Part shown: piece after piece, positions 1 to 64,000 of the stretch
How the letters are laid out: every line of letters starts with the position of its first letter
Numbering within the stretch: the stretch's first letter is position 1
NCBI RefSeq assembly: GCF_000381265.1
Contig: NZ_KB906261.1
Span: 186,001-250,000 of the forward strand
Source: Curvibacter lanceolatus ATCC 14669
GTDB lineage: Bacteria > Pseudomonadota > Gammaproteobacteria > Burkholderiales > Burkholderiaceae_C
Length of the DNA stretch: 64,000 nucleotides
Direction of reading: 5' to 3'
Position numbers and translations under genes: made by a program
Notes under the pieces: generated by a model
What the model was told of the DNA's origin: nothing
The model's database searches: none
Seen by the model: the letters and a program-made list of their open reading frames with translations, nothing else

Positions 1-348
1 GGCGTGGCGCACATCGGCCACGGTGCGCACACGGTTGTCGGTCATGGTGTCGACGATGATCGCGGCGCCGCCGATGCCATAGCCCTCGTAGCGGATTTCC
101 TCGTAGCTCACGCCTTCGAGGTTGCCGGTGGCCTTGTCGATGTTGCGCTTGATGGTGTCGGCCGGCATGTTGGCGGCCTTGGCCTTGTCCACGGCCAGGC
201 GCAAACGCGGGTTGATGGTCAGATCACCGCCACCGGCGCGTGCAGCCACCATGATTTCACGGATGACGCGGGTCCACACCTTGCCGCGCTTTTCATCCTG
301 ACGGCCCTTGCGGTGTTGAATATTGGCCCATTTACTGTGTCCAGCCAC
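1..348 (-). CDS. yebC: YebC/PmpR-family transcriptional regulator (5' part, cut by window edge)
   Basis: The minus strand encodes the first 116 residues of a YebC/TACO1-family protein; the rest lies before the window. The start is GTG at 346-348, preceded by an AGGAATC ribosome site, giving the family's typical opening [15 protein letters not shown] followed by a DxKR element. Members are cytosolic, about 240 residues long, and have been described as DNA-binding regulators or as factors that help translation of difficult sequences. It is transcribed divergently from the HerA-like ATPase, 62 bp away. The family assignment is secure. What it regulates here cannot be read from the sequence. Confidence 0.93.
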
Positions 349-410
349 GGGAGATTCCTTATTAATTGTTTAATCTATCGGGACCGATTTTACTTTTCGC
401 CCACCCCACC

Positions 411-1946
411 ATGGCCGACCCGATCCTGATTGCCCAAAATGCCCACGCCCAATGCACCCTGCTGCCCAGCCTGGCCAACCGCCACGGACTGATCACAGGC
501 GCCACCGGCACCGGCAAGACAGTCACCCTGCAAACCCTGGCCGAGAACTTCTCCCGCATCGGTGTGCCGGTGTTCATGGCCGATGTCAAGGGCGATCTGA
601 CCGGCATCAGCCAGGCCGGCCAGATCAGCGGCAAGCTGGCCGCCGCCCTGAAAGAGCGCCAGCTTCCCACGCCCGAATCCCTGGCCTGCCCCACCACCTT
701 GTGGGACGTTTTCGGCGAGCAAGGCCACCCGGTGCGGGCCACGGTGACTGACATGGGCCCCCTGCTGCTGGGGCGCATGCTCAACCTCAACGACACCCAG
801 TGTGGCGTGCTGAACCTGGTCTTCAAGATCGCCGACGACCACGGCCTGGCCCTGCTCGACCTCAAGGACCTGCGCGCCATGCTGCAGCACGTGGCCGACA
901 ACGCCTCGGAGTTCACCACCAGCTACGGCAACATCAGCGCCGCCAGCGTGGGCGCCATCCAGCGTGGGCTGCTGCAGATCGAGACCCAGGGCGGCGACAA
1001 GTTCTTCGGCGAGCCCATGCTCAACATCAGCGACCTGATGCAGACCGTGGACGGCCGTGGCGTGGTCAACATCCTGGCGGCCGACAAGCTGATGAACTCG
1101 CCGCGCCTGTACGCCACCTTTTTGCTGTGGATGCTGTCCGAGCTGTTCGAGCACCTGCCTGAGATCGGTGACCCCGACCAGCCCAAGCTGGTGTTCTTCT
1201 TTGACGAGGCCCACCTGCTGTTCAACGAGGCGCCCAAAGTGCTGGTCGAGCGCATCGAACTGGTGGTGCGCCTGGTGCGCTCCAAGGGCGTGGGCGTGTA
1301 TTTCGTCACCCAGAACCCGCTCGACATCCCCGACACCGTGCTGGCCCAGCTCGGCAACCGCGTGCAGCACGCGCTGCGCGCCTTCACCCCGCGCGATCAG
1401 AAGGCCGTCAAGGCCACCGCCCAGACCATGCGACCCAAGGCCGGCCTGGACATCGAGGCCGCCATCACCGAACTCGGCGTGGGCGAGGCCCTGATCAGCC
1501 TGCTGGACGCCAAGGGCCGCCCCTGCGAGACAGAGCGCGTCTACGTGCTGCCGCCCGGCAGCCAGATCGGCCCCATCACCCCGGCGCAACGCCAGGCCCT
1601 GCTGACAGGCTCGCTGGTGGCGGGCGTTTATGAAAAGGCGGTGGACCGCGAATCCGCCTACGAAGTGCTCCGAGGCCGCACCGCCAGCGCGCCACCGGCC
1701 CCGGCCCAGGGAACGGCCAAGCCCACCCTGCCCGGCCTCCAGCCGGGCAACACCCAGACTGGTGGCCCCGGCCTGGGCTCGGTGCTCAACGATGTGCTGT
1801 TCGGCACCACCGGCCCGCGGGGGGGCCACCACGACGGCCTGGCCCAGACCCTGGCCAAATCGGCCTTGCGCACCATGGGCTCCAGCGTGGGCAAGGAAAT
1901 CATCCGCGGCGTGCTGGGCGGCATCTTTGGCGGCAAGAGCCGCTGA
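411..1946 (+). CDS. HerA-like helicase / DUF853 ATPase (YjgR type)
   Basis: A 511-residue cytosolic P-loop ATPase of the DUF853/YjgR group in the HerA/FtsK superfamily. The Walker A motif GATGTGKT is at residues 30-37, with the adjoining [11 protein letters not shown] segment typical of the family. Walker B ends in FFFDEAH, with Asp265 and Glu266. The last 80 residues are Ala/Gly/Pro-rich and end in a Gly-rich tail. I chose ATG 411 because it gives the family's short N-terminus before 'NRHGLITG'; an upstream in-frame start at 366 would add 15 residues. HerA-type ATPases move DNA, but the role of this subgroup is not established. The dehydratase gene begins 18 bp downstream, so the two are probably co-transcribed. 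Confidence 0.9.
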
Positions 1947-1964
1947 ACACCAGGGCCCCAGACC

Positions 1965-2939
1965 ATGACCGAATTGACCCTGCCCACCTACGCCGATGTC
2001 GAAGCTGCCGCGGCCCGCCTGGCCGGCCATGCCCACCGCACCCCGGTGCTGCGCTCGCGCACGGCCGATGCGGCCCTGCAGGCCATGCTGTATTTCAAGT
2101 GCGAGAACCTGCAGCGCATGGGCGCCTTCAAGTTTCGCGGCGCCTTCAATGCCCTGAGCCGCTTCAGCGCCGAACAGCGGCGCGCCGGCGTGCTGGCCTT
2201 CTCGTCCGGCAACCACGCCCAGGCGATCGCCCTGTCGGCCCGTGAACTGGGCATGCCGGCCGTGATCGTGATGCCCGCCGACGCCCCGGCCGCCAAGCTG
2301 CAGGCCACCCGCGGCTACAGCGCCGAAGTCATCACCTACGACCGCTACAGCGAAGACCGCGACGCCATCAGCCGCCGCATCGCAGCCGAGCGCGGCATGA
2401 CCCTGATCCCGCCCTTCGACCACGCCGACGTGATCACCGGCCAGGGCACGGCGGCCAAGGAGTTGTTCGACGAAGTGGGCCCGCTCGATGTGCTGCTGGT
2501 CTGCCTGGGCGGCGGCGGCCTGCTGGCCGGCAGCGCGCTGGCTGCACGGGCTCTTTCGCCCGACTGCCGGGTGTACGGGGTCGAACCCGAGGCCGGCAAC
2601 GACGGCCAGCAATCGCTGCGCCGTGGCGAGGTGGTGCACATCGCCCCGCCCCGCACGATTGCCGACGGCGCCCAGACCCAGCACCTGGGGCAGCTCACCT
2701 TCGGCATCATCCGCCGCGATGTCAACGACATCCTGACCGTCAACGACGCCCAACTGGTCGAATCCATGCGTTTTTATGCCGAACGCATGAAGCTGGTGGT
2801 CGAGCCCACCGGCGCCCTCAGCCTGGCTGGCGCCCACCATGGGGGGCTGTCCCTGAAGGGCCTGCGGGTGGGCGTGATCATCAGCGGTGGCAACGTCGAC
2901 CTGCCGCGCTATGCCCAGTTGCTGAGCCAGGGCGTCTGA
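1965..2939 (+). CDS. PLP-dependent serine/threonine dehydratase (IlvA-like, no ACT domain)
   Basis: A 324-residue fold-type II PLP enzyme. The Schiff-base lysine is Lys56 in GAFKFRGA, the substrate loop SSGNHAQ is near residues 82-88, and the phosphate-binding GGGGLLAG is near 183-190. The length matches catabolic or biodegradative threonine/serine dehydratases and threo-3-hydroxyaspartate ammonia-lyases; it lacks the C-terminal regulatory domain of biosynthetic IlvA. The expected reaction is deamination of a hydroxy-amino acid to a 2-oxo acid and ammonia. The exact substrate (L-Ser, L-Thr or hydroxyaspartate) cannot be decided from the sequence. It follows the HerA-like gene closely and ends just before a hairpin. 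Confidence 0.85.
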   Translation: MTELTLPTYADVEAAAARLAGHAHRTPVLRSRTADAALQAMLYFKCENLQRMGAFKFRGAFNALSRFSAEQRRAGVLAFSSGNHAQAIALSARELGMPAVIVMPADAPAAKLQATRGYSAEVITYDRYSEDRDAISRRIAAERGMTLIPPFDHADVITGQGTAAKELFDEVGPLDVLLVCLGGGGLLAGSALAARALSPDCRVYGVEPEAGNDGQQSLRRGEVVHIAPPRTIADGAQTQHLGQLTFGIIRRDVNDILTVNDAQLVESMRFYAERMKLVVEPTGALSLAGAHHGGLSLKGLRVGVIISGGNVDLPRYAQLLSQGV

Positions 2940-2940
2940 A

Positions 2941-2961
2941 CTCCAGCTTAGTAGGCTGGAG
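2941..2961. terminator. Hairpin between convergent genes, probable terminator
   Basis: A perfect 7-bp stem (CTCCAGC / GCTGGAG) with a 7-nt loop lies directly between the stop of the dehydratase and the stop of the convergent DUF2798 gene. There is no clear T-tract on either side, so it may be a weak bidirectional terminator or an mRNA end protector. Confidence 0.5.
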
Positions 2962-2963
2962 GC

Positions 2964-3230
2964 TCAGGCCTGAACGGTGATGGCCACCAGGCGCATCACC
3001 AGAGGCCGCACCCCCATCACGCAGACAAAAGCCACTGGCATGGCCAGCGCATAGGCGCGCAGCACGCGCCAGAGGTAGTCCGCCCCCAGGCCGGAGCCGG
3101 CAGCCACAATCACGGCCGACATCAGAAAGGCCATGATGCCCGCCATGTAGAAGGCGAACACCAGGGGGGTGAAGCGTTTGTGAAGACGCCGCAGGCGCCG
3201 CGGCGGCTGGCTCTTGGTGGGGTGTGTCAT
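2964..3230 (-). CDS. DUF2798-type small inner-membrane protein
   Basis: An 88-residue protein with a basic N-terminus (KSQPPRRLRRLHKRF) followed by two hydrophobic stretches, near residues 22-44 and 55-78. These match the two-helix layout of DUF2798 proteins: FAFYMAGIMAFLMSAVI, then a second helix with 'AMPVAFVCVMGVRPLVMRL'. The function of the family is unknown. I took ATG 3230; starting further upstream would add a soluble leader unlike relatives. It is divergent from a LysR regulator with an LTTR-type operator between them, so it is probably that regulator's target. Confidence 0.75.
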   Translation of the reverse strand: MTHPTKSQPPRRLRRLHKRFTPLVFAFYMAGIMAFLMSAVIVAAGSGLGADYLWRVLRAYALAMPVAFVCVMGVRPLVMRLVAITVQA

Positions 3231-3312
3231 GGAAAAGTCCCTCAGATATTCAATTGGATGGAGGCATTCTGGCCAGCCTCCCGCATCCGCGGAAGGTGGC
3301 TTCACACACCGT

Positions 3313-3337
3313 CAGTCATCCTAAAATATGATGACTG
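3313..3337. promoter_or_regulatory. LysR-type operator with embedded -10 box
   Basis: A perfect inverted repeat CAGTCATC-N9-GATGACTG contains the LTTR signature ATC-N9-GAT, i.e. T-N11-A with T at 3319 and A at 3331. The spacer holds TAAAAT (3322-3327), a good -10 for the regulator, and on the other strand TATTTT, a possible -10 for the divergent DUF2798 gene. Binding here would repress its own gene and control the neighbour, the classical LTTR arrangement. It also argues that the regulator starts at 3358 and not at 3328, inside the operator. Confidence 0.7.
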
Positions 3338-3357
3338 AGGCCTTCCATTCAAAACAC

Positions 3358-4347
3358 ATGACCACCCCTTCCCTGCGCGGCATCGAGGCCTTCATCAAGG
3401 CCGTTGAGGGCGGCAGCATTGCCGCAGCGGGCCGTCAACTGGGCCTGAGCGCGGCGGCGGCCAGCCAGAGCATTGCCCGCCTGGAGGCCGAACTGGGCAC
3501 CCGGCTGCTGCGCCGCAGCACCCGATCCCTGGCCTTGACCGACGAGGGACAGATCTATTTCGAACGGGTGCGCCCGGTGCTCGGGGTGCTGGAGGACGCG
3601 CACGGTGAGATCGGGGCCCTGCGGGGTGAGCCCCAGGGCCGCTTCAAGGTGGCCTGCTCGGTGGCCTTTGGGCGGCATGTGCTGGGGCCCTGGATCACCG
3701 GCTTCATGCAACGCTACCCGCGCCTGAATGTGGAGTTGCTGGTGGTCGACCGCCAGGTCGACTTCATGCACGAGAACGTCGACGCCAGCATCCGCTACCA
3801 GCACATGCTGGAGCCTGGCCTGGTGGCCCGGCGCATCGCCAGCGCCCCCATCCACTACTGCGCCTCGCCGGCCTACCTGAACCGGCATGGGCAGCCGGCC
3901 ACCCTGGAAGACCTGGCCCGGCATCGCTGCCTGGCCTACCGCATGGCCATGGATGGGCGGATCATGCCCTGGCCCTTCATCCGCGACGGGCTGCGCATCG
4001 AGGCGGCCTTTGAGCCCAGCCTCACCTGCAGCGACATCGACACCCTGGCCCAGGCCTGCCTGGCCGGTGCCGGCATTGCGCGCCTGGGCAGTTTTGTGTC
4101 CAACCCGCTGATCGAGTCGGGCGAGTTGATCCCGCTGTTCATCGAACCCGCCATCCCCGGGGGCGCTGAAGCGGCTCAGGCCCATGCCGCGCCCGAGCCG
4201 CTGGAGTTCTATGTGTGCTACCGCGACCGCCAGCATGTGCCCCCCAAGCTGCGCCTGTTCATCGACGAACTCAGCGAGGCCCTGAGTGATCACCCCGGGC
4301 TGCGCATGCCCCGCTGCCCGGGGGCGCCCCGGCCGCCCATTTCTTGA
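3358..4347 (+). CDS. LysR-family transcriptional regulator
   Basis: A 329-residue LTTR. The N-terminal winged helix-turn-helix (about residues 5-63, 'AAGRQLGLSAAAASQSIARLEAELGTRLL' region) is followed by the linker helix and a periplasmic-binding-protein-like effector domain ('GRFKVACSVAFGRHVLGPW' region). It resembles the CrgA/AaeR-like subgroup with a 'TRSLALTDEGQIYFER' motif. The last 25 residues are Pro-rich. It is divergent from the DUF2798 gene and has an LTTR operator just upstream, pointing to autoregulation and control of that gene. The effector is unknown. Confidence 0.92.
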   Translation: MTTPSLRGIEAFIKAVEGGSIAAAGRQLGLSAAAASQSIARLEAELGTRLLRRSTRSLALTDEGQIYFERVRPVLGVLEDAHGEIGALRGEPQGRFKVACSVAFGRHVLGPWITGFMQRYPRLNVELLVVDRQVDFMHENVDASIRYQHMLEPGLVARRIASAPIHYCASPAYLNRHGQPATLEDLARHRCLAYRMAMDGRIMPWPFIRDGLRIEAAFEPSLTCSDIDTLAQACLAGAGIARLGSFVSNPLIESGELIPLFIEPAIPGGAEAAQAHAAPEPLEFYVCYRDRQHVPPKLRLFIDELSEALSDHPGLRMPRCPGAPRPPIS

Positions 4348-4397
4348 CCATCTGATCAAAATTGGTGCCCGCCAGGCACCAGCCGGGTGCGCCTGCA

Positions 4398-4406
4398 TGG
4401 TATTCT
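4398..4406 (+). promoter_or_regulatory. Possible extended -10 promoter for upp
   Basis: The 284-bp gap before upp holds no gene. It contains TGgTATTCT, an extended -10 element, 226 bp before the upp start. No convincing -35 is seen, so this is only a candidate. Confidence 0.3.
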
Positions 4407-4631
4407 TTTGCCCCAGCTGCCGCCCGCTGCGGGGGCGCGCTCCGGCCCCGCATCCGCACGGGCCCGGGCTCGCCCGACAGCGACCCCTCTTTGCCAAGCC
4501 CTGCAGGAGCCCCGCCACCCCATGCCGCCGGTCTTCCCCCATCCTGGCACAGCGCTTGCACTGATCACCCCGGTCCGGCCAGCGCTGCCGGCGGGCGTCC
4601 CTGACTTTTCACTGCACTCCAGCCACACACC

Positions 4632-5261
4632 ATGAGCAACGTCCACGTCATCGACCACCCCCTGGTTCAGCACAAGCTGACCCTGATGCGCAACCGCGAG
4701 GCCAGCACCAACAGCTTCCGCCGCCTGCTCGGCGAACTGGCCAGCCTCATGACCTACGAGATCACCCGCGAGCTGCCGCTGCAGGACATCGAGGTGCAGA
4801 CCCCGCTGGAAACCACCACCGGCCGCGTGATCGATGGCAAGAAGCTGGTGTTCGTGTCCATCCTGCGCGCCGGCAACGGCATCCTGGAAGGCATGCTCAA
4901 CGTGGTGCCCGGCGCCCGGGTCGGCCACATCGGCCTGTACCGCGACCCCGACACGCTCAAGCCGGTCGAGTACTACTTCAAGATGCCCTCCGAGATGACC
5001 GAGCGCGACATCATCGTGGTCGACCCCATGCTGGCCACCGGCAACTCGGCCATCGCCGCAATCGAAAAGCTCAAAGCCCTCAAGCCGAAGTCGATCAAGT
5101 TCGTCTGCCTGCTCACCTGCCCCGAGGGCGTGGCCGCCATGCAGGCTGCCCACCCCGACGTGCCCATCTACACCGCCTCGATCGACCGCCAGCTCAATGA
5201 CCACGGCTACATCCTGCCGGGCCTGGGCGATGCGGGCGACCGGATCTTCGGCACCCAGTAA
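4632..5261 (+). CDS. upp: Uracil phosphoribosyltransferase
   Basis: A 209-residue cytosolic enzyme that converts uracil and PRPP to UMP. The PRPP-binding loop [10 protein letters not shown] is near residues 129-138, the N-terminus has the family's '[13 protein letters not shown]', and the C-terminus has the uracil-binding '[16 protein letters not shown]'. Length and motifs are standard for Upp. It lies 91 bp upstream of a BMP-type nucleobase/nucleoside ABC operon ending in a cytosine-deaminase-like gene. Base import, deamination and ribosylation are therefore encoded together. Confidence 0.97.
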
Positions 5262-5352
5262 ACGCCTCTCACGGCCGCCACGACGGGCCGTCGAAGCCTG
5301 CCGGGCCCGCTCAATTTCGCAACCCCCGCCAACTTTGCCAAAAGGAGCCTTC

Positions 5353-6357
5353 ATGTCCCGTCGTTTCGCCCCGTCCCGCCGCCACCTGATGGTGGCTGCC
5401 ACCGCACTCGCGGCCTCGGTCTCGCTGCCCGCCCTGGCCCAGGCCAAGATCAAGGTGGCGGCGATCTACACCGTGCCCTTCGAGCAGCAGTGGGTGAGCC
5501 GCATCCACAAGGCCCTGAAGGCCGCCGAAGCCCGTGGCGAGATCGAATACAAGGCCAGCGAGAACGTGGCCAATGCGGATTACGAGCGCGTGATGCGCGA
5601 GTACATCGCCGGGGGCAACCAGCTGATCGTCGGCGAGGTGTTCGGCGTCGAGGCAGCGGCCCGCAAGGTGGCCAAGGACTCGCCCAAGACCTCCTTCTTG
5701 CTGGGGTCCTCGGGCAAGCCCCAGGCGCCCAATTTCAGCGTCTTCGACAACTTCATCCAGGAGCCGGCCTACCTCAGCGGCATGGTGGCAGGCGGCATGA
5801 CCAAATCCAACAAGATCGGCATGGTGGGCGGCTTCCCCATCCCCGAGGTGAACCGACTCATGAACGCCTTCATGGCCGGCGCCAAGGAAGTCAACCCCAA
5901 GGTGGAGTTCAGCGTGAGCTTCATCAACAGCTGGTTCGACCCGCCCAAGGCCAAGGAAGCCACCTTCGCCATGATCGACCAGGGCGCCGATGTGCTGTAC
6001 GCCGAGCGCTTTGGCGTCAGCGACGCGGCCAAGGAAAAAGGCAAGCTGGCCATCGGCAACGTGATCAACACCCAGGACAAGTACCCCGACACCGTGGTGG
6101 CGTCTGCGCTGTGGAACATGGAGCCCAGCATCGACCGCGCCCTCAAGCTGGTCAAGGAAGGCAAGTTCAGCGCCGAAGACTACGGCCCCTACTCGATGAT
6201 GAAGCACAAGGGCTCGGAACTGGCCCCCCTGGGCACCTTCGAGAAAAAGGTGCCGGCCGACATCGTGAGCAAGGTGAAGGCGCGTGAGGCCGAGATCCTG
6301 GCCGGCAAGTTCACCGTCAAGGTGGACGACAGCCAGCCCAAATCCAGCGCCAAGTGA
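5353..6357 (+). CDS. BMP-family nucleoside/nucleobase-binding lipoprotein-like ABC substrate-binding protein
   Basis: A 334-residue periplasmic binding protein of the basic membrane protein (Bmp/PnrA) family. The signal peptide is about 30 residues with a twin-arginine-like SRRHLM before the hydrophobic core, ending PALAQA; there is no lipobox Cys, so it is probably a free periplasmic protein. Mature motifs include KIKVAAIYTVPFEQQW and 'NKIGMVGGFPIPEVNRLMNAF'. The start at 5353 has a good AAAGGAG site. BMP proteins bind purine or pyrimidine nucleosides or bases. It is the first gene of an operon with a nucleosidase, ATPase and two permeases; its stop overlaps the next start (TGATG). Confidence 0.92.
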   Translation: MSRRFAPSRRHLMVAATALAASVSLPALAQAKIKVAAIYTVPFEQQWVSRIHKALKAAEARGEIEYKASENVANADYERVMREYIAGGNQLIVGEVFGVEAAARKVAKDSPKTSFLLGSSGKPQAPNFSVFDNFIQEPAYLSGMVAGGMTKSNKIGMVGGFPIPEVNRLMNAFMAGAKEVNPKVEFSVSFINSWFDPPKAKEATFAMIDQGADVLYAERFGVSDAAKEKGKLAIGNVINTQDKYPDTVVASALWNMEPSIDRALKLVKEGKFSAEDYGPYSMMKHKGSELAPLGTFEKKVPADIVSKVKAREAEILAGKFTVKVDDSQPKSSAK

Positions 6358-7301
6358 TGAGACCGCCTGCCTCACCCGGCAAAACGGGGTGGCGCGGCTT
6401 GCTGACGGCGGGCCTGCTGGCCACCGCCTTGGTCGCCCCGCTGCAAGCCGCCCCCTGGCTCGATGCCGTGCCCCGCACGGCCATCGTGTCGGCCTTCGAG
6501 CCTGAACTGGTGCTGCTGCGCTCACAGCTGCGGCAGCCCCGGGTGCACCGTGTCGGCGGGGTCGAGTTCACCACCGGCCGGCTGCAGGGCAAACCGGTGC
6601 TGCTGTTTCTCAGCGGCATCAGCATGACCAATGCCGCCATGAACACCCAGCGCGCGCTGGACCACTTCAAAGTGCGACACATTTTGTTCAGCGGCATTGC
6701 CGGCGGCGTCGACCCGAGCCTGCACATCGGCGACGTGGCCGTGCCGCGGCGCTGGGCACCCTACCTCGAAGGCGTGCTGGCCCGCGAAACAGCCCCAGGC
6801 CAGTACCAGCCGCCGCCCTGGATGAACGATCTGGTCGGCCCGGGCTTCGGCCCCTTCATTCCGCGCACGGTCGAAGTGCGATCCAGCCGCCAGGCCGACA
6901 CCGAACGCAAAGCCTGGTTCGAGGTCGATGCGGCCCTGCTGGCCACCGCCGAGCGCATCGCCCAGACCCCGCTGGAACGCTGCGATGCGCAGCGCCAATG
7001 CCTGAGCCAGGCGCCCCGCGTGGTGGTGGGCGGCAGCGGCGTCTCGGGCGCGGCCTTTGTCGACAATGCCGCCTGGCGCGAATACGCCTTCAACACCTTT
7101 CAGGCCCAGGTGCTCGACATGGAAAGCGCCGCCACCGCCCAGGTGGCTTACAGCAACCGGGTGCCCTTCATTGCCTTCAGATCCCTCAGCGACCTCGCTG
7201 GCGGCGGCGAGGGCGAGAACGAAATGCACACCTTCATGACACTGGCGGCCAGCAATTCGGCGCGGGTTCTGCTGGCTTTTCTGGCGGCCCACCATGACTG
7301 A
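6357..7301 (+). CDS. Exported nucleoside phosphorylase-fold nucleosidase (MTA/SAH nucleosidase-like)
   Basis: A 314-residue protein of the PNP_UDP/MTAN superfamily. A probable signal peptide (basic start, 'LLTAGLLATALVA', ending LQAA) comes before the fold, so the enzyme should act in the periplasm, unlike classical cytosolic MTAN. MTAN landmarks are present: GIAGGVDPSLHIGDV, the substrate-contact DMESAA, and the catalytic Asp in SLSDLA. It is about 70 residues longer than cytosolic MTAN. It overlaps the binding-protein gene by 1 bp and the ATPase gene by 8 bp. I infer that it cleaves nucleosides outside the membrane so that the base can be taken up. The exact substrate is not readable. Confidence 0.85.
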   Translation: MRPPASPGKTGWRGLLTAGLLATALVAPLQAAPWLDAVPRTAIVSAFEPELVLLRSQLRQPRVHRVGGVEFTTGRLQGKPVLLFLSGISMTNAAMNTQRALDHFKVRHILFSGIAGGVDPSLHIGDVAVPRRWAPYLEGVLARETAPGQYQPPPWMNDLVGPGFGPFIPRTVEVRSSRQADTERKAWFEVDAALLATAERIAQTPLERCDAQRQCLSQAPRVVVGGSGVSGAAFVDNAAWREYAFNTFQAQVLDMESAATAQVAYSNRVPFIAFRSLSDLAGGGEGENEMHTFMTLAASNSARVLLAFLAAHHD

Positions 7302-8871
7302 GGCCCCAGGCACAGCCCCGGTGCTGCAATTGCAGGGCATCACCAAGCGCTTTGGCAGCCTGGTGGCCAACGACAACATCTCGCTGAGCCTGAACGCGGG
7401 CGAGGTACTGGCCTTGCTGGGCGAAAACGGCGCCGGCAAATCCACCCTGATGTCCATCCTGTTCGGCCACTACCGGGCCGATGCCGGTCACATCACCCTG
7501 CACGGCCAGCCCCTGCCGCCCGGCAACCCGGCCGCCGCCCTGGCCGCCGGCATCGGCATGGTGCACCAACACTTCACGCTGGCCGACAACCTCAGCGTGC
7601 TGGACAACGTGATCCTGGGCACCGAACCCCTGTGGCAGCCCTGGTCGGCCCGGGCCCGCGCCCGGGCCCGCCTGCTGGAGGTCGGCCAGCGCTTTGGCCT
7701 GGCTGTGCAGCCCGAGGCCCGGGTGGGCCAGCTCTCGGTGGGCGAGCGCCAGCGGGTCGAGATCCTCAAGGCCTTGTACCGGGGCGCGCGCATCCTGATC
7801 CTGGACGAGCCCACGGCCGTGCTCACCCCGCAAGAGAGCGAAGCCCTGTTCGACACCCTGGCCCAGTTGGTGCGCGAGGGCCTGTCGGTGATCTTCATCA
7901 GCCACAAGCTGGCCGAGGTGCTGCGCGTATCGCACCGGGTGGCCGTGCTGCGGGCTGGCCGCCTGGTGGCCGAGGCCCCGGCCGCCGGCACCAGCCAGGC
8001 CCAGTTGGCGCAATGGATGGTGGGCCACGCCGTGTCGGCGCCCGAACGCCGCCCCGCCGGCGCACCGGGCCCGGTGGCGTGTGAGCTGCGCCAGGTCAGC
8101 ACCCCGGCCGGCCAGCGCGAGCGCCTGAGCCAGGTCAACCTGCAACTGCGAGCCGGCGAGATCGTGGCGATTGCCGGGGTGTCGGGCAATGGGCAACTGG
8201 CACTGGCCGAGTTGCTGTGCGGCAGCCGCCGCGCCGCCCAGGGCGAGGTGCTGCTCAAGGGGCAGCCACTGCAAGCCTCCCCCGCCTGGCTGGTCACCCA
8301 GGGGGTGGCCCGCATTCCCGAAGACCGGCACGCCGTGGGCGTGGTCGGCGATCTGCCGGTGTGGGAGAACGCCGTCTCCGAACGCCTGCGCCACCCCGTG
8401 TTCTCGCGCTGGGGTTGGGTGCGCCGGGCCGTGGCCCGGCAGCATGCCCAGCGGGTGATCGAGGCCTTCGACGTGCGCGGCGCCGGGCCCCTGAGCCCGG
8501 CCCGGGCCCTGTCGGGCGGCAACATGCAAAAACTCATCCTGGGCCGCGCCCTGCTGCCCCTGCCCGGGCAGGCGGCCAGCCAGGTGCCCACCCTGATCGT
8601 GGCCCACCAGCCCACCTGGGGGCTGGACATCGGGGCCGTGGCCTATGTGCAGCAACAGTTGCTGGCCGCCCGTGATGCCGGGGCCGCCGTGCTGCTGATC
8701 TCCGATGACCTGGACGAGGTGCTGGCCCTGGGCGACCGCATTGCGGTGATGCACCACGGCCACCTGAGCCCGGCCCACCCGGCCACCCACTGGAGCCGCG
8801 AAAGCATCGGCCTGGCCATGGCCGGTGGCCCGGTCAGCGCCCCCGCCCAGCGCATGACGGAGACCCCATGA
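7294..8871 (+). CDS. Nucleoside/nucleobase ABC transporter, double ATP-binding protein
   Basis: A 525-residue protein with two fused ABC domains, as in RbsA/YufO-type ATPases. Domain 1 has an intact Walker A GENGAGKS (residues 43-50), signature LSVGERQRVEI and Walker B ILILDEP. Domain 2 has the family's degenerate Walker A (GVSGNGQL), signature LSGGNMQKLILG and 'AHQPTWGLD' in place of a standard Walker B, as is common in this subfamily. It powers uptake with the two following permeases. Start and stop overlap the neighbours (8 bp and 4 bp), indicating tight translational coupling. Confidence 0.94.
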   Translation: MTEAPGTAPVLQLQGITKRFGSLVANDNISLSLNAGEVLALLGENGAGKSTLMSILFGHYRADAGHITLHGQPLPPGNPAAALAAGIGMVHQHFTLADNLSVLDNVILGTEPLWQPWSARARARARLLEVGQRFGLAVQPEARVGQLSVGERQRVEILKALYRGARILILDEPTAVLTPQESEALFDTLAQLVREGLSVIFISHKLAEVLRVSHRVAVLRAGRLVAEAPAAGTSQAQLAQWMVGHAVSAPERRPAGAPGPVACELRQVSTPAGQRERLSQVNLQLRAGEIVAIAGVSGNGQLALAELLCGSRRAAQGEVLLKGQPLQASPAWLVTQGVARIPEDRHAVGVVGDLPVWENAVSERLRHPVFSRWGWVRRAVARQHAQRVIEAFDVRGAGPLSPARALSGGNMQKLILGRALLPLPGQAASQVPTLIVAHQPTWGLDIGAVAYVQQQLLAARDAGAAVLLISDDLDEVLALGDRIAVMHHGHLSPAHPATHWSRESIGLAMAGGPVSAPAQRMTETP

Positions 8872-9929
8872 GACTGGAGAAACGACACCAGACCTCGCCC
8901 CTGGCCCATGTGCTGGCCCCCCTGGGGGCCATCGCCTTCACCCTGCTGATCAGCGCCCTGCTGGTGTTGTGGGCGGGGGCCCCGGTGGGGCGCACCTATG
9001 GCCTGCTGGTGCAGGGGGGCTTCGGCTCGCTGTTCGCCTGGAGCGAGACCCTGACCCGCGCCACCCCCCTCATCTTCACCGGCCTGGCGGCGGCCGTGGC
9101 CTTCCGCGCCCGCCTGTTCAACATCGGCGCTGAGGGCCAACTGTATGCCGGCGCACTGGCCGCCGTGGCCGTGGGGGGCGTGCACGACAGCGCTGGCTGG
9201 GCCTTGCCCCTGCCCCTGCTGTTCACCCTGATGCTGCTGGCAGCCGCCGCGGCCGGTGCCCTGCTGCTGCTCGGGCCGGCGCTGCTGAAAAGCCGGCTGG
9301 GCGTGGACGAGGTGGTCACCACCCTGCTGCTCAATTTCATGGCCTTGCTGGGCGTGTCAGCGCTGCTGGACGGCCCCATGAAAGACCCCACGGCGCTGGG
9401 CTGGCCGCAGAGCGTGGCCCTGCAGCCCGAGCTGGAGCTGTCGCGCCTGATCGAGGGCACCCGGGTGCACACCGGCTTGCTGCTGGCGGCGGCGCTGTGC
9501 CTGGGCGTGTGGGTGCTGATGCGCTTCACCGTGCTGGGCTTCGACATCCGGGCCACGGGTGCCAACGCCCGCGCGGCCGCCTTTGCCGGGGTGGCCACCG
9601 GGCGCACCGCCCTGTTGGTGGCGGTGCTGTCGGGGGCCCTGGCCGGCCTGGCGGGGGCCATCGAGGTGGCCGGCCGCACCAGCTACGTGACGCTGGACAT
9701 GTCGCCCGGCTACGGCTACAGCGGCATCGTGATCGCCATGCTGGCCGGGCTGCACCCCTTGGGCGTGCTGGCCGCCAGCATCTTTGTGGCCGGCGTGCAG
9801 GTGGGCGCCGACAGCATGAGCCGCGCCGTGGGCGTGCCCACCTACATCGCCGACGTGATCGTGGCGGCCTCGCTGCTGTCGGTGCTGGTGGCCACCCTGC
9901 TCACGCAATACCGGGTGCGCCTGAAATGA
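8868..9929 (+). CDS. Nucleoside/nucleobase ABC transporter permease 1 (BmpC/YufP type)
   Basis: A 353-residue inner-membrane permease of the branched-chain amino acid/ribose permease fold. Family landmarks are FNIGAEGQLYAGA, the coupling segment 'GVDEVVTTLLLNFMALL', and 'ANARAAAFAGVATGRTALLVAVLSGALAGLAGA'-type sequence around residues 225-260 (quoted only to locate the coupling helices). Nine or ten membrane segments are visible. It overlaps the ATPase gene by 4 bp and the second permease by ATGA, so it forms the transport channel with that partner. Confidence 0.92.
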   Translation: MRLEKRHQTSPLAHVLAPLGAIAFTLLISALLVLWAGAPVGRTYGLLVQGGFGSLFAWSETLTRATPLIFTGLAAAVAFRARLFNIGAEGQLYAGALAAVAVGGVHDSAGWALPLPLLFTLMLLAAAAAGALLLLGPALLKSRLGVDEVVTTLLLNFMALLGVSALLDGPMKDPTALGWPQSVALQPELELSRLIEGTRVHTGLLLAAALCLGVWVLMRFTVLGFDIRATGANARAAAFAGVATGRTALLVAVLSGALAGLAGAIEVAGRTSYVTLDMSPGYGYSGIVIAMLAGLHPLGVLAASIFVAGVQVGADSMSRAVGVPTYIADVIVAASLLSVLVATLLTQYRVRLK

Positions 9930-10849
9930 CCGAACTGCTCGACATCCTGGCCCAACCCGCCTTCTGGGTGGCCGTGCTGCGCATTGCCACACCGCTGATC
10001 TTCGGCACCCTGGGCGTGCTGCTGTGCGAACGCGCCGGCGTGCTCAACCTGGGCATCGAAGGCATCATGGTCGCAGGGGCCTTTGCCGGCTGGCTGGGGG
10101 TGTACCTGGGCCTGCCGCTGTGGGGCGGCGTGGCCGTGGCCGCCCTGACGGGGGCCGCCTTCGGCCTGCTGCACGCGGCGCTCACCGTCGGCCTGGCCCT
10201 GTCGCAACACGTGGCGGGGCTGGGCATCACCCTGCTGGCCACCGCGCTCAGCTACTACGGCTACCGGGTCAGTTTCCCCAAGGTGAACACCCCGCCCACC
10301 ATCACCCCTTTCGCCCCCATGGAGGGGCTGGGCATCCCGGTGCTGTCGGCCCAGACCCCACTCACCCTGCTGGCCCTGCTGCTGGTGCCGGCCCTGGCCT
10401 GGTGGCTGTACCGCACCCCGTCGGGTCTGGCGCTGCGCATGGTGGGCGAGAACCCGCAGGCCGCCGAGGGCCAGGGCCTCAGCGTGGGCCGCACCCGCAC
10501 TGCGGGCATCGTGGCCGGCTCGGCCCTGATGGGGGTGGCGGGCTCATTCCTGACCCTGTCGGCCTTCAACGCCTTTTTCTTCAACATGGTCAATGGCCGG
10601 GGCTGGATCTGCGTGGCCCTGGTGGTGTTTGCCTCGTGGCGGCCCGGCAAGGCCTTGCTCGGGGCCCTGCTGTTCGCCTTCTTCGACGCGCTGCAGCTGC
10701 GCCTGCAGCAATCCGGGGGCAGCACCCTGCCCTACCAGCTCTACCTGATGCTGCCCTATGCGCTGTCGATCCTGGCCTTGGTGGTGGTGGCGCGCAAGGC
10801 CAGCTACCCCCAGGCCCTGATGAAACCCTACCGCAAGGGTGAGCGCTGA
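9926..10849 (+). CDS. Nucleoside/nucleobase ABC transporter permease 2 (YufQ type)
   Basis: A 307-residue inner-membrane permease paired with the preceding one. It starts at the ATGA overlap (ATG 9926), giving MTELLDILAQPAFW. Landmarks are GVLNLGIEGIMVAGAFAG, which marks the second permease of BMP-type systems, and NGRGWICVALVVFASWRPGK near residues 225-245. About eight to nine hydrophobic helices are present. It is followed 36 bp later by the CodA-like deaminase gene. Confidence 0.93.
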   Translation: MTELLDILAQPAFWVAVLRIATPLIFGTLGVLLCERAGVLNLGIEGIMVAGAFAGWLGVYLGLPLWGGVAVAALTGAAFGLLHAALTVGLALSQHVAGLGITLLATALSYYGYRVSFPKVNTPPTITPFAPMEGLGIPVLSAQTPLTLLALLLVPALAWWLYRTPSGLALRMVGENPQAAEGQGLSVGRTRTAGIVAGSALMGVAGSFLTLSAFNAFFFNMVNGRGWICVALVVFASWRPGKALLGALLFAFFDALQLRLQQSGGSTLPYQLYLMLPYALSILALVVVARKASYPQALMKPYRKGER

Positions 10850-10885
10850 GCCGCCCGCCGCCAAGCCCCCTCATGGAACCCGCGC

Positions 10886-12157
10886 ATGCTTGACCTTCTG
10901 ATCCAACACGTGAACCTGCCCGACGGCCGCCGCGACCAATCGGTGGCGGTGCAGGACGGCCGCATTGTCGAAGTGGCCGCCGGCCTGCAGGCCCAGGCCC
11001 ACGAGACCCTGGACGGCCAAGGCCGGCTGCTGAGCCCGCCTTTCGTGGATGCGCACTTCCACATGGACTCCACGCTCAGCTACGGCCTGCCCCGCATCAA
11101 CCAGAGCGGCACCCTGCTGGAAGGCATTGCCCTGTGGGGCGAGCTCAAGCCCCATTTGACCCACGAGGCCATCGTGCAACGGGCTCTGAGCTACTGCGAC
11201 TGGGCCGTGGCCCGCGGACTGCTGGCCATCCGCTCGCATGTGGATGTGTGCGATGACCGCCTGCTGGCGGTGCAGGCCCTGCTGGAGGTCAAGAAGACCG
11301 TGGCGCCCTACCTCGACCTGCAGCTGGTGGCCTTTCCGCAGGACGGGGTGCTGCGCTCGCCCAACGCCCTCCACAACCTGAAGCGCGCCCTGGACCTGGG
11401 GGTGGAGGTGGTGGGCGGCATTCCGCACTTCGAGCGCACCATGGCGCACGGCGCCGACAGCGTGAAACTGCTGTGCGAACTGGCGGCCGACCGCGGCCTG
11501 CTGGTGGACATGCACTGCGACGAGTCCGACGACCCGCTGTCGCGCCATGTGGAAACCCTGGCCGCGGAAACCCACCGCCTGGGGCTGCACGGCCGGGTCA
11601 CCGGTTCGCACCTGACCTCCATGCACAGCATGGACAACTACTACGTCAGCAAGCTGCTGGCCCTGATGGCCGAAGCCCAGCTGGGCGTGGTGGCCAACCC
11701 GTTGATCAACATCACCCTGCAGGGCCGCCACGACAGCTACCCCAAGCGCCGTGGCATGACCCGCGTGCCTGAGCAGCTGGCCGCCGGCCTGACCGTGGCC
11801 TTTGGCCACGACTGCGTGATGGACCCCTGGTACAGCCTGGGCTCGGGCGACATGCTGGAGGTGGCCAGCATGGGCCTGCACGTGGCTCAGATGACCAGCC
11901 AGGCCGCCATGCGCCAGTGCTACGAGGCCGTGACCACGGCGCCAGCACGCCTGCTGCACCTGGACGGCTACGGCATCGCCCCCGGCTGCCACGCTGACTT
12001 TGTGCTGCTCGACGCCCGCGACCCAATCGAGGCGCTGCGCCTGCGCCCGCCCCGCTTGCGCGTCTACCGCCGTGGGAAATGCATTGCGCAATCGCAGCCG
12101 GCGGTCAGCACCTTGCACCTGCCAGGCCGCCCCGACAGCACGGCCTTCCGAAGCTGA
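10886..12157 (+). CDS. codA: CodA-family amidohydrolase, predicted 5-methylcytosine/cytosine deaminase
   Basis: A 423-residue metal-dependent amidohydrolase close to E. coli cytosine deaminase throughout. Metal and catalytic residues are present: HxH (His57, His59), Gln152 in AFPQDG, His210 and Glu213 in HCDESDD, and Asp309 in FGHD. The residue after Asp309 is Cys310, where E. coli CodA has Asp314 next to the catalytic Asp313. Work on CodA homologues has linked loss of this 'discriminating' Asp to deamination of 5-methylcytosine to thymine. I therefore infer activity on 5-methylcytosine, with cytosine or another pyrimidine still possible. It is last in the nucleobase-uptake operon. Confidence 0.85.
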   Translation: MLDLLIQHVNLPDGRRDQSVAVQDGRIVEVAAGLQAQAHETLDGQGRLLSPPFVDAHFHMDSTLSYGLPRINQSGTLLEGIALWGELKPHLTHEAIVQRALSYCDWAVARGLLAIRSHVDVCDDRLLAVQALLEVKKTVAPYLDLQLVAFPQDGVLRSPNALHNLKRALDLGVEVVGGIPHFERTMAHGADSVKLLCELAADRGLLVDMHCDESDDPLSRHVETLAAETHRLGLHGRVTGSHLTSMHSMDNYYVSKLLALMAEAQLGVVANPLINITLQGRHDSYPKRRGMTRVPEQLAAGLTVAFGHDCVMDPWYSLGSGDMLEVASMGLHVAQMTSQAAMRQCYEAVTTAPARLLHLDGYGIAPGCHADFVLLDARDPIEALRLRPPRLRVYRRGKCIAQSQPAVSTLHLPGRPDSTAFRS

Positions 12158-12187
12158 GCCGGGGCCTCAGCCGGCCTGCCTGAAGAC

Positions 12188-13429
12188 TCAGCCCAGCGCC
12201 TGGGCAAAGTCGGCGATCAGGTCGTCGGCCTCTTCCAGCCCGACCGACAGGCGGATCATGCTGTCGGCAATGCCCATGCCGGCGCGCACCTCGGCGCCGG
12301 CCTCCCAGAAGATGGTGTGGGCCACGGGGATGATCAGGGTGCGGGTGTCGGCCAGGCCGGTGGCCTTGATGGGCAGCTGCAGGCGGTTGCACAGGCCCAG
12401 GCAGTCGTCGGCGTTCTTCAGCTCAAACGACAGCAGCCAGGAGCCGGCCTTGAAATGCTCACGCGCGCGCTCGTACTGCGGGTGCGACGGCAGGCCGGGG
12501 TACAGCACACGGGCCACCGCAGGGTGCTGCTCCAGCCACTGCGCCAGGGCCAGGGCGGTGGCGCTGGTGCGGCCCATGCGCAGTGCCAAGGTCTCGGCGC
12601 CGGTGGCCAGCTGGTTGGCCGCATGCGAAGACAGCGTGCCACCCATGTCGCGCAAGCCCTTCTTGCGGATCTGTTGCAGGCCCCAGCCCTTGGCGTCGCC
12701 CTTGCGGTAGGAGGCAAAGATATTGGGATAGCCGGCCCAGTCGAACAGGCCGGTGTCGGTGACCGAGCCGCCGAGCGCGTTGCCATGGCCGCCGATGCTC
12801 TTGGTCAGCGAGTGGATCACCAGACCAGCGCCCACGCTGCGCGGCTTGAACAGGTAGGGCGAGGCCACGGTGTTGTCGACCACGTAGAGCAGCCCCTTGT
12901 CGCGACACAGCTGGCCGATGCCGGCCAGATCGGCCACCTGGGTGCCGGGGTTGGCAATGGTCTCGACAAACACCATGCGGGTGTTGGGCCGCACGGCCGC
13001 AGCCACCTGGGCGGCGTCGGTGGCGTCCACCGTGCTCACCTGGATGCCCAGGTCGGCCAGGGTGCCGAAGATGCTGTTGGTGTTGCCGAACACGAAACGG
13101 CTGGCCACCAGGTGGTCGCCCGCCTTGAGCAGGGTCAGGAACACGGCGCAGATGGCCGCCATGCCGGTGGAGAAGCTGATGCTGCCCAGGCCCTGCTCCA
13201 TCTGGGTGAGCTTGGCCTCCAGCGCGGCCGTGGTGGGCGTGCCCTGGCGCGCGTAGTTGAAGCCGCCCTTGGCGGTGCCCTGGAACACGGCAATCAGGTC
13301 TTCGACGCGCTCGAAGCCGTATTGCACCGAGTTGTGCACGGGCTTGTGCACGCCACCATGTTCCACGTTGCCGCGGCGGTCGGCGTGGACGATCTGGGTG
13401 GTGAAGCCGTTGGTGTGGGTGTCGGTCAT
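12188..13429 (-). CDS. Cystathionine gamma-synthase family PLP enzyme
   Basis: A 413-residue Cys/Met-metabolism PLP enzyme (fold type I). The PLP lysine is Lys210 in HSLTKSIGGHG. Other landmarks are 'FNYARQGTPTTAALEAKL', 'SFSTGMAAI', 'VETIANPG' and 'VVDNTVASPYLF', plus the C-terminal 'GMGIADSMIRLSVGLE' segment. The family includes cystathionine gamma-synthase/lyase and O-succinyl/acetylhomoserine sulfhydrylase. The member cannot be settled from motifs, so the general name is kept. It converges with the deaminase gene across 30 bp and follows sbcB by 36 bp on the same strand. Confidence 0.9.
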   Translation of the reverse strand: MTDTHTNGFTTQIVHADRRGNVEHGGVHKPVHNSVQYGFERVEDLIAVFQGTAKGGFNYARQGTPTTAALEAKLTQMEQGLGSISFSTGMAAICAVFLTLLKAGDHLVASRFVFGNTNSIFGTLADLGIQVSTVDATDAAQVAAAVRPNTRMVFVETIANPGTQVADLAGIGQLCRDKGLLYVVDNTVASPYLFKPRSVGAGLVIHSLTKSIGGHGNALGGSVTDTGLFDWAGYPNIFASYRKGDAKGWGLQQIRKKGLRDMGGTLSSHAANQLATGAETLALRMGRTSATALALAQWLEQHPAVARVLYPGLPSHPQYERAREHFKAGSWLLSFELKNADDCLGLCNRLQLPIKATGLADTRTLIIPVAHTIFWEAGAEVRAGMGIADSMIRLSVGLEEADDLIADFAQALG

Positions 13430-13465
13430 GGCAGGGTTCGGAAAACAGTAAAAACGGGGGTGCCC

Positions 13466-14908
13466 TTAGAACTCGGGGGCAATGTGTTCGGCGTAATCGT
13501 ACAAGGCGCCCAGGATGGCCTCACCCCGCTCATCTGCCGTCTCGGAGAGCGAATCGATCTCGGCAAACAGCTGTTCCAGGGTGCGCGCCCCGCCCTCGCC
13601 TTCAAACAGGCGGGCGGTGCGCAGTTGCTCCCAGCGCTGGGCTTCGGCCGGGGCCAGGGTGGCCGGGAAGTTGCGCGCACGGTAGCGGAACAGCAACTCA
13701 CCCAGGCGCGGGTCGTCAAAACCGGTGCGGCTGGTGGCCAGTTCCTCGGGCGACTGGGCGCGCAGCTGGTTCAGGCGACGGCGGTCGCCCGGGCCGATGA
13801 AGCCGCCGTACAGATCCTGGTCCACATCGGTGGGTTGGTCATCGGCAGGCCGGTTGAACACGGCCTTCCAAAGCTCGCTGAGGTCGGGCAGCGCCAGGGC
13901 CTTTTCGGCATGGCGCCTGGCCTGCTCCAGGTCGATGCCCCAGCGCTGGGCCATCTCGGGCCGCAACGTCTTGAGCTGACCGACCACCATGGGCGACTTG
14001 TTCAGGTGAACCGATTTGACGGGCAGGCGCTGCACGCCCTCGGGCAACTCGTCGCGCTTGCTGAACAGGCGCTGCCGGGCGGTGGCGGCATCGAGCGAGG
14101 CCAGCTCGCTGGGGTCTTGCGACAGGTCCCAGGCCAGCAGCTCGTTCTTGTTGGTGGGATGGGTGGCCAGGGGCCACATCACGGCCAGGCAGCCGCGATC
14201 GGCCGGGAACATGCCCGACACATGCAAAAACGGCTTGGCGTGCTGGGGCGAGGTGGGCAGGCCCAGTTCAGTGGCCACGCGGTCTTTCTTGTGCAGGCTG
14301 AAGCAGAAGTCGAACAGGCGGGGCTGCTTGTCGCGGATCAGCCGAGCCAGCGCGATGGTGGCACGCACGTCCGACAAGGCATCGTGGGCGGCTTCATGCA
14401 ACAAGCCGTTGGCGGCGCTCAGGTGCTCCAGCTTGAAGCTCTGGCTGCCGTCTTCCTTGGTGGGCCAGACGATGCCCTCGGGCCGCAGCGCGTAGGCCAT
14501 GCGCACCACGTCCAGCAGATCCCAGCGGCCGCAGCCGTTCTGCCACTCGCGCGCATAGGGGTCGATCAGGTTGCGCCAGAACATGAAGCGCGTGATCTCA
14601 TCGTCAAAACGGATGGTGTTGTAGCCCACGCCCACGGTGCCGGGCTCGGAGAACGCGGCCTCGATCTGGGCGGCGAACTGGTGTTCGGGCAGGCCTTTTT
14701 CGAGGCACAGCTGAGGGGTGATGCCGGTGATCAGGCAGGACTGCGGGTCGGGCAGGTAGTCGGGCGCCGGCTGGCAATACAGCATCAGCGGCGCGCCGAT
14801 CTCATTGAGCTCGGCATCGGTGCGGATGGCCGCGAACTGCGCCGGGCGGTCACGCCGGGTGTTGGCGCCAAAGGTTTCGTAATCGTGCCAGAGGAAGGTG
14901 TGCGACAT
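13466..14908 (-). CDS. sbcB: Exodeoxyribonuclease I
   Basis: A 480-residue DEDDh 3'-5' single-strand DNA exonuclease used in mismatch repair and recombination. The first catalytic motif is HDYETFG (Asp9, Glu11); VGYNTIRFDDE and 'AAHDALSDVRATIALARLI' supply the other acidic residues and the His. The C-terminal half carries the SH3-like and helical ExoI extension ('NKNELLAWDLSQDP'). Length matches E. coli ExoI (475). Start ATG 14908 is only 8 nt from a -10-like GATAAT, so its mRNA may be nearly leaderless. Confidence 0.96.
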   Translation of the reverse strand: MSHTFLWHDYETFGANTRRDRPAQFAAIRTDAELNEIGAPLMLYCQPAPDYLPDPQSCLITGITPQLCLEKGLPEHQFAAQIEAAFSEPGTVGVGYNTIRFDDEITRFMFWRNLIDPYAREWQNGCGRWDLLDVVRMAYALRPEGIVWPTKEDGSQSFKLEHLSAANGLLHEAAHDALSDVRATIALARLIRDKQPRLFDFCFSLHKKDRVATELGLPTSPQHAKPFLHVSGMFPADRGCLAVMWPLATHPTNKNELLAWDLSQDPSELASLDAATARQRLFSKRDELPEGVQRLPVKSVHLNKSPMVVGQLKTLRPEMAQRWGIDLEQARRHAEKALALPDLSELWKAVFNRPADDQPTDVDQDLYGGFIGPGDRRRLNQLRAQSPEELATSRTGFDDPRLGELLFRYRARNFPATLAPAEAQRWEQLRTARLFEGEGGARTLEQLFAEIDSLSETADERGEAILGALYDYAEHIAPEF

Positions 14909-14916
14909 GGGCGCCC

Positions 14917-14922
14917 ATTATC
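14917..14922 (-). promoter_or_regulatory. sbcB: Possible -10 box of sbcB, very close to the start codon
   Basis: On the minus strand GATAAT sits 8 nt before the sbcB ATG. Transcription would begin at or just before the start codon, with no room for a Shine-Dalgarno site. No good -35 at 16-18 bp was found. Confidence 0.4.
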
Positions 14923-14945
14923 CTTGCTGCGCAGGGCCTCCCGCC

Positions 14946-17207
14946 TCAAGGGGGCAGGTCGACACTGCTGCAGGACACGGTCTGCCGCTGGCCCAGCCAG
15001 CCCAGCACGCACTTGTCGCCCTCACGCCGGTAGGAGAAACCCACTTTGAAGCGGTTGTCGCGCAGCAGATCGGCCTCGGTGGGCGTGGGGTTCAGGGTCA
15101 GCGAGATGCTGTCCTGGGTCGAGCTGACATGGTAGGGCTGGTTGAAGAAGTTGCCGTAGATCACCGGCGGCCCATCCGTGGGGATGCCGCGGATGCCGAT
15201 CACCACCCGACTCATGGTGCCGTATTGGCCGTAGTCGAACCAGTTGTCATGGATATCCAGAAAAGCCCCCGCCCGCGTGGTGTTGGGGTAGGCGTGCATG
15301 TCGACCTGGTGGTAGGCATCGCGCCCGCCGCCGGGCCGCACCAGGTTGTGGTGCACCTCATAGCGCTCGCCGGTCTGACCCGAGCCCGCGACGGCGTGGC
15401 GGTTGAAATGGAACACATTGCAGGCGATGTCGGCCGAGGTGCGCCCGTTTTGCACCACCACGCCATAGCCCAGGCCGGATTTGATGTTGTGGTGGATGTG
15501 GTTGTGGTGGATGCGCGCCTGGCGCGAGGCCTTGACCGACACCGCGGCCCAGGGCCAACCATAGATCTCGGAGTTGTCGACTTCGATGCCCAGGGCATCG
15601 ACCGCCAGTTGCAGGCCGATGGTGTTGTTGGCCGTGTTGGCCGCCTGGTAGGGGCCCTCGATGCGCAAACCACTGATGCGGGAGCCGGTGTCCAGGCTGA
15701 ACACCGCCCACTCATGGGGCTGCTCGTCTTCATAGGCCACGCGCAGCAAGGCCCCAGGCTGCCCGTCTTGCCCACGATCACCAAACAAGGTCTGCCCCCG
15801 GTGCAGCACCACGGCGTACTTGCGGTTGGGAATGTCGATGGTGACCCCGGCGGGCACGTAGATCAAGGGCTCCAGCCGATCCAGGTGACGCTTGAGCGTG
15901 GCGTAGTCGGTGGCTGTGACATAGCTCAGGCCGGCCCGGTCCACCCCACCGGTGCTCAGGCCACCGCCGCCCAGCACGCCACAGCGGCCCGCATCGGGAT
16001 CAGGCTCCACAGGCGCCGGGGTCACCTCCCAGGCCAGCACGGCACGGGCCTGCGCGCCAGCGGCGTCCAGCACTTGCACCTCTGCACTGTAGCGGCCGGG
16101 CTGCTCGAAGCGGGCGGTCACGGTGGCGCCCGAAACGCCCAAGACGGTCTGTGCGTCGGGCACCAGGCTCAGCCCTGCCGGCACCGGCACTAGCCATTGC
16201 CAGCGCAAGGTATCGCCGTCGGGGTCGTGGGCCTGCAGGTTCAGCGGGGCTGACTGCCCTGCCACCAGGGTTTGCAGTGGGGGCAGCGCCGACTGCCAGA
16301 GCGGCGCATGGTTGTTGCCGCGGGAGCGCAGACGCAGGAACAGCGTGTCCTGGCGGGTTTGGGCCTGCAGACTCAGCAGGTCGGGGCTGCCAGCGGGAAC
16401 ATCGCCTGCGGCATCCACGCTTACCACAGGCAGCTCTGCCGGCATCTCGGCCCAGGCACGGCCTTGCCAGGGCGTCGCCACCAGCAAAAGGCCCAAGCCG
16501 CACACAGCCCAAACGGACCGCCCACCGCGACGCCAGCCCCACCCAGCGGCACCGGCCAGGGCGATCATCAAAACCCACCGCAGGGCCGGCTGCAGCGCGG
16601 GCACGGCCTGCACGGCCCCCGCCCCGGGGGTCGGCAATCCGCTCGCCTCAGACCGGGCCAGCCAGATCGGACCGCCGCTGCCGGCCCCGGCTTCGAGCAC
16701 ATCCGCCCCGGCACCCACCAGCACACGGACCGCCTTGGCATCACCCAACAGGGCCCAGGGCACAGCCAGATCCAGCACATCCTCCAGCCCAGCCGGCCCG
16801 GACAGGGTGCTGCTGGCCAGCACTTCAATGGGGGACGAAGGGGCCGCTTCGACAAAGGCACCGCCCTGACAGACGCTCCACCGCGCTGGCAGAGGCTCGC
16901 CCTGCGCATCCAGATCCACTTGCAGGCGGAACTCAAACCCTGCGGCAAGGCCCCCTGGGACTGAAGCGGCCGCTGTGCAGCCCCCTTGCTGCTGGCCGTC
17001 GCTGTCCAGGTAGAGCTGGTAAGACACACCGGCCGCCCCCGCCCAGGCCAGCGCAGACTGACAGCAAAGCAGGCCCAGAGCCAGGCGGCCCAAGCCACCC
17101 GTGTGGCAGACCGCCACGATGCGACGGCACACCGCCAGGAGAGAGAAAAACCAATGCATGAACAGCCCAGCCGACATCACCCGCAAGAGGCACCCATGGC
17201 GCCGCAT
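14946..17207 (-). CDS. Exported parallel beta-helix protein with internal CTERM-like membrane segment
   Basis: A protein of about 753 residues that I do not recognise as a characterised family member. The N-terminus has a signal-like hydrophobic stretch ending ALAWA. A DOMON/glucodextranase-like beta region follows, with YQLYLDSDGQ near 64-73. At about 202-227 lies VPALQPALRWVLMIALAG followed by WRR, like an IPTL/PEP-CTERM sorting tail but internal. A second signal-peptide-like stretch follows, ending GRAWAE. Then come DAAGDVPAGSPDLLSLQ, an Ig-like domain (about 305-400) and a right-handed beta-helix (about 430-715) with HHNHIHHN repeats. Start is uncertain: TTG 17213, ATG 17207, ATG 17159 and a later GTG are all possible. 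It is probably envelope-anchored or extracellular. Confidence 0.7.
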   Translation of the reverse strand: MRRHGCLLRVMSAGLFMHWFFSLLAVCRRIVAVCHTGGLGRLALGLLCCQSALAWAGAAGVSYQLYLDSDGQQQGGCTAAASVPGGLAAGFEFRLQVDLDAQGEPLPARWSVCQGGAFVEAAPSSPIEVLASSTLSGPAGLEDVLDLAVPWALLGDAKAVRVLVGAGADVLEAGAGSGGPIWLARSEASGLPTPGAGAVQAVPALQPALRWVLMIALAGAAGWGWRRGGRSVWAVCGLGLLLVATPWQGRAWAEMPAELPVVSVDAAGDVPAGSPDLLSLQAQTRQDTLFLRLRSRGNNHAPLWQSALPPLQTLVAGQSAPLNLQAHDPDGDTLRWQWLVPVPAGLSLVPDAQTVLGVSGATVTARFEQPGRYSAEVQVLDAAGAQARAVLAWEVTPAPVEPDPDAGRCGVLGGGGLSTGGVDRAGLSYVTATDYATLKRHLDRLEPLIYVPAGVTIDIPNRKYAVVLHRGQTLFGDRGQDGQPGALLRVAYEDEQPHEWAVFSLDTGSRISGLRIEGPYQAANTANNTIGLQLAVDALGIEVDNSEIYGWPWAAVSVKASRQARIHHNHIHHNIKSGLGYGVVVQNGRTSADIACNVFHFNRHAVAGSGQTGERYEVHHNLVRPGGGRDAYHQVDMHAYPNTTRAGAFLDIHDNWFDYGQYGTMSRVVIGIRGIPTDGPPVIYGNFFNQPYHVSSTQDSISLTLNPTPTEADLLRDNRFKVGFSYRREGDKCVLGWLGQRQTVSCSSVDLPP

Positions 17208-17514
17208 GAGCAAGGCACCCCGAAGGTCCAGGCCAAGGCGCCCTGGGCGCGGGCCTGAAAAGCGGGCAGTCTAGGAGTCAGGGTGGCACAGCACCGACAG
17301 AGACGTATCCGGGCGTTAGCAGCCGCTACAAAGCCTGGTGGGAACATGCACCAAGCGCAGTTAAGTGCTTGTTATTAAAGTAGTTCGTGAGCCGCAACGA
17401 TCTGACAGATTTCAGCAATTACGCGCCGATACATCGTTGGGGAGACTGTCCCGACAGCCGGGGAATGCTGTCGATGGAGGTTTCTAGAACGTGACCGGAC
17501 GCGATGCCATGCGC
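17208..17514. other. Non-coding gap with a short palindrome
   Basis: About 300 bp with no convincing gene. It is more AT-rich around 17360-17440 than its neighbours and includes the 12-bp palindrome CTGTCCCGACAG (17446-17457). It must hold the promoter of the beta-helix gene on the minus strand, but I could not place a clear -35/-10 pair. Confidence 0.4.
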
Positions 17515-17811
17515 TTATCGCAACAACTCGCGCACGGCGAACACCAGAGAGGCCAGTCCGGCCAGGCCCAGAGAAACCGTGCTCGACGCCAACAACATGG
17601 GTAGCAAGGCCTTCCAGGCGACAGCACCGATCATCCACAACAACGGCGGAATGGTGGCTGCGCAAGAGGCATCGGTGATCAGACGCGCCACATCCAGGGT
17701 GAGCTCGCGATCATTGCGGGCGCCGAGCATTCGCAAGAGACGGACCAGGGTGGCCAACAAGGCCATGACGATGCACAAGATGTCGATGGGGTTGCCGTCA
17801 GGCGGACTCAT
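17515..17811 (-). CDS. Small membrane protein, function unknown (98 aa)
   Basis: A 98-residue protein starting MSPPDGNPIDILCIVMALLA. Three hydrophobic stretches are visible, about residues 10-28, 50-73 and 75-92, with a charged patch (RMLGARNDRELTLDVARL) between the first two. Size and layout recall phage holins or other small pore proteins, but no motif proves this and no lysis genes are nearby. Its ATG overlaps the stop of the upstream 75-residue gene by 4 bp (ATGA), so the two are translated as a pair. It is not recognised. Confidence 0.6.
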   Translation of the reverse strand: MSPPDGNPIDILCIVMALLATLVRLLRMLGARNDRELTLDVARLITDASCAATIPPLLWMIGAVAWKALLPMLLASSTVSLGLAGLASLVFAVRELLR

Positions 17812-18035
17812 CGACGCACCACGAACACCAGGGCCACCAACATCAGCACCACGGCCCCGACCGCATCCGAGCCTGCGGGCAATTGAAGCCCCCCATAGGC
17901 CAGCAAACCCACCGCACTGGAGCCGATCACGCCCACACCAGCCAACAGGCGAATGGTGTCGGCCCACTTGACATAGCGCCGCCGTGGCTGCACCGGGCTG
18001 GCCTCTGAATTCAAAGACATGGGGCGGGATGACAT
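17808..18035 (-). CDS. Small membrane protein, function unknown (75 aa)
   Basis: A 75-residue protein with a basic N-terminus (QPRRRYVKWADTIRLL) and two hydrophobic helices (about 31-49 and 53-72). I chose ATG 18035 because AAAGGAG sits at ideal distance before it; a longer reading would run through a strong hairpin. It is the first gene of a two-gene unit with the 98-residue membrane protein. The unit lies downstream of the clpA terminator and behind a long imperfect inverted repeat. It is not recognised. Confidence 0.6.
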   Translation of the reverse strand: MSSRPMSLNSEASPVQPRRRYVKWADTIRLLAGVGVIGSSAVGLLAYGGLQLPAGSDAVGAVVLMLVALVFVVRR

Positions 18036-18059
18036 CGCGACTCCTTTGCAAAAGAGAGG

Positions 18060-18110
18060 ATCAAACACCGCCGGCAGCCCATCCGGCTGCCAGCGGCAAA
18101 GTTGTTTGAT
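18060..18110 (-). promoter_or_regulatory. Long imperfect inverted repeat in the leader of the small membrane-protein pair
   Basis: Nested arms fold into one structure: outer ATCAAAC/GTTTGAT, then CCGC/GCGG, one C-A mismatch, and an inner GGCAGCC/GGCTGCC stem closed by a 5-nt CATCC loop. That is 18 possible base pairs in 51 nt, ending 25 nt before the start codon of the 75-residue gene and just upstream of its ribosome site. It could be a leader that controls translation, a protein-binding site, or a terminator. Confidence 0.55.
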
Positions 18111-18160
18111 GCTCACAGGCCCAGCCGCCAACATCAACGCCAACTGTTCATTCCAAGCCT

Positions 18161-18204
18161 GCAAAAAGCAAAAAAGCTGACCCGGATCGCTCCTGGGTCA
18201 GCTC
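18161..18204 (-). terminator. Intrinsic terminator of clpA
   Basis: Read on the minus strand, a perfect 9-bp stem AGCTGACCC/GGGTCAGCT with an 11-nt loop is followed by TTTTTT and a further T-run. It lies about 30 bp after the clpA stop. Confidence 0.85.
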
Positions 18205-18234
18205 TTGAGATCAGCCTCGGATGACCGGGGCAGC

Positions 18235-20571
<2,337 letters not shown>

Positions 20572-20628
20572 GTGAATTCCTTTTGCCTTGCTTTAAGTGG
20601 TTGAACTTTAAATCGGATCGAAAGCCAT

Positions 20629-20988
20629 TTATTCAACAGGCTCACTGACACATTGCAGCGGATGCCCGGCCTTGTGAGCCGCATCCATGACCTGATCCAC
20701 CTTGGTGGCGGCCACGTCCCGCGAGTACACGCCACAGACGCCTTTTCCATCGAGATGGATCTTCAGCATGATCTGGGTCGCGCTTTCGCGGTCCTTGTTG
20801 AAAAACTCCTGGATCACGAGGACCACGAACTCCATCGGGGTGTAGTCGTCGTTCAGCATGACCACCTGGTACATCTGCGGCGGCTTGACCTTTTGCGTCA
20901 AGCGTTCGAGCACCACGGAATCGCCGCCGCCATGCTCCGGCGGCGCCAGCTTGGGTGCAGCGGGTTTGGAAGGTGATTTCGTTGCCAT
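20629..20988 (-). CDS. clpS: ClpS, adaptor for ClpAP
   Basis: A 119-residue adaptor that delivers N-degron substrates to ClpA and inhibits others. The conserved core is [18 protein letters not shown], followed by '[27 protein letters not shown]' around residues 75-100, quoted to mark the hydrophobic pocket. The N-terminal 30 residues are a Pro/Ala/Lys-rich flexible tail, as in other ClpS proteins. Start 20988 (MATKSP) was chosen; ATG 20997 is an in-frame alternative adding three residues. It is co-directional with clpA. Confidence 0.95.
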
Positions 20989-21084
20989 GAATTTCATTCT
21001 AATGACGGTCTCGGGGGCCCGTGGGCTCAAAGGGCAATTGGCCCCCACGAGCGGACATTTCAAGGCCTAAATTTTCACAAAATG

Positions 21085-21107
21085 AAAAAAATGCCCTTTT
21101 CAAAGGC
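21085..21107 (-). terminator. Probable intrinsic terminator of dnaE
   Basis: On the minus strand GCCTTT-GAA-AAGGGC forms a 6-bp stem with one G-T pair, followed by ATTTTTTT. It starts 25 bp after the dnaE stop and upstream of clpS, so it should separate the two units. Confidence 0.65.
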
Positions 21108-21131
21108 CGTTCAACGGGGATCTCTGGCCGT

Positions 21132-24100
21132 TCAGTCGTAAACGATGCGGGCCTGGCCCTCATGGGCCTGGGCCGTCCAACCCGCCAGGGCGGCATCGCT
21201 GGGGAAGAATCGCGCCCCTTCGCCCAGGTGCAGCTCGGCCGACACGGCCATGCCGTCCTTTTCGCGCAACACCTGCAGACGGATGTCCATGCCGCGCTCC
21301 AGGGTGCCGGATTCGGACTCTTCCAGGCGTGGCGGGTGCTCGCGCAGCAGGCGGGCAATGTCGGGCGCACGCCCGTTGACCACCACCTGCAGGTGCTTGC
21401 CAAAGCGGCAGCGCGCCGAGGCCAGGTCCCAGACCTGCACCACCTGCAGGCGCAGCCCGCCCGAGAACCGGTCAGGCTGGCACTTGGCACTGACGATGAT
21501 CATCTCGTCGTCCTTGAGCAGGTTCTTGTTGGCGTTGATCAGGGCTTCGTCGGCGGTGGCCTCGATGGTGCGGCTCTTGTCGTCGAGCTTGAAGATGGCC
21601 AGCTTGCCGCGCTGGCCGTTGATGACCCGCAGATCGCTCACGATGCCGGCCACCATCTGGGGGTCGCGGCTGTCGGCCAATTCATCGATCTGGCGCCGCA
21701 CAAAGCGCCGCACCTCGGTGGCCACCTCGTCGAACAGGTGGCCCGACAGGTAAAAGCCCACCGCCGTCTTCTCGTAGGTGAGCCGCTCCTTGATGCCCCA
21801 GGGCAGGGTTTCGACCAGACCGGGCTCTTGCGTGCTGGAGCCATGGGCGTCGTCGCCGAACATGTCGAACAGGCCGCCCTGGTTGGCATTGGCCGCCGTG
21901 GCGGCGGCAAATTCGAAGGCCCGGTCAATCGAGGCGACCAGCGCGGCCCGGTTGGGCTCGATGGCATCAAAGGCCCCGGCCTTGATCAGCGCCTCGACGG
22001 TGCGCTTGTTGATGGCCTTGCGGTCCACCCGCAGGGCAAAGTCGAACAGGCTCTTGAAGGGGCCGCCCTCTTCGCGCGCGGCCACCACGGCCTCGATGGC
22101 CGACTGGCCCGTGCCCTTGACGGCGCCCAAGCCGTAGCGGATCACGGTGTTGGTGACCGGCTCGAAGCGGTAGCGACCCCGGTTCACATCGGGCGGCTCA
22201 AAGCTCATGCCCATCTTCACGCCGTCTTCGTACAACACCTTGAGCTTGTCGGTGTCGTCCATTTCGACGGTCATGTTGGCGCAGAAGAACTCGGCGGTGA
22301 AATGCACCTTGAGCCAGGCCGTGTGGTAGGCCAGCAGCGAGTACGCGGCCGCGTGCGACTTGTTGAAGCCATAGCCCGCAAACTTCTCCATCAAGTCGAA
22401 GACTTCGTCGGCCTTCTTCTCGTCCAGCCCATTCTTGGCCGCGCCGGCCCGGAAGATCTGGCGATGCTCGGCCATTTCCTCGGCCTTCTTCTTTCCCATG
22501 GCGCGGCGCAACAAGTCGGCGCCGCCCAGCGAGTAGCCGCCCAGCACCTGGGCGGTCTGCATCACCTGCTCCTGGTACACCATGATCCCGTAGGTTTCCG
22601 CCAGCACCGCCTCCACCAGCGGGTGCGGGTACTCCACCTCTTCGCGCCCGTGTTTGCGGGCCACAAAGCTGGGGATCAGGTCCATCGGGCCCGGGCGGTA
22701 CAGCGCATTGAGCGCGATCAGGTCTTCCAGGCGCGAAGGCTTGGCGTCTTTCAGCATGCCCTGCATGCCGCGGCTTTCAAACTGGAACACCGCCTCGGTC
22801 TTGCCCTCCTGGAACAGGCGGTAGGTGGGCAGATCGTCGAGCGGGATGGTCTCGAAGTTGAAGTTCTCCTGGCCCTTGTGGCGCTTCATGATGAATTCGC
22901 GCGCGATCTCCAGGATGGTCAGCGTGGCCAGACCCAAGAAGTCGAACTTCACCAGGCCGATGGCCTCCACGTCGTCCTTGTCGTACTGGCTCACGGCCGA
23001 CTCGCTGCCCGGCTGCTGGTACAGGGCGCAGAAATCGGTCAGCTTGCCCGGCGCGATCAGCACCCCCCCGGCGTGCATGCCGATGTTTCGGGTCATGCCT
23101 TCGAGCTTTTGCGCCATCTCGATGACGGTCTTGACGTCTTCTTCCTTCTGGATGCGCTCGGCCAGCACCGGCTCCAGTTCGATGGCGTAGTTGTTCTTGT
23201 CGCCCTCTTTCTTGGGGTTGGGCGGGTACTGCAGGGTGTAGGACATGCCCGGCTTGTTGGGCACCAGCTTGGAGATGCCATCGCAGAAGGTGTAGCTCAT
23301 GTCCATCACGCGCCCCACGTCGCGGATGGCCGCCTTGGCCGCCATGGTGCCGAAGGTGGCGATCTGGCTCACGGCGTCCTTGCCGTACTTGTCCTTCACG
23401 TAATCGATCACGCGGTCGCGGTTGCCCTGGCAGAAGTCGATGTCAAAGTCAGGCATCGACACCCGCTCGGGGTTCAGAAAACGTTCGAACAGCAGGTTGT
23501 ATTGCAGCGGGTCCAGGTCGGTGATCTTCAGCGCATAGGCCACCAGCGAGCCGGCCCCCGAGCCCCGGCCCGGGCCCACCGGGCAACCGTGGGTCTTGGC
23601 CCACTGGATGAAGTCGCCCACGATCAGGAAGTAGCCCGGAAAGCCCATCTTCAGGATGGTGTTGAGCTCGAACTCCAGCCGCTCCACATAGCGTGGCCGC
23701 TGCGCGTCGCGCTCCTCGGCTTTTGGAAACAGCAGTTTCAAGCGTTCTTCCAGCCCCTCGTGCGAGGCAAAGCGGAAGTACTCGGCGATCGGCATGCCGT
23801 TGGGCGTGGGGAAATCGGGCAGCTGCGGCTTGCCCAGCACCAGCGACAGGCTGCAGCGGCGTGCGATCTCGACCGTGTTGCGCAGCGCCGAAGGCAGATC
23901 GGCAAACAGCGCCGCCATCTGCTCGGAGTTCTTGAAATACTGCTCGCGGGTGAACCTGCGCACCCGCCGCGGGTTGGCCAGAATTTCACCCTCTGAAATA
24001 CAGACCCGCGCCTCATGGGCCTCGAAGTCGTCCGGCCCGGTGAACTGCACCGGGTGGGTGGCCACCACCGGCAGCTTGAGGCGTGCGGCCAGCTTGACTG

Positions 24101-24644
24101 CGGCCACCACATGGGCCTCGTCCTCGGCCCGGCCGGCGCGCTGAACCTCCATATAGAAGCGGTGCGGGAACACGCTGGCCATCTGCAAAGCCAAGTCGGC
24201 CGCCGCGCCCTCGTCGCCACGCAGCAACGCCTGGCCCACGGCGCCCGAATGGGCGCCCGACAAGGCGATCAGACCCTCGTTGAGCTCGGCCAGCCAGGCC
24301 CGGGTGCACACCGCCTGGGCGTTGTGCACATTGCGCGTCCAGCCCCGAGCCAGCAATTCGCACAGGTTCAGGTAGCCCTGGCGGTTCTGCACCAGCAGCA
24401 GCATGCGCGACACCAGGGTGGGTGCCTGCGGCGTGCCTTCCAGCACGATTTCGGCCCCGATGATGGGCTTGACGCCCTTGCCACGGGCCTCTTTGTACAG
24501 CTTGATCGCGCCAAACAGGTTGTTGAAATCGGTCAGAGCCAGGGCAGGCTGGACATCCTTGGCCGCCAGCTTGACGACTTCATCGATGCGGGTGGTTCCG
24601 TCGACCACGGAAAACTCGGAGTGCAGGCGCAGGTGAACAAACAT
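21132..24644 (-). CDS. dnaE: DNA polymerase III alpha subunit
   Basis: A 1170-residue replicative polymerase subunit. The N-terminal PHP domain begins MFVHLRLHSEFSVVDGT. The catalytic aspartates are in MPDFDIDFCQ near residues 396-404, matching the E. coli DxD at 401/403, and 'CPVGPGRGSGAGSLVAYAL' precedes them. Helix-hairpin-helix and OB-fold regions follow, then a C-terminal tau-binding part. Length fits DnaE1. I took ATG 24644 because it gives the canonical first residues; longer readings extend into non-coding DNA. It ends at a T-rich hairpin. Confidence 0.97.
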   Translation of the reverse strand: MFVHLRLHSEFSVVDGTTRIDEVVKLAAKDVQPALALTDFNNLFGAIKLYKEARGKGVKPIIGAEIVLEGTPQAPTLVSRMLLLVQNRQGYLNLCELLARGWTRNVHNAQAVCTRAWLAELNEGLIALSGAHSGAVGQALLRGDEGAAADLALQMASVFPHRFYMEVQRAGRAEDEAHVVAAVKLAARLKLPVVATHPVQFTGPDDFEAHEARVCISEGEILANPRRVRRFTREQYFKNSEQMAALFADLPSALRNTVEIARRCSLSLVLGKPQLPDFPTPNGMPIAEYFRFASHEGLEERLKLLFPKAEERDAQRPRYVERLEFELNTILKMGFPGYFLIVGDFIQWAKTHGCPVGPGRGSGAGSLVAYALKITDLDPLQYNLLFERFLNPERVSMPDFDIDFCQGNRDRVIDYVKDKYGKDAVSQIATFGTMAAKAAIRDVGRVMDMSYTFCDGISKLVPNKPGMSYTLQYPPNPKKEGDKNNYAIELEPVLAERIQKEEDVKTVIEMAQKLEGMTRNIGMHAGGVLIAPGKLTDFCALYQQPGSESAVSQYDKDDVEAIGLVKFDFLGLATLTILEIAREFIMKRHKGQENFNFETIPLDDLPTYRLFQEGKTEAVFQFESRGMQGMLKDAKPSRLEDLIALNALYRPGPMDLIPSFVARKHGREEVEYPHPLVEAVLAETYGIMVYQEQVMQTAQVLGGYSLGGADLLRRAMGKKKAEEMAEHRQIFRAGAAKNGLDEKKADEVFDLMEKFAGYGFNKSHAAAYSLLAYHTAWLKVHFTAEFFCANMTVEMDDTDKLKVLYEDGVKMGMSFEPPDVNRGRYRFEPVTNTVIRYGLGAVKGTGQSAIEAVVAAREEGGPFKSLFDFALRVDRKAINKRTVEALIKAGAFDAIEPNRAALVASIDRAFEFAAATAANANQGGLFDMFGDDAHGSSTQEPGLVETLPWGIKERLTYEKTAVGFYLSGHLFDEVATEVRRFVRRQIDELADSRDPQMVAGIVSDLRVINGQRGKLAIFKLDDKSRTIEATADEALINANKNLLKDDEMIIVSAKCQPDRFSGGLRLQVVQVWDLASARCRFGKHLQVVVNGRAPDIARLLREHPPRLEESESGTLERGMDIRLQVLREKDGMAVSAELHLGEGARFFPSDAALAGWTAQAHEGQARIVYD

Positions 24645-24719
24645 CCGGCCATTGTAGGAAACGCGGCCCGCCGCCGAGAGCTTGCCAGCACAAATCCTTT
24701 GGCCCTGTTCGGGCCCCGC

Positions 24720-24741
24720 CGGGTCCTTGCCGGGTCCTTGC
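24720..24741. repeat. Tandem 11-bp duplication
   Basis: CGGGTCCTTGC occurs twice head to tail upstream of dnaE. It is short and may only be a slippage product. Confidence 0.6.
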
Positions 24742-24775
24742 CATGGAGCCGACAAATGGTCATGAGGAAGCAGAC

Positions 24776-24796
24776 GAGCGGCTCAAACAGCCGCTC
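24776..24796. other. Perfect hairpin in the dnaE-pilV intergenic region
   Basis: GAGCGGCT-CAAAC-AGCCGCTC is a perfect 8-bp stem with a 5-nt loop, 112 bp before pilV. The 110 bp that follow are clearly AT-richer than the surroundings and must carry the pilus-operon promoter, although no standard -35/-10 pair was found. There is no T-run, so a regulatory site or a leader hairpin is as likely as a terminator. Confidence 0.5.
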
Positions 24797-24908
24797 ATCG
24801 TTCAATATTTGCCAATCATCACTTAAATTCACCAGATCTGAACCATTCGCGGGCGCAATGTTAAATTTAGTATCGGTGGTAATCCATTGATCAATCCAGT
24901 TACAAGCC

Positions 24909-25544
24909 ATGCCCCCGCCCCTGAACCCAAGCCCGCGCCAGCTCACTCGCGTCCGATGTGCCGACGGTCGCGCGCAGCGAGGCTTTTCCTTGCTGGAAGT
25001 GCTGGTCGCCATTTTTGTACTGTCCTTCGGCATGTTGGGCATGGTGGGCATGCAGTCGTTTTCGCTGCAGGCCAATCGGCAGGCGCGGCTGGCTTCCACC
25101 GCCGCGGGCTTGGCCCGTGAAATGGCAGAAATGATGCGGGGCAACAAGAATCAGGCCCTGCTGACCACCAACAACCCCTATTTCGTCGACCTCAGCGGTA
25201 CCTTGACGGCGCCAACGGCGAGTTACTGCCTCAGCGTCAGCAACACCAGCACGGGCTGCACCAGCGCGACCGCCATTGCCAATGCCGAAATGACCGAGTG
25301 GCTTTACCGCGTGCAAACAGAGCTGCCCGGCGCCAAGGTGCAAATCTGCTTTGACAACGCCCCCTATGACAGCAACAACCTGCCGCAGTGGGGCTGCAAT
25401 GGCACGGGTACCGACTTTGTGGCCTATATCAAGCTCGCCTGGCCCCAGACCAGCACCGACCGCAGTGACACGGGTTCAGCGGTCACGGTGCAAGCCAGCA
25501 CGCGCCCCATCATCATGATCCCTGTCACAGCAGGAAACACCTGA
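24909..25544 (+). CDS. pilV: Type IV pilus minor pilin PilV
   Basis: A 211-residue type IV prepilin-like protein. The prepilin peptidase site is QRG|FSLLEVLVAIFVLSFGM, with Glu at +5 and the expected hydrophobic helix, then 'GMVGMQSFSLQANRQARLAST', a PilV feature. The leader is unusually long (about 25 residues, basic). PilV primes pilus assembly with PilW, PilX, PilE, FimT/U and PilY1. It is the first gene of the cluster; its stop overlaps pilW (TGATG). Confidence 0.92.
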   Translation: MPPPLNPSPRQLTRVRCADGRAQRGFSLLEVLVAIFVLSFGMLGMVGMQSFSLQANRQARLASTAAGLAREMAEMMRGNKNQALLTTNNPYFVDLSGTLTAPTASYCLSVSNTSTGCTSATAIANAEMTEWLYRVQTELPGAKVQICFDNAPYDSNNLPQWGCNGTGTDFVAYIKLAWPQTSTDRSDTGSAVTVQASTRPIIMIPVTAGNT

Positions 25545-26563
25545 TGCCTCTTGATCTGACTCCCACACAACGGCAGCGGGTTCGAGGCGTGACCCTGGTC
25601 GAACTGATGGTGGCCCTGGCCGTCAGCATGGTCGTGGCCCTCGCCGCGCTGGCGGCCCTGAATATCGCCCGTCAAGGCTTCACGGTCAATGATTCGGCAG
25701 CTCAGCTGCGAGAGAACGGTCGCTTTGTCTCAGACCTGCTGCAGCGCCTCGTGGTGCAGACGGGCTTCAAGGATCTCAGCTACGCCACCACCCCGCGACC
25801 CACCAATGTCGCTGGCCTGGTCAGCAACCCGCCCCCCGCCATCTATGGGCTCAACAACCGCAGCCGGGTCAGCACCGACGCCTGGGATGCAGGTACCGCC
25901 TGGACATCCGGCGCCACTGGCTATGGCAGCGACATCCTGGTGCTGCGCTTTCAGCCCAGTTCGAACTCATCGACCGCAACGGCGGCAGATGGCAGCATGA
26001 TCAACTGCAATGGTGAAAGTCTGACCACGCTGCCCACCAACCGAGACGACCGCGCCATCAGCATCCTGCATGTCGGCACCGACTCGGACGGCGAGCCCAG
26101 CCTCATGTGCAGTTCCATCCCGGTCAACAGCAGCACCGTGACGCAGACCACCCTGGTGCGCGGAGTGGAGAATTTCCAGGTGCTCTATGGTGTGGACGGC
26201 ATTGCGCCAGGCAACACGAGCACAACATCTCCCTCGACAGCCCCCAATTTGCCGGATCGCTATTTGCGAGCCGACCAGTTGACTGTGAGCAACCTCGCGG
26301 CCAGCTACTTCAACTGGCGCCGAGTGCGTAGCGTGCGCATTGGTCTGGTGCTGCGCAGCCCTCCGGGGCAGTCCCCTGATGTCACCTCGGCGACCTTTCT
26401 CCCTTTCGGCGTGGGTAAGTCCAGCAGCACCGCTGCGGATGGCAGCGCCTTCGCCAGCACTGACGATCCAGGCACAACGGCCAGCGAGAACACCTTCACC
26501 GATACCCGTTTCCGCCGCGCCGTGACCTTCACCATCCACTTGCGCAATGACCAGGGAAGCTGA
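25544..26563 (+). CDS. pilW: Type IV pilus minor pilin PilW
   Basis: A 339-residue minor pilin. The prepilin motif is RG|VTLVELMVALAVSMVV with Glu5. A long C-terminal globular domain follows, with 'RENGRFVSDLLQRLV' after the helix, typical of PilW. Length agrees with betaproteobacterial PilW proteins (300-350). It sits between pilV (1-bp overlap) and pilX, and is probably part of the tip/priming complex in the inner membrane. Confidence 0.92.
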   Translation: MPLDLTPTQRQRVRGVTLVELMVALAVSMVVALAALAALNIARQGFTVNDSAAQLRENGRFVSDLLQRLVVQTGFKDLSYATTPRPTNVAGLVSNPPPAIYGLNNRSRVSTDAWDAGTAWTSGATGYGSDILVLRFQPSSNSSTATAADGSMINCNGESLTTLPTNRDDRAISILHVGTDSDGEPSLMCSSIPVNSSTVTQTTLVRGVENFQVLYGVDGIAPGNTSTTSPSTAPNLPDRYLRADQLTVSNLAASYFNWRRVRSVRIGLVLRSPPGQSPDVTSATFLPFGVGKSSSTAADGSAFASTDDPGTTASENTFTDTRFRRAVTFTIHLRNDQGS

Positions 26564-26564
26564 C

Positions 26565-27188
26565 ATGGCCATGGCCTCTTCCACCCGCAATGCCTCAACA
26601 GCTTGCGCCCAGAAGGGCGCATCGCTGATAGTGGTGCTGATTCTGCTGATTGTGGTGTCCTTGCTGGGCGTGGGCAGCATCCAGATCGCCACCATGGGCG
26701 AACGAAGTGCTCGCAACGACCGGGATCAGCAGATTGCCTGGCAGGCCGCCGAAGCAGCCCTGATGGATGCCGAACTGGACATTGACCCGAACGGCATGGG
26801 CACAGGATCAAGGCGCAGCACCTTCGCACCGACCACTGACGCCAGTGCCTTTGTGCTCAACTGTGGAAGTTCGTCCACCAACCGGGGACTGTGTGCAGAA
26901 AACCCGACCGGCAAGCCGGCCTGGTTAAGCGTCGACTTTTTAAGCACCAGCACACCCAAAACGGTCGGTTGGGGCGATTTCTCCAACAGGGGCGCCAACA
27001 CCTATCCGACGGGTGGTGGCCTGAAGTCCTACCAGGCGCCCCGTTATGTGATCGAAGCCATCAAGGACCCTGCCGAAGTGCAGACCAAAGGCATCGTCGA
27101 ATCCCGTTATGTGTACCGCGTGACGGCCATGGGCTTCGGCCCGCGCCAAGACATCCAGACCGTGATGCAAATGATTTACCGCGATTGA
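26565..27188 (+). CDS. pilX: Type IV pilus assembly protein PilX
   Basis: A 207-residue PilX-type protein. The prepilin-like segment is QKG|ASLIVVLILLIVVSLLG, which lacks Glu5, as is usual for PilX. 'AAEAALMDAELDI' follows the helix and is characteristic. An alternative start at 26547 overlaps pilW, but ATG 26565 has AGGGA at good distance. It lies 1 bp after pilW and 12 bp before pilY1. Confidence 0.9.
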   Translation: MAMASSTRNASTACAQKGASLIVVLILLIVVSLLGVGSIQIATMGERSARNDRDQQIAWQAAEAALMDAELDIDPNGMGTGSRRSTFAPTTDASAFVLNCGSSSTNRGLCAENPTGKPAWLSVDFLSTSTPKTVGWGDFSNRGANTYPTGGGLKSYQAPRYVIEAIKDPAEVQTKGIVESRYVYRVTAMGFGPRQDIQTVMQMIYRD

Positions 27189-27200
27189 GAAGGCAACTCC

Positions 27201-30200
27201 ATGAACGCCCCTACCCCTCATCTCTCGTGGCTTCAACGATCGCGCCTTGCCTTGAGCCAACGTTCCGTTTTTGCGACTGTGACACTGGCACTGCTGCTGA
27301 CGGGCTTGGGGCTGTCTTGGCTGGTGCATGGCCAAAGCACAGCGCCCAATTACCCGGCCATCTTGCTGTCTTCCAACCCACTGTATGCCACCACCCCCAT
27401 CGACAAGCCCAGCTTGGCGCTGGCGCTTTCGGTGGAATACCCCACCGTAGGCGCCCAATACACCCCTGGCGGGAGCAGCGACAACACCTATTCCAACGCC
27501 ACCGAGTACCTGGGTTATTACGACGCAGAGTCGTGCTACACCTACAACGACAGCCCCACTGAAACGCCGACCACTGGCCTCAGCGCCAGCGACTACAAGC
27601 GCTTCGATCGCAGCGGTGCCGCCACCAGCCGCAAATGCAGCAACGCCTTCAGCGGCAACTTTCTGAACTGGGCCAGCAGCTCGGCCATCGACATGCTGCG
27701 CCTGGCCCTGTCGGGCGGCGACCGCTACATCGACCAGGACGGTCTGACCATTCTGCAGCGCGCCCTGATCCCCAATGGCGACCCGATCTGCATGTGGAAC
27801 AGCAGCAACTTTCCAGCCAAGCAACTCAGCAAAGATGGTGGCGGAGCAGGCACCTATTGGGGGGCCGTGCCCACGGCCATGATCACCGCCGCCAATGGCA
27901 GCGACATTTATGTGGCCAACACGCTCAACCGCATCTATTTCGGCACCTCTGCAACGGGTGATTGTGGCAGTGGCCCTAGCAGTTACACCCTTGGCGCTGC
28001 AGTTTTGACGCTGCCATCGGATGCCACTTTTTGCGTCAATGAGGGAGGGACCTGCACCGTCAATGGCAACTATGAGATCTGGTACGGTGCCGGCCAATCC
28101 TGGTCTGTGCTTCCCTATCAGGGTCGGAGAAACAACGTCAGTTGCAGCAACGGAACCTTTGGTGACCCCATTCCAGGTACAGCCAAAAAGTGCTATTACC
28201 GCGCCTACTCGGGTACGTGGACTGCGCCCCAGCCGACCGGGGGCATGAACAGCGATGGCTATTTCTTCTCGCGGGTCCAGGTTTGTAACAAAAGCAGCGG
28301 CGCCCTGGCCGACGTACGCGATTACGGCCTGTGCTCGCTCTACCCCAGCGGCAACTACAAACCCACAGGCGTGATCCAGAAGTACAGCGACCAACTGCGA
28401 CTGGCCGCCTTCGGCTACTTGATGGACCAGACCGCCAGTTACAACACCGGCGGTCGCTACGGTGGGGTGTTGCGTGCGCCTATGAAGTACGTGGGCTACA
28501 AGACCTTTGACGAAACCGGCAACGACAACACGCCCAGCACCGGCAACGCCAACGTCGAATGGAACACCACCACCGGCATTTTTGTGGCCAACCCCGACAG
28601 CAATGCCATGGGCATCAGCGGCGTGGTCAACTACCTCAACAAATTTGGCCGCACCGGTCCGGTGCCCGGGCGCTACAAGATCTATGACCCGGTGGGCGAG
28701 TTGCATTACGAGGTGCTGCGCTACCTGCAGGGGCTGAGCCCCAGTGCCGATGCCATCAGCAACATCACCGACACCTACAAGGACGGCTTCCCGGTCTTCA
28801 CCACCTGGACCGACCCCTATGGCGGGAGCCGCAGCAGCACGGCCGACTACTCCTGCGTGCGCAGCAACATCGTGGTGATTGGCGATATCAACACGCACGA
28901 TGGCAACCGACTGCCCAGCACGGACATGGCCAATAACATCATCGACATCAATGGCTGGCGCACGACGGTGCAGAATTTCGAAAAGAACGTCACCACTGCC
29001 ACCTACACGGACGGCCAAGGTGTATCGCGGAACACGGGCAACCCCAACGGAGCCAACAACAGCGTTCCATCTGGCACCAGCACCAGCCAGATCATGGGTT
29101 CGGCCTACTGGGCACATACCCATGACATTCGAGGGACCACCTGGACCAATGCGACGTCAATGCAACGGCCTGGGCTGCGTGTCAAGACCTTCCTCTTTGA
29201 CGTGAACGAATACGGTGCTCAGAACGACGCCAACACCCGCCACTACGCCAACCAGTTCTTCATGGCCTCCAAGTACGGTGGCTTTGAGACCGACGCCTCC
29301 AACGTGGGCAGCAACCCCTACAACACGTGGGGCAACCCCTTCAAGCGGCAAGACGGCACCAACGACAACAATGTCTGGCAGAACCTGACCTCTCCCGGCG
29401 AAGCCAGCACCTATTACCTGCAAAGCAGTGCGCGTGGGGTGTTGAGCGCCTTCAACGGGATTTTCAGCCGCGCAGCCAACTCGTCACGCAACATTGCTGG
29501 CGTGGCGCTGCAGTCCAAATACCTCACCGCCACCAATGGCAGCGTGATTTATCAGGGGGCTTTCGACACCAGCAACTGGACCGGTGACGTGCTGGCCTTG
29601 CCGCCGAGCGTCAGTGGCACGACGGTGACGCTGGGTACCAATGCCAACTGGAGTGCGGCCGATGTGCTGACCAATCGAGCCAACCCGGCCACCTCACGCA
29701 ACATCGTCATGGGCGTGGCTGGCGCCACTGCCAACCCCACGGCGACTGATTTTCTATGGACTTCCATCAGCACCACCGTTCAGAGTGCGTTGAACAAGGC
29801 CTCACCAACTGCAGCGACCGACACCCTGGGCCAGAGCCGCCTCAATTACCTGCGGGGCGACCGGTCGCTGGAAGGCACGACCTTCCGCACCCGCAGCAAG
29901 CTGCTGGGGGACATCATCAACTCCAGTGTGGTGTATGCGGGCAAACCCGCCACGGGCTACACCGAGAACAGCTACAGTACCTTCTACAGCACCAATGCGA
30001 GCCGCACAGCGGCCGTCTACGTTGGTGCCAACGACGGCATGCTGCATGCCTTCAATGCCAGCACCGGTGCAGAGTTGTTCGGCTATATACCGAGCTGGAT
30101 GGCCACCAAGCTGTCTGCCCTGACCGGAGCCAGCTACGCCAACAACCACCAAAGCTATGTGGATGGCCTGCCCGCCGTAGGTGAAGCCTGCGTGGGCGCC

Positions 30201-31712
30201 TCGCACACCTTGAGCGCCACCACCTGTACCTGGAAGTCAGTGCTGGTCTCGGGCACCGGCGCTGGTGGCCAAGGCGTGTTTGCCCTGGATGTGACCGACC
30301 CGACGGCGTTCTCGGCCTCCAAGGTCATGTGGGAGTTCACCAACACCGATGACAACGACCTGGGTTATGTGGTGGGTCAGCCGCAGATCCTCAAGATGGT
30401 CACCAGTGCGCCCGGAGCCACGTCCACCACCTACCGCTGGTTTGCGGTGGTAGCCAGCGGTGTTGACAACTACGTCACCGATGCCAACGGGCGCTTCAGC
30501 AGCACCGGCAAGCCAGCACTGTTCTTCCTGGCTTTGGACAAGGCGGCCGGTGCCGCCTGGACACTAGGCACCAACTATTACAAGGTATCGTTGCCCTTGG
30601 ACACCACGCTGGCCGCCAGCAAGGCGCCTGGCGTGACCAATTTCACAGCCCTGTACGACGCGGCCGGCGCAGCCAACCGCATTTTTGTCGGCGACCTGCA
30701 TGGCAAGCTTTGGAAGTTTGATTTCACGCCCCGTGCCGTCAGCACCACCCGGGCGGCTTTCGATCCAACGGTACTGGCCAACTGGAACGCCGACAACCTG
30801 TCCTTCTTCTCCAAAAGCGGCGACCCGGCCGCCCCGACGGCCTACCCGATGTACATCGCCAAGGACGCGACCACCAGTACCAACAACCAGCCCATCTTTT
30901 CGGCCCCAAGAGCGGTGACGGGCCCAGTGGTGGGCGGACTGCAAACCTTCTACGTGATCTTTGGGACCGGCAAATTTCTGGAGTCAGGAGACAAGACCTC
31001 GACCGCGCAGAATTCGATCTACGCCGTTTATGACGACGGTAAGACCACGCTGAACCAGTCGGACAGCGCCACGCTCACCAGCACGACCCCCAGCGTGATC
31101 ACCGGGCGCAGCCGGCTTCAGCAGGGCACCCCAACGACCACCACCACCACAACCACAACAGGCACCACCACCACCACCACGACGACCAAGACCATCGTGG
31201 TGTCAGCGTTCGTCTGGGGCCGCCCCTTGACGGACACCGCAACCAACACGGACTCAAGCACGGGCTCGAATGTCACGCTGCCACTCAAATCCGGTTGGTA
31301 CTTCGATCTGCCCGACTCGGGCGAAAAGATGATCAGCAACTTCCTGGACCTGAGCCCCCAGGTCACCTTCAACACCATCATTCCAGGTGCAGCGGGGGCC
31401 ACGGGCTCATGTACCGCCACACCGGGTAGCGGCAATCAGTATGTGGTGAACATTGCAACCGGCAACGGCACCTACACCGCCTCTACTGTGGGTTTGCTGG
31501 GGGCCAGTCTCTACATCGACATCGATTCGGGCAGTTCGGTCACGAGCAGTGACAACACTGGCCGTCGCACGCGAACCACCACGAAGACCAGCCTGCAAAG
31601 CGGCTCCACGGGCTCCGCAGTGGCCGGAACCCAGGTCGTCATCACCGACATCCTGGGCCGCCTAAGCTGGCGCCAGATCAACAATTACTGGGACTTGAAG
31701 GCAGCACCATGA
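27201..31712 (+). CDS. pilY1: PilY1/PilC tip adhesin of type IV pili
   Basis: A 1503-residue secreted pilus-tip protein with a signal peptide (hydrophobic 'VTLALLLTGLGLSWLVHG' region, about residues 26-45). The N-terminal 850 residues are variable and Ser/Thr/Asn/Tyr-rich. The C-terminal PilC beta-propeller starts near residue 898 (SKLLGDIINSSVVYAGKP, then YVGANDGMLHAFNASTG) and runs to about 1240, with the family's WEF..DDNDLGYVVGQP. No von Willebrand A MIDAS was recognised. Residues 1312-1330 are a Thr tract interrupted by one Gly. PilY1 promotes pilus extension and adhesion. It ends with ATGA overlap into pilE. Confidence 0.93.
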   Translation: MNAPTPHLSWLQRSRLALSQRSVFATVTLALLLTGLGLSWLVHGQSTAPNYPAILLSSNPLYATTPIDKPSLALALSVEYPTVGAQYTPGGSSDNTYSNATEYLGYYDAESCYTYNDSPTETPTTGLSASDYKRFDRSGAATSRKCSNAFSGNFLNWASSSAIDMLRLALSGGDRYIDQDGLTILQRALIPNGDPICMWNSSNFPAKQLSKDGGGAGTYWGAVPTAMITAANGSDIYVANTLNRIYFGTSATGDCGSGPSSYTLGAAVLTLPSDATFCVNEGGTCTVNGNYEIWYGAGQSWSVLPYQGRRNNVSCSNGTFGDPIPGTAKKCYYRAYSGTWTAPQPTGGMNSDGYFFSRVQVCNKSSGALADVRDYGLCSLYPSGNYKPTGVIQKYSDQLRLAAFGYLMDQTASYNTGGRYGGVLRAPMKYVGYKTFDETGNDNTPSTGNANVEWNTTTGIFVANPDSNAMGISGVVNYLNKFGRTGPVPGRYKIYDPVGELHYEVLRYLQGLSPSADAISNITDTYKDGFPVFTTWTDPYGGSRSSTADYSCVRSNIVVIGDINTHDGNRLPSTDMANNIIDINGWRTTVQNFEKNVTTATYTDGQGVSRNTGNPNGANNSVPSGTSTSQIMGSAYWAHTHDIRGTTWTNATSMQRPGLRVKTFLFDVNEYGAQNDANTRHYANQFFMASKYGGFETDASNVGSNPYNTWGNPFKRQDGTNDNNVWQNLTSPGEASTYYLQSSARGVLSAFNGIFSRAANSSRNIAGVALQSKYLTATNGSVIYQGAFDTSNWTGDVLALPPSVSGTTVTLGTNANWSAADVLTNRANPATSRNIVMGVAGATANPTATDFLWTSISTTVQSALNKASPTAATDTLGQSRLNYLRGDRSLEGTTFRTRSKLLGDIINSSVVYAGKPATGYTENSYSTFYSTNASRTAAVYVGANDGMLHAFNASTGAELFGYIPSWMATKLSALTGASYANNHQSYVDGLPAVGEACVGASHTLSATTCTWKSVLVSGTGAGGQGVFALDVTDPTAFSASKVMWEFTNTDDNDLGYVVGQPQILKMVTSAPGATSTTYRWFAVVASGVDNYVTDANGRFSSTGKPALFFLALDKAAGAAWTLGTNYYKVSLPLDTTLAASKAPGVTNFTALYDAAGAANRIFVGDLHGKLWKFDFTPRAVSTTRAAFDPTVLANWNADNLSFFSKSGDPAAPTAYPMYIAKDATTSTNNQPIFSAPRAVTGPVVGGLQTFYVIFGTGKFLESGDKTSTAQNSIYAVYDDGKTTLNQSDSATLTSTTPSVITGRSRLQQGTPTTTTTTTTTGTTTTTTTTKTIVVSAFVWGRPLTDTATNTDSSTGSNVTLPLKSGWYFDLPDSGEKMISNFLDLSPQVTFNTIIPGAAGATGSCTATPGSGNQYVVNIATGNGTYTASTVGLLGASLYIDIDSGSSVTSSDNTGRRTRTTTKTSLQSGSTGSAVAGTQVVITDILGRLSWRQINNYWDLKAAP
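31134..31190 (+). repeat. ACC/ACA/ACG triplet repeat inside pilY1
   Basis: About 19 consecutive codons, almost all ACN (mostly ACC), encode a poly-threonine run broken by one Gly. Being triplet-based, length changes by slippage would keep the frame and alter only the linker length. Confidence 0.9.
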
Positions 31713-32218
31713 TGTTCAAACGAGCCAATCAAGGCTTCACCCTCATCGAGTTGATGATCACCGTCGCCATCGTGGCCATCCTGGCCAAGGTGGCCCTCGG
31801 GGCCTACCAGGACTCGGTGCTCAAGGGCAAGCGTGCCCAGGGCCGCACAGCCATCACCGAGTTGCTGCTGCAGCAGGAACGCTACCTGACCCAGCGCAAC
31901 TGCTACCTGGGCTTCTCATCCACCACCAGTGGCGCTAGCGCGAGCGCCTACCCCTCGGGTGTCTGTGGCGGCGGCACACCCTCGTTCACAGCCACCACAT
32001 TCCCGTTCAAGTACTACTCTGGCGACAACGCCAGCAGCCCGGCCTACCTGTTGAGCGCCGCGAACTGCAGCGGCAGCACCATTGCCGATTGCGTTCAGAT
32101 CACCGCCACACCCCAGTTCAATGACACCGCCGTTGGATCCCTTCAGGCCACCAGCAGCGGCACCAAGAGCTGCACCGGCACCGCCGCATCCACCAACCCC
32201 AAGCTGTGCTGGCCATGA
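31709..32218 (+). CDS. pilE: Type IV minor pilin PilE
   Basis: A 169-residue prepilin-like protein, NQG|FTLIELMITVAIVAILAKV with Glu5. Cys residues late in the sequence (SGTKSCTGTAASTNPKLCW) probably form the C-terminal disulfide loop. In gammaproteobacteria PilE is the last minor pilin after PilY1, and the place here fits. It overlaps pilY1 (ATGA) and the following fimT-type gene (ATGA). A second ATG at 31712 is an equal start candidate. Confidence 0.9.
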   Translation: MMFKRANQGFTLIELMITVAIVAILAKVALGAYQDSVLKGKRAQGRTAITELLLQQERYLTQRNCYLGFSSTTSGASASAYPSGVCGGGTPSFTATTFPFKYYSGDNASSPAYLLSAANCSGSTIADCVQITATPQFNDTAVGSLQATSSGTKSCTGTAASTNPKLCWP

Positions 32219-32850
32219 AAGCCTTGCCACATCAGGGCTCGCGGGGCTTCACACTGATCGAGTTGATCATGGTCATGGCCATCATCGTGGTGTTGGCCGT
32301 GGTGGCCATCCCCAATTTTGTGACCTTCCAGCGCAACTCGCAGCTGACCTCGACCGCAAATGGCCTGCTGGCCTCGATCAATGCCGCGCGTGGTGAGGCC
32401 ATGAAGCGCAACCAGACCGCCTTTGTGGTACCCAACACCGGCACCGACTGGACAACGGGCTGGAAGGTGTTTGTTTCGAGACCCGGCTACAGCACCTCTA
32501 CCGGGGTGTACGACCCGACCTCGACCGACGTCACATCCTCCACCTACAACGACGGACATGACCTGCTGGTGCAAAGCGTGCCGGCCCAGGCCAGCTACCT
32601 CAGTATCACCTCCAGTGACTCGGCAGGCACAGCCGTGGGCCTGATCCGCTTCGACGGTTCAGGCTACTCCAAGACCTCCGACAATAGCGGCTTTCAAGCC
32701 ATGACCTTGCGCTTGCGCCGCAACGACGTGAGCACGGGCCAACAGCCGTCGGAAACCCGCATCCTGGTGTTGGCCCGTACAGGGCGCGCCCGTGTCTGCA
32801 AGCCAGCCTCGTCCAGCGACACCAACTGCAGCACCACATCCACACAGTGA
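32215..32850 (+). CDS. fimT: FimT/GspH-family pseudopilin
   Basis: A 211-residue pseudopilin with SRG|FTLIELIMVMAIIVVLAVVAIPNF and the FimT/GspH C-terminal domain ('ASINAARGEAMKRNQTAFVVPN', then GWKVFV and 'DGSGYS'). ATG 32215 overlaps the pilE stop; GTG 32206 is possible but unnecessary. In well-studied minor-pilin clusters fimT/fimU is first, while here it is last. It probably helps start pilus assembly with PilV/W/X/E. Confidence 0.88.
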   Translation: MKALPHQGSRGFTLIELIMVMAIIVVLAVVAIPNFVTFQRNSQLTSTANGLLASINAARGEAMKRNQTAFVVPNTGTDWTTGWKVFVSRPGYSTSTGVYDPTSTDVTSSTYNDGHDLLVQSVPAQASYLSITSSDSAGTAVGLIRFDGSGYSKTSDNSGFQAMTLRLRRNDVSTGQQPSETRILVLARTGRARVCKPASSSDTNCSTTSTQ

Positions 32851-32862
32851 GTTCGGGCTGCC

Positions 32863-33621
32863 ATGGCCCCTACAATGCCGGGCGTGAACACCCAGGTCCT
32901 CAACATCTCCTGCTACAAGTTTGTGCCGCTGCCCGATGCGGCCCAGCTGCGCGATCAATTGGCCGAGCAGACCCAGCGCCTGGCGCTGCGCGGCACCATC
33001 CTGCTGGCCGAAGAAGGCATCAACTTCTTCCTGGCCGGGCCCGCTGAGGCCGTGCGCGAGGTGGTGGCCACCCTGCGCCAGGACCCCCGCCTGGCCGATC
33101 TGGCGCCCAAAGAGAGCTGGTCGGCCCACCAGCCGTTTCGCAAGATGCTGGTCAAGGTCAAGCGCGAGATCATCCGCATGAACCACCCCACCATCCGCCC
33201 GGCCGAAGGGCGGGCCCCTGCGGTGACGCCTGACACGGTGCGTCGCTGGCTGGCACAAGGCCATGACGACGATGGTCGCCCGGTGGTCACGCTGGACACC
33301 CGCAATGCCTTCGAGGTGGACCACGGCACCTTTGAAGGCGCGGTGGACTGGCGCATCAACAAGTTCACCGAATTCCCCGACGCCTTGCGCGCCCACAAGG
33401 CCGATCTGCAAGGCAAGACGGTGGTGAGCTTCTGCACCGGCGGCATCCGCTGCGAAAAGGCGGCCATCCTGATGCGCGAGGAAGGCCTGCCCCATGTGTA
33501 CCAGCTCGAAGGCGGCATCCTCAAGTACTTCGAGGAAACCGATGGCGCCCATTACCAGGGCAGCTGCTTTGTGTTTGACGAGCGCGAGGCGCTGGCGCCA
33601 GACCTGTCTCCCCTGCGCTGA
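32863..33621 (+). CDS. trhO: tRNA uridine(34) 5-hydroxylase TrhO (rhodanese family)
   Basis: A protein of about 252 residues of the YceA/TrhO family: an N-terminal domain ('[13 protein letters not shown]', '[16 protein letters not shown]') and a C-terminal rhodanese domain with active-site Cys in [10 protein letters not shown] (near residue 191). TrhO makes 5-hydroxyuridine at the tRNA wobble base using prephenate-derived chemistry. The start is uncertain: ATG 32863, ATG 32875 or GTG 32884. The GTG gives the shortest family-like N-terminus and lies 7 nt after a TACAAT -10, suggesting a leaderless mRNA. Confidence 0.92.
32871..32876 (+). promoter_or_regulatory. trhO: Possible -10 box of trhO
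   Basis: TACAAT, a near-consensus -10, ends 7 nt before GTG 32884, a plausible trhO start. No clear -35 is seen. If used, the gene is transcribed apart from the pilus operon and begins at GTG 32884. Confidence 0.4.
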
Positions 33622-33675
33622 GCCCGTTCGCGGGCCACGATGCCCAGGCCCCCTGCCCCCTGGCTGTTCTCAGGT

Positions 33676-34560
33676 TCAGTGCCCCGGGCGCACGGGCAGT
33701 TCAATGCGCTCGGTCTCGCCGGGTACCTGGCCCATGCCGGCCTCAACGCGGCCTTGTGCCCAGTCCAGCTCGGCCTGCTCGATGCGGGCCTTGGAGGTCG
33801 AAACAAAATTCCAGCGGATATGGCGATGCCCCAGGGGCTGGCCCCCTACCAACACCCAGCGGCAGCCCTCAGGCCCGGCCTGCAGGTCCAGCGAGCCTTG
33901 CGGCACCACCAGCTGCTGCAATGGCAAGGCCTGACCATCCGCCAGCAAGCCGCCCTGCACCGCGTACAGGGCCTGCTCCTGGGCCAGCAAGGGCAGATGA
34001 AAGCTTGCGCCTGGCGCCATCTGCACATCCAGGTACAGCGTGGGCGACAGGGTCTGCACCGGAGAGCGCTGGCCAAAGGCCTCGCCCACCAGCACCCGCA
34101 CCTGCACACCGGGGTGTTGAACTTCAGGCAGCGCTTCGGCCGGGGTGTGGACAAAGCTCGGCGCCACGTCTTCCAGCGCTTCGGGCAGGGCCACCCACAG
34201 CTGCAAGCCGTGCATGGCATAGGACTGGTCCGCCAGGTCAGGCGGGCGACGTTCGGAGTGCACAATGCCACGGCCGGCCGTCATCCAATTGATCGCGCCG
34301 GGCTCGATGCGCTGCTCAAAGCCCAGGTTGTCGCGGTGGATCTGTGCGCCTTCAAACAGGTAGGTCACCGTGGCCAGCCCGATGTGCGGGTGCGGGCGCA
34401 CATCGAACTGGTCGGCCGGCTGCACCTGCACCGGGCCGAAGTGGTCAAAAAACAGGAAGGGCCCCACGGCCTGTCGCTGCGCGGCCGGCAGAGCCCGGCG
34501 CACCAGGAAGCCACCACCCAAGTCTTTGGTGTGGGGCGAAATCACGGTCCAGGCCGTCAT
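33676..34560 (-). CDS. Pirin-family cupin protein
   Basis: A 294-residue bicupin pirin. The N-terminal cupin has the metal site HPHIGLATVTYLFEG and the matching GRGIVHSE; the C-terminal pirin domain follows. Bacterial pirins bind iron and some act as quercetin dioxygenases or redox-sensitive regulators; the activity here is unknown. ATG 34560 has a perfect AGGAGG site. It is the last gene of a minus-strand unit with a flavodoxin and a second pirin, separated from the flavodoxin by a 92-bp gap holding a hairpin. Confidence 0.92.
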   Translation of the reverse strand: MTAWTVISPHTKDLGGGFLVRRALPAAQRQAVGPFLFFDHFGPVQVQPADQFDVRPHPHIGLATVTYLFEGAQIHRDNLGFEQRIEPGAINWMTAGRGIVHSERRPPDLADQSYAMHGLQLWVALPEALEDVAPSFVHTPAEALPEVQHPGVQVRVLVGEAFGQRSPVQTLSPTLYLDVQMAPGASFHLPLLAQEQALYAVQGGLLADGQALPLQQLVVPQGSLDLQAGPEGCRWVLVGGQPLGHRHIRWNFVSTSKARIEQAELDWAQGRVEAGMGQVPGETERIELPVRPGH

Positions 34561-34610
34561 GGGCTGTCCTCCTTGTGAAATGAACGAAAAAGGAATGAAA
34601 CATGAATGAA

Positions 34611-34639
34611 GGGCCTGCGCCCCACCGGGCGGCAGGCCC
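34611..34639 (-). other. Intercistronic hairpin between flavodoxin and pirin genes
   Basis: GGGCCTGC/GCAGGCCC with an inner GCCC/GGGC makes an almost continuous 12-bp stem with a CACC loop and one bulged G. No T-run follows, so partial termination or an RNA-processing/stability element is more likely than a full stop. Confidence 0.5.
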
Positions 34640-34652
34640 CAGACACCCATGC

Positions 34653-35207
34653 TTACTTGGCGAGGCGGGCCGCGGTGGCCGCAATGCGGGCACCGAAGGC
34701 CTTGCCGCCTTCCAGGTCGCCCTGCGGCATTTCGGCCGGCGAGCTGTCCGAGGGGCTTTGCGCCATGGCACCCAGCGAGGCACCCAGCACGTTCGAATCG
34801 TTGCGCTGAGCGGCCTTGCTGTTGCTCGGCAGCTCGCCCAGGCCCACCCACAGGCCGCCATGCTGCATGGCCAGGGTCATCAGGTATTGCAGGGTGCTTT
34901 GCTTGTCGCCATTCAAAGAGGCGCTGTTGGTGAAGCCGGCAAACAGCTTGTCCTTCCAGGCGCGGGTGAACCAGGCCTTGGAGCTGGCGTCGGCAAACTT
35001 CTTGAACTGCCAGCTCACCGAGCCCATGTAGGTGGGCGAACCGAAGACGATGGCGTCGGCAGCGTTCAGGGTGTCCCAGCCACCTTCGGGCAGGTTGCCC
35101 TCGGCATCGATGGCCAGCAAGGTGCCGCCAGCGCCTTCAGCCACCGATTGCGCCAGGCGCAGGGTGTGACCATAACCCGAGTGGAAAACAACAACAACTT
35201 TTGCCAT
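34653..35207 (-). CDS. Flavodoxin-family NAD(P)H:quinone oxidoreductase (WrbA-like)
   Basis: A 184-residue flavodoxin-fold protein. The FMN phosphate loop is SGYGHTLRLAQ near residues 10-20, and 'FGSPTYMGSVSWQFKKF' near 57-70 is the WrbA/flavodoxin isoalloxazine-binding segment. It is slightly shorter than WrbA (198). The expected role is two-electron quinone reduction or other FMN redox work in the cytosol. A strong AGGAG site precedes it. It is flanked by two pirins on the same strand, and a divergent LysR gene probably controls the set. Confidence 0.88.
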   Translation of the reverse strand: MAKVVVVFHSGYGHTLRLAQSVAEGAGGTLLAIDAEGNLPEGGWDTLNAADAIVFGSPTYMGSVSWQFKKFADASSKAWFTRAWKDKLFAGFTNSASLNGDKQSTLQYLMTLAMQHGGLWVGLGELPSNSKAAQRNDSNVLGASLGAMAQSPSDSSPAEMPQGDLEGGKAFGARIAATAARLAK

Positions 35208-35249
35208 GAAAGACTCCTAGGTTGAGAAAAATGAATTCTGCCGCCCTGC

Positions 35250-35954
35250 TCAGGGCGCCAGATCGAACACCAACACCTCGGCATCGCTGCCGTGGCTGAG
35301 GGTCAACTGGTTTTCGTGCTCCAGCAGCAGCGCGTCGCCGCCTTCCAGCACCTGACCATTGGCCTGCAGACGGCCACGCACCAGGTGCACATAGGCCTTG
35401 CGGCCCGGTTGCAGCGCCAGGGTGGCCTGCTCGGCCTCGCCGTCGAACAGGCCGGCATGCAGGCTGGCGTCCGCATGGATGCGCACCGAGCCCTGGGCGC
35501 CATCGGGCGAGGCCACCAGGCGCAGCCGGCCACGCTTGTCGGCGTCGGGAAACGTCTTTTGCTCGTAGCCGGGCTCGATGCCCTGCACGTCGGGCAGGAT
35601 CCAGATCTGCAGAAAGTGGGTGTTCTGGCCCGGCGCGTGGTTGAACTCGCTGTGCGTCACGCCGCGGCCTGCGCTCATGCGCTGCACCTCGCCGGGGCGA
35701 ATGCCTTTGACGTGGCCCATGCTGTCCTGGTGGGCCAGCTCGCCGCTCAGCACATAGCTGATGATTTCCATGTCGCGGTGCCCGTGGGTGCCAAAGCCGG
35801 TGCCCGGGGCGATGCGGTCTTCGTTGATCACCCGCAGGTTGCCCCAGCCCATGTGGCGGGGGTCGTGGTAGCCGGCAAAAGAGAAACTGTGGAAGGACTT
35901 CAGCCAGCCGTGATCGGCATAGCCTCTTTCCCCTGATTTGCGAACGCTGAGCAT
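35250..35954 (-). CDS. Pirin-family protein, YhhW type (quercetinase-like)
   Basis: A 234-residue bicupin pirin of the short YhhW type. Metal ligands lie in GFGTHGHRDMEIISYVL and GRGVTHSEFNH. E. coli YhhW has quercetin 2,3-dioxygenase activity, but the natural substrate is not known. I chose ATG 35954, not 35963, because AGGAG would touch the earlier codon and sits 9 nt before the later one. It is the first gene of the minus-strand unit, divergent from the LysR regulator about 100 bp away. Confidence 0.9.
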   Translation of the reverse strand: MLSVRKSGERGYADHGWLKSFHSFSFAGYHDPRHMGWGNLRVINEDRIAPGTGFGTHGHRDMEIISYVLSGELAHQDSMGHVKGIRPGEVQRMSAGRGVTHSEFNHAPGQNTHFLQIWILPDVQGIEPGYEQKTFPDADKRGRLRLVASPDGAQGSVRIHADASLHAGLFDGEAEQATLALQPGRKAYVHLVRGRLQANGQVLEGGDALLLEHENQLTLSHGSDAEVLVFDLAP

Positions 35955-36015
35955 GGTGTGCATCTCCTGAGGCTGAACTTTAGGGCCCGCCCCAGCTTCT
36001 GCGATGCGTGGTGAT

Positions 36016-36042
36016 TGATGGCATCATTCATTTTTTTTGAAT
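36016..36042. promoter_or_regulatory. LysR-type operator between pirin operon and regulator
   Basis: Two adjacent palindromes: TGATG-G-CATCA (36016-36026) and ATTCA-N7-TGAAT (36026-36042), the latter matching T-N11-A with T at 36028 and A at 36040. They sit in the 99-bp divergent gap. They support ATG 36054, not the upstream TTG 36015, as the regulator's start. Confidence 0.6.
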
Positions 36043-36053
36043 CGACGGTGGCC

Positions 36054-37013
36054 ATGCCCTCCACGAAACCCACGGCCCGCGATGTCCTCACCCCCGATGC
36101 CCTGGGCATGCTGAAGGAGATCGCGCAGAGCGGCAGCTTTGCCGCTGCGGCGCGCCAGCTCAACCTGGTGCCCAGCGCCCTCACCTACCGGGTGCGCGCC
36201 ATCGAAGACGCGCTGGACGTGCTGCTGTTCGACCGCAGCAGCCGCCAGGCCCGCCTGACCGAGGCCGGGCAGGAGTTGCTGCGCGAAGGCGCGCGCCTGC
36301 TCGACGAGATCGACGCCGTGGCCAACCGCGTCAAACGCGTGGCCACCGGGTGGGAGCCCCAGTTCACCGTGGCCGCGGATGGTGTCATCACCCGCAGCAC
36401 CCTGCTGGAATTGACGGGCGATTTCTTCCAGCTCAACCCGCCCACGCGGCTGCGCATCCGCGACGAGATCATGACCGGCACTTTGCAGGCCCTGGTGCTG
36501 GGCCATGCCGATCTGGCCCTGGGCGTGATCATGGATGGCACCACCCCCAGCGATATCCAGCAACGCGAGCTCGGTGCCATGCAGTTCATCTACGTGGTGG
36601 CACCGCACCACCCCCTGGCCAAGGTGCAGGAGCCGCTGTGCGACGACCTGATCCGGCAACACCGCGCGGTGGCCGTGGCCGACTCCAGCCAACGCGGCAG
36701 GGGCATGACCGTGAACCTGCTGCCTGGCCAGGACGTGTTCACCGTGCCCACCATGCAGGCCAAGGTCGAAGCCCAGTTACGCGGCCTGGGCGCGGGCTTC
36801 CTGCCTGAATCCATGGTGCGCAACTACCTCGATGCCGGCATGCTCATCCACAAACCCCTGGAGCGGGCCTCGCGCCCGATGCGCTGCAGCTACGCCTGGC
36901 GGGCCAGCCCCGGCCAACGCCCCGGCCGGGCCCTGCAGTGGTGGCTGGACCGGCTGGAGTCGGCCGCCACTTGCCAGGCCCTGCTGGAGCAGCCCCGGCA
37001 TGTGGTGCGCTGA
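36054..37013 (+). CDS. LysR-family transcriptional regulator
   Basis: A 319-residue LTTR. The helix-turn-helix is in the first 65 residues ('GSFAAAARQLNLVPSALTYRVRAIEDALDVLLF' region), followed by the effector domain from about residue 95 ('WEPQFTVAADGVITRSTLLELTGDF' region). It resembles regulators found next to pirin/flavodoxin genes in proteobacteria. Divergent placement and the LTTR boxes in between make the pirin-flavodoxin-pirin unit its likely target. The inducer is unknown. Confidence 0.93.
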   Translation: MPSTKPTARDVLTPDALGMLKEIAQSGSFAAAARQLNLVPSALTYRVRAIEDALDVLLFDRSSRQARLTEAGQELLREGARLLDEIDAVANRVKRVATGWEPQFTVAADGVITRSTLLELTGDFFQLNPPTRLRIRDEIMTGTLQALVLGHADLALGVIMDGTTPSDIQQRELGAMQFIYVVAPHHPLAKVQEPLCDDLIRQHRAVAVADSSQRGRGMTVNLLPGQDVFTVPTMQAKVEAQLRGLGAGFLPESMVRNYLDAGMLIHKPLERASRPMRCSYAWRASPGQRPGRALQWWLDRLESAATCQALLEQPRHVVR

Positions 37014-37146
37014 CAGCCAGGCTGCGACGGCACGCTGGGGGCGGGAAAGCCCTGAAGCCCGCAGCGCAAAACGCTGATCCAACTCGCCCGGAAGGCCCGC
37101 CAATTGGGTTAGGCTTTGTGACGTCCTCATTGATCGGAGACTCAGC

Positions 37147-38244
37147 ATGGCAAAACGCCCTCGAAGCTCGACCGGCCCGCGCAAGAAGCCGGCCCAACCC
37201 ACCCTGGTGCCCCAACGCATTGCCATCGTGGGTGCCGGCATGGCCGGCATCACCTGCGCCCGCACCCTGGCCCAGGCAGGGCATGATGTCACCGTGTTCG
37301 AGAAAAGTGCCGGCGCCAGCGGCCGCATGGCCAGCACCGACACGGCCTTTGGCAGCTTCGACACTGGCGCCCAGTACTTCACGGTGCGCGACCCCCGCTT
37401 TGAATTGGCGTTGGCCACAGCGCCCAACGCCGCCCGCCGCTGGAGCGCCAACGCCGTGCGCATCCTCGATGAACACGGCCAGGTGAGCTCCCCCAGCCTG
37501 CCCCACCCCGAACCCCATTGGGTGGGCGTGCCGGCCATGAACCGCCTGGTGCGCGACTGGGCCGCCCCCTTGCAAGCCCAGGGCAGGCTGCTCACCCAGA
37601 CCCGGGTGAGCGCCCTGCAACGCGACACCCTGCAACCGCAGCGCTGGCAACTGCACACCGCCGGTGACGATGGCAGCAGCCAGGTGCATGCCGGCTTTGA
37701 TGCCGTGTTGCTGGCCCTGCCCGCGCCCCAGGCCGCCGAACTGCTGGCCGCCGTGCCCAGCGCCGGCGCCCTGGCCGAAGCCCTGCAACCCGTGACCATC
37801 GCCCCCTGCTGGACCCTCATGTTGGCCTTCCCGCAGGCGGTGCAACCGGGCCTGACCACCCTGGGCCCGCAATGGAACGCGGCCCGCAGCACGCACCACC
37901 GCATCGCCTGGCTGGCCCGCGAGTCGTCCAAGCCCGGGCGCAGCCAGATCGAGCGCTGGACCGTGCAGGCCAGCGACGTCTGGTCGAGCGAACACCTCGA
38001 AGACAGCGCCGAGCGCGTGCAGGGCAAACTGCACCGCGCCTTTGTCGACGTCACCGGCATCCATGCCGAGCCCAGCCACATCGCCCTGAAGCGCTGGAAA
38101 CACGCCAAAACCCTGAAGGCCCTGGGCCAGACCCACCTCTGGGACCCGGCCAATGGCATCGGCCTGTGCGGCGACTGGTGCCTGGGGCACCGGGTGGAAG
38201 ACGCCTTTGTGTCCGGCCTGAGCCTGGCACTCTCGCTGAGCTGA
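37147..38244 (+). CDS. FAD-dependent amine-oxidase-like protein (renalase-like)
   Basis: A 365-residue flavoprotein. After a basic 23-residue N-terminus comes the Rossmann dinucleotide motif IAIVGAGMAGITCARTLA with the acidic 'VFEKSAGASGRM' end, and 'FDTGAQYFTVRD' typical of renalase-like proteins. The C-terminal FAD contact is GIGLCGDWCLGHRVEDAF. Bacterial renalases oxidise wrongly reduced dihydro-NAD(P) isomers; this remains an inference. Start 37147 has GGAG 7 nt ahead. It is followed 39 bp later by gluQ. Confidence 0.87.
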   Translation: MAKRPRSSTGPRKKPAQPTLVPQRIAIVGAGMAGITCARTLAQAGHDVTVFEKSAGASGRMASTDTAFGSFDTGAQYFTVRDPRFELALATAPNAARRWSANAVRILDEHGQVSSPSLPHPEPHWVGVPAMNRLVRDWAAPLQAQGRLLTQTRVSALQRDTLQPQRWQLHTAGDDGSSQVHAGFDAVLLALPAPQAAELLAAVPSAGALAEALQPVTIAPCWTLMLAFPQAVQPGLTTLGPQWNAARSTHHRIAWLARESSKPGRSQIERWTVQASDVWSSEHLEDSAERVQGKLHRAFVDVTGIHAEPSHIALKRWKHAKTLKALGQTHLWDPANGIGLCGDWCLGHRVEDAFVSGLSLALSLS

Positions 38245-38283
38245 GCTGCCCCCGGGGCGGCCCTGCAGCCGCCCCCGCCTGCC

Positions 38284-39195
38284 ATGCCCCTGCCCCCTGG
38301 CGGCTACATCGGCCGCTTTGCCCCCTCCCCCACCGGCCCCCTGCACGCCGGCTCGCTGGTGGCCGCCCTGGCCAGCTGGCTGGACGCCCGAGCCCATGGC
38401 GGGCAGTGGCTGGTGCGCATCGAAGACATCGACCCACCCCGCTGCAGCCCGGGCGCCGACCTGTTTCTGCTGCAACAGCTGGCGGCCTGCGGCCTGCACC
38501 CGGACCAGCCGCCCGTGTGGCAATCCCAGCGCCACGCCCTGTACGCCAACGCTTTGCAGCGCCTGATCCAGGCCGGCCTGGCCTATGGCTGCGCCTGCAC
38601 CCGCAAGGAGATCGAAGCCGCCTTGCAGGCCCAGGGCGTGCAACGGGCCCGGCACCAGCAAGCCGTCTACCCAGGCACCTGCCGCCTGGGCAGCCACGGG
38701 CGGGCTGTGCGCGCCTGGCGGCTGGAGGTGGAGAGGATCGCCGGGGCCACCGACCTGCATTGGCAAGACCGCCGATTGGGCCCCCAAACCCAGAATGTGG
38801 CCGCCGAGGTCGGCGACTTTGTGCTGCAACGGGCCGATGGGCTCTGGGCCTACCAATTGGCCGTGGTGGTGGACGACGCCGCCCAGGGCGTGACCGACAT
38901 CGTGCGCGGCGCCGACCTGCGCGACAACACGGCGCGCCAGATCCTGCTGCAGCGCGCGCTGGGCCTGCCCACGCCGCGCTACCTGCACACCCCCTTGGTG
39001 CTGGACGCCCGCGGCGAGAAACTGTCCAAACAACACGGCGCACCCGCCATCGACACCCGCAGCGCGGCCAGTTGTCTGGCGGCACTGCGTCAGGCGGCCC
39101 AGGCCCTGGGCCTGCCCGAAGAGCCCGGCGCCGATGCCGGCATCAGCGATCAATTGCTCAGGTGGACCACCATGTGGCGGGCCCGCTGGGGCTGA
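38284..39195 (+). CDS. gluQ: Glutamyl-Q tRNA(Asp) synthetase
   Basis: A 303-residue truncated class I synthetase that attaches glutamate to queuosine in tRNA(Asp) and lacks the anticodon-binding domain. The HIGH-like motif is [13 protein letters not shown], the KMSKS-like motif is KLSKQ, and the Zn site CxC...Y..C lies in the YGCACTRKE / YPGTC segments, as in GluQRS. Length fits the family. It is transcribed with the renalase-like gene upstream and trmB downstream. Confidence 0.95.
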
Positions 39196-39231
39196 ACAGG
39201 CCTGAATGGGCGCAGACGGCGCCCGCTTGCC

Positions 39232-39237
39232 TACAAT
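39232..39237 (+). promoter_or_regulatory. trmB: Possible -10 box of trmB
   Basis: TACAAT lies 78 bp before the trmB start, in the 120-bp gap after gluQ. No good -35 is visible. Confidence 0.35.
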
Positions 39238-39315
39238 CTCACTCCATTTGGCGCCCTGTTTGCGCCTCGATCGCGCCCTGATCGCGCCCGGCCCTGCGCC
39301 TGAAACCCCGACACC

Positions 39316-40098
39316 ATGCAAGAACACCCAGAAAACACCGACCCCGTGGCCCCCCAAGCAGCGACCGAAGCGATTGGCACGGCCTCAGAGGCCCAGCCCG
39401 CCGGCGCCCCGGCCGGCGTGGCCTTTCCCAAGACCATCAAGAGCTTTGTGCGGCGCGCCGGCCGCACCACCACCGGCCAGGCCAAGGCCTTTGAGCTGCT
39501 GGGCCCGCGTTTTGTGCTGCCTTACCGCGCCGCACCGCTGGACATGACCGAAGCCTTTGGCGCCCCGGGCCCGGTGGTGCTGGAGATCGGTTTCGGCATG
39601 GGCGACGCCACGGCCCACATCGCGGCGCTGATGCCCGACACCCACTTCCTGTGCTGCGAAGTGCATGAACCCGGTGTGGGTGCCCTGCTCAAGCAGGTGG
39701 GCGAGCGCGGCTTGAGCAACATCCGCATCCTGCAGCATGACGCGGTCGAGGTCATCGACCACATGCTGCCGCAGGGCGTGCTCGAAGGGGTGCACATCTT
39801 CTTTCCAGACCCCTGGCACAAGACCAAGCACAACAAGCGCCGGCTGATCCAGGCGCCGCTGGTGGCCAAATTGGCGGCCCGTTTGCGCCCAGGCGGCTAC
39901 CTGCATTGCGCCACCGACTGGGAGCCCTATGCCGAGCAGATGCTGGAGGTGCTGGGTGCGGAACCCCTGTTGCGCAACCGCCAGGCCAGCGGCGGCTATG
40001 CCGATCGCCCGGCCTACCGCCCCGAGACCAAGTTCGAGCGCCGTGGCCTACGCCTGGGCCATGGGGTGTGGGACCTGGTGTTTGAGAAGGTCAGCTGA
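39316..40098 (+). CDS. trmB: tRNA (guanine(46)-N7)-methyltransferase
   Basis: A 260-residue SAM-dependent methyltransferase. The SAM motif is [13 protein letters not shown], the family motif is '[15 protein letters not shown]', and the C-terminal '[17 protein letters not shown]' is also typical. The first 40 residues are a disordered Ala/Pro/Glu-rich extension. It methylates G46 in the tRNA variable loop. It follows gluQ, so two tRNA-modification genes are neighbours. Confidence 0.96.
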
Positions 40099-40378
40099 CA
40101 GCTTGTGCCTCGGCGTGAGCCGCCCCGGGGATGCGCCCGGAGCTGCCAGACGGGCACAGACACAAAGCCGCGGGCAATACCAGGGCCTGGTGCATTTTTG
40201 CGACAAAACCACCTGATTTCGAACAAATCTCAGGACAGCTCGGCGCGGCACAAGCGTGCTTTTACAAAAACTGGCTACCATCGCGCCTCATCCATCTTAT
40301 GCCGGGATTGAAACGGATCCGTCCCCTTCGGCCCGGCTCGAACTCGTCATTTCCCCTTGTGTGCAACCGGTTTTGACA

Positions 40379-41401
40379 ATGAATCCACTTTTGCAGCATC
40401 TGGTCGAGATCACGGGTCATCGAGATCATGCCCGCCTGGAAATTTCGGTCATCTCTGCCTTGCACCAGTTGGGCAATGTGCAAGAGGTGCGCGCACTGGA
40501 AGTGGTGACCATCGGCGAAGAAACCCATGTGCGGCCCAAGGCCTGGATCAGTGATGGCGCATTGCAATCCATTGAAGACCCCCAGCACGCAGAGATTCCG
40601 CGCCTGCCCCTCATGGCCTACCCGGCATTGGCTGCCTGTATCGCCGAGAAATCCGCCGGGCGTGAAGAGCGCTCTGCCGGCGGAGAACACGAGTTGTGGC
40701 TGCCTGTATGGCTGCAGGAAAAGGTGGTGGCTTGCCTGGAAATCCGAAACGACCGCCCCTTTGCCCAGGACACGCTGAACGTGATCCACGGCATCTTCCA
40801 CGTCTACCGCAACTACCAGAGCCTGCTCGACTACAGCGAGCGCGATGCCCTCACCGGCCTGTTCAACCGCAAGACGTTCGACGCCGAGTTCTCCCGCCCC
40901 GGCCAAAGCCCCGCTGTCAGCGGAACAGGCGCGCAAACCGATGAAGACAGCCCTCGGCATTGGCTGGCCGTGGTGGACATCGACCACTTCAAGCAGGTCA
41001 ACGACCGTTTCGGCCATCTTTACGGTGACGAGGTCCTGATCCTGATGGCCAATCTGTTGCGCGCGTCCTTCCGCGCCCAGGACCGCATTTTCCGCTTTGG
41101 TGGCGAGGAATTTGTGATCCTGCTGCGCTCGGCCACGCTGGCCACAGCCCGCCAGATCTTCAACCGCTTTCGTCAGGCGGTGGAGCACCATGTGTTTCCG
41201 CAGGTCGGTCGGGTCACCGTCAGTGTTGGTTTTGTCAGTACCCACGAAGGGTCGGCAGTCGAGATTCTGGGCCACGCCGATCAGGCGCTTTATTACGCCA
41301 AAGAGCATGGTCGCAACCAGGTCTGCCATTACGACGAGTTGATCGGCTCGGGCCGGTTGAAAAAGCAAACCCAGGCGCACGACGAAGTCGAGCTGTTCTG
41401 A
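40379..41401 (+). CDS. Soluble diguanylate cyclase with N-terminal sensor domain
   Basis: A 340-residue cytosolic protein. The first 160 residues look GAF-like ('LWLPVWLQEKVVACLEIRND'), followed by a GGDEF domain from 'YSERDALTGLFNRKTF' to the C-terminus. The active site GGEEF is at residues 241-245. An inhibitory RxxD (RAQD) lies five residues before it, so product inhibition by c-di-GMP is expected. An acidic insertion (about residues 185-195) sits early in the domain. ATG 40379 was chosen because earlier in-frame codons are not conserved-looking. The 280 bp before it hold no gene. Confidence 0.93.
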   Translation: MNPLLQHLVEITGHRDHARLEISVISALHQLGNVQEVRALEVVTIGEETHVRPKAWISDGALQSIEDPQHAEIPRLPLMAYPALAACIAEKSAGREERSAGGEHELWLPVWLQEKVVACLEIRNDRPFAQDTLNVIHGIFHVYRNYQSLLDYSERDALTGLFNRKTFDAEFSRPGQSPAVSGTGAQTDEDSPRHWLAVVDIDHFKQVNDRFGHLYGDEVLILMANLLRASFRAQDRIFRFGGEEFVILLRSATLATARQIFNRFRQAVEHHVFPQVGRVTVSVGFVSTHEGSAVEILGHADQALYYAKEHGRNQVCHYDELIGSGRLKKQTQAHDEVELF

Positions 41402-41443
41402 GCCGCTTGCTCCGGTCCGCACACTGCTGCGTCCCGGCCCGGT

Positions 41444-44400
41444 CTAGGCGACCAGATCCACGCTGGCCCGTGCCTCACACCAGGCTTGCAGATCAGATCC
41501 CGACACCGGCTTGCTGAAGTAATAGCCCTGCATGTGGCAGCAGCCGAAGGCCACCAGAAAATCGGCCTGCTCTCGGCTCTCCACCCCTTCGGCAATCACC
41601 TCCAATTGCAGGTGGTGCGCCAAATCGATGATGGCCGTGATGATGGCCATGTTCTTGGGGCTGGCCTGGTAAGCATCGACAAAGGATTTGTCAATCTTCA
41701 GCACGTCCACCGGGAGGGTGGCCAGGTAAGCCAGGCTGGAGTAGCCCGTGCCGAAGTCATCGATGGCAATGCGCAAACCGAGCGCCTTGAGCCCACGCAG
41801 CACACCAGCCATGGCCTCCATGTTCTGCATCAACCCGCTTTCGGTGACTTCAATTTCCAGCAGGGCCGGCGGCAAGCCTGTGTTTTTAAGCACCTGCTGC
41901 ACCTCGGCCACAAAACCGGGGTCGGCCAACTGCCGTATCGACACATTGACCGCCATCGGCGCCCTGAGCAGGCCCAGAGCACACAGGCGGCTGGCCTCTT
42001 CGCAAGCTGTGCGCAGAATATGGCGCCCGATCTCGATGATCTGCCCACTTTCCTCGGCCACCGGGATGAACTGGGCCGGCGACACGCGCTGCCCGGACCA
42101 GCGCCAACGCGCCAGCGCCTCGACACCGACGACCTGGTCGGCACTGAAATCCACCTTGGGCTGGTATTCGAGAAAGATCTCGCCGTGCCCCAGGGCGGCC
42201 TTCAGCGCCTGCTCCTGCTGCAAGCGCAGATGGGCCGCCACCCCCAGTTCGCGCGTGAAGTAATGGAAGCGGTTGCGGCCGGCATTCTTGGCCGCGTACA
42301 GCGCGGCATCCGCGTGCTTGGCCAATTCATCGAAGTTACTTCCGTCAGCTGGGAACAGGGCGATGCCGATGGTGACCGACACATTGAGCTCCCGGCCCTG
42401 CACCACAAAGGGCTCGCTGCACAGGCGCAGCAGCTTGCGGGCCAACTGGCCGGCCTGGGCCGCATCCTTCAGGCCGGTCTGCAGGATCACGAACTCATCA
42501 CCCCCCTGGCGGCTCAGGGTGTCGGAATGCCGCATGGCGCTCGACAGGCGCCGCGCGAAATCCACCAGCAGGCGGTCGCCCACCTCATGCCCCAGGGAGT
42601 CATTGACCGTCTTGAAGCGGTCCAGATCGAGGTACATCACCGCCACCTGCTCCTGCTCACGCTGGGCCAGCAAAATGGCCTGCTCGGCCCGGTCGTACAG
42701 CATCAGCCGGTTGGGCAGCCCAGTCAGGGCATCGTGCTGGGCCAGGTGGGCCATGCGGATGGCCATCGAGCGCATCTCGCTGACATCGTGGAACACCATC
42801 ACCGCACCGATGATCTCGCCGTGCCGGTCCTTGATCGGTGCGGCAGAGTCTTCGATGTCAAAGCGCTGACCATCGCGCCTGACCAGGGCCGTGTCGGCCG
42901 CCAGGCCCACCGTGTCCTGCAGCTCCAGCGCGAGTCGCACCGGGTTGCGCAAAGGGCTGCCGTCGACCGAGTTGACGATGGGCATCACCGCCTCCACAGG
43001 CTCGCCGCGTGCCAGGTCCAGGCGCCAGTCGGTCATCAACTCGGCCACCGGGTTGAGGTAGGTCACCCGGCCCGCCACATCCACCGTGATCACCGCGTCG
43101 CCGATCGAGCTCAACGTGACCCGGAAGCGCTCCTTCTCTTCGAACACCTGGCTCTCGGCCTGTTTGCGATCGGTGATGTCCATGAGCTGAGCAAAAATGC
43201 CCGCCACACGGCCCTCGCGAAGATCAGGCGCCAAGGACACCAGCAAGGTGCGCAGCAGCCCCCCCGGCAACTTGACCGGCCACTCAAAGGTCTGCGCCTC
43301 GCCCGCCAGAGCCAGCTTGATGTAGGGCCCGTAGCGGTGCATCAGGGCGGGCCCGACCACATCCGGCAGCGTCTGCCCCCGCAACACCTCGGGCAGGAGG
43401 CCGAAAAGGTCACGGTGCAAGTGATTGGCAAACAGGTTGCGCAGATCGCGGTCCCAATAGCTGACCAGTGAAGGCAGGTGGTTGACGATGGTGCGCAGAT
43501 GCCCCTCGGCATGCGCCAGCAACTGCGACACCTGCTGGCGATGCCGCAACTCACGCTCAAACAACAGCACCAGGCCCAGACAGCCGGCCACCAGCACCAG
43601 CGTCACCCCTCCCGTGCTGGCCACCCTTTGCCACCAGGCTGCCTCGACGGCAGCCGACCGACGCATCAGCACCAGGCGCAAGGGCGCATCGCCGACCTGC
43701 AGATAGCTGACCAGGCGCGGCACACCATCGCCGGCCAGATCCGATCGAAAATTACCGGCCGGCGCGGGGCCTTGAGGCCCGTGCTCCGGCCAGCTCAGGC
43801 TGCCACTGAGTGATGCCCCTCCCGGGCCGACAGCCCCAGCCAGGTAAGTGCCATCACGGTGCTCCAGCCAGAGCAGCGAGTCACCTTGCAGCTCGGATCC
43901 GTCCAGCAGCCCCTGCCAATGGGCCAGGGGGACCAGGCCCACCACCACACCGGCAAAATGCCCGGCTGCATCCTGCAGACGCCGACTCATGGCCAACGCA
44001 GGTATCTTCTTGATCTGGCTGACAAAGGGGTGGCTGATATACAGCGCATCGCGGTCCGCCCGCCACTGCACCTGAAAATAGTCGCGCTGCGTGGCCATGA
44101 CCGGGCGAGGAACCAGGCCTGCGCTGTCGGCCACAGCCAACCCGGCACGGTCCAGCACCAAGGTGGCGGCAAAGACCGGTTCACCCGTCAAACGTTTGAA
44201 CAACAGGCGCTGGCGCAGCTCGGGTGCCAAGCTCTGCAAACCAGGGTCCTGCCAGTCATCGCGTATGGCACCCAGCACGCGGTCACCCAGGCTCACATGG
44301 CGTGCCAGCTCCTGACTCAGTTGGGCCAGGACCCGGGCATCGTGCTCGGCCACCCGGCCCCAGGTCTCGCGCAGGTCCGTGCGCGCCCAATGCACAGACA

Positions 44401-44470
44401 GGCCCGCCATTGTCAGTGCCAGGCACAGGGCCATCAGCAGCAGCCAGCGGGAAGTGATGGGGCGGAGCAT
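41444..44470 (-). CDS. Membrane GGDEF-EAL protein with PAS domains
   Basis: A 1008-residue inner-membrane signalling protein. TM helix 1 (about 9-27), a Cache-like periplasmic domain (30-285), TM helix 2 (about 288-308), PAS domain 1 (about 325-435), PAS domain 2 (about 445-570), GGDEF (about 585-750) and EAL (760-1005) follow in order. The cyclase site GGDEF and I-site RHSD are intact. The phosphodiesterase residues are present: EYQPKVDF, VEALARW, NVSIRQL, IEVTES, IDDFGTGYSSL, KIDKSFV, AEGVES. It could therefore both make and break c-di-GMP. It converges with the soluble cyclase gene. Confidence 0.93.
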   Translation of the reverse strand: MLRPITSRWLLLMALCLALTMAGLSVHWARTDLRETWGRVAEHDARVLAQLSQELARHVSLGDRVLGAIRDDWQDPGLQSLAPELRQRLLFKRLTGEPVFAATLVLDRAGLAVADSAGLVPRPVMATQRDYFQVQWRADRDALYISHPFVSQIKKIPALAMSRRLQDAAGHFAGVVVGLVPLAHWQGLLDGSELQGDSLLWLEHRDGTYLAGAVGPGGASLSGSLSWPEHGPQGPAPAGNFRSDLAGDGVPRLVSYLQVGDAPLRLVLMRRSAAVEAAWWQRVASTGGVTLVLVAGCLGLVLLFERELRHRQQVSQLLAHAEGHLRTIVNHLPSLVSYWDRDLRNLFANHLHRDLFGLLPEVLRGQTLPDVVGPALMHRYGPYIKLALAGEAQTFEWPVKLPGGLLRTLLVSLAPDLREGRVAGIFAQLMDITDRKQAESQVFEEKERFRVTLSSIGDAVITVDVAGRVTYLNPVAELMTDWRLDLARGEPVEAVMPIVNSVDGSPLRNPVRLALELQDTVGLAADTALVRRDGQRFDIEDSAAPIKDRHGEIIGAVMVFHDVSEMRSMAIRMAHLAQHDALTGLPNRLMLYDRAEQAILLAQREQEQVAVMYLDLDRFKTVNDSLGHEVGDRLLVDFARRLSSAMRHSDTLSRQGGDEFVILQTGLKDAAQAGQLARKLLRLCSEPFVVQGRELNVSVTIGIALFPADGSNFDELAKHADAALYAAKNAGRNRFHYFTRELGVAAHLRLQQEQALKAALGHGEIFLEYQPKVDFSADQVVGVEALARWRWSGQRVSPAQFIPVAEESGQIIEIGRHILRTACEEASRLCALGLLRAPMAVNVSIRQLADPGFVAEVQQVLKNTGLPPALLEIEVTESGLMQNMEAMAGVLRGLKALGLRIAIDDFGTGYSSLAYLATLPVDVLKIDKSFVDAYQASPKNMAIITAIIDLAHHLQLEVIAEGVESREQADFLVAFGCCHMQGYYFSKPVSGSDLQAWCEARASVDLVA

Positions 44471-44653
44471 GATCGGTAGGGTGGAGCCAGGGGCGGATTC
44501 TAGGGATGGGGCTTGCCACCACATTGATGCGGGTCAAGCTCCGACCTTGCTACCGCGGCACCAGCGGGTCTTGGCGTGTCAAATCCTTGACATGCCGTGG
44601 CGCGCGCGTGGGGCAAGATGCGACACCCCATCGCCCCCCTTTCAGGAGACAGC

Positions 44654-45424
44654 ATGAACATCCCTTCACTGCAGCAGCAGGTCAGCGCCGAAGAGTGGCA
44701 GTTGCGCGTCGATCTGGCCGCCTGCTACCGCCTGGTGGCAGCCTATGGCTGGAGCGACCTGGTCTTCACCCACATCAGCGCCAAATTGCCGAGTTCGGTG
44801 GCGGGTGATGAACACCAGTTTCTGATCAACCCCTACGGGCTGATGTTCGACGAGATCACGGCCTCCAGCCTGGTCAAGGTGGACATGCAGTGCAACAAGC
44901 TGCACGACAGCCCCTTCCCCGTCAACCCGGCAGGCTTCGTGATCCATAGCGCCATCCACGAAGCACGGCCTGAGGCCGGCTGTGTGCTGCACACCCACAC
45001 CCGTGCCGGTGTGGGCGTGAGTGCCCAGAAGCACGGCATTTTGCCGCTGAGCCAGCAATCCACCTTTGTGCTGAGTTCACTGGCCTACCACGACTATGAA
45101 GGGGTCGCGATCCGCGACGATGAAAAGACCCGCCTGCAGGCCGATCTGGGCACAGCCAATTACTTGGTGCTGCGCAACCATGGGCTGTTGACCGTGGGAC
45201 GCAACATCCCCGAGGCATTTTTGGCCATGTACACCTTCGAAAACACCTGCAGGATCCAGATCGACGCCCTGGCGGGCGGTGGTGAAGTGGTCGCGGTCAA
45301 CCCCGCCATCCTGGACAGTGTGGCGCATGCCATGAAGGTGCAGACCAGCGGCATGGGTGGTCAGTTTGTCTGGCCATCGCTGCTGCGCAAACTGGAACGG
45401 CTGGACCCCGGCTACAAGACCTGA
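44654..45424 (+). CDS. Class II aldolase/adducin-family protein
   Basis: A 256-residue class II aldolase-fold enzyme. It has 'GWSDLVFTHISAKLP' at the N-terminal substrate loop, the Zn ligands HTHTRAGVGV and, later, 'LRNHGLLTVG', plus an acidic residue in 'HSAIHEARPEA'. The family includes fuculose-phosphate aldolase and ribulose-5-phosphate epimerase, but many members like this (adducin-like, alpha-proteobacterial and Burkholderiales type) have no known substrate. ATG 44654 has a CAGGAGAC site. It stands alone between cyclic-di-GMP genes, with no evident link. Confidence 0.9.
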   Translation: MNIPSLQQQVSAEEWQLRVDLAACYRLVAAYGWSDLVFTHISAKLPSSVAGDEHQFLINPYGLMFDEITASSLVKVDMQCNKLHDSPFPVNPAGFVIHSAIHEARPEAGCVLHTHTRAGVGVSAQKHGILPLSQQSTFVLSSLAYHDYEGVAIRDDEKTRLQADLGTANYLVLRNHGLLTVGRNIPEAFLAMYTFENTCRIQIDALAGGGEVVAVNPAILDSVAHAMKVQTSGMGGQFVWPSLLRKLERLDPGYKT

Positions 45425-45466
45425 ACAGCCCAGAACCCAGCCGGCCAGCCAGCCAAAGGCGCATCA

Positions 45467-46717
45467 TCAACCGCTCACTTCGACGCGGTCTCGCCCTTCG
45501 CTCTTGGCGTGGTAGAGCATGGCGTCGGCGCGCGCCAGCAGATCCGCCACCCCCTCGTCAGGCCCGCACTGGGCCACGCCGAAACTGGCAGTTCGTGGGA
45601 TCACCATGCCCTCCCAGAGGGCGGGTTGTTCTCCCACACGTTCACGCAAGCGCTCTGCTGCTTGGCGAGCATCCACCAGGTCGCTCTCGGGCAGGACGAT
45701 CAGGAATTCTTCCCCGCCATAGCGGGCCACCCAATCCACCTGGTTGCGCAACTGCCCCAACAGCAAGGTGCCAAAGTCGCGCAAGACCGCATCCCCGGCC
45801 GCGTGACCATGGGTGTCGTTGATGACCTTGAAATGGTCAATGTCGGCAAAGATCACCGACAAAGGCCGCCCATAGCGGCGCGCCCGCTCGATCTCCGAGG
45901 GCAGGCGCTCCTCGATCACGCGCCGGTTGAAGCACCCTGTGAGCGCATCGGTGATCGACAGCCTGTGCACCTCACCAATCAATTTCTCCAATTGCTGAGT
46001 GCGCTCTGCCACCAAGCCATCCAGGTTGGCAATGTGACTTTGCAGTTCGCCTTGAAGCTGGCGAAAGCCCTGAGTCACCAGGTCGATCTCGTCGAGATGA
46101 TCGCTGCTGGCACGGTCCAGCACCAAGGGGCGGGAGATTTCCTGCGGCTTGAGCTCGGAGGCGAAACGCGCAATCTGCTGCAGAGGTTGCTGCAGATCCC
46201 GCCGCAGCATCCAGGCCACCACCAGACACAGCAAGGCGGTGAAGACCCCATACCCTGCAGCGATGGTGAGTGTGTTGGCCAGGATCTGTTGGTAGAGGTA
46301 GCTGGGATCGACCCACAGTTGCAGCTGGCCCACGGCCTTGCCCCCCTGGGGCGCCAGGATTTCGAGCGTGTGGGTCGGTGGCGTGTCGGCCCCGACCTCC
46401 GAAGACAAGGTGCCCGCCTCAAAAATCTGCCCCGTGCTGGCCAACACCCGGGCACGACCGATCTCGGGCAGGCCCGCCAGCCAGTTCATCTGACGCTGGA
46501 TCACCTCGGGCTCAATGTCCCACAGCGACAGCGACAGCATCGGCAGGCTGTTGTCAGCAATTTCGCTGACCGCGTGCTCCACCTGGGACTGGCTGCTGCG
46601 ATAGGCCAAACCGGCCTGCAGCAGAGTCATCGCCAACAAGCAAAGCCCGGCCAGCAGCACAATGCGCCGGATCAGCGTCGCCGCAATCGAACGGTAATAA
46701 GGCTGGTTCAAAGACAT
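45467..46717 (-). CDS. Membrane diguanylate cyclase with periplasmic sensor and HAMP
   Basis: A 416-residue protein: TM1 (about 18-38), a periplasmic domain of about 110 residues, TM2 (about 150-170), a HAMP linker (170-225), a short coiled coil (LDGLVAERTQQLEKLIGEV) and a C-terminal GGDEF domain. The active motif is RYGGEEFLI with GGEEF at about 333-337. The inhibitory I-site Arg is replaced (NQVD), so it may lack product inhibition. It starts 6 bp after the stop of a periplasmic-binding-protein gene on the same strand, suggesting that the binding protein is its ligand sensor. Confidence 0.93.
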   Translation of the reverse strand: MSLNQPYYRSIAATLIRRIVLLAGLCLLAMTLLQAGLAYRSSQSQVEHAVSEIADNSLPMLSLSLWDIEPEVIQRQMNWLAGLPEIGRARVLASTGQIFEAGTLSSEVGADTPPTHTLEILAPQGGKAVGQLQLWVDPSYLYQQILANTLTIAAGYGVFTALLCLVVAWMLRRDLQQPLQQIARFASELKPQEISRPLVLDRASSDHLDEIDLVTQGFRQLQGELQSHIANLDGLVAERTQQLEKLIGEVHRLSITDALTGCFNRRVIEERLPSEIERARRYGRPLSVIFADIDHFKVINDTHGHAAGDAVLRDFGTLLLGQLRNQVDWVARYGGEEFLIVLPESDLVDARQAAERLRERVGEQPALWEGMVIPRTASFGVAQCGPDEGVADLLARADAMLYHAKSEGRDRVEVSG

Positions 46718-46723
46718 GTCGGC

Positions 46724-47830
46724 CTAGCGTAACAGGTCGCCCACATCGAAATCGTAATGGACCAGTCGCGGATTGAGCGCCAGGCTGTAGCGCCTGAAAT
46801 CCAGCGTCCCGCTGTCAGCGGCAAAACGCTGCATGAAGCGCTCGGCCAATGGCGGTGTGAACAGGATGAACATGGGCACCACCAGTTCCAAGCCCTCGGA
46901 CTGGGCAAAGTCATGGCCCTTGGCATGGTCGTGGATCATGACGAGCACCCAGGCCCCGGCCATGAAATGCCCGCCCGCGAGCGCCGAAAGCTCCCCCGAA
47001 CGCACCGCGTTGAGGGCCTCTGTGGAGGTGTTGACGCCGCTGAACAGCACATCCTTGCCTGGCACGTCAGCATGTTCGCGCCAGGCCTGCATGGCACCAA
47101 AGGCCATCTGATCGCTGCCCGCCCACACCAGCCGCGCATCCGGGTGGCGGCGCACCAGCCAACGCGACTTGGTCAAGGCGGTCTCGCGGCTCCAGTTGGC
47201 GTAGACGATCTGGTCCAGCACCACATCAGAGGCTTCGGCCAACGCGCGCTGCAGCCCGGCATTGCGGGCGGCCGAGCTGGGTGTGGAGCGGTCGCCGGCG
47301 ATGGCGATCACATGCAGCAAGCCGTCCGCCCCCCGCAGTTGGGCCCGACGACCTTTCTCGATCAGCGTCTTTGCCGTGAGGTAACCCGCGTCTTCAGCCC
47401 GGGGCTCGAGCGTCCCCAGCCAGAAATCGTACTTTTCACGCGGCCCTCCGGTGTGGCGCCGGTCTGCACCATGGATGCCACTGAAAGCCATCATGGCCTT
47501 GATGCCCGAGCCGTTCAGCAGCCGCAGGATCTCGGGGCCAGTGGCATAGTCATTGGAGAACACCACGTAATCCGGTCGCTGGCCAGCCGGGCGGGCGGCC
47601 AGCGATGCCGCGATCTCCAGCGCCTTGAGGTGATCACGCTCGGCATACTTCACCTCCAGCTGCAGGTCCAGGCTGCGCGCCGCCTGCACCATCGCCGAGG
47701 CTGCCGCCACCCAGTAGGCCTCGTTGCTGCGCCCCGGGTTGATGAAGGTCACCGACACGGCATGCGCGGGCCCGACCAGACCCAGGGTGATCATCAGCAG
47801 CAGGGCAAGGCGGTACAGGGCGGCACTCAA
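46724..47830 (-). CDS. Periplasmic sugar-type binding protein, probable co-receptor of the adjacent cyclase
   Basis: A type I periplasmic-binding-protein fold (RbsB/LuxP-like) of about 368 residues. It begins with a hydrophobic signal segment ending GPAHA, then VSVTFINPGRSNEAYW, with 'PDYVVFSNDYATGPEILRLL' and 'WAGSDQMAFGAMQAW' as hinge/pocket segments. No ABC ATPase or permease gene is near; the only partner is the membrane diguanylate cyclase 6 bp downstream. I took TTG 47830, which completes a normal signal peptide; ATG 47794 would leave only 12 residues before the cleavage site. The ligand is unknown. Confidence 0.85.
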   Translation of the reverse strand: MSAALYRLALLLMITLGLVGPAHAVSVTFINPGRSNEAYWVAAASAMVQAARSLDLQLEVKYAERDHLKALEIAASLAARPAGQRPDYVVFSNDYATGPEILRLLNGSGIKAMMAFSGIHGADRRHTGGPREKYDFWLGTLEPRAEDAGYLTAKTLIEKGRRAQLRGADGLLHVIAIAGDRSTPSSAARNAGLQRALAEASDVVLDQIVYANWSRETALTKSRWLVRRHPDARLVWAGSDQMAFGAMQAWREHADVPGKDVLFSGVNTSTEALNAVRSGELSALAGGHFMAGAWVLVMIHDHAKGHDFAQSEGLELVVPMFILFTPPLAERFMQRFAADSGTLDFRRYSLALNPRLVHYDFDVGDLLR

Positions 47831-48041
47831 GACAGGGATCCAGAAAAGGACTGCACCTTGACCCAGGGCGAAACCCGGGGGCAAGGGCAAGGAAGGGGCT
47901 AGGCCATGGGCCGCATTATGGGCAAGGGGGCAAGAGGCACCACAGGGCAAGCCCCACCCCGGCTTGTCTTGGGCTCTCACTGGCATGAAAAGCCCTGACA
48001 GCTCAGCAAGGGGCTTGCCGCCCCCTGCCCTCTGAGCCGCC

Positions 48042-50663
48042 TCAGGCGCGCTCGGCCACCCAGCCCTGCACCGAGGCCAGGGCCTTGGCCAGGCCCGACG
48101 CATCGGTGCCACCCGCCATGGCCATGTCAGGCTTGCCGCCGCCCTTGCCGCCCACTTGCTGGGCCACAAAGTTGACCAGCTCACCCGCCTTGACCTTGCC
48201 CACGCTGTCGGCGGTGACGCCGGCGGCCAGTTGCACCTTGCCGCCATCGACGGCGGCCAGCACGATGGCGGCGGTCTTGAGCTTGTCTTTCAGCTTGTCC
48301 AGGGTGTCGCGCAGGGTCTTGGCATCGGCGCCGTCGAGCAAGGCGGCCAGCACCTTGATGCCCTTGACGTCCACCGCCTGGCCCATCAGCTCGTCGCCTT
48401 GCGAGGAAGCCAGCTTGCCCTTGAGCGCCGCCACTTCCTTCTCGAGGGTCTTGACCTGGTCCAGCACCTGGGTGATGCGGCCTTGCAGCTCGGCGGCCGG
48501 GGCCTTGAGCGTGCCGGCGGCCTGGTGCACCGTGGCTTCCAGATCTTGCAGGTAGGCCAGCGCGTTGGCGCCCGTGACAGCCTCAATGCGGCGCACGCCG
48601 GCGGCCACGCCACTTTCGCCCACCACCTTGAACAGCCCGATGTCGCCCGTGCGCTGCACGTGGGTGCCACCGCACAGCTCACGGCTGCTGCCGATGTCGA
48701 GCACGCGCACGGTCTCGCCGTATTTTTCGCCGAACAGCATCATGGCGCCGGTCTTCTGGGCCGACTCGATGTCCATCACCCGCGCCTGGGTCGGCACGTT
48801 GCCGAGGATCTCGGCATTCACCTGGGCCTCGATGGCGCGGATCTGTGCATCGGTCACCGGGGCATTGTGGGCAAAGTCGAAACGGGTGCGTTCGGCGTTG
48901 ACCAGCGAGCCCTTTTGCTGAACGTGCTCGCCCAGCACTTCGCGCAAGGCCTTGTGCATGATGTGGGTGACCGAGTGGTTGCGCATGGTGGCGGCGCGCA
49001 CGGCCGTGTCCACGGCCGCCGTCACGTGGTCGCCCACGGCCAGGGTGCCGGCCTCCAGCGTGCCGTGGTGGCCGAACACGTCGGCCTTGATCTTCAGGGT
49101 GTCGCCCACGGCAAAGGTGGCCGAGCCGCTGCTGATCACGCCTTCATCGCCCACCTGACCACCGCTTTCGGCGTAGAAGGGGGTGGTGTCCAGCACCACC
49201 ACACCGGTCTGGCCAGCCTTGAGTTCAGCGGCCGGCGTGCCGTCCACATACAGGGCCACGACCTTGGCCGGGGCTTCGAGCTTGTCGTAGCCCACGAAGG
49301 TGTTGCCGGCGCCGGTGTACTCCAGCGCGCGGTCCATCTTGAACTTGCCGGCAGCGCGGGCCTGGGCCTTTTGCTTGTCCATGGCCAGCTTGAAGCCGTC
49401 TTCATCGACCGCCACATCGCGCTCGCGGCACACGTCGGCCGACAGGTCGAGCGGGAAGCCGTAGGTGTCGTGCAGCTTGAAGGCCACCTCGCCCGGCAGC
49501 GTCTTGCTGCCGTCGGCCAGGGCAGCGTCCAGGATTTCCATGCCGTTGGCCAGGGTCTCGAAGAAGCGCTCTTCCTCGGCCTTCAGCACCTCGGTGATGC
49601 GGGCCTCATCGCTCTTGAGCTTGGGGTAGGCGTCGCCCATCAGCGCCACCAGGTCTTTGACCAGCTTGTGGAAGAACGGGGTCTTCTGGCCCAGCTTGTA
49701 GCCGTGGCGGATGGCGCGGCGAACGATGCGGCGCTGCACGTAGCCGCGACCTTCGTTGGAGGGGATCACGCCATCGCTGACCAGGAAGGCGGTGGCGCGG
49801 ATGTGGTCGGCGATCACGCGCAAGCTCTTGTTGCCCAGGTCTTTCTCGCCGGTTTCACGCGAGGCGGCCTTGATCAGCGTGTCGAAGATGTCGATCTCGT
49901 AGTTGCTGTGCACGTGCTGCAGGATGGCCGCCAGGCGCTCCAGGCCCATGCCGGTGTCCACGCAGGGGGCCGGCAGCGGCTTGACCGAGCCGTCAGGCTG
50001 CATGTCGAACTGCATGAACACGTTGTTCCAGATCTCGATGTAGCGGTCGCCGTCAGCGTCGGGGCTGCCCGGAGGGCCACCCGCGATGTCGGGGCCGTGG
50101 TCGAAGAAGATCTCGCTGCAGGGGCCGCAGGGGCCGGTGTCGGCCATCATCCAGAAGTTGTCGGAGGCGTACTTGGCACCCTTGTTGTCGCCGATGCGCA
50201 CCACGCGCTCGGGCGGCAGGCCGATTTCCTTCGTCCAGATGTCGTAGGCCTCATCGTCGTCGATGTACACGGTGGCCCACAGCTTGTCGGCCGGCAGCTT
50301 GTAGACCTCGGTCAGCAGCTCCCAGGCCCACTTCAGCGACTCGCGCTTGAAATAGTCGCCAAAGCTCCAGTTGCCCAGCATTTCGAAGAAGGTGTGGTGG
50401 CGCGCGGTGTAACCCACGTTTTCCAGGTCGTTGTGCTTGCCGCCGGCACGCAGGCAGGCCTGCACCGAGGCCGCACGCACATAGGGGCGCTTGTCGGTGC
50501 CCAGGAACACGTCCTTGAACTGCACCATGCCCGAGTTGGTGAACATCAGCGTCGGGTCGTTGCCCGGCACCAGCGAGCTCGACGCCACCACGGTGTGCCC
50601 CTTGGAGGCGAAGAAATCGAGGAAGGTCTTGCGAATCTGGGCGACGGTGATAGGTGTGCTCAT
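48042..50663 (-). CDS. alaS: Alanyl-tRNA synthetase
   Basis: An 873-residue class II synthetase. The catalytic core begins [20 protein letters not shown]; the editing site HSVTHIMH (about 556-563) and CGGTH (about 663) carry the Zn-binding residues; the C-Ala oligomerisation domain ends '[19 protein letters not shown]'. Length matches E. coli AlaRS (876). A consensus -10 (TATAAT) lies 73 bp upstream. Downstream the 211-bp gap before the binding-protein gene holds only short GC-rich repeats. Confidence 0.98.
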
Positions 50664-50735
50664 GGGGTGCGAAGAGAGGGTTCGGGTTGGATATCCGGCC
50701 GAGGGCCCCGGTCACTGTGCCGGGCCAAACAGCGG

Positions 50736-50741
50736 ATTATA
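50736..50741 (-). promoter_or_regulatory. alaS: -10 box of alaS
   Basis: TATAAT, a perfect -10 on the minus strand, sits 73 bp before the alaS start. The -35 is poor (no TTGACA-like hexamer at 16-18 bp). Confidence 0.5.
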
Positions 50742-50787
50742 AGATTCGGCGGCCTGCGCCTGCCTCAGGGACGGGCCTCACTGGGCC

Positions 50788-52206
50788 TCACTGGGCTACT
50801 TGGCGCCCCAGCTCGATGCGCTGGGCCAGAAACTGCCACAGGCGCTCGTCCTGGCAGAAGGCCACATTGAAGCGCAACCAGCCGGTGGGCCGCGGCTCGA
50901 CCAGGAAAAGCTGCCCCGGCCCGAGCATGATGCCGGCGGCCGTGGCCTCCTTGGACAGCTCGGCGCTGTCGGGCAGGTCGGGGTGGCGGGCCCACAGGTA
51001 CATGCCGGCTTCGGGCTCGTGGAACAGCTCGAAGCCCAGGCTGTCCAGGCGCCGGCCCACCTGGCGGTGCGCCTCGCCCAGGCGATCACGCAGCGACTTG
51101 AGGTGCTTGCGCCAGCGCCCGTCGGTGATCACGCCGAAGGTCACCCGCTCGGCAATGTCCGACGAGGTCAGGCCGGCCACCATCTTGAGCTGGACGAACT
51201 CGCCCAGCATGTCGGGCCGCGCCAGCAGGTAGCCCACGCGCAGATTGGGCGAGATGGTCTTGGAATAGCTGCCGATGTAGACCACCCGGCGCAACTGGTC
51301 CAGGCTGGCCAGCGAGGAACGCGAGGTGCCGTCCATGTCGGCATACAGATCGTTCTCGACCAACACGAAATCATGCTGCTCGGCCAGCTGCAGCAGCCGG
51401 TGCAGGTGCGCCACCGAGGCCAGCGAGCAGGTGGGGCTTTGCAGCCGGGGCTGGGTGAAGAAGGCCTTGGGCTTGTGCTGCTGCACCAGCGCCTCGAGCG
51501 CCGGCAGGTCATAGCCCGTGGGCGTGCGCGGCACGCCAATCAGCTGGGCACCTGCAAATCGCAGCATGTACAAGAGGTTGGGATAGGCCGGATCGTCTAC
51601 CAGCACGGCGTCGCCGGGCTTGAGCAGGCAGCGCGCCACCAGGTCCAGCGCCTGGCTGGAGCCATGGGTGAGCAGCACCTGATCGGCATCGACGGTGATC
51701 TGATGCTCGGCCAGCGACTCGGCAATCATCATGCGCAAGGCCATGTGGCCCGATGGCAGGCCGTAGCCGTCCAGCTCGGGGCCATCGGTGGAGAGTTGCC
51801 TCAGGCTGCGGCGCACGGCGTCGCCAAACAACCAGTCGTGCGGCAGCCAGCCACAGCCGGGCTTCATGGGCAGGTTGCGGTTCTCGAAGATCTGCTTGAG
51901 GTACCAGCGCGCATCGAAGCGCGGCGCCTCACGCTGCGGCTGCCCTGCCACGGCGGGCGAGCCGCCCTCATCACGGCGCTTGACAAAAAAGCCCGCATTG
52001 GCGCGCGACACCAGCCAGCCCTGCGCCACCAGGCGGTCATAGGCCTCGACCACGGTGAACACACTCACCCCGTGGGCTGCGGCAAAGGCCCGGATCGAAG
52101 GCAGTTTGCTGCCCGGCTTGATGACCTGACCGGCGATCAGGCCGCGCAAGCCATCGACGATCTGGCTCACGAGCGGGGTCTGGACATCGGTACGGAGTGT
52201 GAGCAT
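50788..52206 (-). CDS. MocR/GabR-family regulator (GntR HTH fused to aminotransferase)
   Basis: A 472-residue fusion: an N-terminal GntR winged helix (about 1-70, 'KLPSIRAFAAAHGVSVFTVVEAYDRLVAQGWL' region) and a fold-type I aminotransferase-like domain (about 100-465) with the PLP lysine in GSYSKTISPNLRVGY near 315. MocR proteins such as GabR sense GABA through PLP and activate gabT-type genes. It is divergent from a gabT operon across 386 bp full of palindromes, so it very probably controls that operon. I chose ATG 52206 as the most family-like start; a GTG at 52239 would add 11 residues. Confidence 0.92.
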   Translation of the reverse strand: MLTLRTDVQTPLVSQIVDGLRGLIAGQVIKPGSKLPSIRAFAAAHGVSVFTVVEAYDRLVAQGWLVSRANAGFFVKRRDEGGSPAVAGQPQREAPRFDARWYLKQIFENRNLPMKPGCGWLPHDWLFGDAVRRSLRQLSTDGPELDGYGLPSGHMALRMMIAESLAEHQITVDADQVLLTHGSSQALDLVARCLLKPGDAVLVDDPAYPNLLYMLRFAGAQLIGVPRTPTGYDLPALEALVQQHKPKAFFTQPRLQSPTCSLASVAHLHRLLQLAEQHDFVLVENDLYADMDGTSRSSLASLDQLRRVVYIGSYSKTISPNLRVGYLLARPDMLGEFVQLKMVAGLTSSDIAERVTFGVITDGRWRKHLKSLRDRLGEAHRQVGRRLDSLGFELFHEPEAGMYLWARHPDLPDSAELSKEATAAGIMLGPGQLFLVEPRPTGWLRFNVAFCQDERLWQFLAQRIELGRQVAQ

Positions 52207-52345
52207 CAAAAAAACAGAGGACCCGGATCGAAAAAACACGGCGCCAGGGGATCACAGGCCTGGCAGCTGCCAACGAGAAGTCTAACCCCCAAGTTCCCCG
52301 ATACACCGATTCAAGCAATGGGTACGGGAATGCCCCAAAGTTGGG

Positions 52346-52377
52346 CCTTGATCAAGGGCAAAACCAAGGGTTAACCC
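52346..52377. promoter_or_regulatory. Two palindromes in the MocR-gabT intergenic region
   Basis: CCTTGATCAAGG (12 bp, 52346-52357) and GGGTTAACCC (10 bp, 52368-52377) are both perfect palindromes, 10 bp apart. They also contain TTGATC and TTAACC 17 bp apart, a possible weak promoter toward gabT. They may be operator or promoter elements; no protein can be assigned. Confidence 0.45.
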
Positions 52378-52474
52378 GAGATTCAAAATCCCTTGGCGCC
52401 CCAGACCGGCGCATTGGCGGCCAACAGCCCGCCGCGTATGCGCCACGGCGGTGCAAGGCACCAGATCAGGGATT

Positions 52475-52533
52475 CCATGTACAGGCAACACGACCTGCAC
52501 AGTGCATCCAAAACTCGAAGTGTGTGTACATGG
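52475..52533. promoter_or_regulatory. Spaced inverted repeat upstream of gabT, candidate MocR operator
   Basis: Perfect 9-bp inverted arms CCATGTACA (52475-52483) and TGTACATGG (52525-52533) are 50 bp apart centre to centre, about five helical turns. They end 59 bp before the gabT start. MocR regulators such as GabR bind paired half-sites, so this is the best operator candidate for the divergent regulator. Confidence 0.55.
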
Positions 52534-52592
52534 TTCAAAACAGAAACGATCCGTAAAGTCCGCCCATCTGTTCAACCAACCGCCTGAAAACC

Positions 52593-53885
52593 ATGAAGTC
52601 AGAACGCCATTTCACCAACGCCGCCCTTCTTGCCCGCCGCCAGGCCGCCGTCGCCCGCGGCGTGGGCCAGTCGCATGAGATCTTCATCCAGAAGGCCGAG
52701 AACGCCGAGTTCTGGGACGTGGAAGGCCGCCGCTTCATCGACTTCGCGGGCGGCATCGCCGTGCTCAACACGGGCCACCTGCACCCGCAGGTGATCGCCG
52801 CCGTGCAGGCCCAACTGGCGCTCTACACCCACACCTGCTTCCAGGTGGTGGCCTACGAACCCTATGTGGAAGTCTGCGAGCGCCTGAACACCCTGGCCCC
52901 CGGCGACTTTGCCAAGAAGAGCCTGCTGCTGACCACCGGCGCCGAAGCCGTTGAAAACGCCATCAAGATCGCCCGGGCCCACACCCGCCGCCCGGGCGTG
53001 ATCGCCTTCACCGGCGGCTACCACGGCCGCACCAACCTGACCCTGGGCCTGACCGGCAAAGTGGCCCCCTACAAGGTCGGCTTCGGCCCCTTCCCGGGAG
53101 AGATCTACCACGCCCTGTTCCCCAATGCGCTGCACGGTGTGAGCGTGGCCGATGCACTGCACTCGGTCGAGCTGATCTTCAAGAACGACATCGAACCCCA
53201 GCGCGTGGCGGCCTTCATCGTCGAGCCCGTGCAAGGCGAAGGTGGCTTCAACGTGGCCCCGCCCGAGTTCATCTCCGGCCTCAAGGCCCTGGCCGAGCGC
53301 CACGGCATCCTGCTGATCGCCGACGAAGTGCAGACCGGCGCCGGCCGCACCGGCACCTGGTTTGCCTGCGAGCAATGGCCTGTTGCCCCGGATCTGATCA
53401 CCACCGCCAAATCGCTGGCTGGCGGCTTCCCGCTGTCGGGTGTGGTGGGTCGCGCCGAGGTGATCGACGCCCCCGCCGCCGGCGGCCTGGGTGGCACCTA
53501 TGCCGGCAGCCCGGTGGCCTGCGCCGCCGCCCTGGCCGTGATCCAGGCCTTTGAAGACGAGAAGCTGCTGGAGCGCAGCAAGACCCTGGGCCAAAACTTG
53601 CAAGCAGGTCTGCGCCGCATCGCCGAAAGCGAAACATCGATTGGCGATGTGCGCGGCCTGGGCGCCATGGTGGCGATCGAGCTGTTCGAGAACGGCGACA
53701 AGAGCCGCCCCGACGCCAACCTGACCAAGAACGTGGTGGCCGAAGCCGCCCGCCGCGGTCTGGTGCTGTTGTCTTGCGGCACTTACGGCAACGTGATCCG
53801 CATCCTGGTGCCCCTGACTGCCTCCGATGCCCTGATTGAAGAAGGCCTGGCCATTTTGGCCGAGAGCTTCAAATCTCAGCGCTGA
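52593..53885 (+). CDS. gabT: 4-aminobutyrate--2-oxoglutarate transaminase
   Basis: A 430-residue class III aminotransferase. The PLP lysine is Lys273 in TTAKSLAGGFPLSG; the motifs 'TTGAEAVENAIKIARAHT' and 'IADEVQTGAGRTG' are standard. It converts GABA and 2-oxoglutarate to succinate semialdehyde and glutamate. It is the first gene of a seven-gene operon with a polyamine-type ABC transporter, a ureohydrolase and succinate-semialdehyde dehydrogenase, which would supply and consume GABA. A related substrate such as putrescine or 5-aminovalerate cannot be ruled out. Confidence 0.93.
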   Translation: MKSERHFTNAALLARRQAAVARGVGQSHEIFIQKAENAEFWDVEGRRFIDFAGGIAVLNTGHLHPQVIAAVQAQLALYTHTCFQVVAYEPYVEVCERLNTLAPGDFAKKSLLLTTGAEAVENAIKIARAHTRRPGVIAFTGGYHGRTNLTLGLTGKVAPYKVGFGPFPGEIYHALFPNALHGVSVADALHSVELIFKNDIEPQRVAAFIVEPVQGEGGFNVAPPEFISGLKALAERHGILLIADEVQTGAGRTGTWFACEQWPVAPDLITTAKSLAGGFPLSGVVGRAEVIDAPAAGGLGGTYAGSPVACAAALAVIQAFEDEKLLERSKTLGQNLQAGLRRIAESETSIGDVRGLGAMVAIELFENGDKSRPDANLTKNVVAEAARRGLVLLSCGTYGNVIRILVPLTASDALIEEGLAILAESFKSQR

Positions 53886-53918
53886 TCCTTCACGCCCTAC
53901 TCTGCCTTCCCCAAAAAC

Positions 53919-55007
53919 ATGTCTCAAGCAGAACCCCTGGTGCGCTTCTCCGGCGTGCAAAAGACCTACGACGGCGAACAGCTCGTGGTGCGCGATCTGA
54001 ACCTGGACATCCAGCGCGGCGAATTCCTGAGCCTGCTGGGGCCTTCGGGCTCGGGCAAGACCACGACGCTGATGATGCTGGCCGGCTTCGAGTCGCCCAC
54101 TGCGGGTGACATCCTGCTGGATGGCCGCCAGATCACCGGCACGCCGCCGCACAAGCGCAACTTCGGCATGGTGTTCCAGAACTACGCCCTGTTTCCCCAC
54201 CTCACCGTGGGGCAGAACGTGGCCTACCCGCTGACAGTGCGCAAAGTGCCCAAGGACGAGCAGGCCCGCCGCGTGGCCAAGGCACTGGACATGGTGCGCC
54301 TGGGCGGCATGGCCGATCGCCTGCCGGCCCGCCTCTCGGGCGGCCAGCAGCAGCGGGTGGCCCTGGCCCGCGCCCTGGTGTTCGAGCCACAGCTGGTGCT
54401 GATGGACGAGCCGCTGGGCGCGCTGGACAAGCAACTGCGCGAGCACATGCAGATCGAGCTGAAGGAACTGCACCGCCAACTCGGCGTGACCTTTGTTTAC
54501 GTGACCCACGACCAGGGCGAGGCGCTGACCATGAGCGACCGCGTGGCCGTGTTCAACGAAGGCGTGATCCAGCAGCTGGCCCCGGTGGAAGACCTGTACG
54601 AGGCCCCGAGCAACCGCTTTGTGGCCGGCTTTGTGGGCGACAGCACCGTGCTCAAGGGCAGCCTGCAAGGTGGCGACACCCTGCAGCTGGCCGACGGCCA
54701 GCGCCTGCAAGGCCTGAATGTGAACGGCGTGGCCAACGGCGCCGCTGTGGAGGCCTGTGTGCGGCCTGAGCGCATCGTGCTGCACCTGGGCTCGGCCGCG
54801 CCGGTGCCCAACTCGCTGGCCGCCACCGTGGCCCGCGTGATCTATTACGGCGACCACCTGCGACTGCTGTGCTCGCTGGGCGACGGCCAGGCCGAGGCCA
54901 CCGTCAAGCTGCCCCTGACCCGCGCCGACAGCAACCCCCATCCGCAAGCCGGTGAGGCGGTGCGGCTGGAGTTCCCGGCCGCGGCCACCCGCCTGTACGC
55001 GGTGTGA
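53919..55007 (+). CDS. Polyamine-type ABC transporter ATP-binding protein (PotA-like)
   Basis: A 362-residue ABC ATPase with a C-terminal TOBE domain, as in PotA. It has Walker A GPSGSGKT (about 41-48), signature LSGGQQQRVALARAL, Walker B LVLMDEP and the switch His in 'VTHDQGEALTMSD'. The TOBE region ('GLNVNGVANGAAVEACVRPERIVL' around residues 265-290) has the usual PotA layout. It forms an importer with the following binding protein and two permeases. From the operon's enzymes the substrate may be 4-guanidinobutyrate, GABA, agmatine or a polyamine. Confidence 0.94.
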   Translation: MSQAEPLVRFSGVQKTYDGEQLVVRDLNLDIQRGEFLSLLGPSGSGKTTTLMMLAGFESPTAGDILLDGRQITGTPPHKRNFGMVFQNYALFPHLTVGQNVAYPLTVRKVPKDEQARRVAKALDMVRLGGMADRLPARLSGGQQQRVALARALVFEPQLVLMDEPLGALDKQLREHMQIELKELHRQLGVTFVYVTHDQGEALTMSDRVAVFNEGVIQQLAPVEDLYEAPSNRFVAGFVGDSTVLKGSLQGGDTLQLADGQRLQGLNVNGVANGAAVEACVRPERIVLHLGSAAPVPNSLAATVARVIYYGDHLRLLCSLGDGQAEATVKLPLTRADSNPHPQAGEAVRLEFPAAATRLYAV

Positions 55008-55075
55008 GCCCGGCCCCCTGTTTTTTTCGTGCTCCCCTCTCTAGAACCTCAACTTCCAACAAAGGAAAACGTGCC

Positions 55076-56113
55076 ATGAAAAAGAGCCTGATCCCCTGCG
55101 CAGCCGCCGCCCTGGCCGCCTGCCTGGCCCTGCCCAGCTTTGCCCAGCAGCAGTTGACCATCGTCAACTTCGGCGGTGCCAATGCCAACGCCCAGAAGAA
55201 GGCCTATTACGAGCCCTTCGAAAAGACCGGCGTGAAAGTGGTGCCGGTGGAATACAACGGTGAGCAGGCCAAGATCAAGGCCATGGTCGAAACCAAGAAG
55301 GTGACCTGGGACGTGGTGGAAGTCGAATCGCCCGACGCGGTGCGCGGCTGCGACGAAGGCCTGTTCGAAAAGCTCGACTACAGCAAGCTCGCCGACAAGG
55401 CTGATCTGCTGCCGGCCGCCGTCACCGAGTGTGGCGTGGGCGTGTTCGTGTGGTCCACCGTGATGGCCTACAACGGCGACAAGCTCAAGAGCGCTCCCAG
55501 CAGCTGGGCCGACTTCTTTGACACCAAGAAGATCCCTGGCAAGCGCGGCATGCGCAAGGGCGCCCGTTACAACCTCGAATTCGCTTTGCTGGCCGATGGC
55601 GTGAAGCCGGGCGACGTGTACAAGGTGCTGGCCACCAAGGAAGGTGCCGACCGCGCCTTCAAGAAGCTGACCGAACTCAAGCCCAGCATCCAGTGGTGGG
55701 AAGCCGGCGCCCAGGCGCCCCAGTTCCTGGTGGCCGGTGACGTGGTGCTGAGCACGGTCTACAACGGCCGCATCGACGCCGCCAACCGCGAAGGCCGCAA
55801 CCTGAAGATCTACTGGCCGGGCGGCATTTATGACCTGGATTACTGGGTGATTCCGAAGGGCGCTCCGAACAAGGACCTGTCGCTGAAGTTCATGGCCTTC
55901 GGCCTGCAAGCCGCCAACCAGGCCGTGTATGCCCAGAACATCGCCTACGGCCCGACCAACAGCAAGGCCCTGGCCAAGCTCGACAAGAAGGTGCTGGACG
56001 ACCTGCCCACCTCGGCCGCCAACGCCAAGGAAGCCCTGCAGTTCAACGTGAGCTTCTGGGCCGACCAGGGCGAAGCCCTCGAAAAGCGCTTCGCTGCCTG
56101 GGCCACCCAGTAA
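55076..56113 (+). CDS. Polyamine-type ABC transporter substrate-binding protein (PotD-like)
   Basis: A 345-residue periplasmic binding protein with a signal peptide MKKSLIPCAAAALAACLA ending PSFAQ. The family segments are LTIVNFGGANANAQKKAYYEP and 'GLFEKLDYSKLADKADLLP'. AAAGGAAA sits before ATG 55076. It belongs to the PotD/extracellular solute-binding family 1 group whose members bind spermidine, putrescine or other amines. The binding-site residues were not traced, so the ligand is inferred from the operon only. Confidence 0.93.
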   Translation: MKKSLIPCAAAALAACLALPSFAQQQLTIVNFGGANANAQKKAYYEPFEKTGVKVVPVEYNGEQAKIKAMVETKKVTWDVVEVESPDAVRGCDEGLFEKLDYSKLADKADLLPAAVTECGVGVFVWSTVMAYNGDKLKSAPSSWADFFDTKKIPGKRGMRKGARYNLEFALLADGVKPGDVYKVLATKEGADRAFKKLTELKPSIQWWEAGAQAPQFLVAGDVVLSTVYNGRIDAANREGRNLKIYWPGGIYDLDYWVIPKGAPNKDLSLKFMAFGLQAANQAVYAQNIAYGPTNSKALAKLDKKVLDDLPTSAANAKEALQFNVSFWADQGEALEKRFAAWATQ

Positions 56114-56162
56114 GCCCACCCGAGCCTGAGCCACACTGACTGAGAGACGGAGCCGATTCACC

Positions 56163-57416
56163 ATGGCAGAACCCATCCGAGCCGCCATTGCCCCGGGCGA
56201 AGAGCCCGGCGCACTGCGCAAAGCCCTATCCCGAGCCGAAGCGCGCCGCCAGTGGCGGGCCTTCGGACTGACCCTGCCCTTGCTGGTGTTTCTGCTCCTG
56301 ACCCTGCTGGTGCCGATCGTCGCGCTGCTGCAGCGCGCGGTCGAAAACCCCGAGGTGGCCAACGCCCTGCCCCAGACCATCCGCGCGCTGGACGGCTGGA
56401 ACGGACGCGAAGCCCCTGCGGCAGCCGCCTATGGCGCCCTGGTCAAAGACCTGGCGCACCTGCCCGACAGCGCCGACGCCGGCCAGCTGGCGCGCCGCCT
56501 CAACACCGAGGTGGCCGGTGCCCGCTCGCTGGTGATGGGCGCCTACCGCGCCCTGCCCTTCGAGGGCAGCGACGCCGACATCCAGGCCCGCCTGCTGCAG
56601 GCCGACCCGCGCTGGGGCGAGGCCTCGTTCTGGCAGGCGATTGCCAAGAACGGCTCGCGCTGGACGCCTGATTACCTGCTGGCCTCACTGGACCTGAAGC
56701 GCGACACCGAAGGTGCCATCGAGCGCATGCCCGAAGAACAACGCGCCTTTGGCGCCATCCTGCTGCGCACCTTCCACATCAGCCTGGTGGTGACGATCTG
56801 CTGCCTGCTGCTGGGCTACCCGCTGGCCTGGTGGCTGGCCTCGCTGCCCGAGCGCTCGGCCAACGTGCTGATGATCCTGGTGCTGGTGCCGTTCTGGACC
56901 TCGATCCTGGTGCGCGTGGCCGCCTGGATCGTGCTGCTGCAGTCCGAAGGCCTGGTCAACAGCGGCCTGATGGGCCTGGGCCTGATCCACGAGCCCCTGC
57001 CCCTGCTATTCAACCGCACCGGCGTGGTGATCGCCATGGTGCACATCCTGCTGCCCTTCATGATCCTGCCGCTGTACAGCGTGATGAAGAACGTGCCCCC
57101 CACCTACCTGCGCGCCGCCGTGTCGCTGGGCAGCGCGCCGCTGGCGGCCTTCTTCCGCGTCTATGTGCCGCAGACCTACCCCGGCATCGGCGCCGGCGCC
57201 CTGCTGGTGTTCATCCTGTCGATCGGCTACTACGTGACCCCGGCCCTGCTGGGCGGCGCCGACGACCAGATGCTGAGCTACTACATCGCCCGCTACACCA
57301 ACGTCGAGGTGAACTGGGGCATGGCCTGCGCCCTGGGGGCCATCCTGCTGGGCGCCACGCTGATCCTGTATGGCGTGTACCGCCGCATGGGCAAAGCCGA
57401 ACTGAGCCTCGGCTGA
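56163..57416 (+). CDS. Polyamine-type ABC transporter permease 1 (PotB-like, with large periplasmic insert)
   Basis: A 417-residue inner-membrane permease. TM1 (about residues 36-58) is followed by a soluble segment of about 130 residues (60-195), mostly Ala/Arg/Asp-rich and rich in helical runs, before the other five helices. The coupling EAA-type motif is 'AAVSLGSAPLAAFFRVYVPQTYPGIGAGALLVF' around residues 320-350 (located only). Ordinary PotB-type permeases are about 280-310 residues, so the insert is the odd point. It pairs with the second permease 200 bp downstream. Confidence 0.92.
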   Translation: MAEPIRAAIAPGEEPGALRKALSRAEARRQWRAFGLTLPLLVFLLLTLLVPIVALLQRAVENPEVANALPQTIRALDGWNGREAPAAAAYGALVKDLAHLPDSADAGQLARRLNTEVAGARSLVMGAYRALPFEGSDADIQARLLQADPRWGEASFWQAIAKNGSRWTPDYLLASLDLKRDTEGAIERMPEEQRAFGAILLRTFHISLVVTICCLLLGYPLAWWLASLPERSANVLMILVLVPFWTSILVRVAAWIVLLQSEGLVNSGLMGLGLIHEPLPLLFNRTGVVIAMVHILLPFMILPLYSVMKNVPPTYLRAAVSLGSAPLAAFFRVYVPQTYPGIGAGALLVFILSIGYYVTPALLGGADDQMLSYYIARYTNVEVNWGMACALGAILLGATLILYGVYRRMGKAELSLG

Positions 57417-57420
57417 ACGT

Positions 57421-57584
57421 ATGGCCCCCACGCTCCCTCACTCCGTGTGGTCGCTGCCCCCCAAGGGGGCCCAGCCCGCCTTGGGGCGGCCCGGCGGCGG
57501 TCGCATGGCCCCCACGCTCCCTCACTCCGTGTGGTCGCTGCCCCCCAAGGGGGCCCAGCCCGCCTTGGGGCGGCCCGGCGGCGG
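57421..57584 (+). repeat. Tandem GC-rich 84-bp intergenic repeat
   Basis: Two copies, 57421-57504 and 57505-57584, are identical except that the last four bases of the first copy are missing from the second. Each contains CCTCACTCCGTGTGG, a CCCCCC/GGGGG hairpin and a CCGCC-TTGG-GGCGG stem. It fills most of the gap between the two permease genes of one operon. A diverged related copy lies at 60957. A palindromic interspersed-repeat family of this kind is common in Comamonadaceae intergenic DNA, by my recollection. Confidence 0.85.
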
Positions 57585-57616
57585 GCTGTGTCCTGTTTCT
57601 GTTTGAAAGATGCGCG

Positions 57617-58438
57617 ATGTCAATCAAGTTGCCTGAATTCCCCCTGTACGCCACCGCTGCCGACAAGGCCGGCTGGTGGGCTGTGCGACTGCTGTGCGTG
57701 GCCGTGCTGGTGTTTCTGCTGGCCCCCATCCTGGTGATGGTGCCGCTGTCGTTCTCGGACAGCTCGTTTCTGGCCTACCCGATCCCGGGCTGGTCGCTGA
57801 AGTGGTACCGCAACCTGTTCGAATCGACCGAATGGGCCCGCGCCACGCGCAACAGCTTCATCGTGGCGCCGGCCGCCACGCTGCTGGCCACCTCGCTGGG
57901 CACGCTGGCGGCGGTGGGCCTGTCGCGCGCCACCTTCCCGTTCAAGGGCCTGCTGATGGGCGTGCTGATCGCGCCCATGGTGGTGCCCATCGTGGTGGTG
58001 GGTGTGGCCACCTACCTGTACTTTGCCCCGATCGGCCTGGCCGACAGTTACTTCGGCCTGATCATCGTGCACGCCGCCCTGGGCGCGCCCTTTGTGCTGA
58101 CCACGGTGCTGGCCACGCTGGCGGGCTTCAACCACAACCTGGTGCGCGCCTCGCTGAGCCTGGGCGAGACCCCGTTCAACACCTTCTTCCGCATCACCCT
58201 GCCAGTGATTGCACCGGGCGTGATCTCGGGCGCACTGTTCGCCTTTGCCACCTCGTTTGACGAAGTGGTGGTGACGCTGTTCCTGGCCGGGGCCGAGCAG
58301 GCCACGCTGCCGCGCCAGATGTTCACCGGCATCCGCGAGAACATCTCGCCCACGATTGCCGCCGTGGCCACGCTGCTGATCTGCTTCACCACCGCCTTGC
58401 TGCTGGCCCTGGAATGGCTGCGCGGGCGCAAGCGCTGA
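57617..58438 (+). CDS. Polyamine-type ABC transporter permease 2 (PotC-like)
   Basis: A 273-residue inner-membrane permease with six hydrophobic helices. Family landmarks are 'FSDSSFLAYPIPGWSLKWY' in the first periplasmic loop and the coupling motif 'RASLSLGETPFNTFFRITLP'. ATG 57617 follows a weak GAAAGA site. It forms the channel with permease 1; the gap before it is filled by the tandem repeat. The ureohydrolase gene begins 14 bp downstream. Confidence 0.93.
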   Translation: MSIKLPEFPLYATAADKAGWWAVRLLCVAVLVFLLAPILVMVPLSFSDSSFLAYPIPGWSLKWYRNLFESTEWARATRNSFIVAPAATLLATSLGTLAAVGLSRATFPFKGLLMGVLIAPMVVPIVVVGVATYLYFAPIGLADSYFGLIIVHAALGAPFVLTTVLATLAGFNHNLVRASLSLGETPFNTFFRITLPVIAPGVISGALFAFATSFDEVVVTLFLAGAEQATLPRQMFTGIRENISPTIAAVATLLICFTTALLLALEWLRGRKR

Positions 58439-58452
58439 GCCGGAACCAGTTC

Positions 58453-59418
58453 ATGAGCATCCCCACCCCATCGCACCTGAACCAGCCCCTGGGCGGCAAC
58501 GCCATGCCGCGTTTTGCCGGCCTGGCCAGCATGATGCGGCTGCCCGTGACCACCTCGGCCCATGGGCTGGACGCCGCCTTCATCGGTGTGCCGCTGGACA
58601 TCGGCACCTCCAACCGCTCGGGCACGCGCTTCGGGCCGCGCCAGATCCGGGCCGAATCCTGCCTGCTGCGCCCCTACAACATGGCCACCGGTGCCGCGCC
58701 CTTCGATGCGCTGCAGGTGGCCGACCTGGGCGACGTGCCCATCAACACCTACTCGCTGCCCAAATCGGTGGACATCATCACCGCGTTTTACGACGAGGTG
58801 CTGGGACACGGCTGCGTGCCCCTGACGCTGGGTGGCGACCACACCATTGCCCTGCCCATCTTGCGCGCCGTGGCCAAACGCCACGGCCCGGTGGCACTGA
58901 TCCACATCGACGCCCATGCCGACATCAACGACGACATGTTTGGCGAAAAGATCGCCCATGGCACGCCGTTTCGCCGGGCCGTCGAAGAAGGCCTGCTGGC
59001 GGGCGACAAGGTGTGGCAGATCGGCCTGCGCGGCACCGGCTACGCCGCCGACGACTTTGACTGGCCGCGCCAGCAGGGCTTCACCGTGGTGCCCGCGCAC
59101 GAGGTCTGGTACCAGTCGCTGGCCCCCTTGATGGCCCAGGTGCGCGAGCGCATCGGCCCCGAGCACCCGGTGTACATCAGCTTTGACATCGACGGGCTCG
59201 ACCCCAGCTACGCTGCCGGCACCGGCACCCCTGAAATCGGTGGCTTGAGCGTGCCCCAGGGCCTTGAAATCGTGCGCGGCTGCCGCGGATTGAACGTGGT
59301 AGGGTGCGACCTGGTGGAGGTCAGCCCGCCCTACGACACCAGCGGCAACACGGCCTTGCTGGCCGCCAACCTGCTGTACGAAATGCTATGTGTGCTGCCC
59401 GGCGTGCCCTACCGCTGA
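58453..59418 (+). CDS. gbuA: Agmatinase-family ureohydrolase, probable guanidinobutyrase
   Basis: A 321-residue arginase-fold enzyme with the binuclear Mn ligands in GGDHT (about 127-131), DAHAD (about 152-156) and SFDIDGLDP (about 243-251). It splits a guanidino group to an amine and urea. The N-terminal 'NQPLGGNAMPRFAG' and 'FIGVPLDIGTSNRSGTRFGPR' recall Pseudomonas guanidinobutyrase (GbuA) as I remember it. With GabT and succinate-semialdehyde dehydrogenase alongside, 4-guanidinobutyrate to GABA plus urea is the simplest reading. Agmatinase remains possible. Confidence 0.88.
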   Translation: MSIPTPSHLNQPLGGNAMPRFAGLASMMRLPVTTSAHGLDAAFIGVPLDIGTSNRSGTRFGPRQIRAESCLLRPYNMATGAAPFDALQVADLGDVPINTYSLPKSVDIITAFYDEVLGHGCVPLTLGGDHTIALPILRAVAKRHGPVALIHIDAHADINDDMFGEKIAHGTPFRRAVEEGLLAGDKVWQIGLRGTGYAADDFDWPRQQGFTVVPAHEVWYQSLAPLMAQVRERIGPEHPVYISFDIDGLDPSYAAGTGTPEIGGLSVPQGLEIVRGCRGLNVVGCDLVEVSPPYDTSGNTALLAANLLYEMLCVLPGVPYR

Positions 59419-59475
59419 GCCCAGCCCGCCCTCCTTCCTACCCCCTTTCATTTTCCAAACCAGGACATCCAAGCC

Positions 59476-60954
59476 ATGGACATGAAGACCTCCCCCCTCG
59501 CCCTGCTGAACGACCCCAGCCTGCTCAAAACCGATGCACTGATCAACGGCCAATGGGTGACCGGCAGCAGCCGTTTCGACGTGAACGATCCGGCCACCGG
59601 CCTGAAACTGGCCGATGTGGCCAACCTGGGCCCAGCCGATGCCGAAGCCGCCATCGCGGCTGCCAATGCCGCCTGGCCCGCCTGGCGCGCCAAGACCGGC
59701 AAAGAGCGCCACGCCATCCTGCTCAAGTGGTACCAATTGCTGATGGCCAACCAGGAAGACCTGGGCCGCATCATGACCGCCGAGCAAGGCAAGCCCTTTG
59801 CCGAGGCCAAGGGTGAAGTGGCCTACGGCGCCAGCTTTGTCGAGTGGTTTGCCGAAGAAGCCAAGCGCGTGAACGGCGAAACCCTGCCCCAGTTCGACAA
59901 CAACCGCCGCCTGATGGTGCTCAAGCAGCCCATCGGCGTGTGCGCCGCCATCACGCCCTGGAACTTCCCGCTGGCCATGATCACCCGCAAAGTGGCTCCG
60001 GCCCTGGCCGCCGGTTGCCCGGTGGTGATCAAACCCGCCGAACTCACCCCCCTGACCGCGCTGGCCGCCGCCGAGCTGGCCGTGCGCGCCGGCATCCCGG
60101 CCGGGGTGTTGAACCTGCTGACCGCCGATGGCAACAACAGCATTGCCGTGGGCAAGGTGCTGTGCGCCAGCGACGTGGTGCGCCACATCAGCTTCACGGG
60201 CAGCACCGAGGTGGGCCGCATCCTGATGGCGCAAAGTGCGCCCACGGTCAAGAAGATGTCGCTCGAACTCGGTGGCAATGCACCCTTCATCGTGTTTGAC
60301 GATGCCGACCTCGACAGCGCCGTCGAAGGCGCCATGGCCAGCAAGTACCGCAATGCCGGCCAGACCTGCGTGTGCGCCAACCGCCTGTACGTGCAAGACG
60401 GTGTGTACGACGCCTTTGTGGAGAAGTTTGCCGCCAAGGTGCGCGCCCTCAAGGTGGGTAACGGCTTTGAAGAAGGCGTCAACCAGGGCCCGCTGATCGA
60501 AGACGCCGCCGTGCAGAAGGTGGAGCGCCACCTGGCCGACGCCCTGGCCAAGGGCGGCCGCGTGGTGGCCGGCGGCAACAAGCTGCCCGGCCAGTTTGTC
60601 GAACCCACCGTGGTGGCCGACGCCACCGCCGACATGCTGTGCGCCCGCGAAGAGACCTTCGGCCCCTTCGCGCCGGTGTTCCGCTTCAAGACCGAGCAAG
60701 AAGCCATCGACGCGGCCAACAACACCGAGTTCGGCCTGGCCAGCTATTTCTACAGCCGCGACGTGGGCCGCATCTTCCGCGTGAGCGAGGCCCTGGAGTA
60801 CGGCATGGTGGGCATCAATGCCGGCATCATCGCCACCGAGCACGTGCCCTTCGGCGGCGTCAAGCAGTCGGGCCTGGGCCGCGAAGGCTCGCACCATGGC
60901 ATGGACGACTATGTGGAACTCAAGTACCTGTGCTTGGGTGACATCTTGAAATGA
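59476..60954 (+). CDS. gabD: Succinate-semialdehyde dehydrogenase
   Basis: A 492-residue aldehyde dehydrogenase of the GabD type. It has ITPWNFPLAMITRK (Asn169-type oxyanion residue), SFTGSTEVG, the general-base Glu in LELGGN (about 264) and the catalytic Cys in AGQTCVCANR (about 298), with the GabD-style second Cys two residues on. It oxidises succinate semialdehyde, the product of GabT, to succinate. It closes the operon and is followed by an intergenic repeat. NAD versus NADP use was not judged. Confidence 0.94.
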   Translation: MDMKTSPLALLNDPSLLKTDALINGQWVTGSSRFDVNDPATGLKLADVANLGPADAEAAIAAANAAWPAWRAKTGKERHAILLKWYQLLMANQEDLGRIMTAEQGKPFAEAKGEVAYGASFVEWFAEEAKRVNGETLPQFDNNRRLMVLKQPIGVCAAITPWNFPLAMITRKVAPALAAGCPVVIKPAELTPLTALAAAELAVRAGIPAGVLNLLTADGNNSIAVGKVLCASDVVRHISFTGSTEVGRILMAQSAPTVKKMSLELGGNAPFIVFDDADLDSAVEGAMASKYRNAGQTCVCANRLYVQDGVYDAFVEKFAAKVRALKVGNGFEEGVNQGPLIEDAAVQKVERHLADALAKGGRVVAGGNKLPGQFVEPTVVADATADMLCAREETFGPFAPVFRFKTEQEAIDAANNTEFGLASYFYSRDVGRIFRVSEALEYGMVGINAGIIATEHVPFGGVKQSGLGREGSHHGMDDYVELKYLCLGDILK

Positions 60955-60956
60955 AA

Positions 60957-61080
60957 TAGGCCCACCCTGTTGGGGCCTCACTGCGTGTGGCCCCCTCCCC
61001 CTCAAGGGGCACACCCAGAGGCCTGGCAAAGCCAGCTCCTCGGGTGCTGCTGGCTTGGCCTGCTCCGCGGCCATCTGAGC
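60957..61080 (+). repeat. Diverged copy of the GC-rich interspersed repeat
   Basis: The segment around 60979-61013 (CCTCACTGCGTGTGG, then C-rich/AAGGGG hairpin) matches the core of the 57421 tandem repeat. It continues with a CTGGC-AAA-GCCAG hairpin (61023-61035). It lies directly after gabD and may work as its terminator. Bounds are approximate. Confidence 0.6.
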
Positions 61081-61111
61081 CTTGAGGTGGTGACGAACTA
61101 AAACCATGGTT

Positions 61112-61129
61112 GAGGCGGTTTTGCGCCTC
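61112..61129. other. Hairpin after the gabD repeat
   Basis: GAGGCG-GTTTTG-CGCCTC, a perfect 6-bp stem. Together with the repeat it fills the roughly 300-bp gap between gabD and the next gene; nothing else is seen there. Confidence 0.4.
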
Positions 61130-61253
61130 CGAGTCATTCCCTTTCAAACAAGGGGGCAATCCCCGCGCATTTGTCGAAGCGCTGGGCTTTGGAGAGGCTT
61201 GGCCGCTGCTAGGATGGGCGGCAGCAACTCTTGAGCCCTTGGCTCCTTCGCGC

Positions 61254-61625
61254 ATGACAGACCAAATCCGGATCGCCAGCGAATTGCTGCGTGCTTTTTC
61301 GGGCCAGCTGCCGCTGAGCCTGGACTTGTATGTGGAGGGCATTGCCGCGAACGAGGCGGCCCTGGCGGCCTCGCTCAATGACGATGCCGACGACGCCCTG
61401 CTGTGTGTGCTGGTGGATGAGGGCGAAGCCGCCGTGCTGTTGATCGGCTGGGACGGCACGCTGTACCGCAATGAAAAAGGCCTGAGCCACCTGCGCGCCA
61501 TGTGGAAGGAGCGCTACCACAACCACCTGACCACCCTGATCCCGGTGTTTGCTGAACACATCAGCGAGCACAACCTCGGCGTGGCCGGCATCCGCTGGAC
61601 GGCCACCGAGGGGGGCGACGCCTGA
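61254..61625 (+). CDS. Hypothetical protein (123 aa)
   Basis: A 123-residue mostly soluble protein starting MTDQIRIASELLRAFSGQ, acidic in the middle (SLNDDADDALLCVLVDEGE) with no signal peptide or membrane helix. It looks like an intact small globular domain: alternating hydrophobic beta/alpha pattern, Trp-containing 'LLIGWDGTLYRNEKGLSHL', and a C-terminal helix. An in-frame start at 61110 is possible but the added 48 residues run into repeat DNA. There is no clear ribosome site. It is not recognised and converges with the porin gene. Confidence 0.6.
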   Translation: MTDQIRIASELLRAFSGQLPLSLDLYVEGIAANEAALAASLNDDADDALLCVLVDEGEAAVLLIGWDGTLYRNEKGLSHLRAMWKERYHNHLTTLIPVFAEHISEHNLGVAGIRWTATEGGDA

Positions 61626-61658
61626 GCCGGAGGCCGCAGCGGGCCCCCAGGCTCGGGC

Positions 61659-63017
61659 TCAGAACTCGGCGTGCAGGCGCACCGAACCCACGTTGACCGG
61701 GCCCCGGTCGGCATTGTAGGCCGGGTTGCTGATGCGCTGGTAATCGAGCGACACCCAGAGGTTCTTGTTCACGTTGAAGTTGTAGTACAGCTCGACCAGG
61801 GTTTCGGGCTTGTAGCGCAGCGCCCCATCGCCAATGAAGAACGAGATACCGCCGGCGGCCAGGTAGGCGCGGCGGTCGGACGACAGCATGTTCTTGGCGA
61901 ACATGAAGCCCACGGTGTCTTGCGCCCGGCCCCAGGCCTTGCCCGAACTGGAGTAACCGGTCGAGAACGAGGCATCGGCCTCGGCAAAGGCATAGGTTTC
62001 GGTCTTGCCGTCGGCCTTCATGGCCCGCATGAACACACCGGACTCGGGGTCGATGGCCTGCTCGATGTTCAGGCCCAGGCCGTATTTGGTCTGTTCCGCC
62101 CCGCGAACGGCTGCGATCCATTGTTTGTCGGTGGCTCCCGGGTTGGCCAGCCCATAGGCCAGTGCGGCATCGTAGCGGGCCAGCTGCGCCCGTGCCCGCC
62201 AGGCCAGCACCCGCACCTTGCCCGGCTGACCGGCCAGCTCATGGGCATGCTCCACCTCGAACTGATCGCCATAGTGCTTGAAGATGCGCAGATCCACCGG
62301 CTGCCCATTGGGCGTGGTGGGCCCGGTCATGCGCCCGACCCGCAGCACCCAGGGGCCCTGGTACCACTCAAGCGCTGCGCCCCAGCCAAAACCGCGGGCG
62401 TCGGCCGCGTAGTCGTACGAGGTGTGCGACATGCCCGACCAGTTCAGGAACTGGGTGCGCGGGTCTTTGGCGTAGGCGTTGTCGTCAAACACATCGAGCG
62501 TCGAGAAATTGCCGGCCGTCAGCACCCAGCGGTTGCGGTCCACCGTGCCGGCCATCTGATCGACGGCAGCGTCCACCTTGTCCTGCCCGCCGCCCTGGTT
62601 CCAGGTCTGACGCAAAAACAGCTTTTGGCGGTACAGCGTGGGGTTGGTGCCGCTGACCCGCGTGGCCTCACCGTTGGTGAAACCGCCCAGGCCCGTGAGG
62701 GACGACAGCGGCAAGCCCTGGTTGATCTCGGGAACGAAATAGACCTCGCCATCTTTCCAGGGCTTGAAGCCCAGATAGGCATCGAAGGTCAGGGTGTAGC
62801 TTCGCTCTGCCTGCGGTGTGAGGCTGTTGGGGCCCGAATAGGCCGCTTGAAAGGCCTTCTTCTTTTGCCAGATGTAGGTGCTCTGGAAGCGGGCCATGCT
62901 GCTTTCCTCGGCCGCAGGCACTTCTGCGTCCGCGCCACCATCGGCCCAGGCAGGCATCGCGACCAAAGTGAAGGCGCCCAGCAGCAGCCCAGAAAGTTGA
63001 TTCAGACGAAAGTACAC
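61659..63017 (-). CDS. OprB-type carbohydrate porin / outer-membrane beta-barrel
   Basis: A 452-residue exported protein with a signal peptide ending 'VAMPAWA', 'FQSTYIWQKKKAFQAAYSGPNSL' near the start of the barrel, and a C-terminal Phe (LHAEF) typical of outer-membrane barrels. Alternating polar/hydrophobic strands run throughout. GTG 63017 was chosen because it gives a normal signal peptide (MYFRLNQLSGLLLGAFTL); longer readings do not. A TATACT -10 lies about 28 bp upstream. Its substrate is unknown; OprB members import sugars. Confidence 0.85.
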   Translation of the reverse strand: MYFRLNQLSGLLLGAFTLVAMPAWADGGADAEVPAAEESSMARFQSTYIWQKKKAFQAAYSGPNSLTPQAERSYTLTFDAYLGFKPWKDGEVYFVPEINQGLPLSSLTGLGGFTNGEATRVSGTNPTLYRQKLFLRQTWNQGGGQDKVDAAVDQMAGTVDRNRWVLTAGNFSTLDVFDDNAYAKDPRTQFLNWSGMSHTSYDYAADARGFGWGAALEWYQGPWVLRVGRMTGPTTPNGQPVDLRIFKHYGDQFEVEHAHELAGQPGKVRVLAWRARAQLARYDAALAYGLANPGATDKQWIAAVRGAEQTKYGLGLNIEQAIDPESGVFMRAMKADGKTETYAFAEADASFSTGYSSSGKAWGRAQDTVGFMFAKNMLSSDRRAYLAAGGISFFIGDGALRYKPETLVELYYNFNVNKNLWVSLDYQRISNPAYNADRGPVNVGSVRLHAEF

Positions 63018-63044
63018 AAGCGCATCCAATTTGCAAGACCGCGC

Positions 63045-63050
63045 AGTATA
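63045..63050 (-). promoter_or_regulatory. Possible -10 box of the porin gene
   Basis: TATACT on the minus strand, 28 bp upstream of the porin GTG; no fitting -35 was seen. It overlaps the spacer to the MFS stub on the other strand. Confidence 0.4.
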
Positions 63051-63072
63051 GGGGGGGTGCCGTGACGGCGCT

Positions 63073-63510
63073 GTGACCAATAGAACGTTGATGATGGGGG
63101 CGCTGTTTTTATGCGCCCTGGCCTGGTTTGGCCTGCCTGGGCCGGTGCGCCCGCCCACCCTGACCCTGAATCTGACGGTGATGGGGTTTTCGGCCAGTGG
63201 CTTCACCTTGACCGGGGCGTGCGCCAAAGATGCCGCGCCACCCGCCCACGCCGGCATGGCGGTCAGTATCGCCAACACGGGCGGCTTATTCGGGGCGGCC
63301 TTGCTGCAGCGGCTCAGTGGCTACTGGATCGATCAGCTGCACGGGGGCCGCACAGATTTCAACACCTATGGCGCGCAAGACTTCAAGGTGTGCCTGCGGC
63401 TCCACATGGCCGCCGTGGCCATCGCGATGCTGGCCGCGGCGCTGCTGCGCGACAGATCTCCGACACCGCACCCAGCCCCTGTCGCGGCAGGCCTACAGCC
63501 CACCCGTTGA
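63073..63510 (+). pseudogene. C-terminal remnant of an MFS transporter
   Basis: About 145 residues that match only the last third of a 12-helix major facilitator: 'LMMGALFLCALAWFG', 'VMGFSASGFTLTGACAKD' and AGMAVSIANTGGLFGAALLQ, the typical C-terminal MFS loop-helix region. The first eight helices are absent and the upstream DNA is the porin promoter. It starts at a GTG without a ribosome site and ends in a Pro/Ala-rich tail. It is best seen as a decaying fragment left by a deletion. Confidence 0.7.
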
Positions 63511-63550
63511 AGCCCTGCGATTGGAGGCTTGCCGCCTTTCTTGGAGGTCT

Positions 63551-64000
63551 TTAGACGTCCAACTTGAACACAGTGACCGTGCCCACCAAATCGCGGGCCT
63601 GAACCTCCAGGCTGGCCGCAGCCGCCGCCATTTGTTCTACGAGCGCAGCGTTTTGTTGCGTGGCCAGATCCATTTGCTGGACAGCTTCCCCGACTTGCGC
63701 CACGCCCATGCTTTGCTCGCTGCTGGCAGCACTGATCTCCGCCACGATGTCTGACAGTCTGCGGATGGAGGCCACCACTTCGCTCATGGTGTTGCCTGCC
63801 TGGTCAACCAGGGTACTGCCTTGTTCGACTCGCTCGACGCTGGCCGAAATCAAGGTGTTGATCTCTTTGGCGGCGGCCGCACTGCGGCCGGCCAGGCTAC
63901 GCACTTCCGAGGCCACCACGGCAAAACCACGCCCTTGCTCACCGGCCCGGGCCGCCTCCACCGCGGCATTCAAGGCCAGGATATTGGTTTGAAATGCAAT
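63551..64000 (-). CDS. Methyl-accepting chemotaxis protein, C-terminal part (cut by window edge)
   Basis: The last 149 residues of an MCP; the N-terminus lies beyond 64000. The hairpin-tip consensus is read at the edge: [20 protein letters not shown], then [20 protein letters not shown], then the returning coiled coil with methylation-type '[19 protein letters not shown]'. It ends TVFKLDV without the NWETF-type CheR-docking tail. It would couple ligand or energy signals to CheA. The sensor domain is not visible here. Confidence 0.95.

What the first reader, a model, noticed from the sequence alone, without database searches (positions are those of the whole stretch)
10886..12157. CodA homologue missing the cytosine-discriminating Asp: predicted 5-methylcytosine deaminase
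Seen: all catalytic residues of CodA are present, but the residue after the catalytic Asp309 is Cys310 (codon 11813-11815) instead of Asp. Known: in E. coli CodA this position is Asp314, and homologues without it were shown to deaminate 5-methylcytosine to thymine (Raushel-group work, recalled from memory). Inference: with an uptake system and nucleosidase in the same operon, this looks like a route for salvaging methylated bases from environmental DNA.
Basis: partly seen in the sequence, partly recalled or inferred. Interest (0 to 1): 0.7.

Follow-up and report, generated by a model that had tools for sequence, protein, structure and literature searches.

The report
Cysteine-type cytosine deaminase in uracil operon
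This gene encodes a relative of the E. coli enzyme that turns cytosine into uracil; one active-site residue differs in a way that may let it also accept methylated cytosine, but its neighbour genes point to ordinary cytosine and uracil recycling.

Summary
ORF 10886-12157 (+) encodes a 423-residue CodA-like amidohydrolase with the catalytic residues kept, and Cys310 sits where E. coli CodA has Asp314. This is not local: Cys fills that column in 133 of 133 distinct proteins of the clade (NCBIfam PRK07572), which lies apart from CodA (Asp) and the Klebsiella 5-methylcytosine deaminase (Ser). Activity on 5-methylcytosine is plausible but untested. The salvage story is weaker. In five relatives, among them Cupriavidus, Azospirillum and one of the window's own family, URC1 and URC4 (uracil catabolism) stand in the same cluster. 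No PF00265 thymidine kinase was found in the genome, so thymine has no evident route to dTMP; it could be degraded by the PreTA-hydantoinase genes present. Best reading: a cytosine-to-uracil deaminase with an altered pocket in a pyrimidine uptake and salvage operon, 5-methylcytosine being a likely side substrate. Against: no assay, upp linkage in a minority of loci, and a second, distant deaminase relative in the genome. Low to moderate interest.

The parts
3328..4347 (+). LysR-family regulator, possible regulator of the operon
   Evidence: Pfam HTH_1 + LysR_substrate; same strand, 284 bases before upp. Role inferred.
4632..5261 (+). upp, uracil phosphoribosyltransferase, the only UPRTase match in the genome
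   Evidence: NF001097 293 bits, cut-off 114; PF14681 own-genome search, 1 match.
5197..6357 (+). BMP/PnrA-type periplasmic substrate-binding protein (ORF; likely real start near 5353)
   Evidence: PF02608 4.4e-37; alignment with L103 and L195 proteins suggests the start (inference).
6354..7301 (+). nucleosidase/phosphorylase of the PNP_UDP_1 superfamily, MTA/SAH-nucleosidase-like
   Evidence: PF01048 2.1e-43; TIGR01704 95 bits over cut-off 73.8, PRK05584 131 bits under 169.
7294..8871 (+). ABC transporter ATPase with two ATP-binding domains
   Evidence: PF00005, 2 stretches.
8868..9929 (+). ABC transporter permease
   Evidence: PF02653.
9926..10849 (+). ABC transporter permease
   Evidence: PF02653.
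10886..12157 (+). CodA-like deaminase of the Cys-type clade (PRK07572)
   Evidence: NF005748 792 bits, cut-off 438; CodA alignment.
11813..11815 (+). codon of Cys310, the CodA Asp314 column
   Evidence: Cys in 133 of 133 clade proteins.

Best explanation
A metal-dependent cytosine deaminase of a Cys-type branch of the CodA family. It hydrolyses cytosine to uracil and ammonia. A BMP-type ABC transporter imports pyrimidine bases or nucleosides, and the nucleosidase probably frees a base. UPRTase (upp) turns uracil into UMP, and the PreTA-hydantoinase pathway encoded elsewhere can degrade the rest for nitrogen. Cys in place of Asp314 enlarges or neutralises the pocket beside the ring, so 5-methylcytosine and 5-fluorocytosine are probably accepted as well. 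Shown here: family, residue, clade-wide invariance, gene order, pathway gene content. Inferred: substrate, transporter cargo, nucleosidase substrate, side activity.
For: CodA homology with catalytic residues kept. Cys in 133/133. upp heads the operon and is the genome's only UPRTase match. upp is in the fetched flanks of 9 of 125 loci, URC1 and URC4 in 4 of 125, including L195 of the same family: URC1-URC4-upp-BMP-NUC-ATP-PRM-PRM-DEAM on one strand. A further named case, Cupriavidus sp. EM10 (best plasmid hit), has URC1-URC4-upp-BMP-ATP-PRM-PRM-DEAM on one strand and the Cys. URC1/URC4 degrade uracil and URC6 of that pathway is a UPRTase (PMC3869809 and PMC7530994 passages). In L194 upp lies 3.7 kb from the deaminase although no BMP-type set was found there. 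No genome in 398 has both a Cys-type (47) and an Asp/Ser-type (41) enzyme (at most four candidates scored per genome), as if they fill one niche. No PF00265 thymidine kinase in this genome or in 24 of 47 Cys-type genomes, including all 9 of this family. Reductive pyrimidine cluster present.
Against: No Cys-type enzyme with a measured substrate was found here, and no solved structure of one among the 17 PDB sequences matched. upp is in only 9 of 125 loci: eight from the window's own order and one Azospirillum; in most alphaproteobacterial loci the deaminase is linked to the transporter alone, and 43 of 125 lack linked ABC genes. upp is a general salvage gene. The own genome lacks URC4. 23 of 47 Cys-type genomes do have a thymidine kinase, and nucleoside kinases of other families were not searched. 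The genome holds a second, distant relative (C8:50008-51165, 31% identity; best NCBIfam model PRK07583 'cytosine deaminase', 309 bits under its cut-off 403), so this enzyme need not be the only cytosine deaminase. The exclusivity of types and the URC4 association (8 of 47 vs 17 of 351, Fisher p 0.005) are confounded by taxonomy. An invariant Cys suggests a task that a plain CodA would not need.
Confidence: 0.62

Rival explanations
1. Dedicated 5-methylcytosine deaminase: the operon takes up methylated bases or nucleosides, the enzyme makes thymine, and thymine is degraded by the PreTA-HydA pathway.
For: Asp314 is missing; CodA Asp->Ala gains 5-methylcytosine activity and the K. pneumoniae enzyme has Ser there (PMC6186785). 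Reductive pathway genes are in the genome and lie in the flanks of 4 of 127 loci. A second, distant deaminase relative could take cytosine. From memory, three of three tested non-Asp homologues (Hitchcock 2014) acted on 5-methylcytosine.
Against: upp and URC genes in the clusters act on uracil or UMP. No PF00265 thymidine kinase, so no evident return to dTMP. 5-methylcytosine activity does not imply loss of cytosine activity.
Confidence: 0.15
2. Deaminase for another base (isoguanine, 5-hydroxymethylcytosine, isocytosine or a related heterocycle); the invariant Cys and the changed residues at CodA 82, 218 and 316 define a different pocket.
For: Consistent changes across the clade: F82->L in 132/133, I218->T/S in 132/133, F316->L/M/R in 133/133. 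Closest named BMP and permease families are putative vitamin B6 transporters, below cut-off. Seven alphaproteobacterial loci carry an amidase.
Against: upp and URC linkage; metal ligands and substrate-binding Gln156/Glu217/Asp313 as in CodA.
Confidence: 0.18
3. The operon salvages nucleosides generally; the deaminase is a minor member.
For: BMP-family binding protein and PNP_UDP_1 nucleosidase.
Against: The nucleosidase is in 2 of 125 loci, while two or more of the ABC genes lie near the deaminase on its strand in 82 of 125, so the deaminase is the constant partner.
Confidence: 0.05

Closest known systems
E. coli cytosine deaminase CodA (PRK09230; PDB 1K6W)
   Same: Family, metal ligands, Gln156, Glu217, His246, Asp313, Trp319.
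   Different: Asp314 is Cys, Phe316 is Met, Phe82 is Leu; PRK09230 score 438 under its cut-off 483; its partner is a BMP-type ABC transporter (in E. coli the permease CodB, recalled).
K. pneumoniae 5-methylcytosine deaminase Kpn00632 (PDB 4R7W/4R85/4R88)
   Same: CodA family without Asp at column 314.
   Different: Ser, not Cys: CFAQDSIQDPWY. Its near relative L104 (803 bits to 4R7W), which stands for it in the tree, falls with CodA and outside the Cys rows.
NCBIfam PRK07572 cytosine deaminase subfamily
   Same: 792 bits against a cut-off of 438.
   Different: No difference found; this is the family it belongs to. I saw no assay behind the family's name.
URC uracil-catabolism clusters (URC1, URC4, UPRTase)
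   Same: Same upp-BMP-ABC-deaminase block in L044, L103, L195 and in Cupriavidus L200.
   Different: No URC1 or URC4 in the 22 kb searched around the window's operon, and no URC4 in the genome.

Membership tests
CodA-type cytosine deaminase (amidohydrolase superfamily) | Metal ligands and catalytic set H61, H63, H214, E217, H246, D313 and substrate Gln156 | tested here: met
   All identical; 133/133 in the clade.
CodA-type cytosine deaminase (amidohydrolase superfamily) | Asp at column 314 | tested here: not met
   Cys310. A feature of the E. coli-type branch, not of the whole family: 11 of 19 Asp/Ser-type rows have Ser.
CodA-type cytosine deaminase (amidohydrolase superfamily) | Deaminates cytosine | not testable with these tools
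   Needs an assay.
5-methylcytosine deaminase | CodA homologue without Asp at column 314 | tested here: met
5-methylcytosine deaminase | Groups with a characterised 5-methylcytosine deaminase | tested here: inconclusive
   Not with the Kpn00632 type. R. sphaeroides Rsp0341 and C. glutamicum NCgl0075 (names recalled) could not be placed: sequences not obtained.
5-methylcytosine deaminase | Turnover of 5-methylcytosine to thymine | not testable with these tools
   Needs an assay.
PRK07572 subfamily | Score over curated cut-off | tested here: met
   792 vs 438 bits.
8-oxoguanine / isocytosine deaminase group | Closer to that group than to CodA | tested here: not met
   8-oxoguanine deaminase model PRK08203 34.6 bits against cut-off 532, versus PRK07572 792. 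No separate isocytosine model was tested.
URC uracil-catabolism cluster | URC1 and URC4 beside a UPRTase | tested here: not met
   upp present, URC4 absent from the genome; met in five relatives.

The most novel reading that the evidence does not exclude
The Cys-type clade, spread over Alphaproteobacteria and the Burkholderiales and often paired with its own ABC transporter, is a third specificity class beside the Asp (cytosine) and Ser (5-methylcytosine) classes, selected for a 5-substituted cytosine released from methylated DNA or RNA, with the invariant Cys shaping the pocket; catabolism of the modified base would then be a common bacterial trait hidden under the name cytosine deaminase.
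Probability: 0.15. Interest if true: 0.55.

Novelty: new member of a known kind. Interest (0 to 1): 0.3.

Why it matters
A single, clade-wide active-site change in a widespread enzyme now named simply cytosine deaminase gives a clean test of how far one residue predicts substrate. If the clade prefers cytosine, the rule 'no Asp314 means 5-methylcytosine deaminase' predicts activity but not biological role; if it prefers modified cytosines, a common route for breaking down DNA-methylation marks has been overlooked. Enzymes that accept 5-fluorocytosine are also of interest for prodrug work.

Tried and rejected
Mutation, pseudogene or sequencing error at codon 310: rejected, Cys is invariant in the clade.

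8-oxoguanine/isocytosine or creatinine subgroup as refuter: the 8-oxoguanine model scores far below its cut-off; isocytosine and creatinine deaminases were not tested with models of their own.

'Only CodA-like protein in the genome': I first read so; rejected after a re-check. A distant relative on C8 covers most of the model and is nearest to PRK07583 'cytosine deaminase', under its cut-off. It reads SDNVQDPF at the motif, with Asn at column 314.

Placing Rsp0341 and NCgl0075: no sequence obtained. Rsp0341 is in no held paper; Hitchcock 2014 is not held.

Literature: in ten full-text searches no listed title or abstract start dealt with a Cys-type enzyme or this operon; the library is open-access only. 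Papers seen: PMC6186785 (outline, Discussion section, passages); PMC12430217, PMC3869809, PMC7530994 (passages); the others as search listings. Hitchcock 2014 is recalled, and as cited in PMC6186785 (which numbers the residue Asp315).

Gene calling by longest ORF and by codon-position G+C gave poor neighbourhoods in these G+C-rich genomes; replaced by tblastn with reference proteins. The promoter scan found none, and terminator-like sites were 5 against 3.0 (sd 1.7) in shuffles. No structure was predicted: CodA and 4R7W homology already gives the fold, and a model would not settle the substrate.

Full report
Observation. The ORF at 10886-12157 (+) encodes 423 residues. Against the PDB sequences it matches E. 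coli CodA (391 bits for the best variant chain, 390 for 1k6w) and then Kpn00632/4R7W (338 bits), with N-isopropylammelide hydrolases far behind (127 bits and less). The alignment puts Cys310 on CodA Asp314; the metal ligands, Gln156, Glu217, His246, Asp313 and Trp319 are kept. CodA Phe316, two residues on, is Met.

The residue marks a clade. NCBIfam places the protein in PRK07572 (792 bits, cut-off 438) and not in the E. coli-type PRK09230 (438, cut-off 483). I fetched and aligned 19 of those 41: 8 have Asp and 11 have Ser at column 314. Kpn00632 itself has Ser, seen in the 4R7W sequence, in agreement with PMC6186785. A tree of 76 rows separates 54 Cys rows from 21 Asp/Ser rows; the Cys branch has support 92/86, under the tool's star, the root is by midpoint only, and the tool flagged four long branches and a possible false join of L100 with the Cys side. 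In a wider set of 166 loci (133 distinct proteins), 133 of 133 have Cys. Column 316 varies (Leu 75, Met 49, Arg 9), so the Cys is under stronger constraint than a near neighbour. Phe82 of CodA is Leu in 132 of 133.

Operon. LysR (3328-4347), upp (4632-5261), BMP binding protein (ORF 5197-6357, likely start near 5353), nucleosidase (6354-7301), ATPase (7294-8871), permeases (8868-9929, 9926-10849), deaminase (10886-12157), all on the + strand; from the binding protein on they overlap or lie within 36 bases. The next gene, at 12188-13429, is on the other strand. upp is the only UPRTase match in the genome.

Neighbourhoods elsewhere. References were searched by tblastn in 127 loci, 125 after dropping two that repeat a genome. 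Seventy-seven of 125 have the whole BMP-ATPase-permease-permease set on the deaminase's strand; 82 have at least two of the three ABC genes; 43 do not, many of them Mesorhizobium, and some of those contigs end close by. upp is in 9 (eight from the window's own order, and Azospirillum), URC1 and URC4 in 4 (L043, L044, L103, L195), the nucleosidase in 2 (window included), an amidase over 40% identical to the rhizobial one in 7. In L195 (window's family) and L103 (Azospirillum sp. TSH58, annotated) URC1, URC4 and upp lead into the transporter and deaminase. Afterwards I looked at the best plasmid hit, Cupriavidus sp. EM10 (Betaproteobacteria, Burkholderiales): URC1, URC4, upp, BMP, ATPase, both permeases and the deaminase lie in that order on one strand, with the same Cys. 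In L194 upp lies 3.7 kb from the deaminase, with chemoreceptor and phosphonate-binding-type genes between and a TRAP transporter beyond, and no BMP system. Genes of the reductive pyrimidine pathway lie within the fetched flanks in 4 of 127 (L053, L058, L061, L121). Absence near the gene is not absence from the genome.

What the neighbours say. URC1 and URC4 degrade uracil and URC6 of that pathway is a UPRTase (PMC3869809, PMC7530994 passages). UPRTase does not, by established knowledge, use thymine. So where URC and upp accompany the deaminase its product should be uracil and its substrate cytosine. URC4 (PF07958) is in 8 of 47 Cys-type genomes and 17 of 351 others (Fisher p 0.005, not corrected for relatedness), and absent from the window's genome. 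That genome has no PF00265 thymidine kinase, and neither do 24 of the 47 Cys-type genomes, all 9 of its own family among them; the other 23 do have one. Its best thymidine-phosphorylase match is under the cut-off (193 of 409 bits). It does have PreT, PreA, an NCS1 transporter, a hydantoinase and an M20-family protein side by side on C18, a pathway that by established knowledge takes both uracil and thymine. Hence 5-methylcytosine could be catabolised; by known routes it could hardly feed dTMP.

A result against my reading: the genome holds a second, distant relative at C8:50008-51165 (31% identity; 122 bits to PRK07572). Its best NCBIfam model is PRK07583, also named cytosine deaminase, at 309 bits under a cut-off of 403. 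So the argument that the window's enzyme must be the cytosine deaminase because nothing else could be is not available.

Verdict. The enzyme most likely deaminates cytosine in vivo and probably also 5-methylcytosine and 5-fluorocytosine in vitro, because changes of Asp314 to Ala or Ser open that door (PMC6186785 for 5-methylcytosine; 5-fluorocytosine from recall). I could not find the residue in Rsp0341 or NCgl0075, the other two assayed 5-methylcytosine deaminases (recalled); if either is Cys-type, the prediction of activity moves from plausible to shown for the clade. The claim that the operon salvages methylated bases from environmental DNA is not supported by its gene content.

Noticed in passing
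   Followed up: yes
window 6354-7301; L195: The MTA/SAH-nucleosidase-like protein occurs in the cluster in only 2 of 125 loci (window and L195); its substrate is unclear.
   Followed up: partly
L046, L047, L048, L078, L079, L105, L107: In these loci an amidase (PF01425 in L107) sits between the binding protein and the ATPase; it may act on a ring-opened pyrimidine or another substrate.
   Followed up: partly
L195 9663-12476 (-): A 937-aa ORF with polysaccharide deacetylase, caspase and TPR domains lies inside the transporter cluster, next to the binding-protein gene.
   Followed up: no
L104: An Enterobacter roggenkampii plasmid carries a Ser-type enzyme close to Kpn00632 (803 bits to 4R7W) with codB, PucR and LysR genes, between IS1 transposases.
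   Followed up: no
L002 1303-2970 (-), i.e. G000 C8: Distant deaminase relative in the window's genome, nearest to PRK07583 but under its cut-off, Asn at the CodA-314 column.
   Followed up: partly
window 1965-2939 and 12188-13429: Neighbours outside the operon: threo-3-hydroxyaspartate ammonia-lyase (PRK07048) and a cystathionine gamma-synthase family protein (PRK05939).
   Followed up: no
genomes G001, G004, G008: The window's genus includes genomes of 2.3-2.5 Mb, against 6.8 Mb here, with only weak partial matches to the deaminase family.
   Followed up: no
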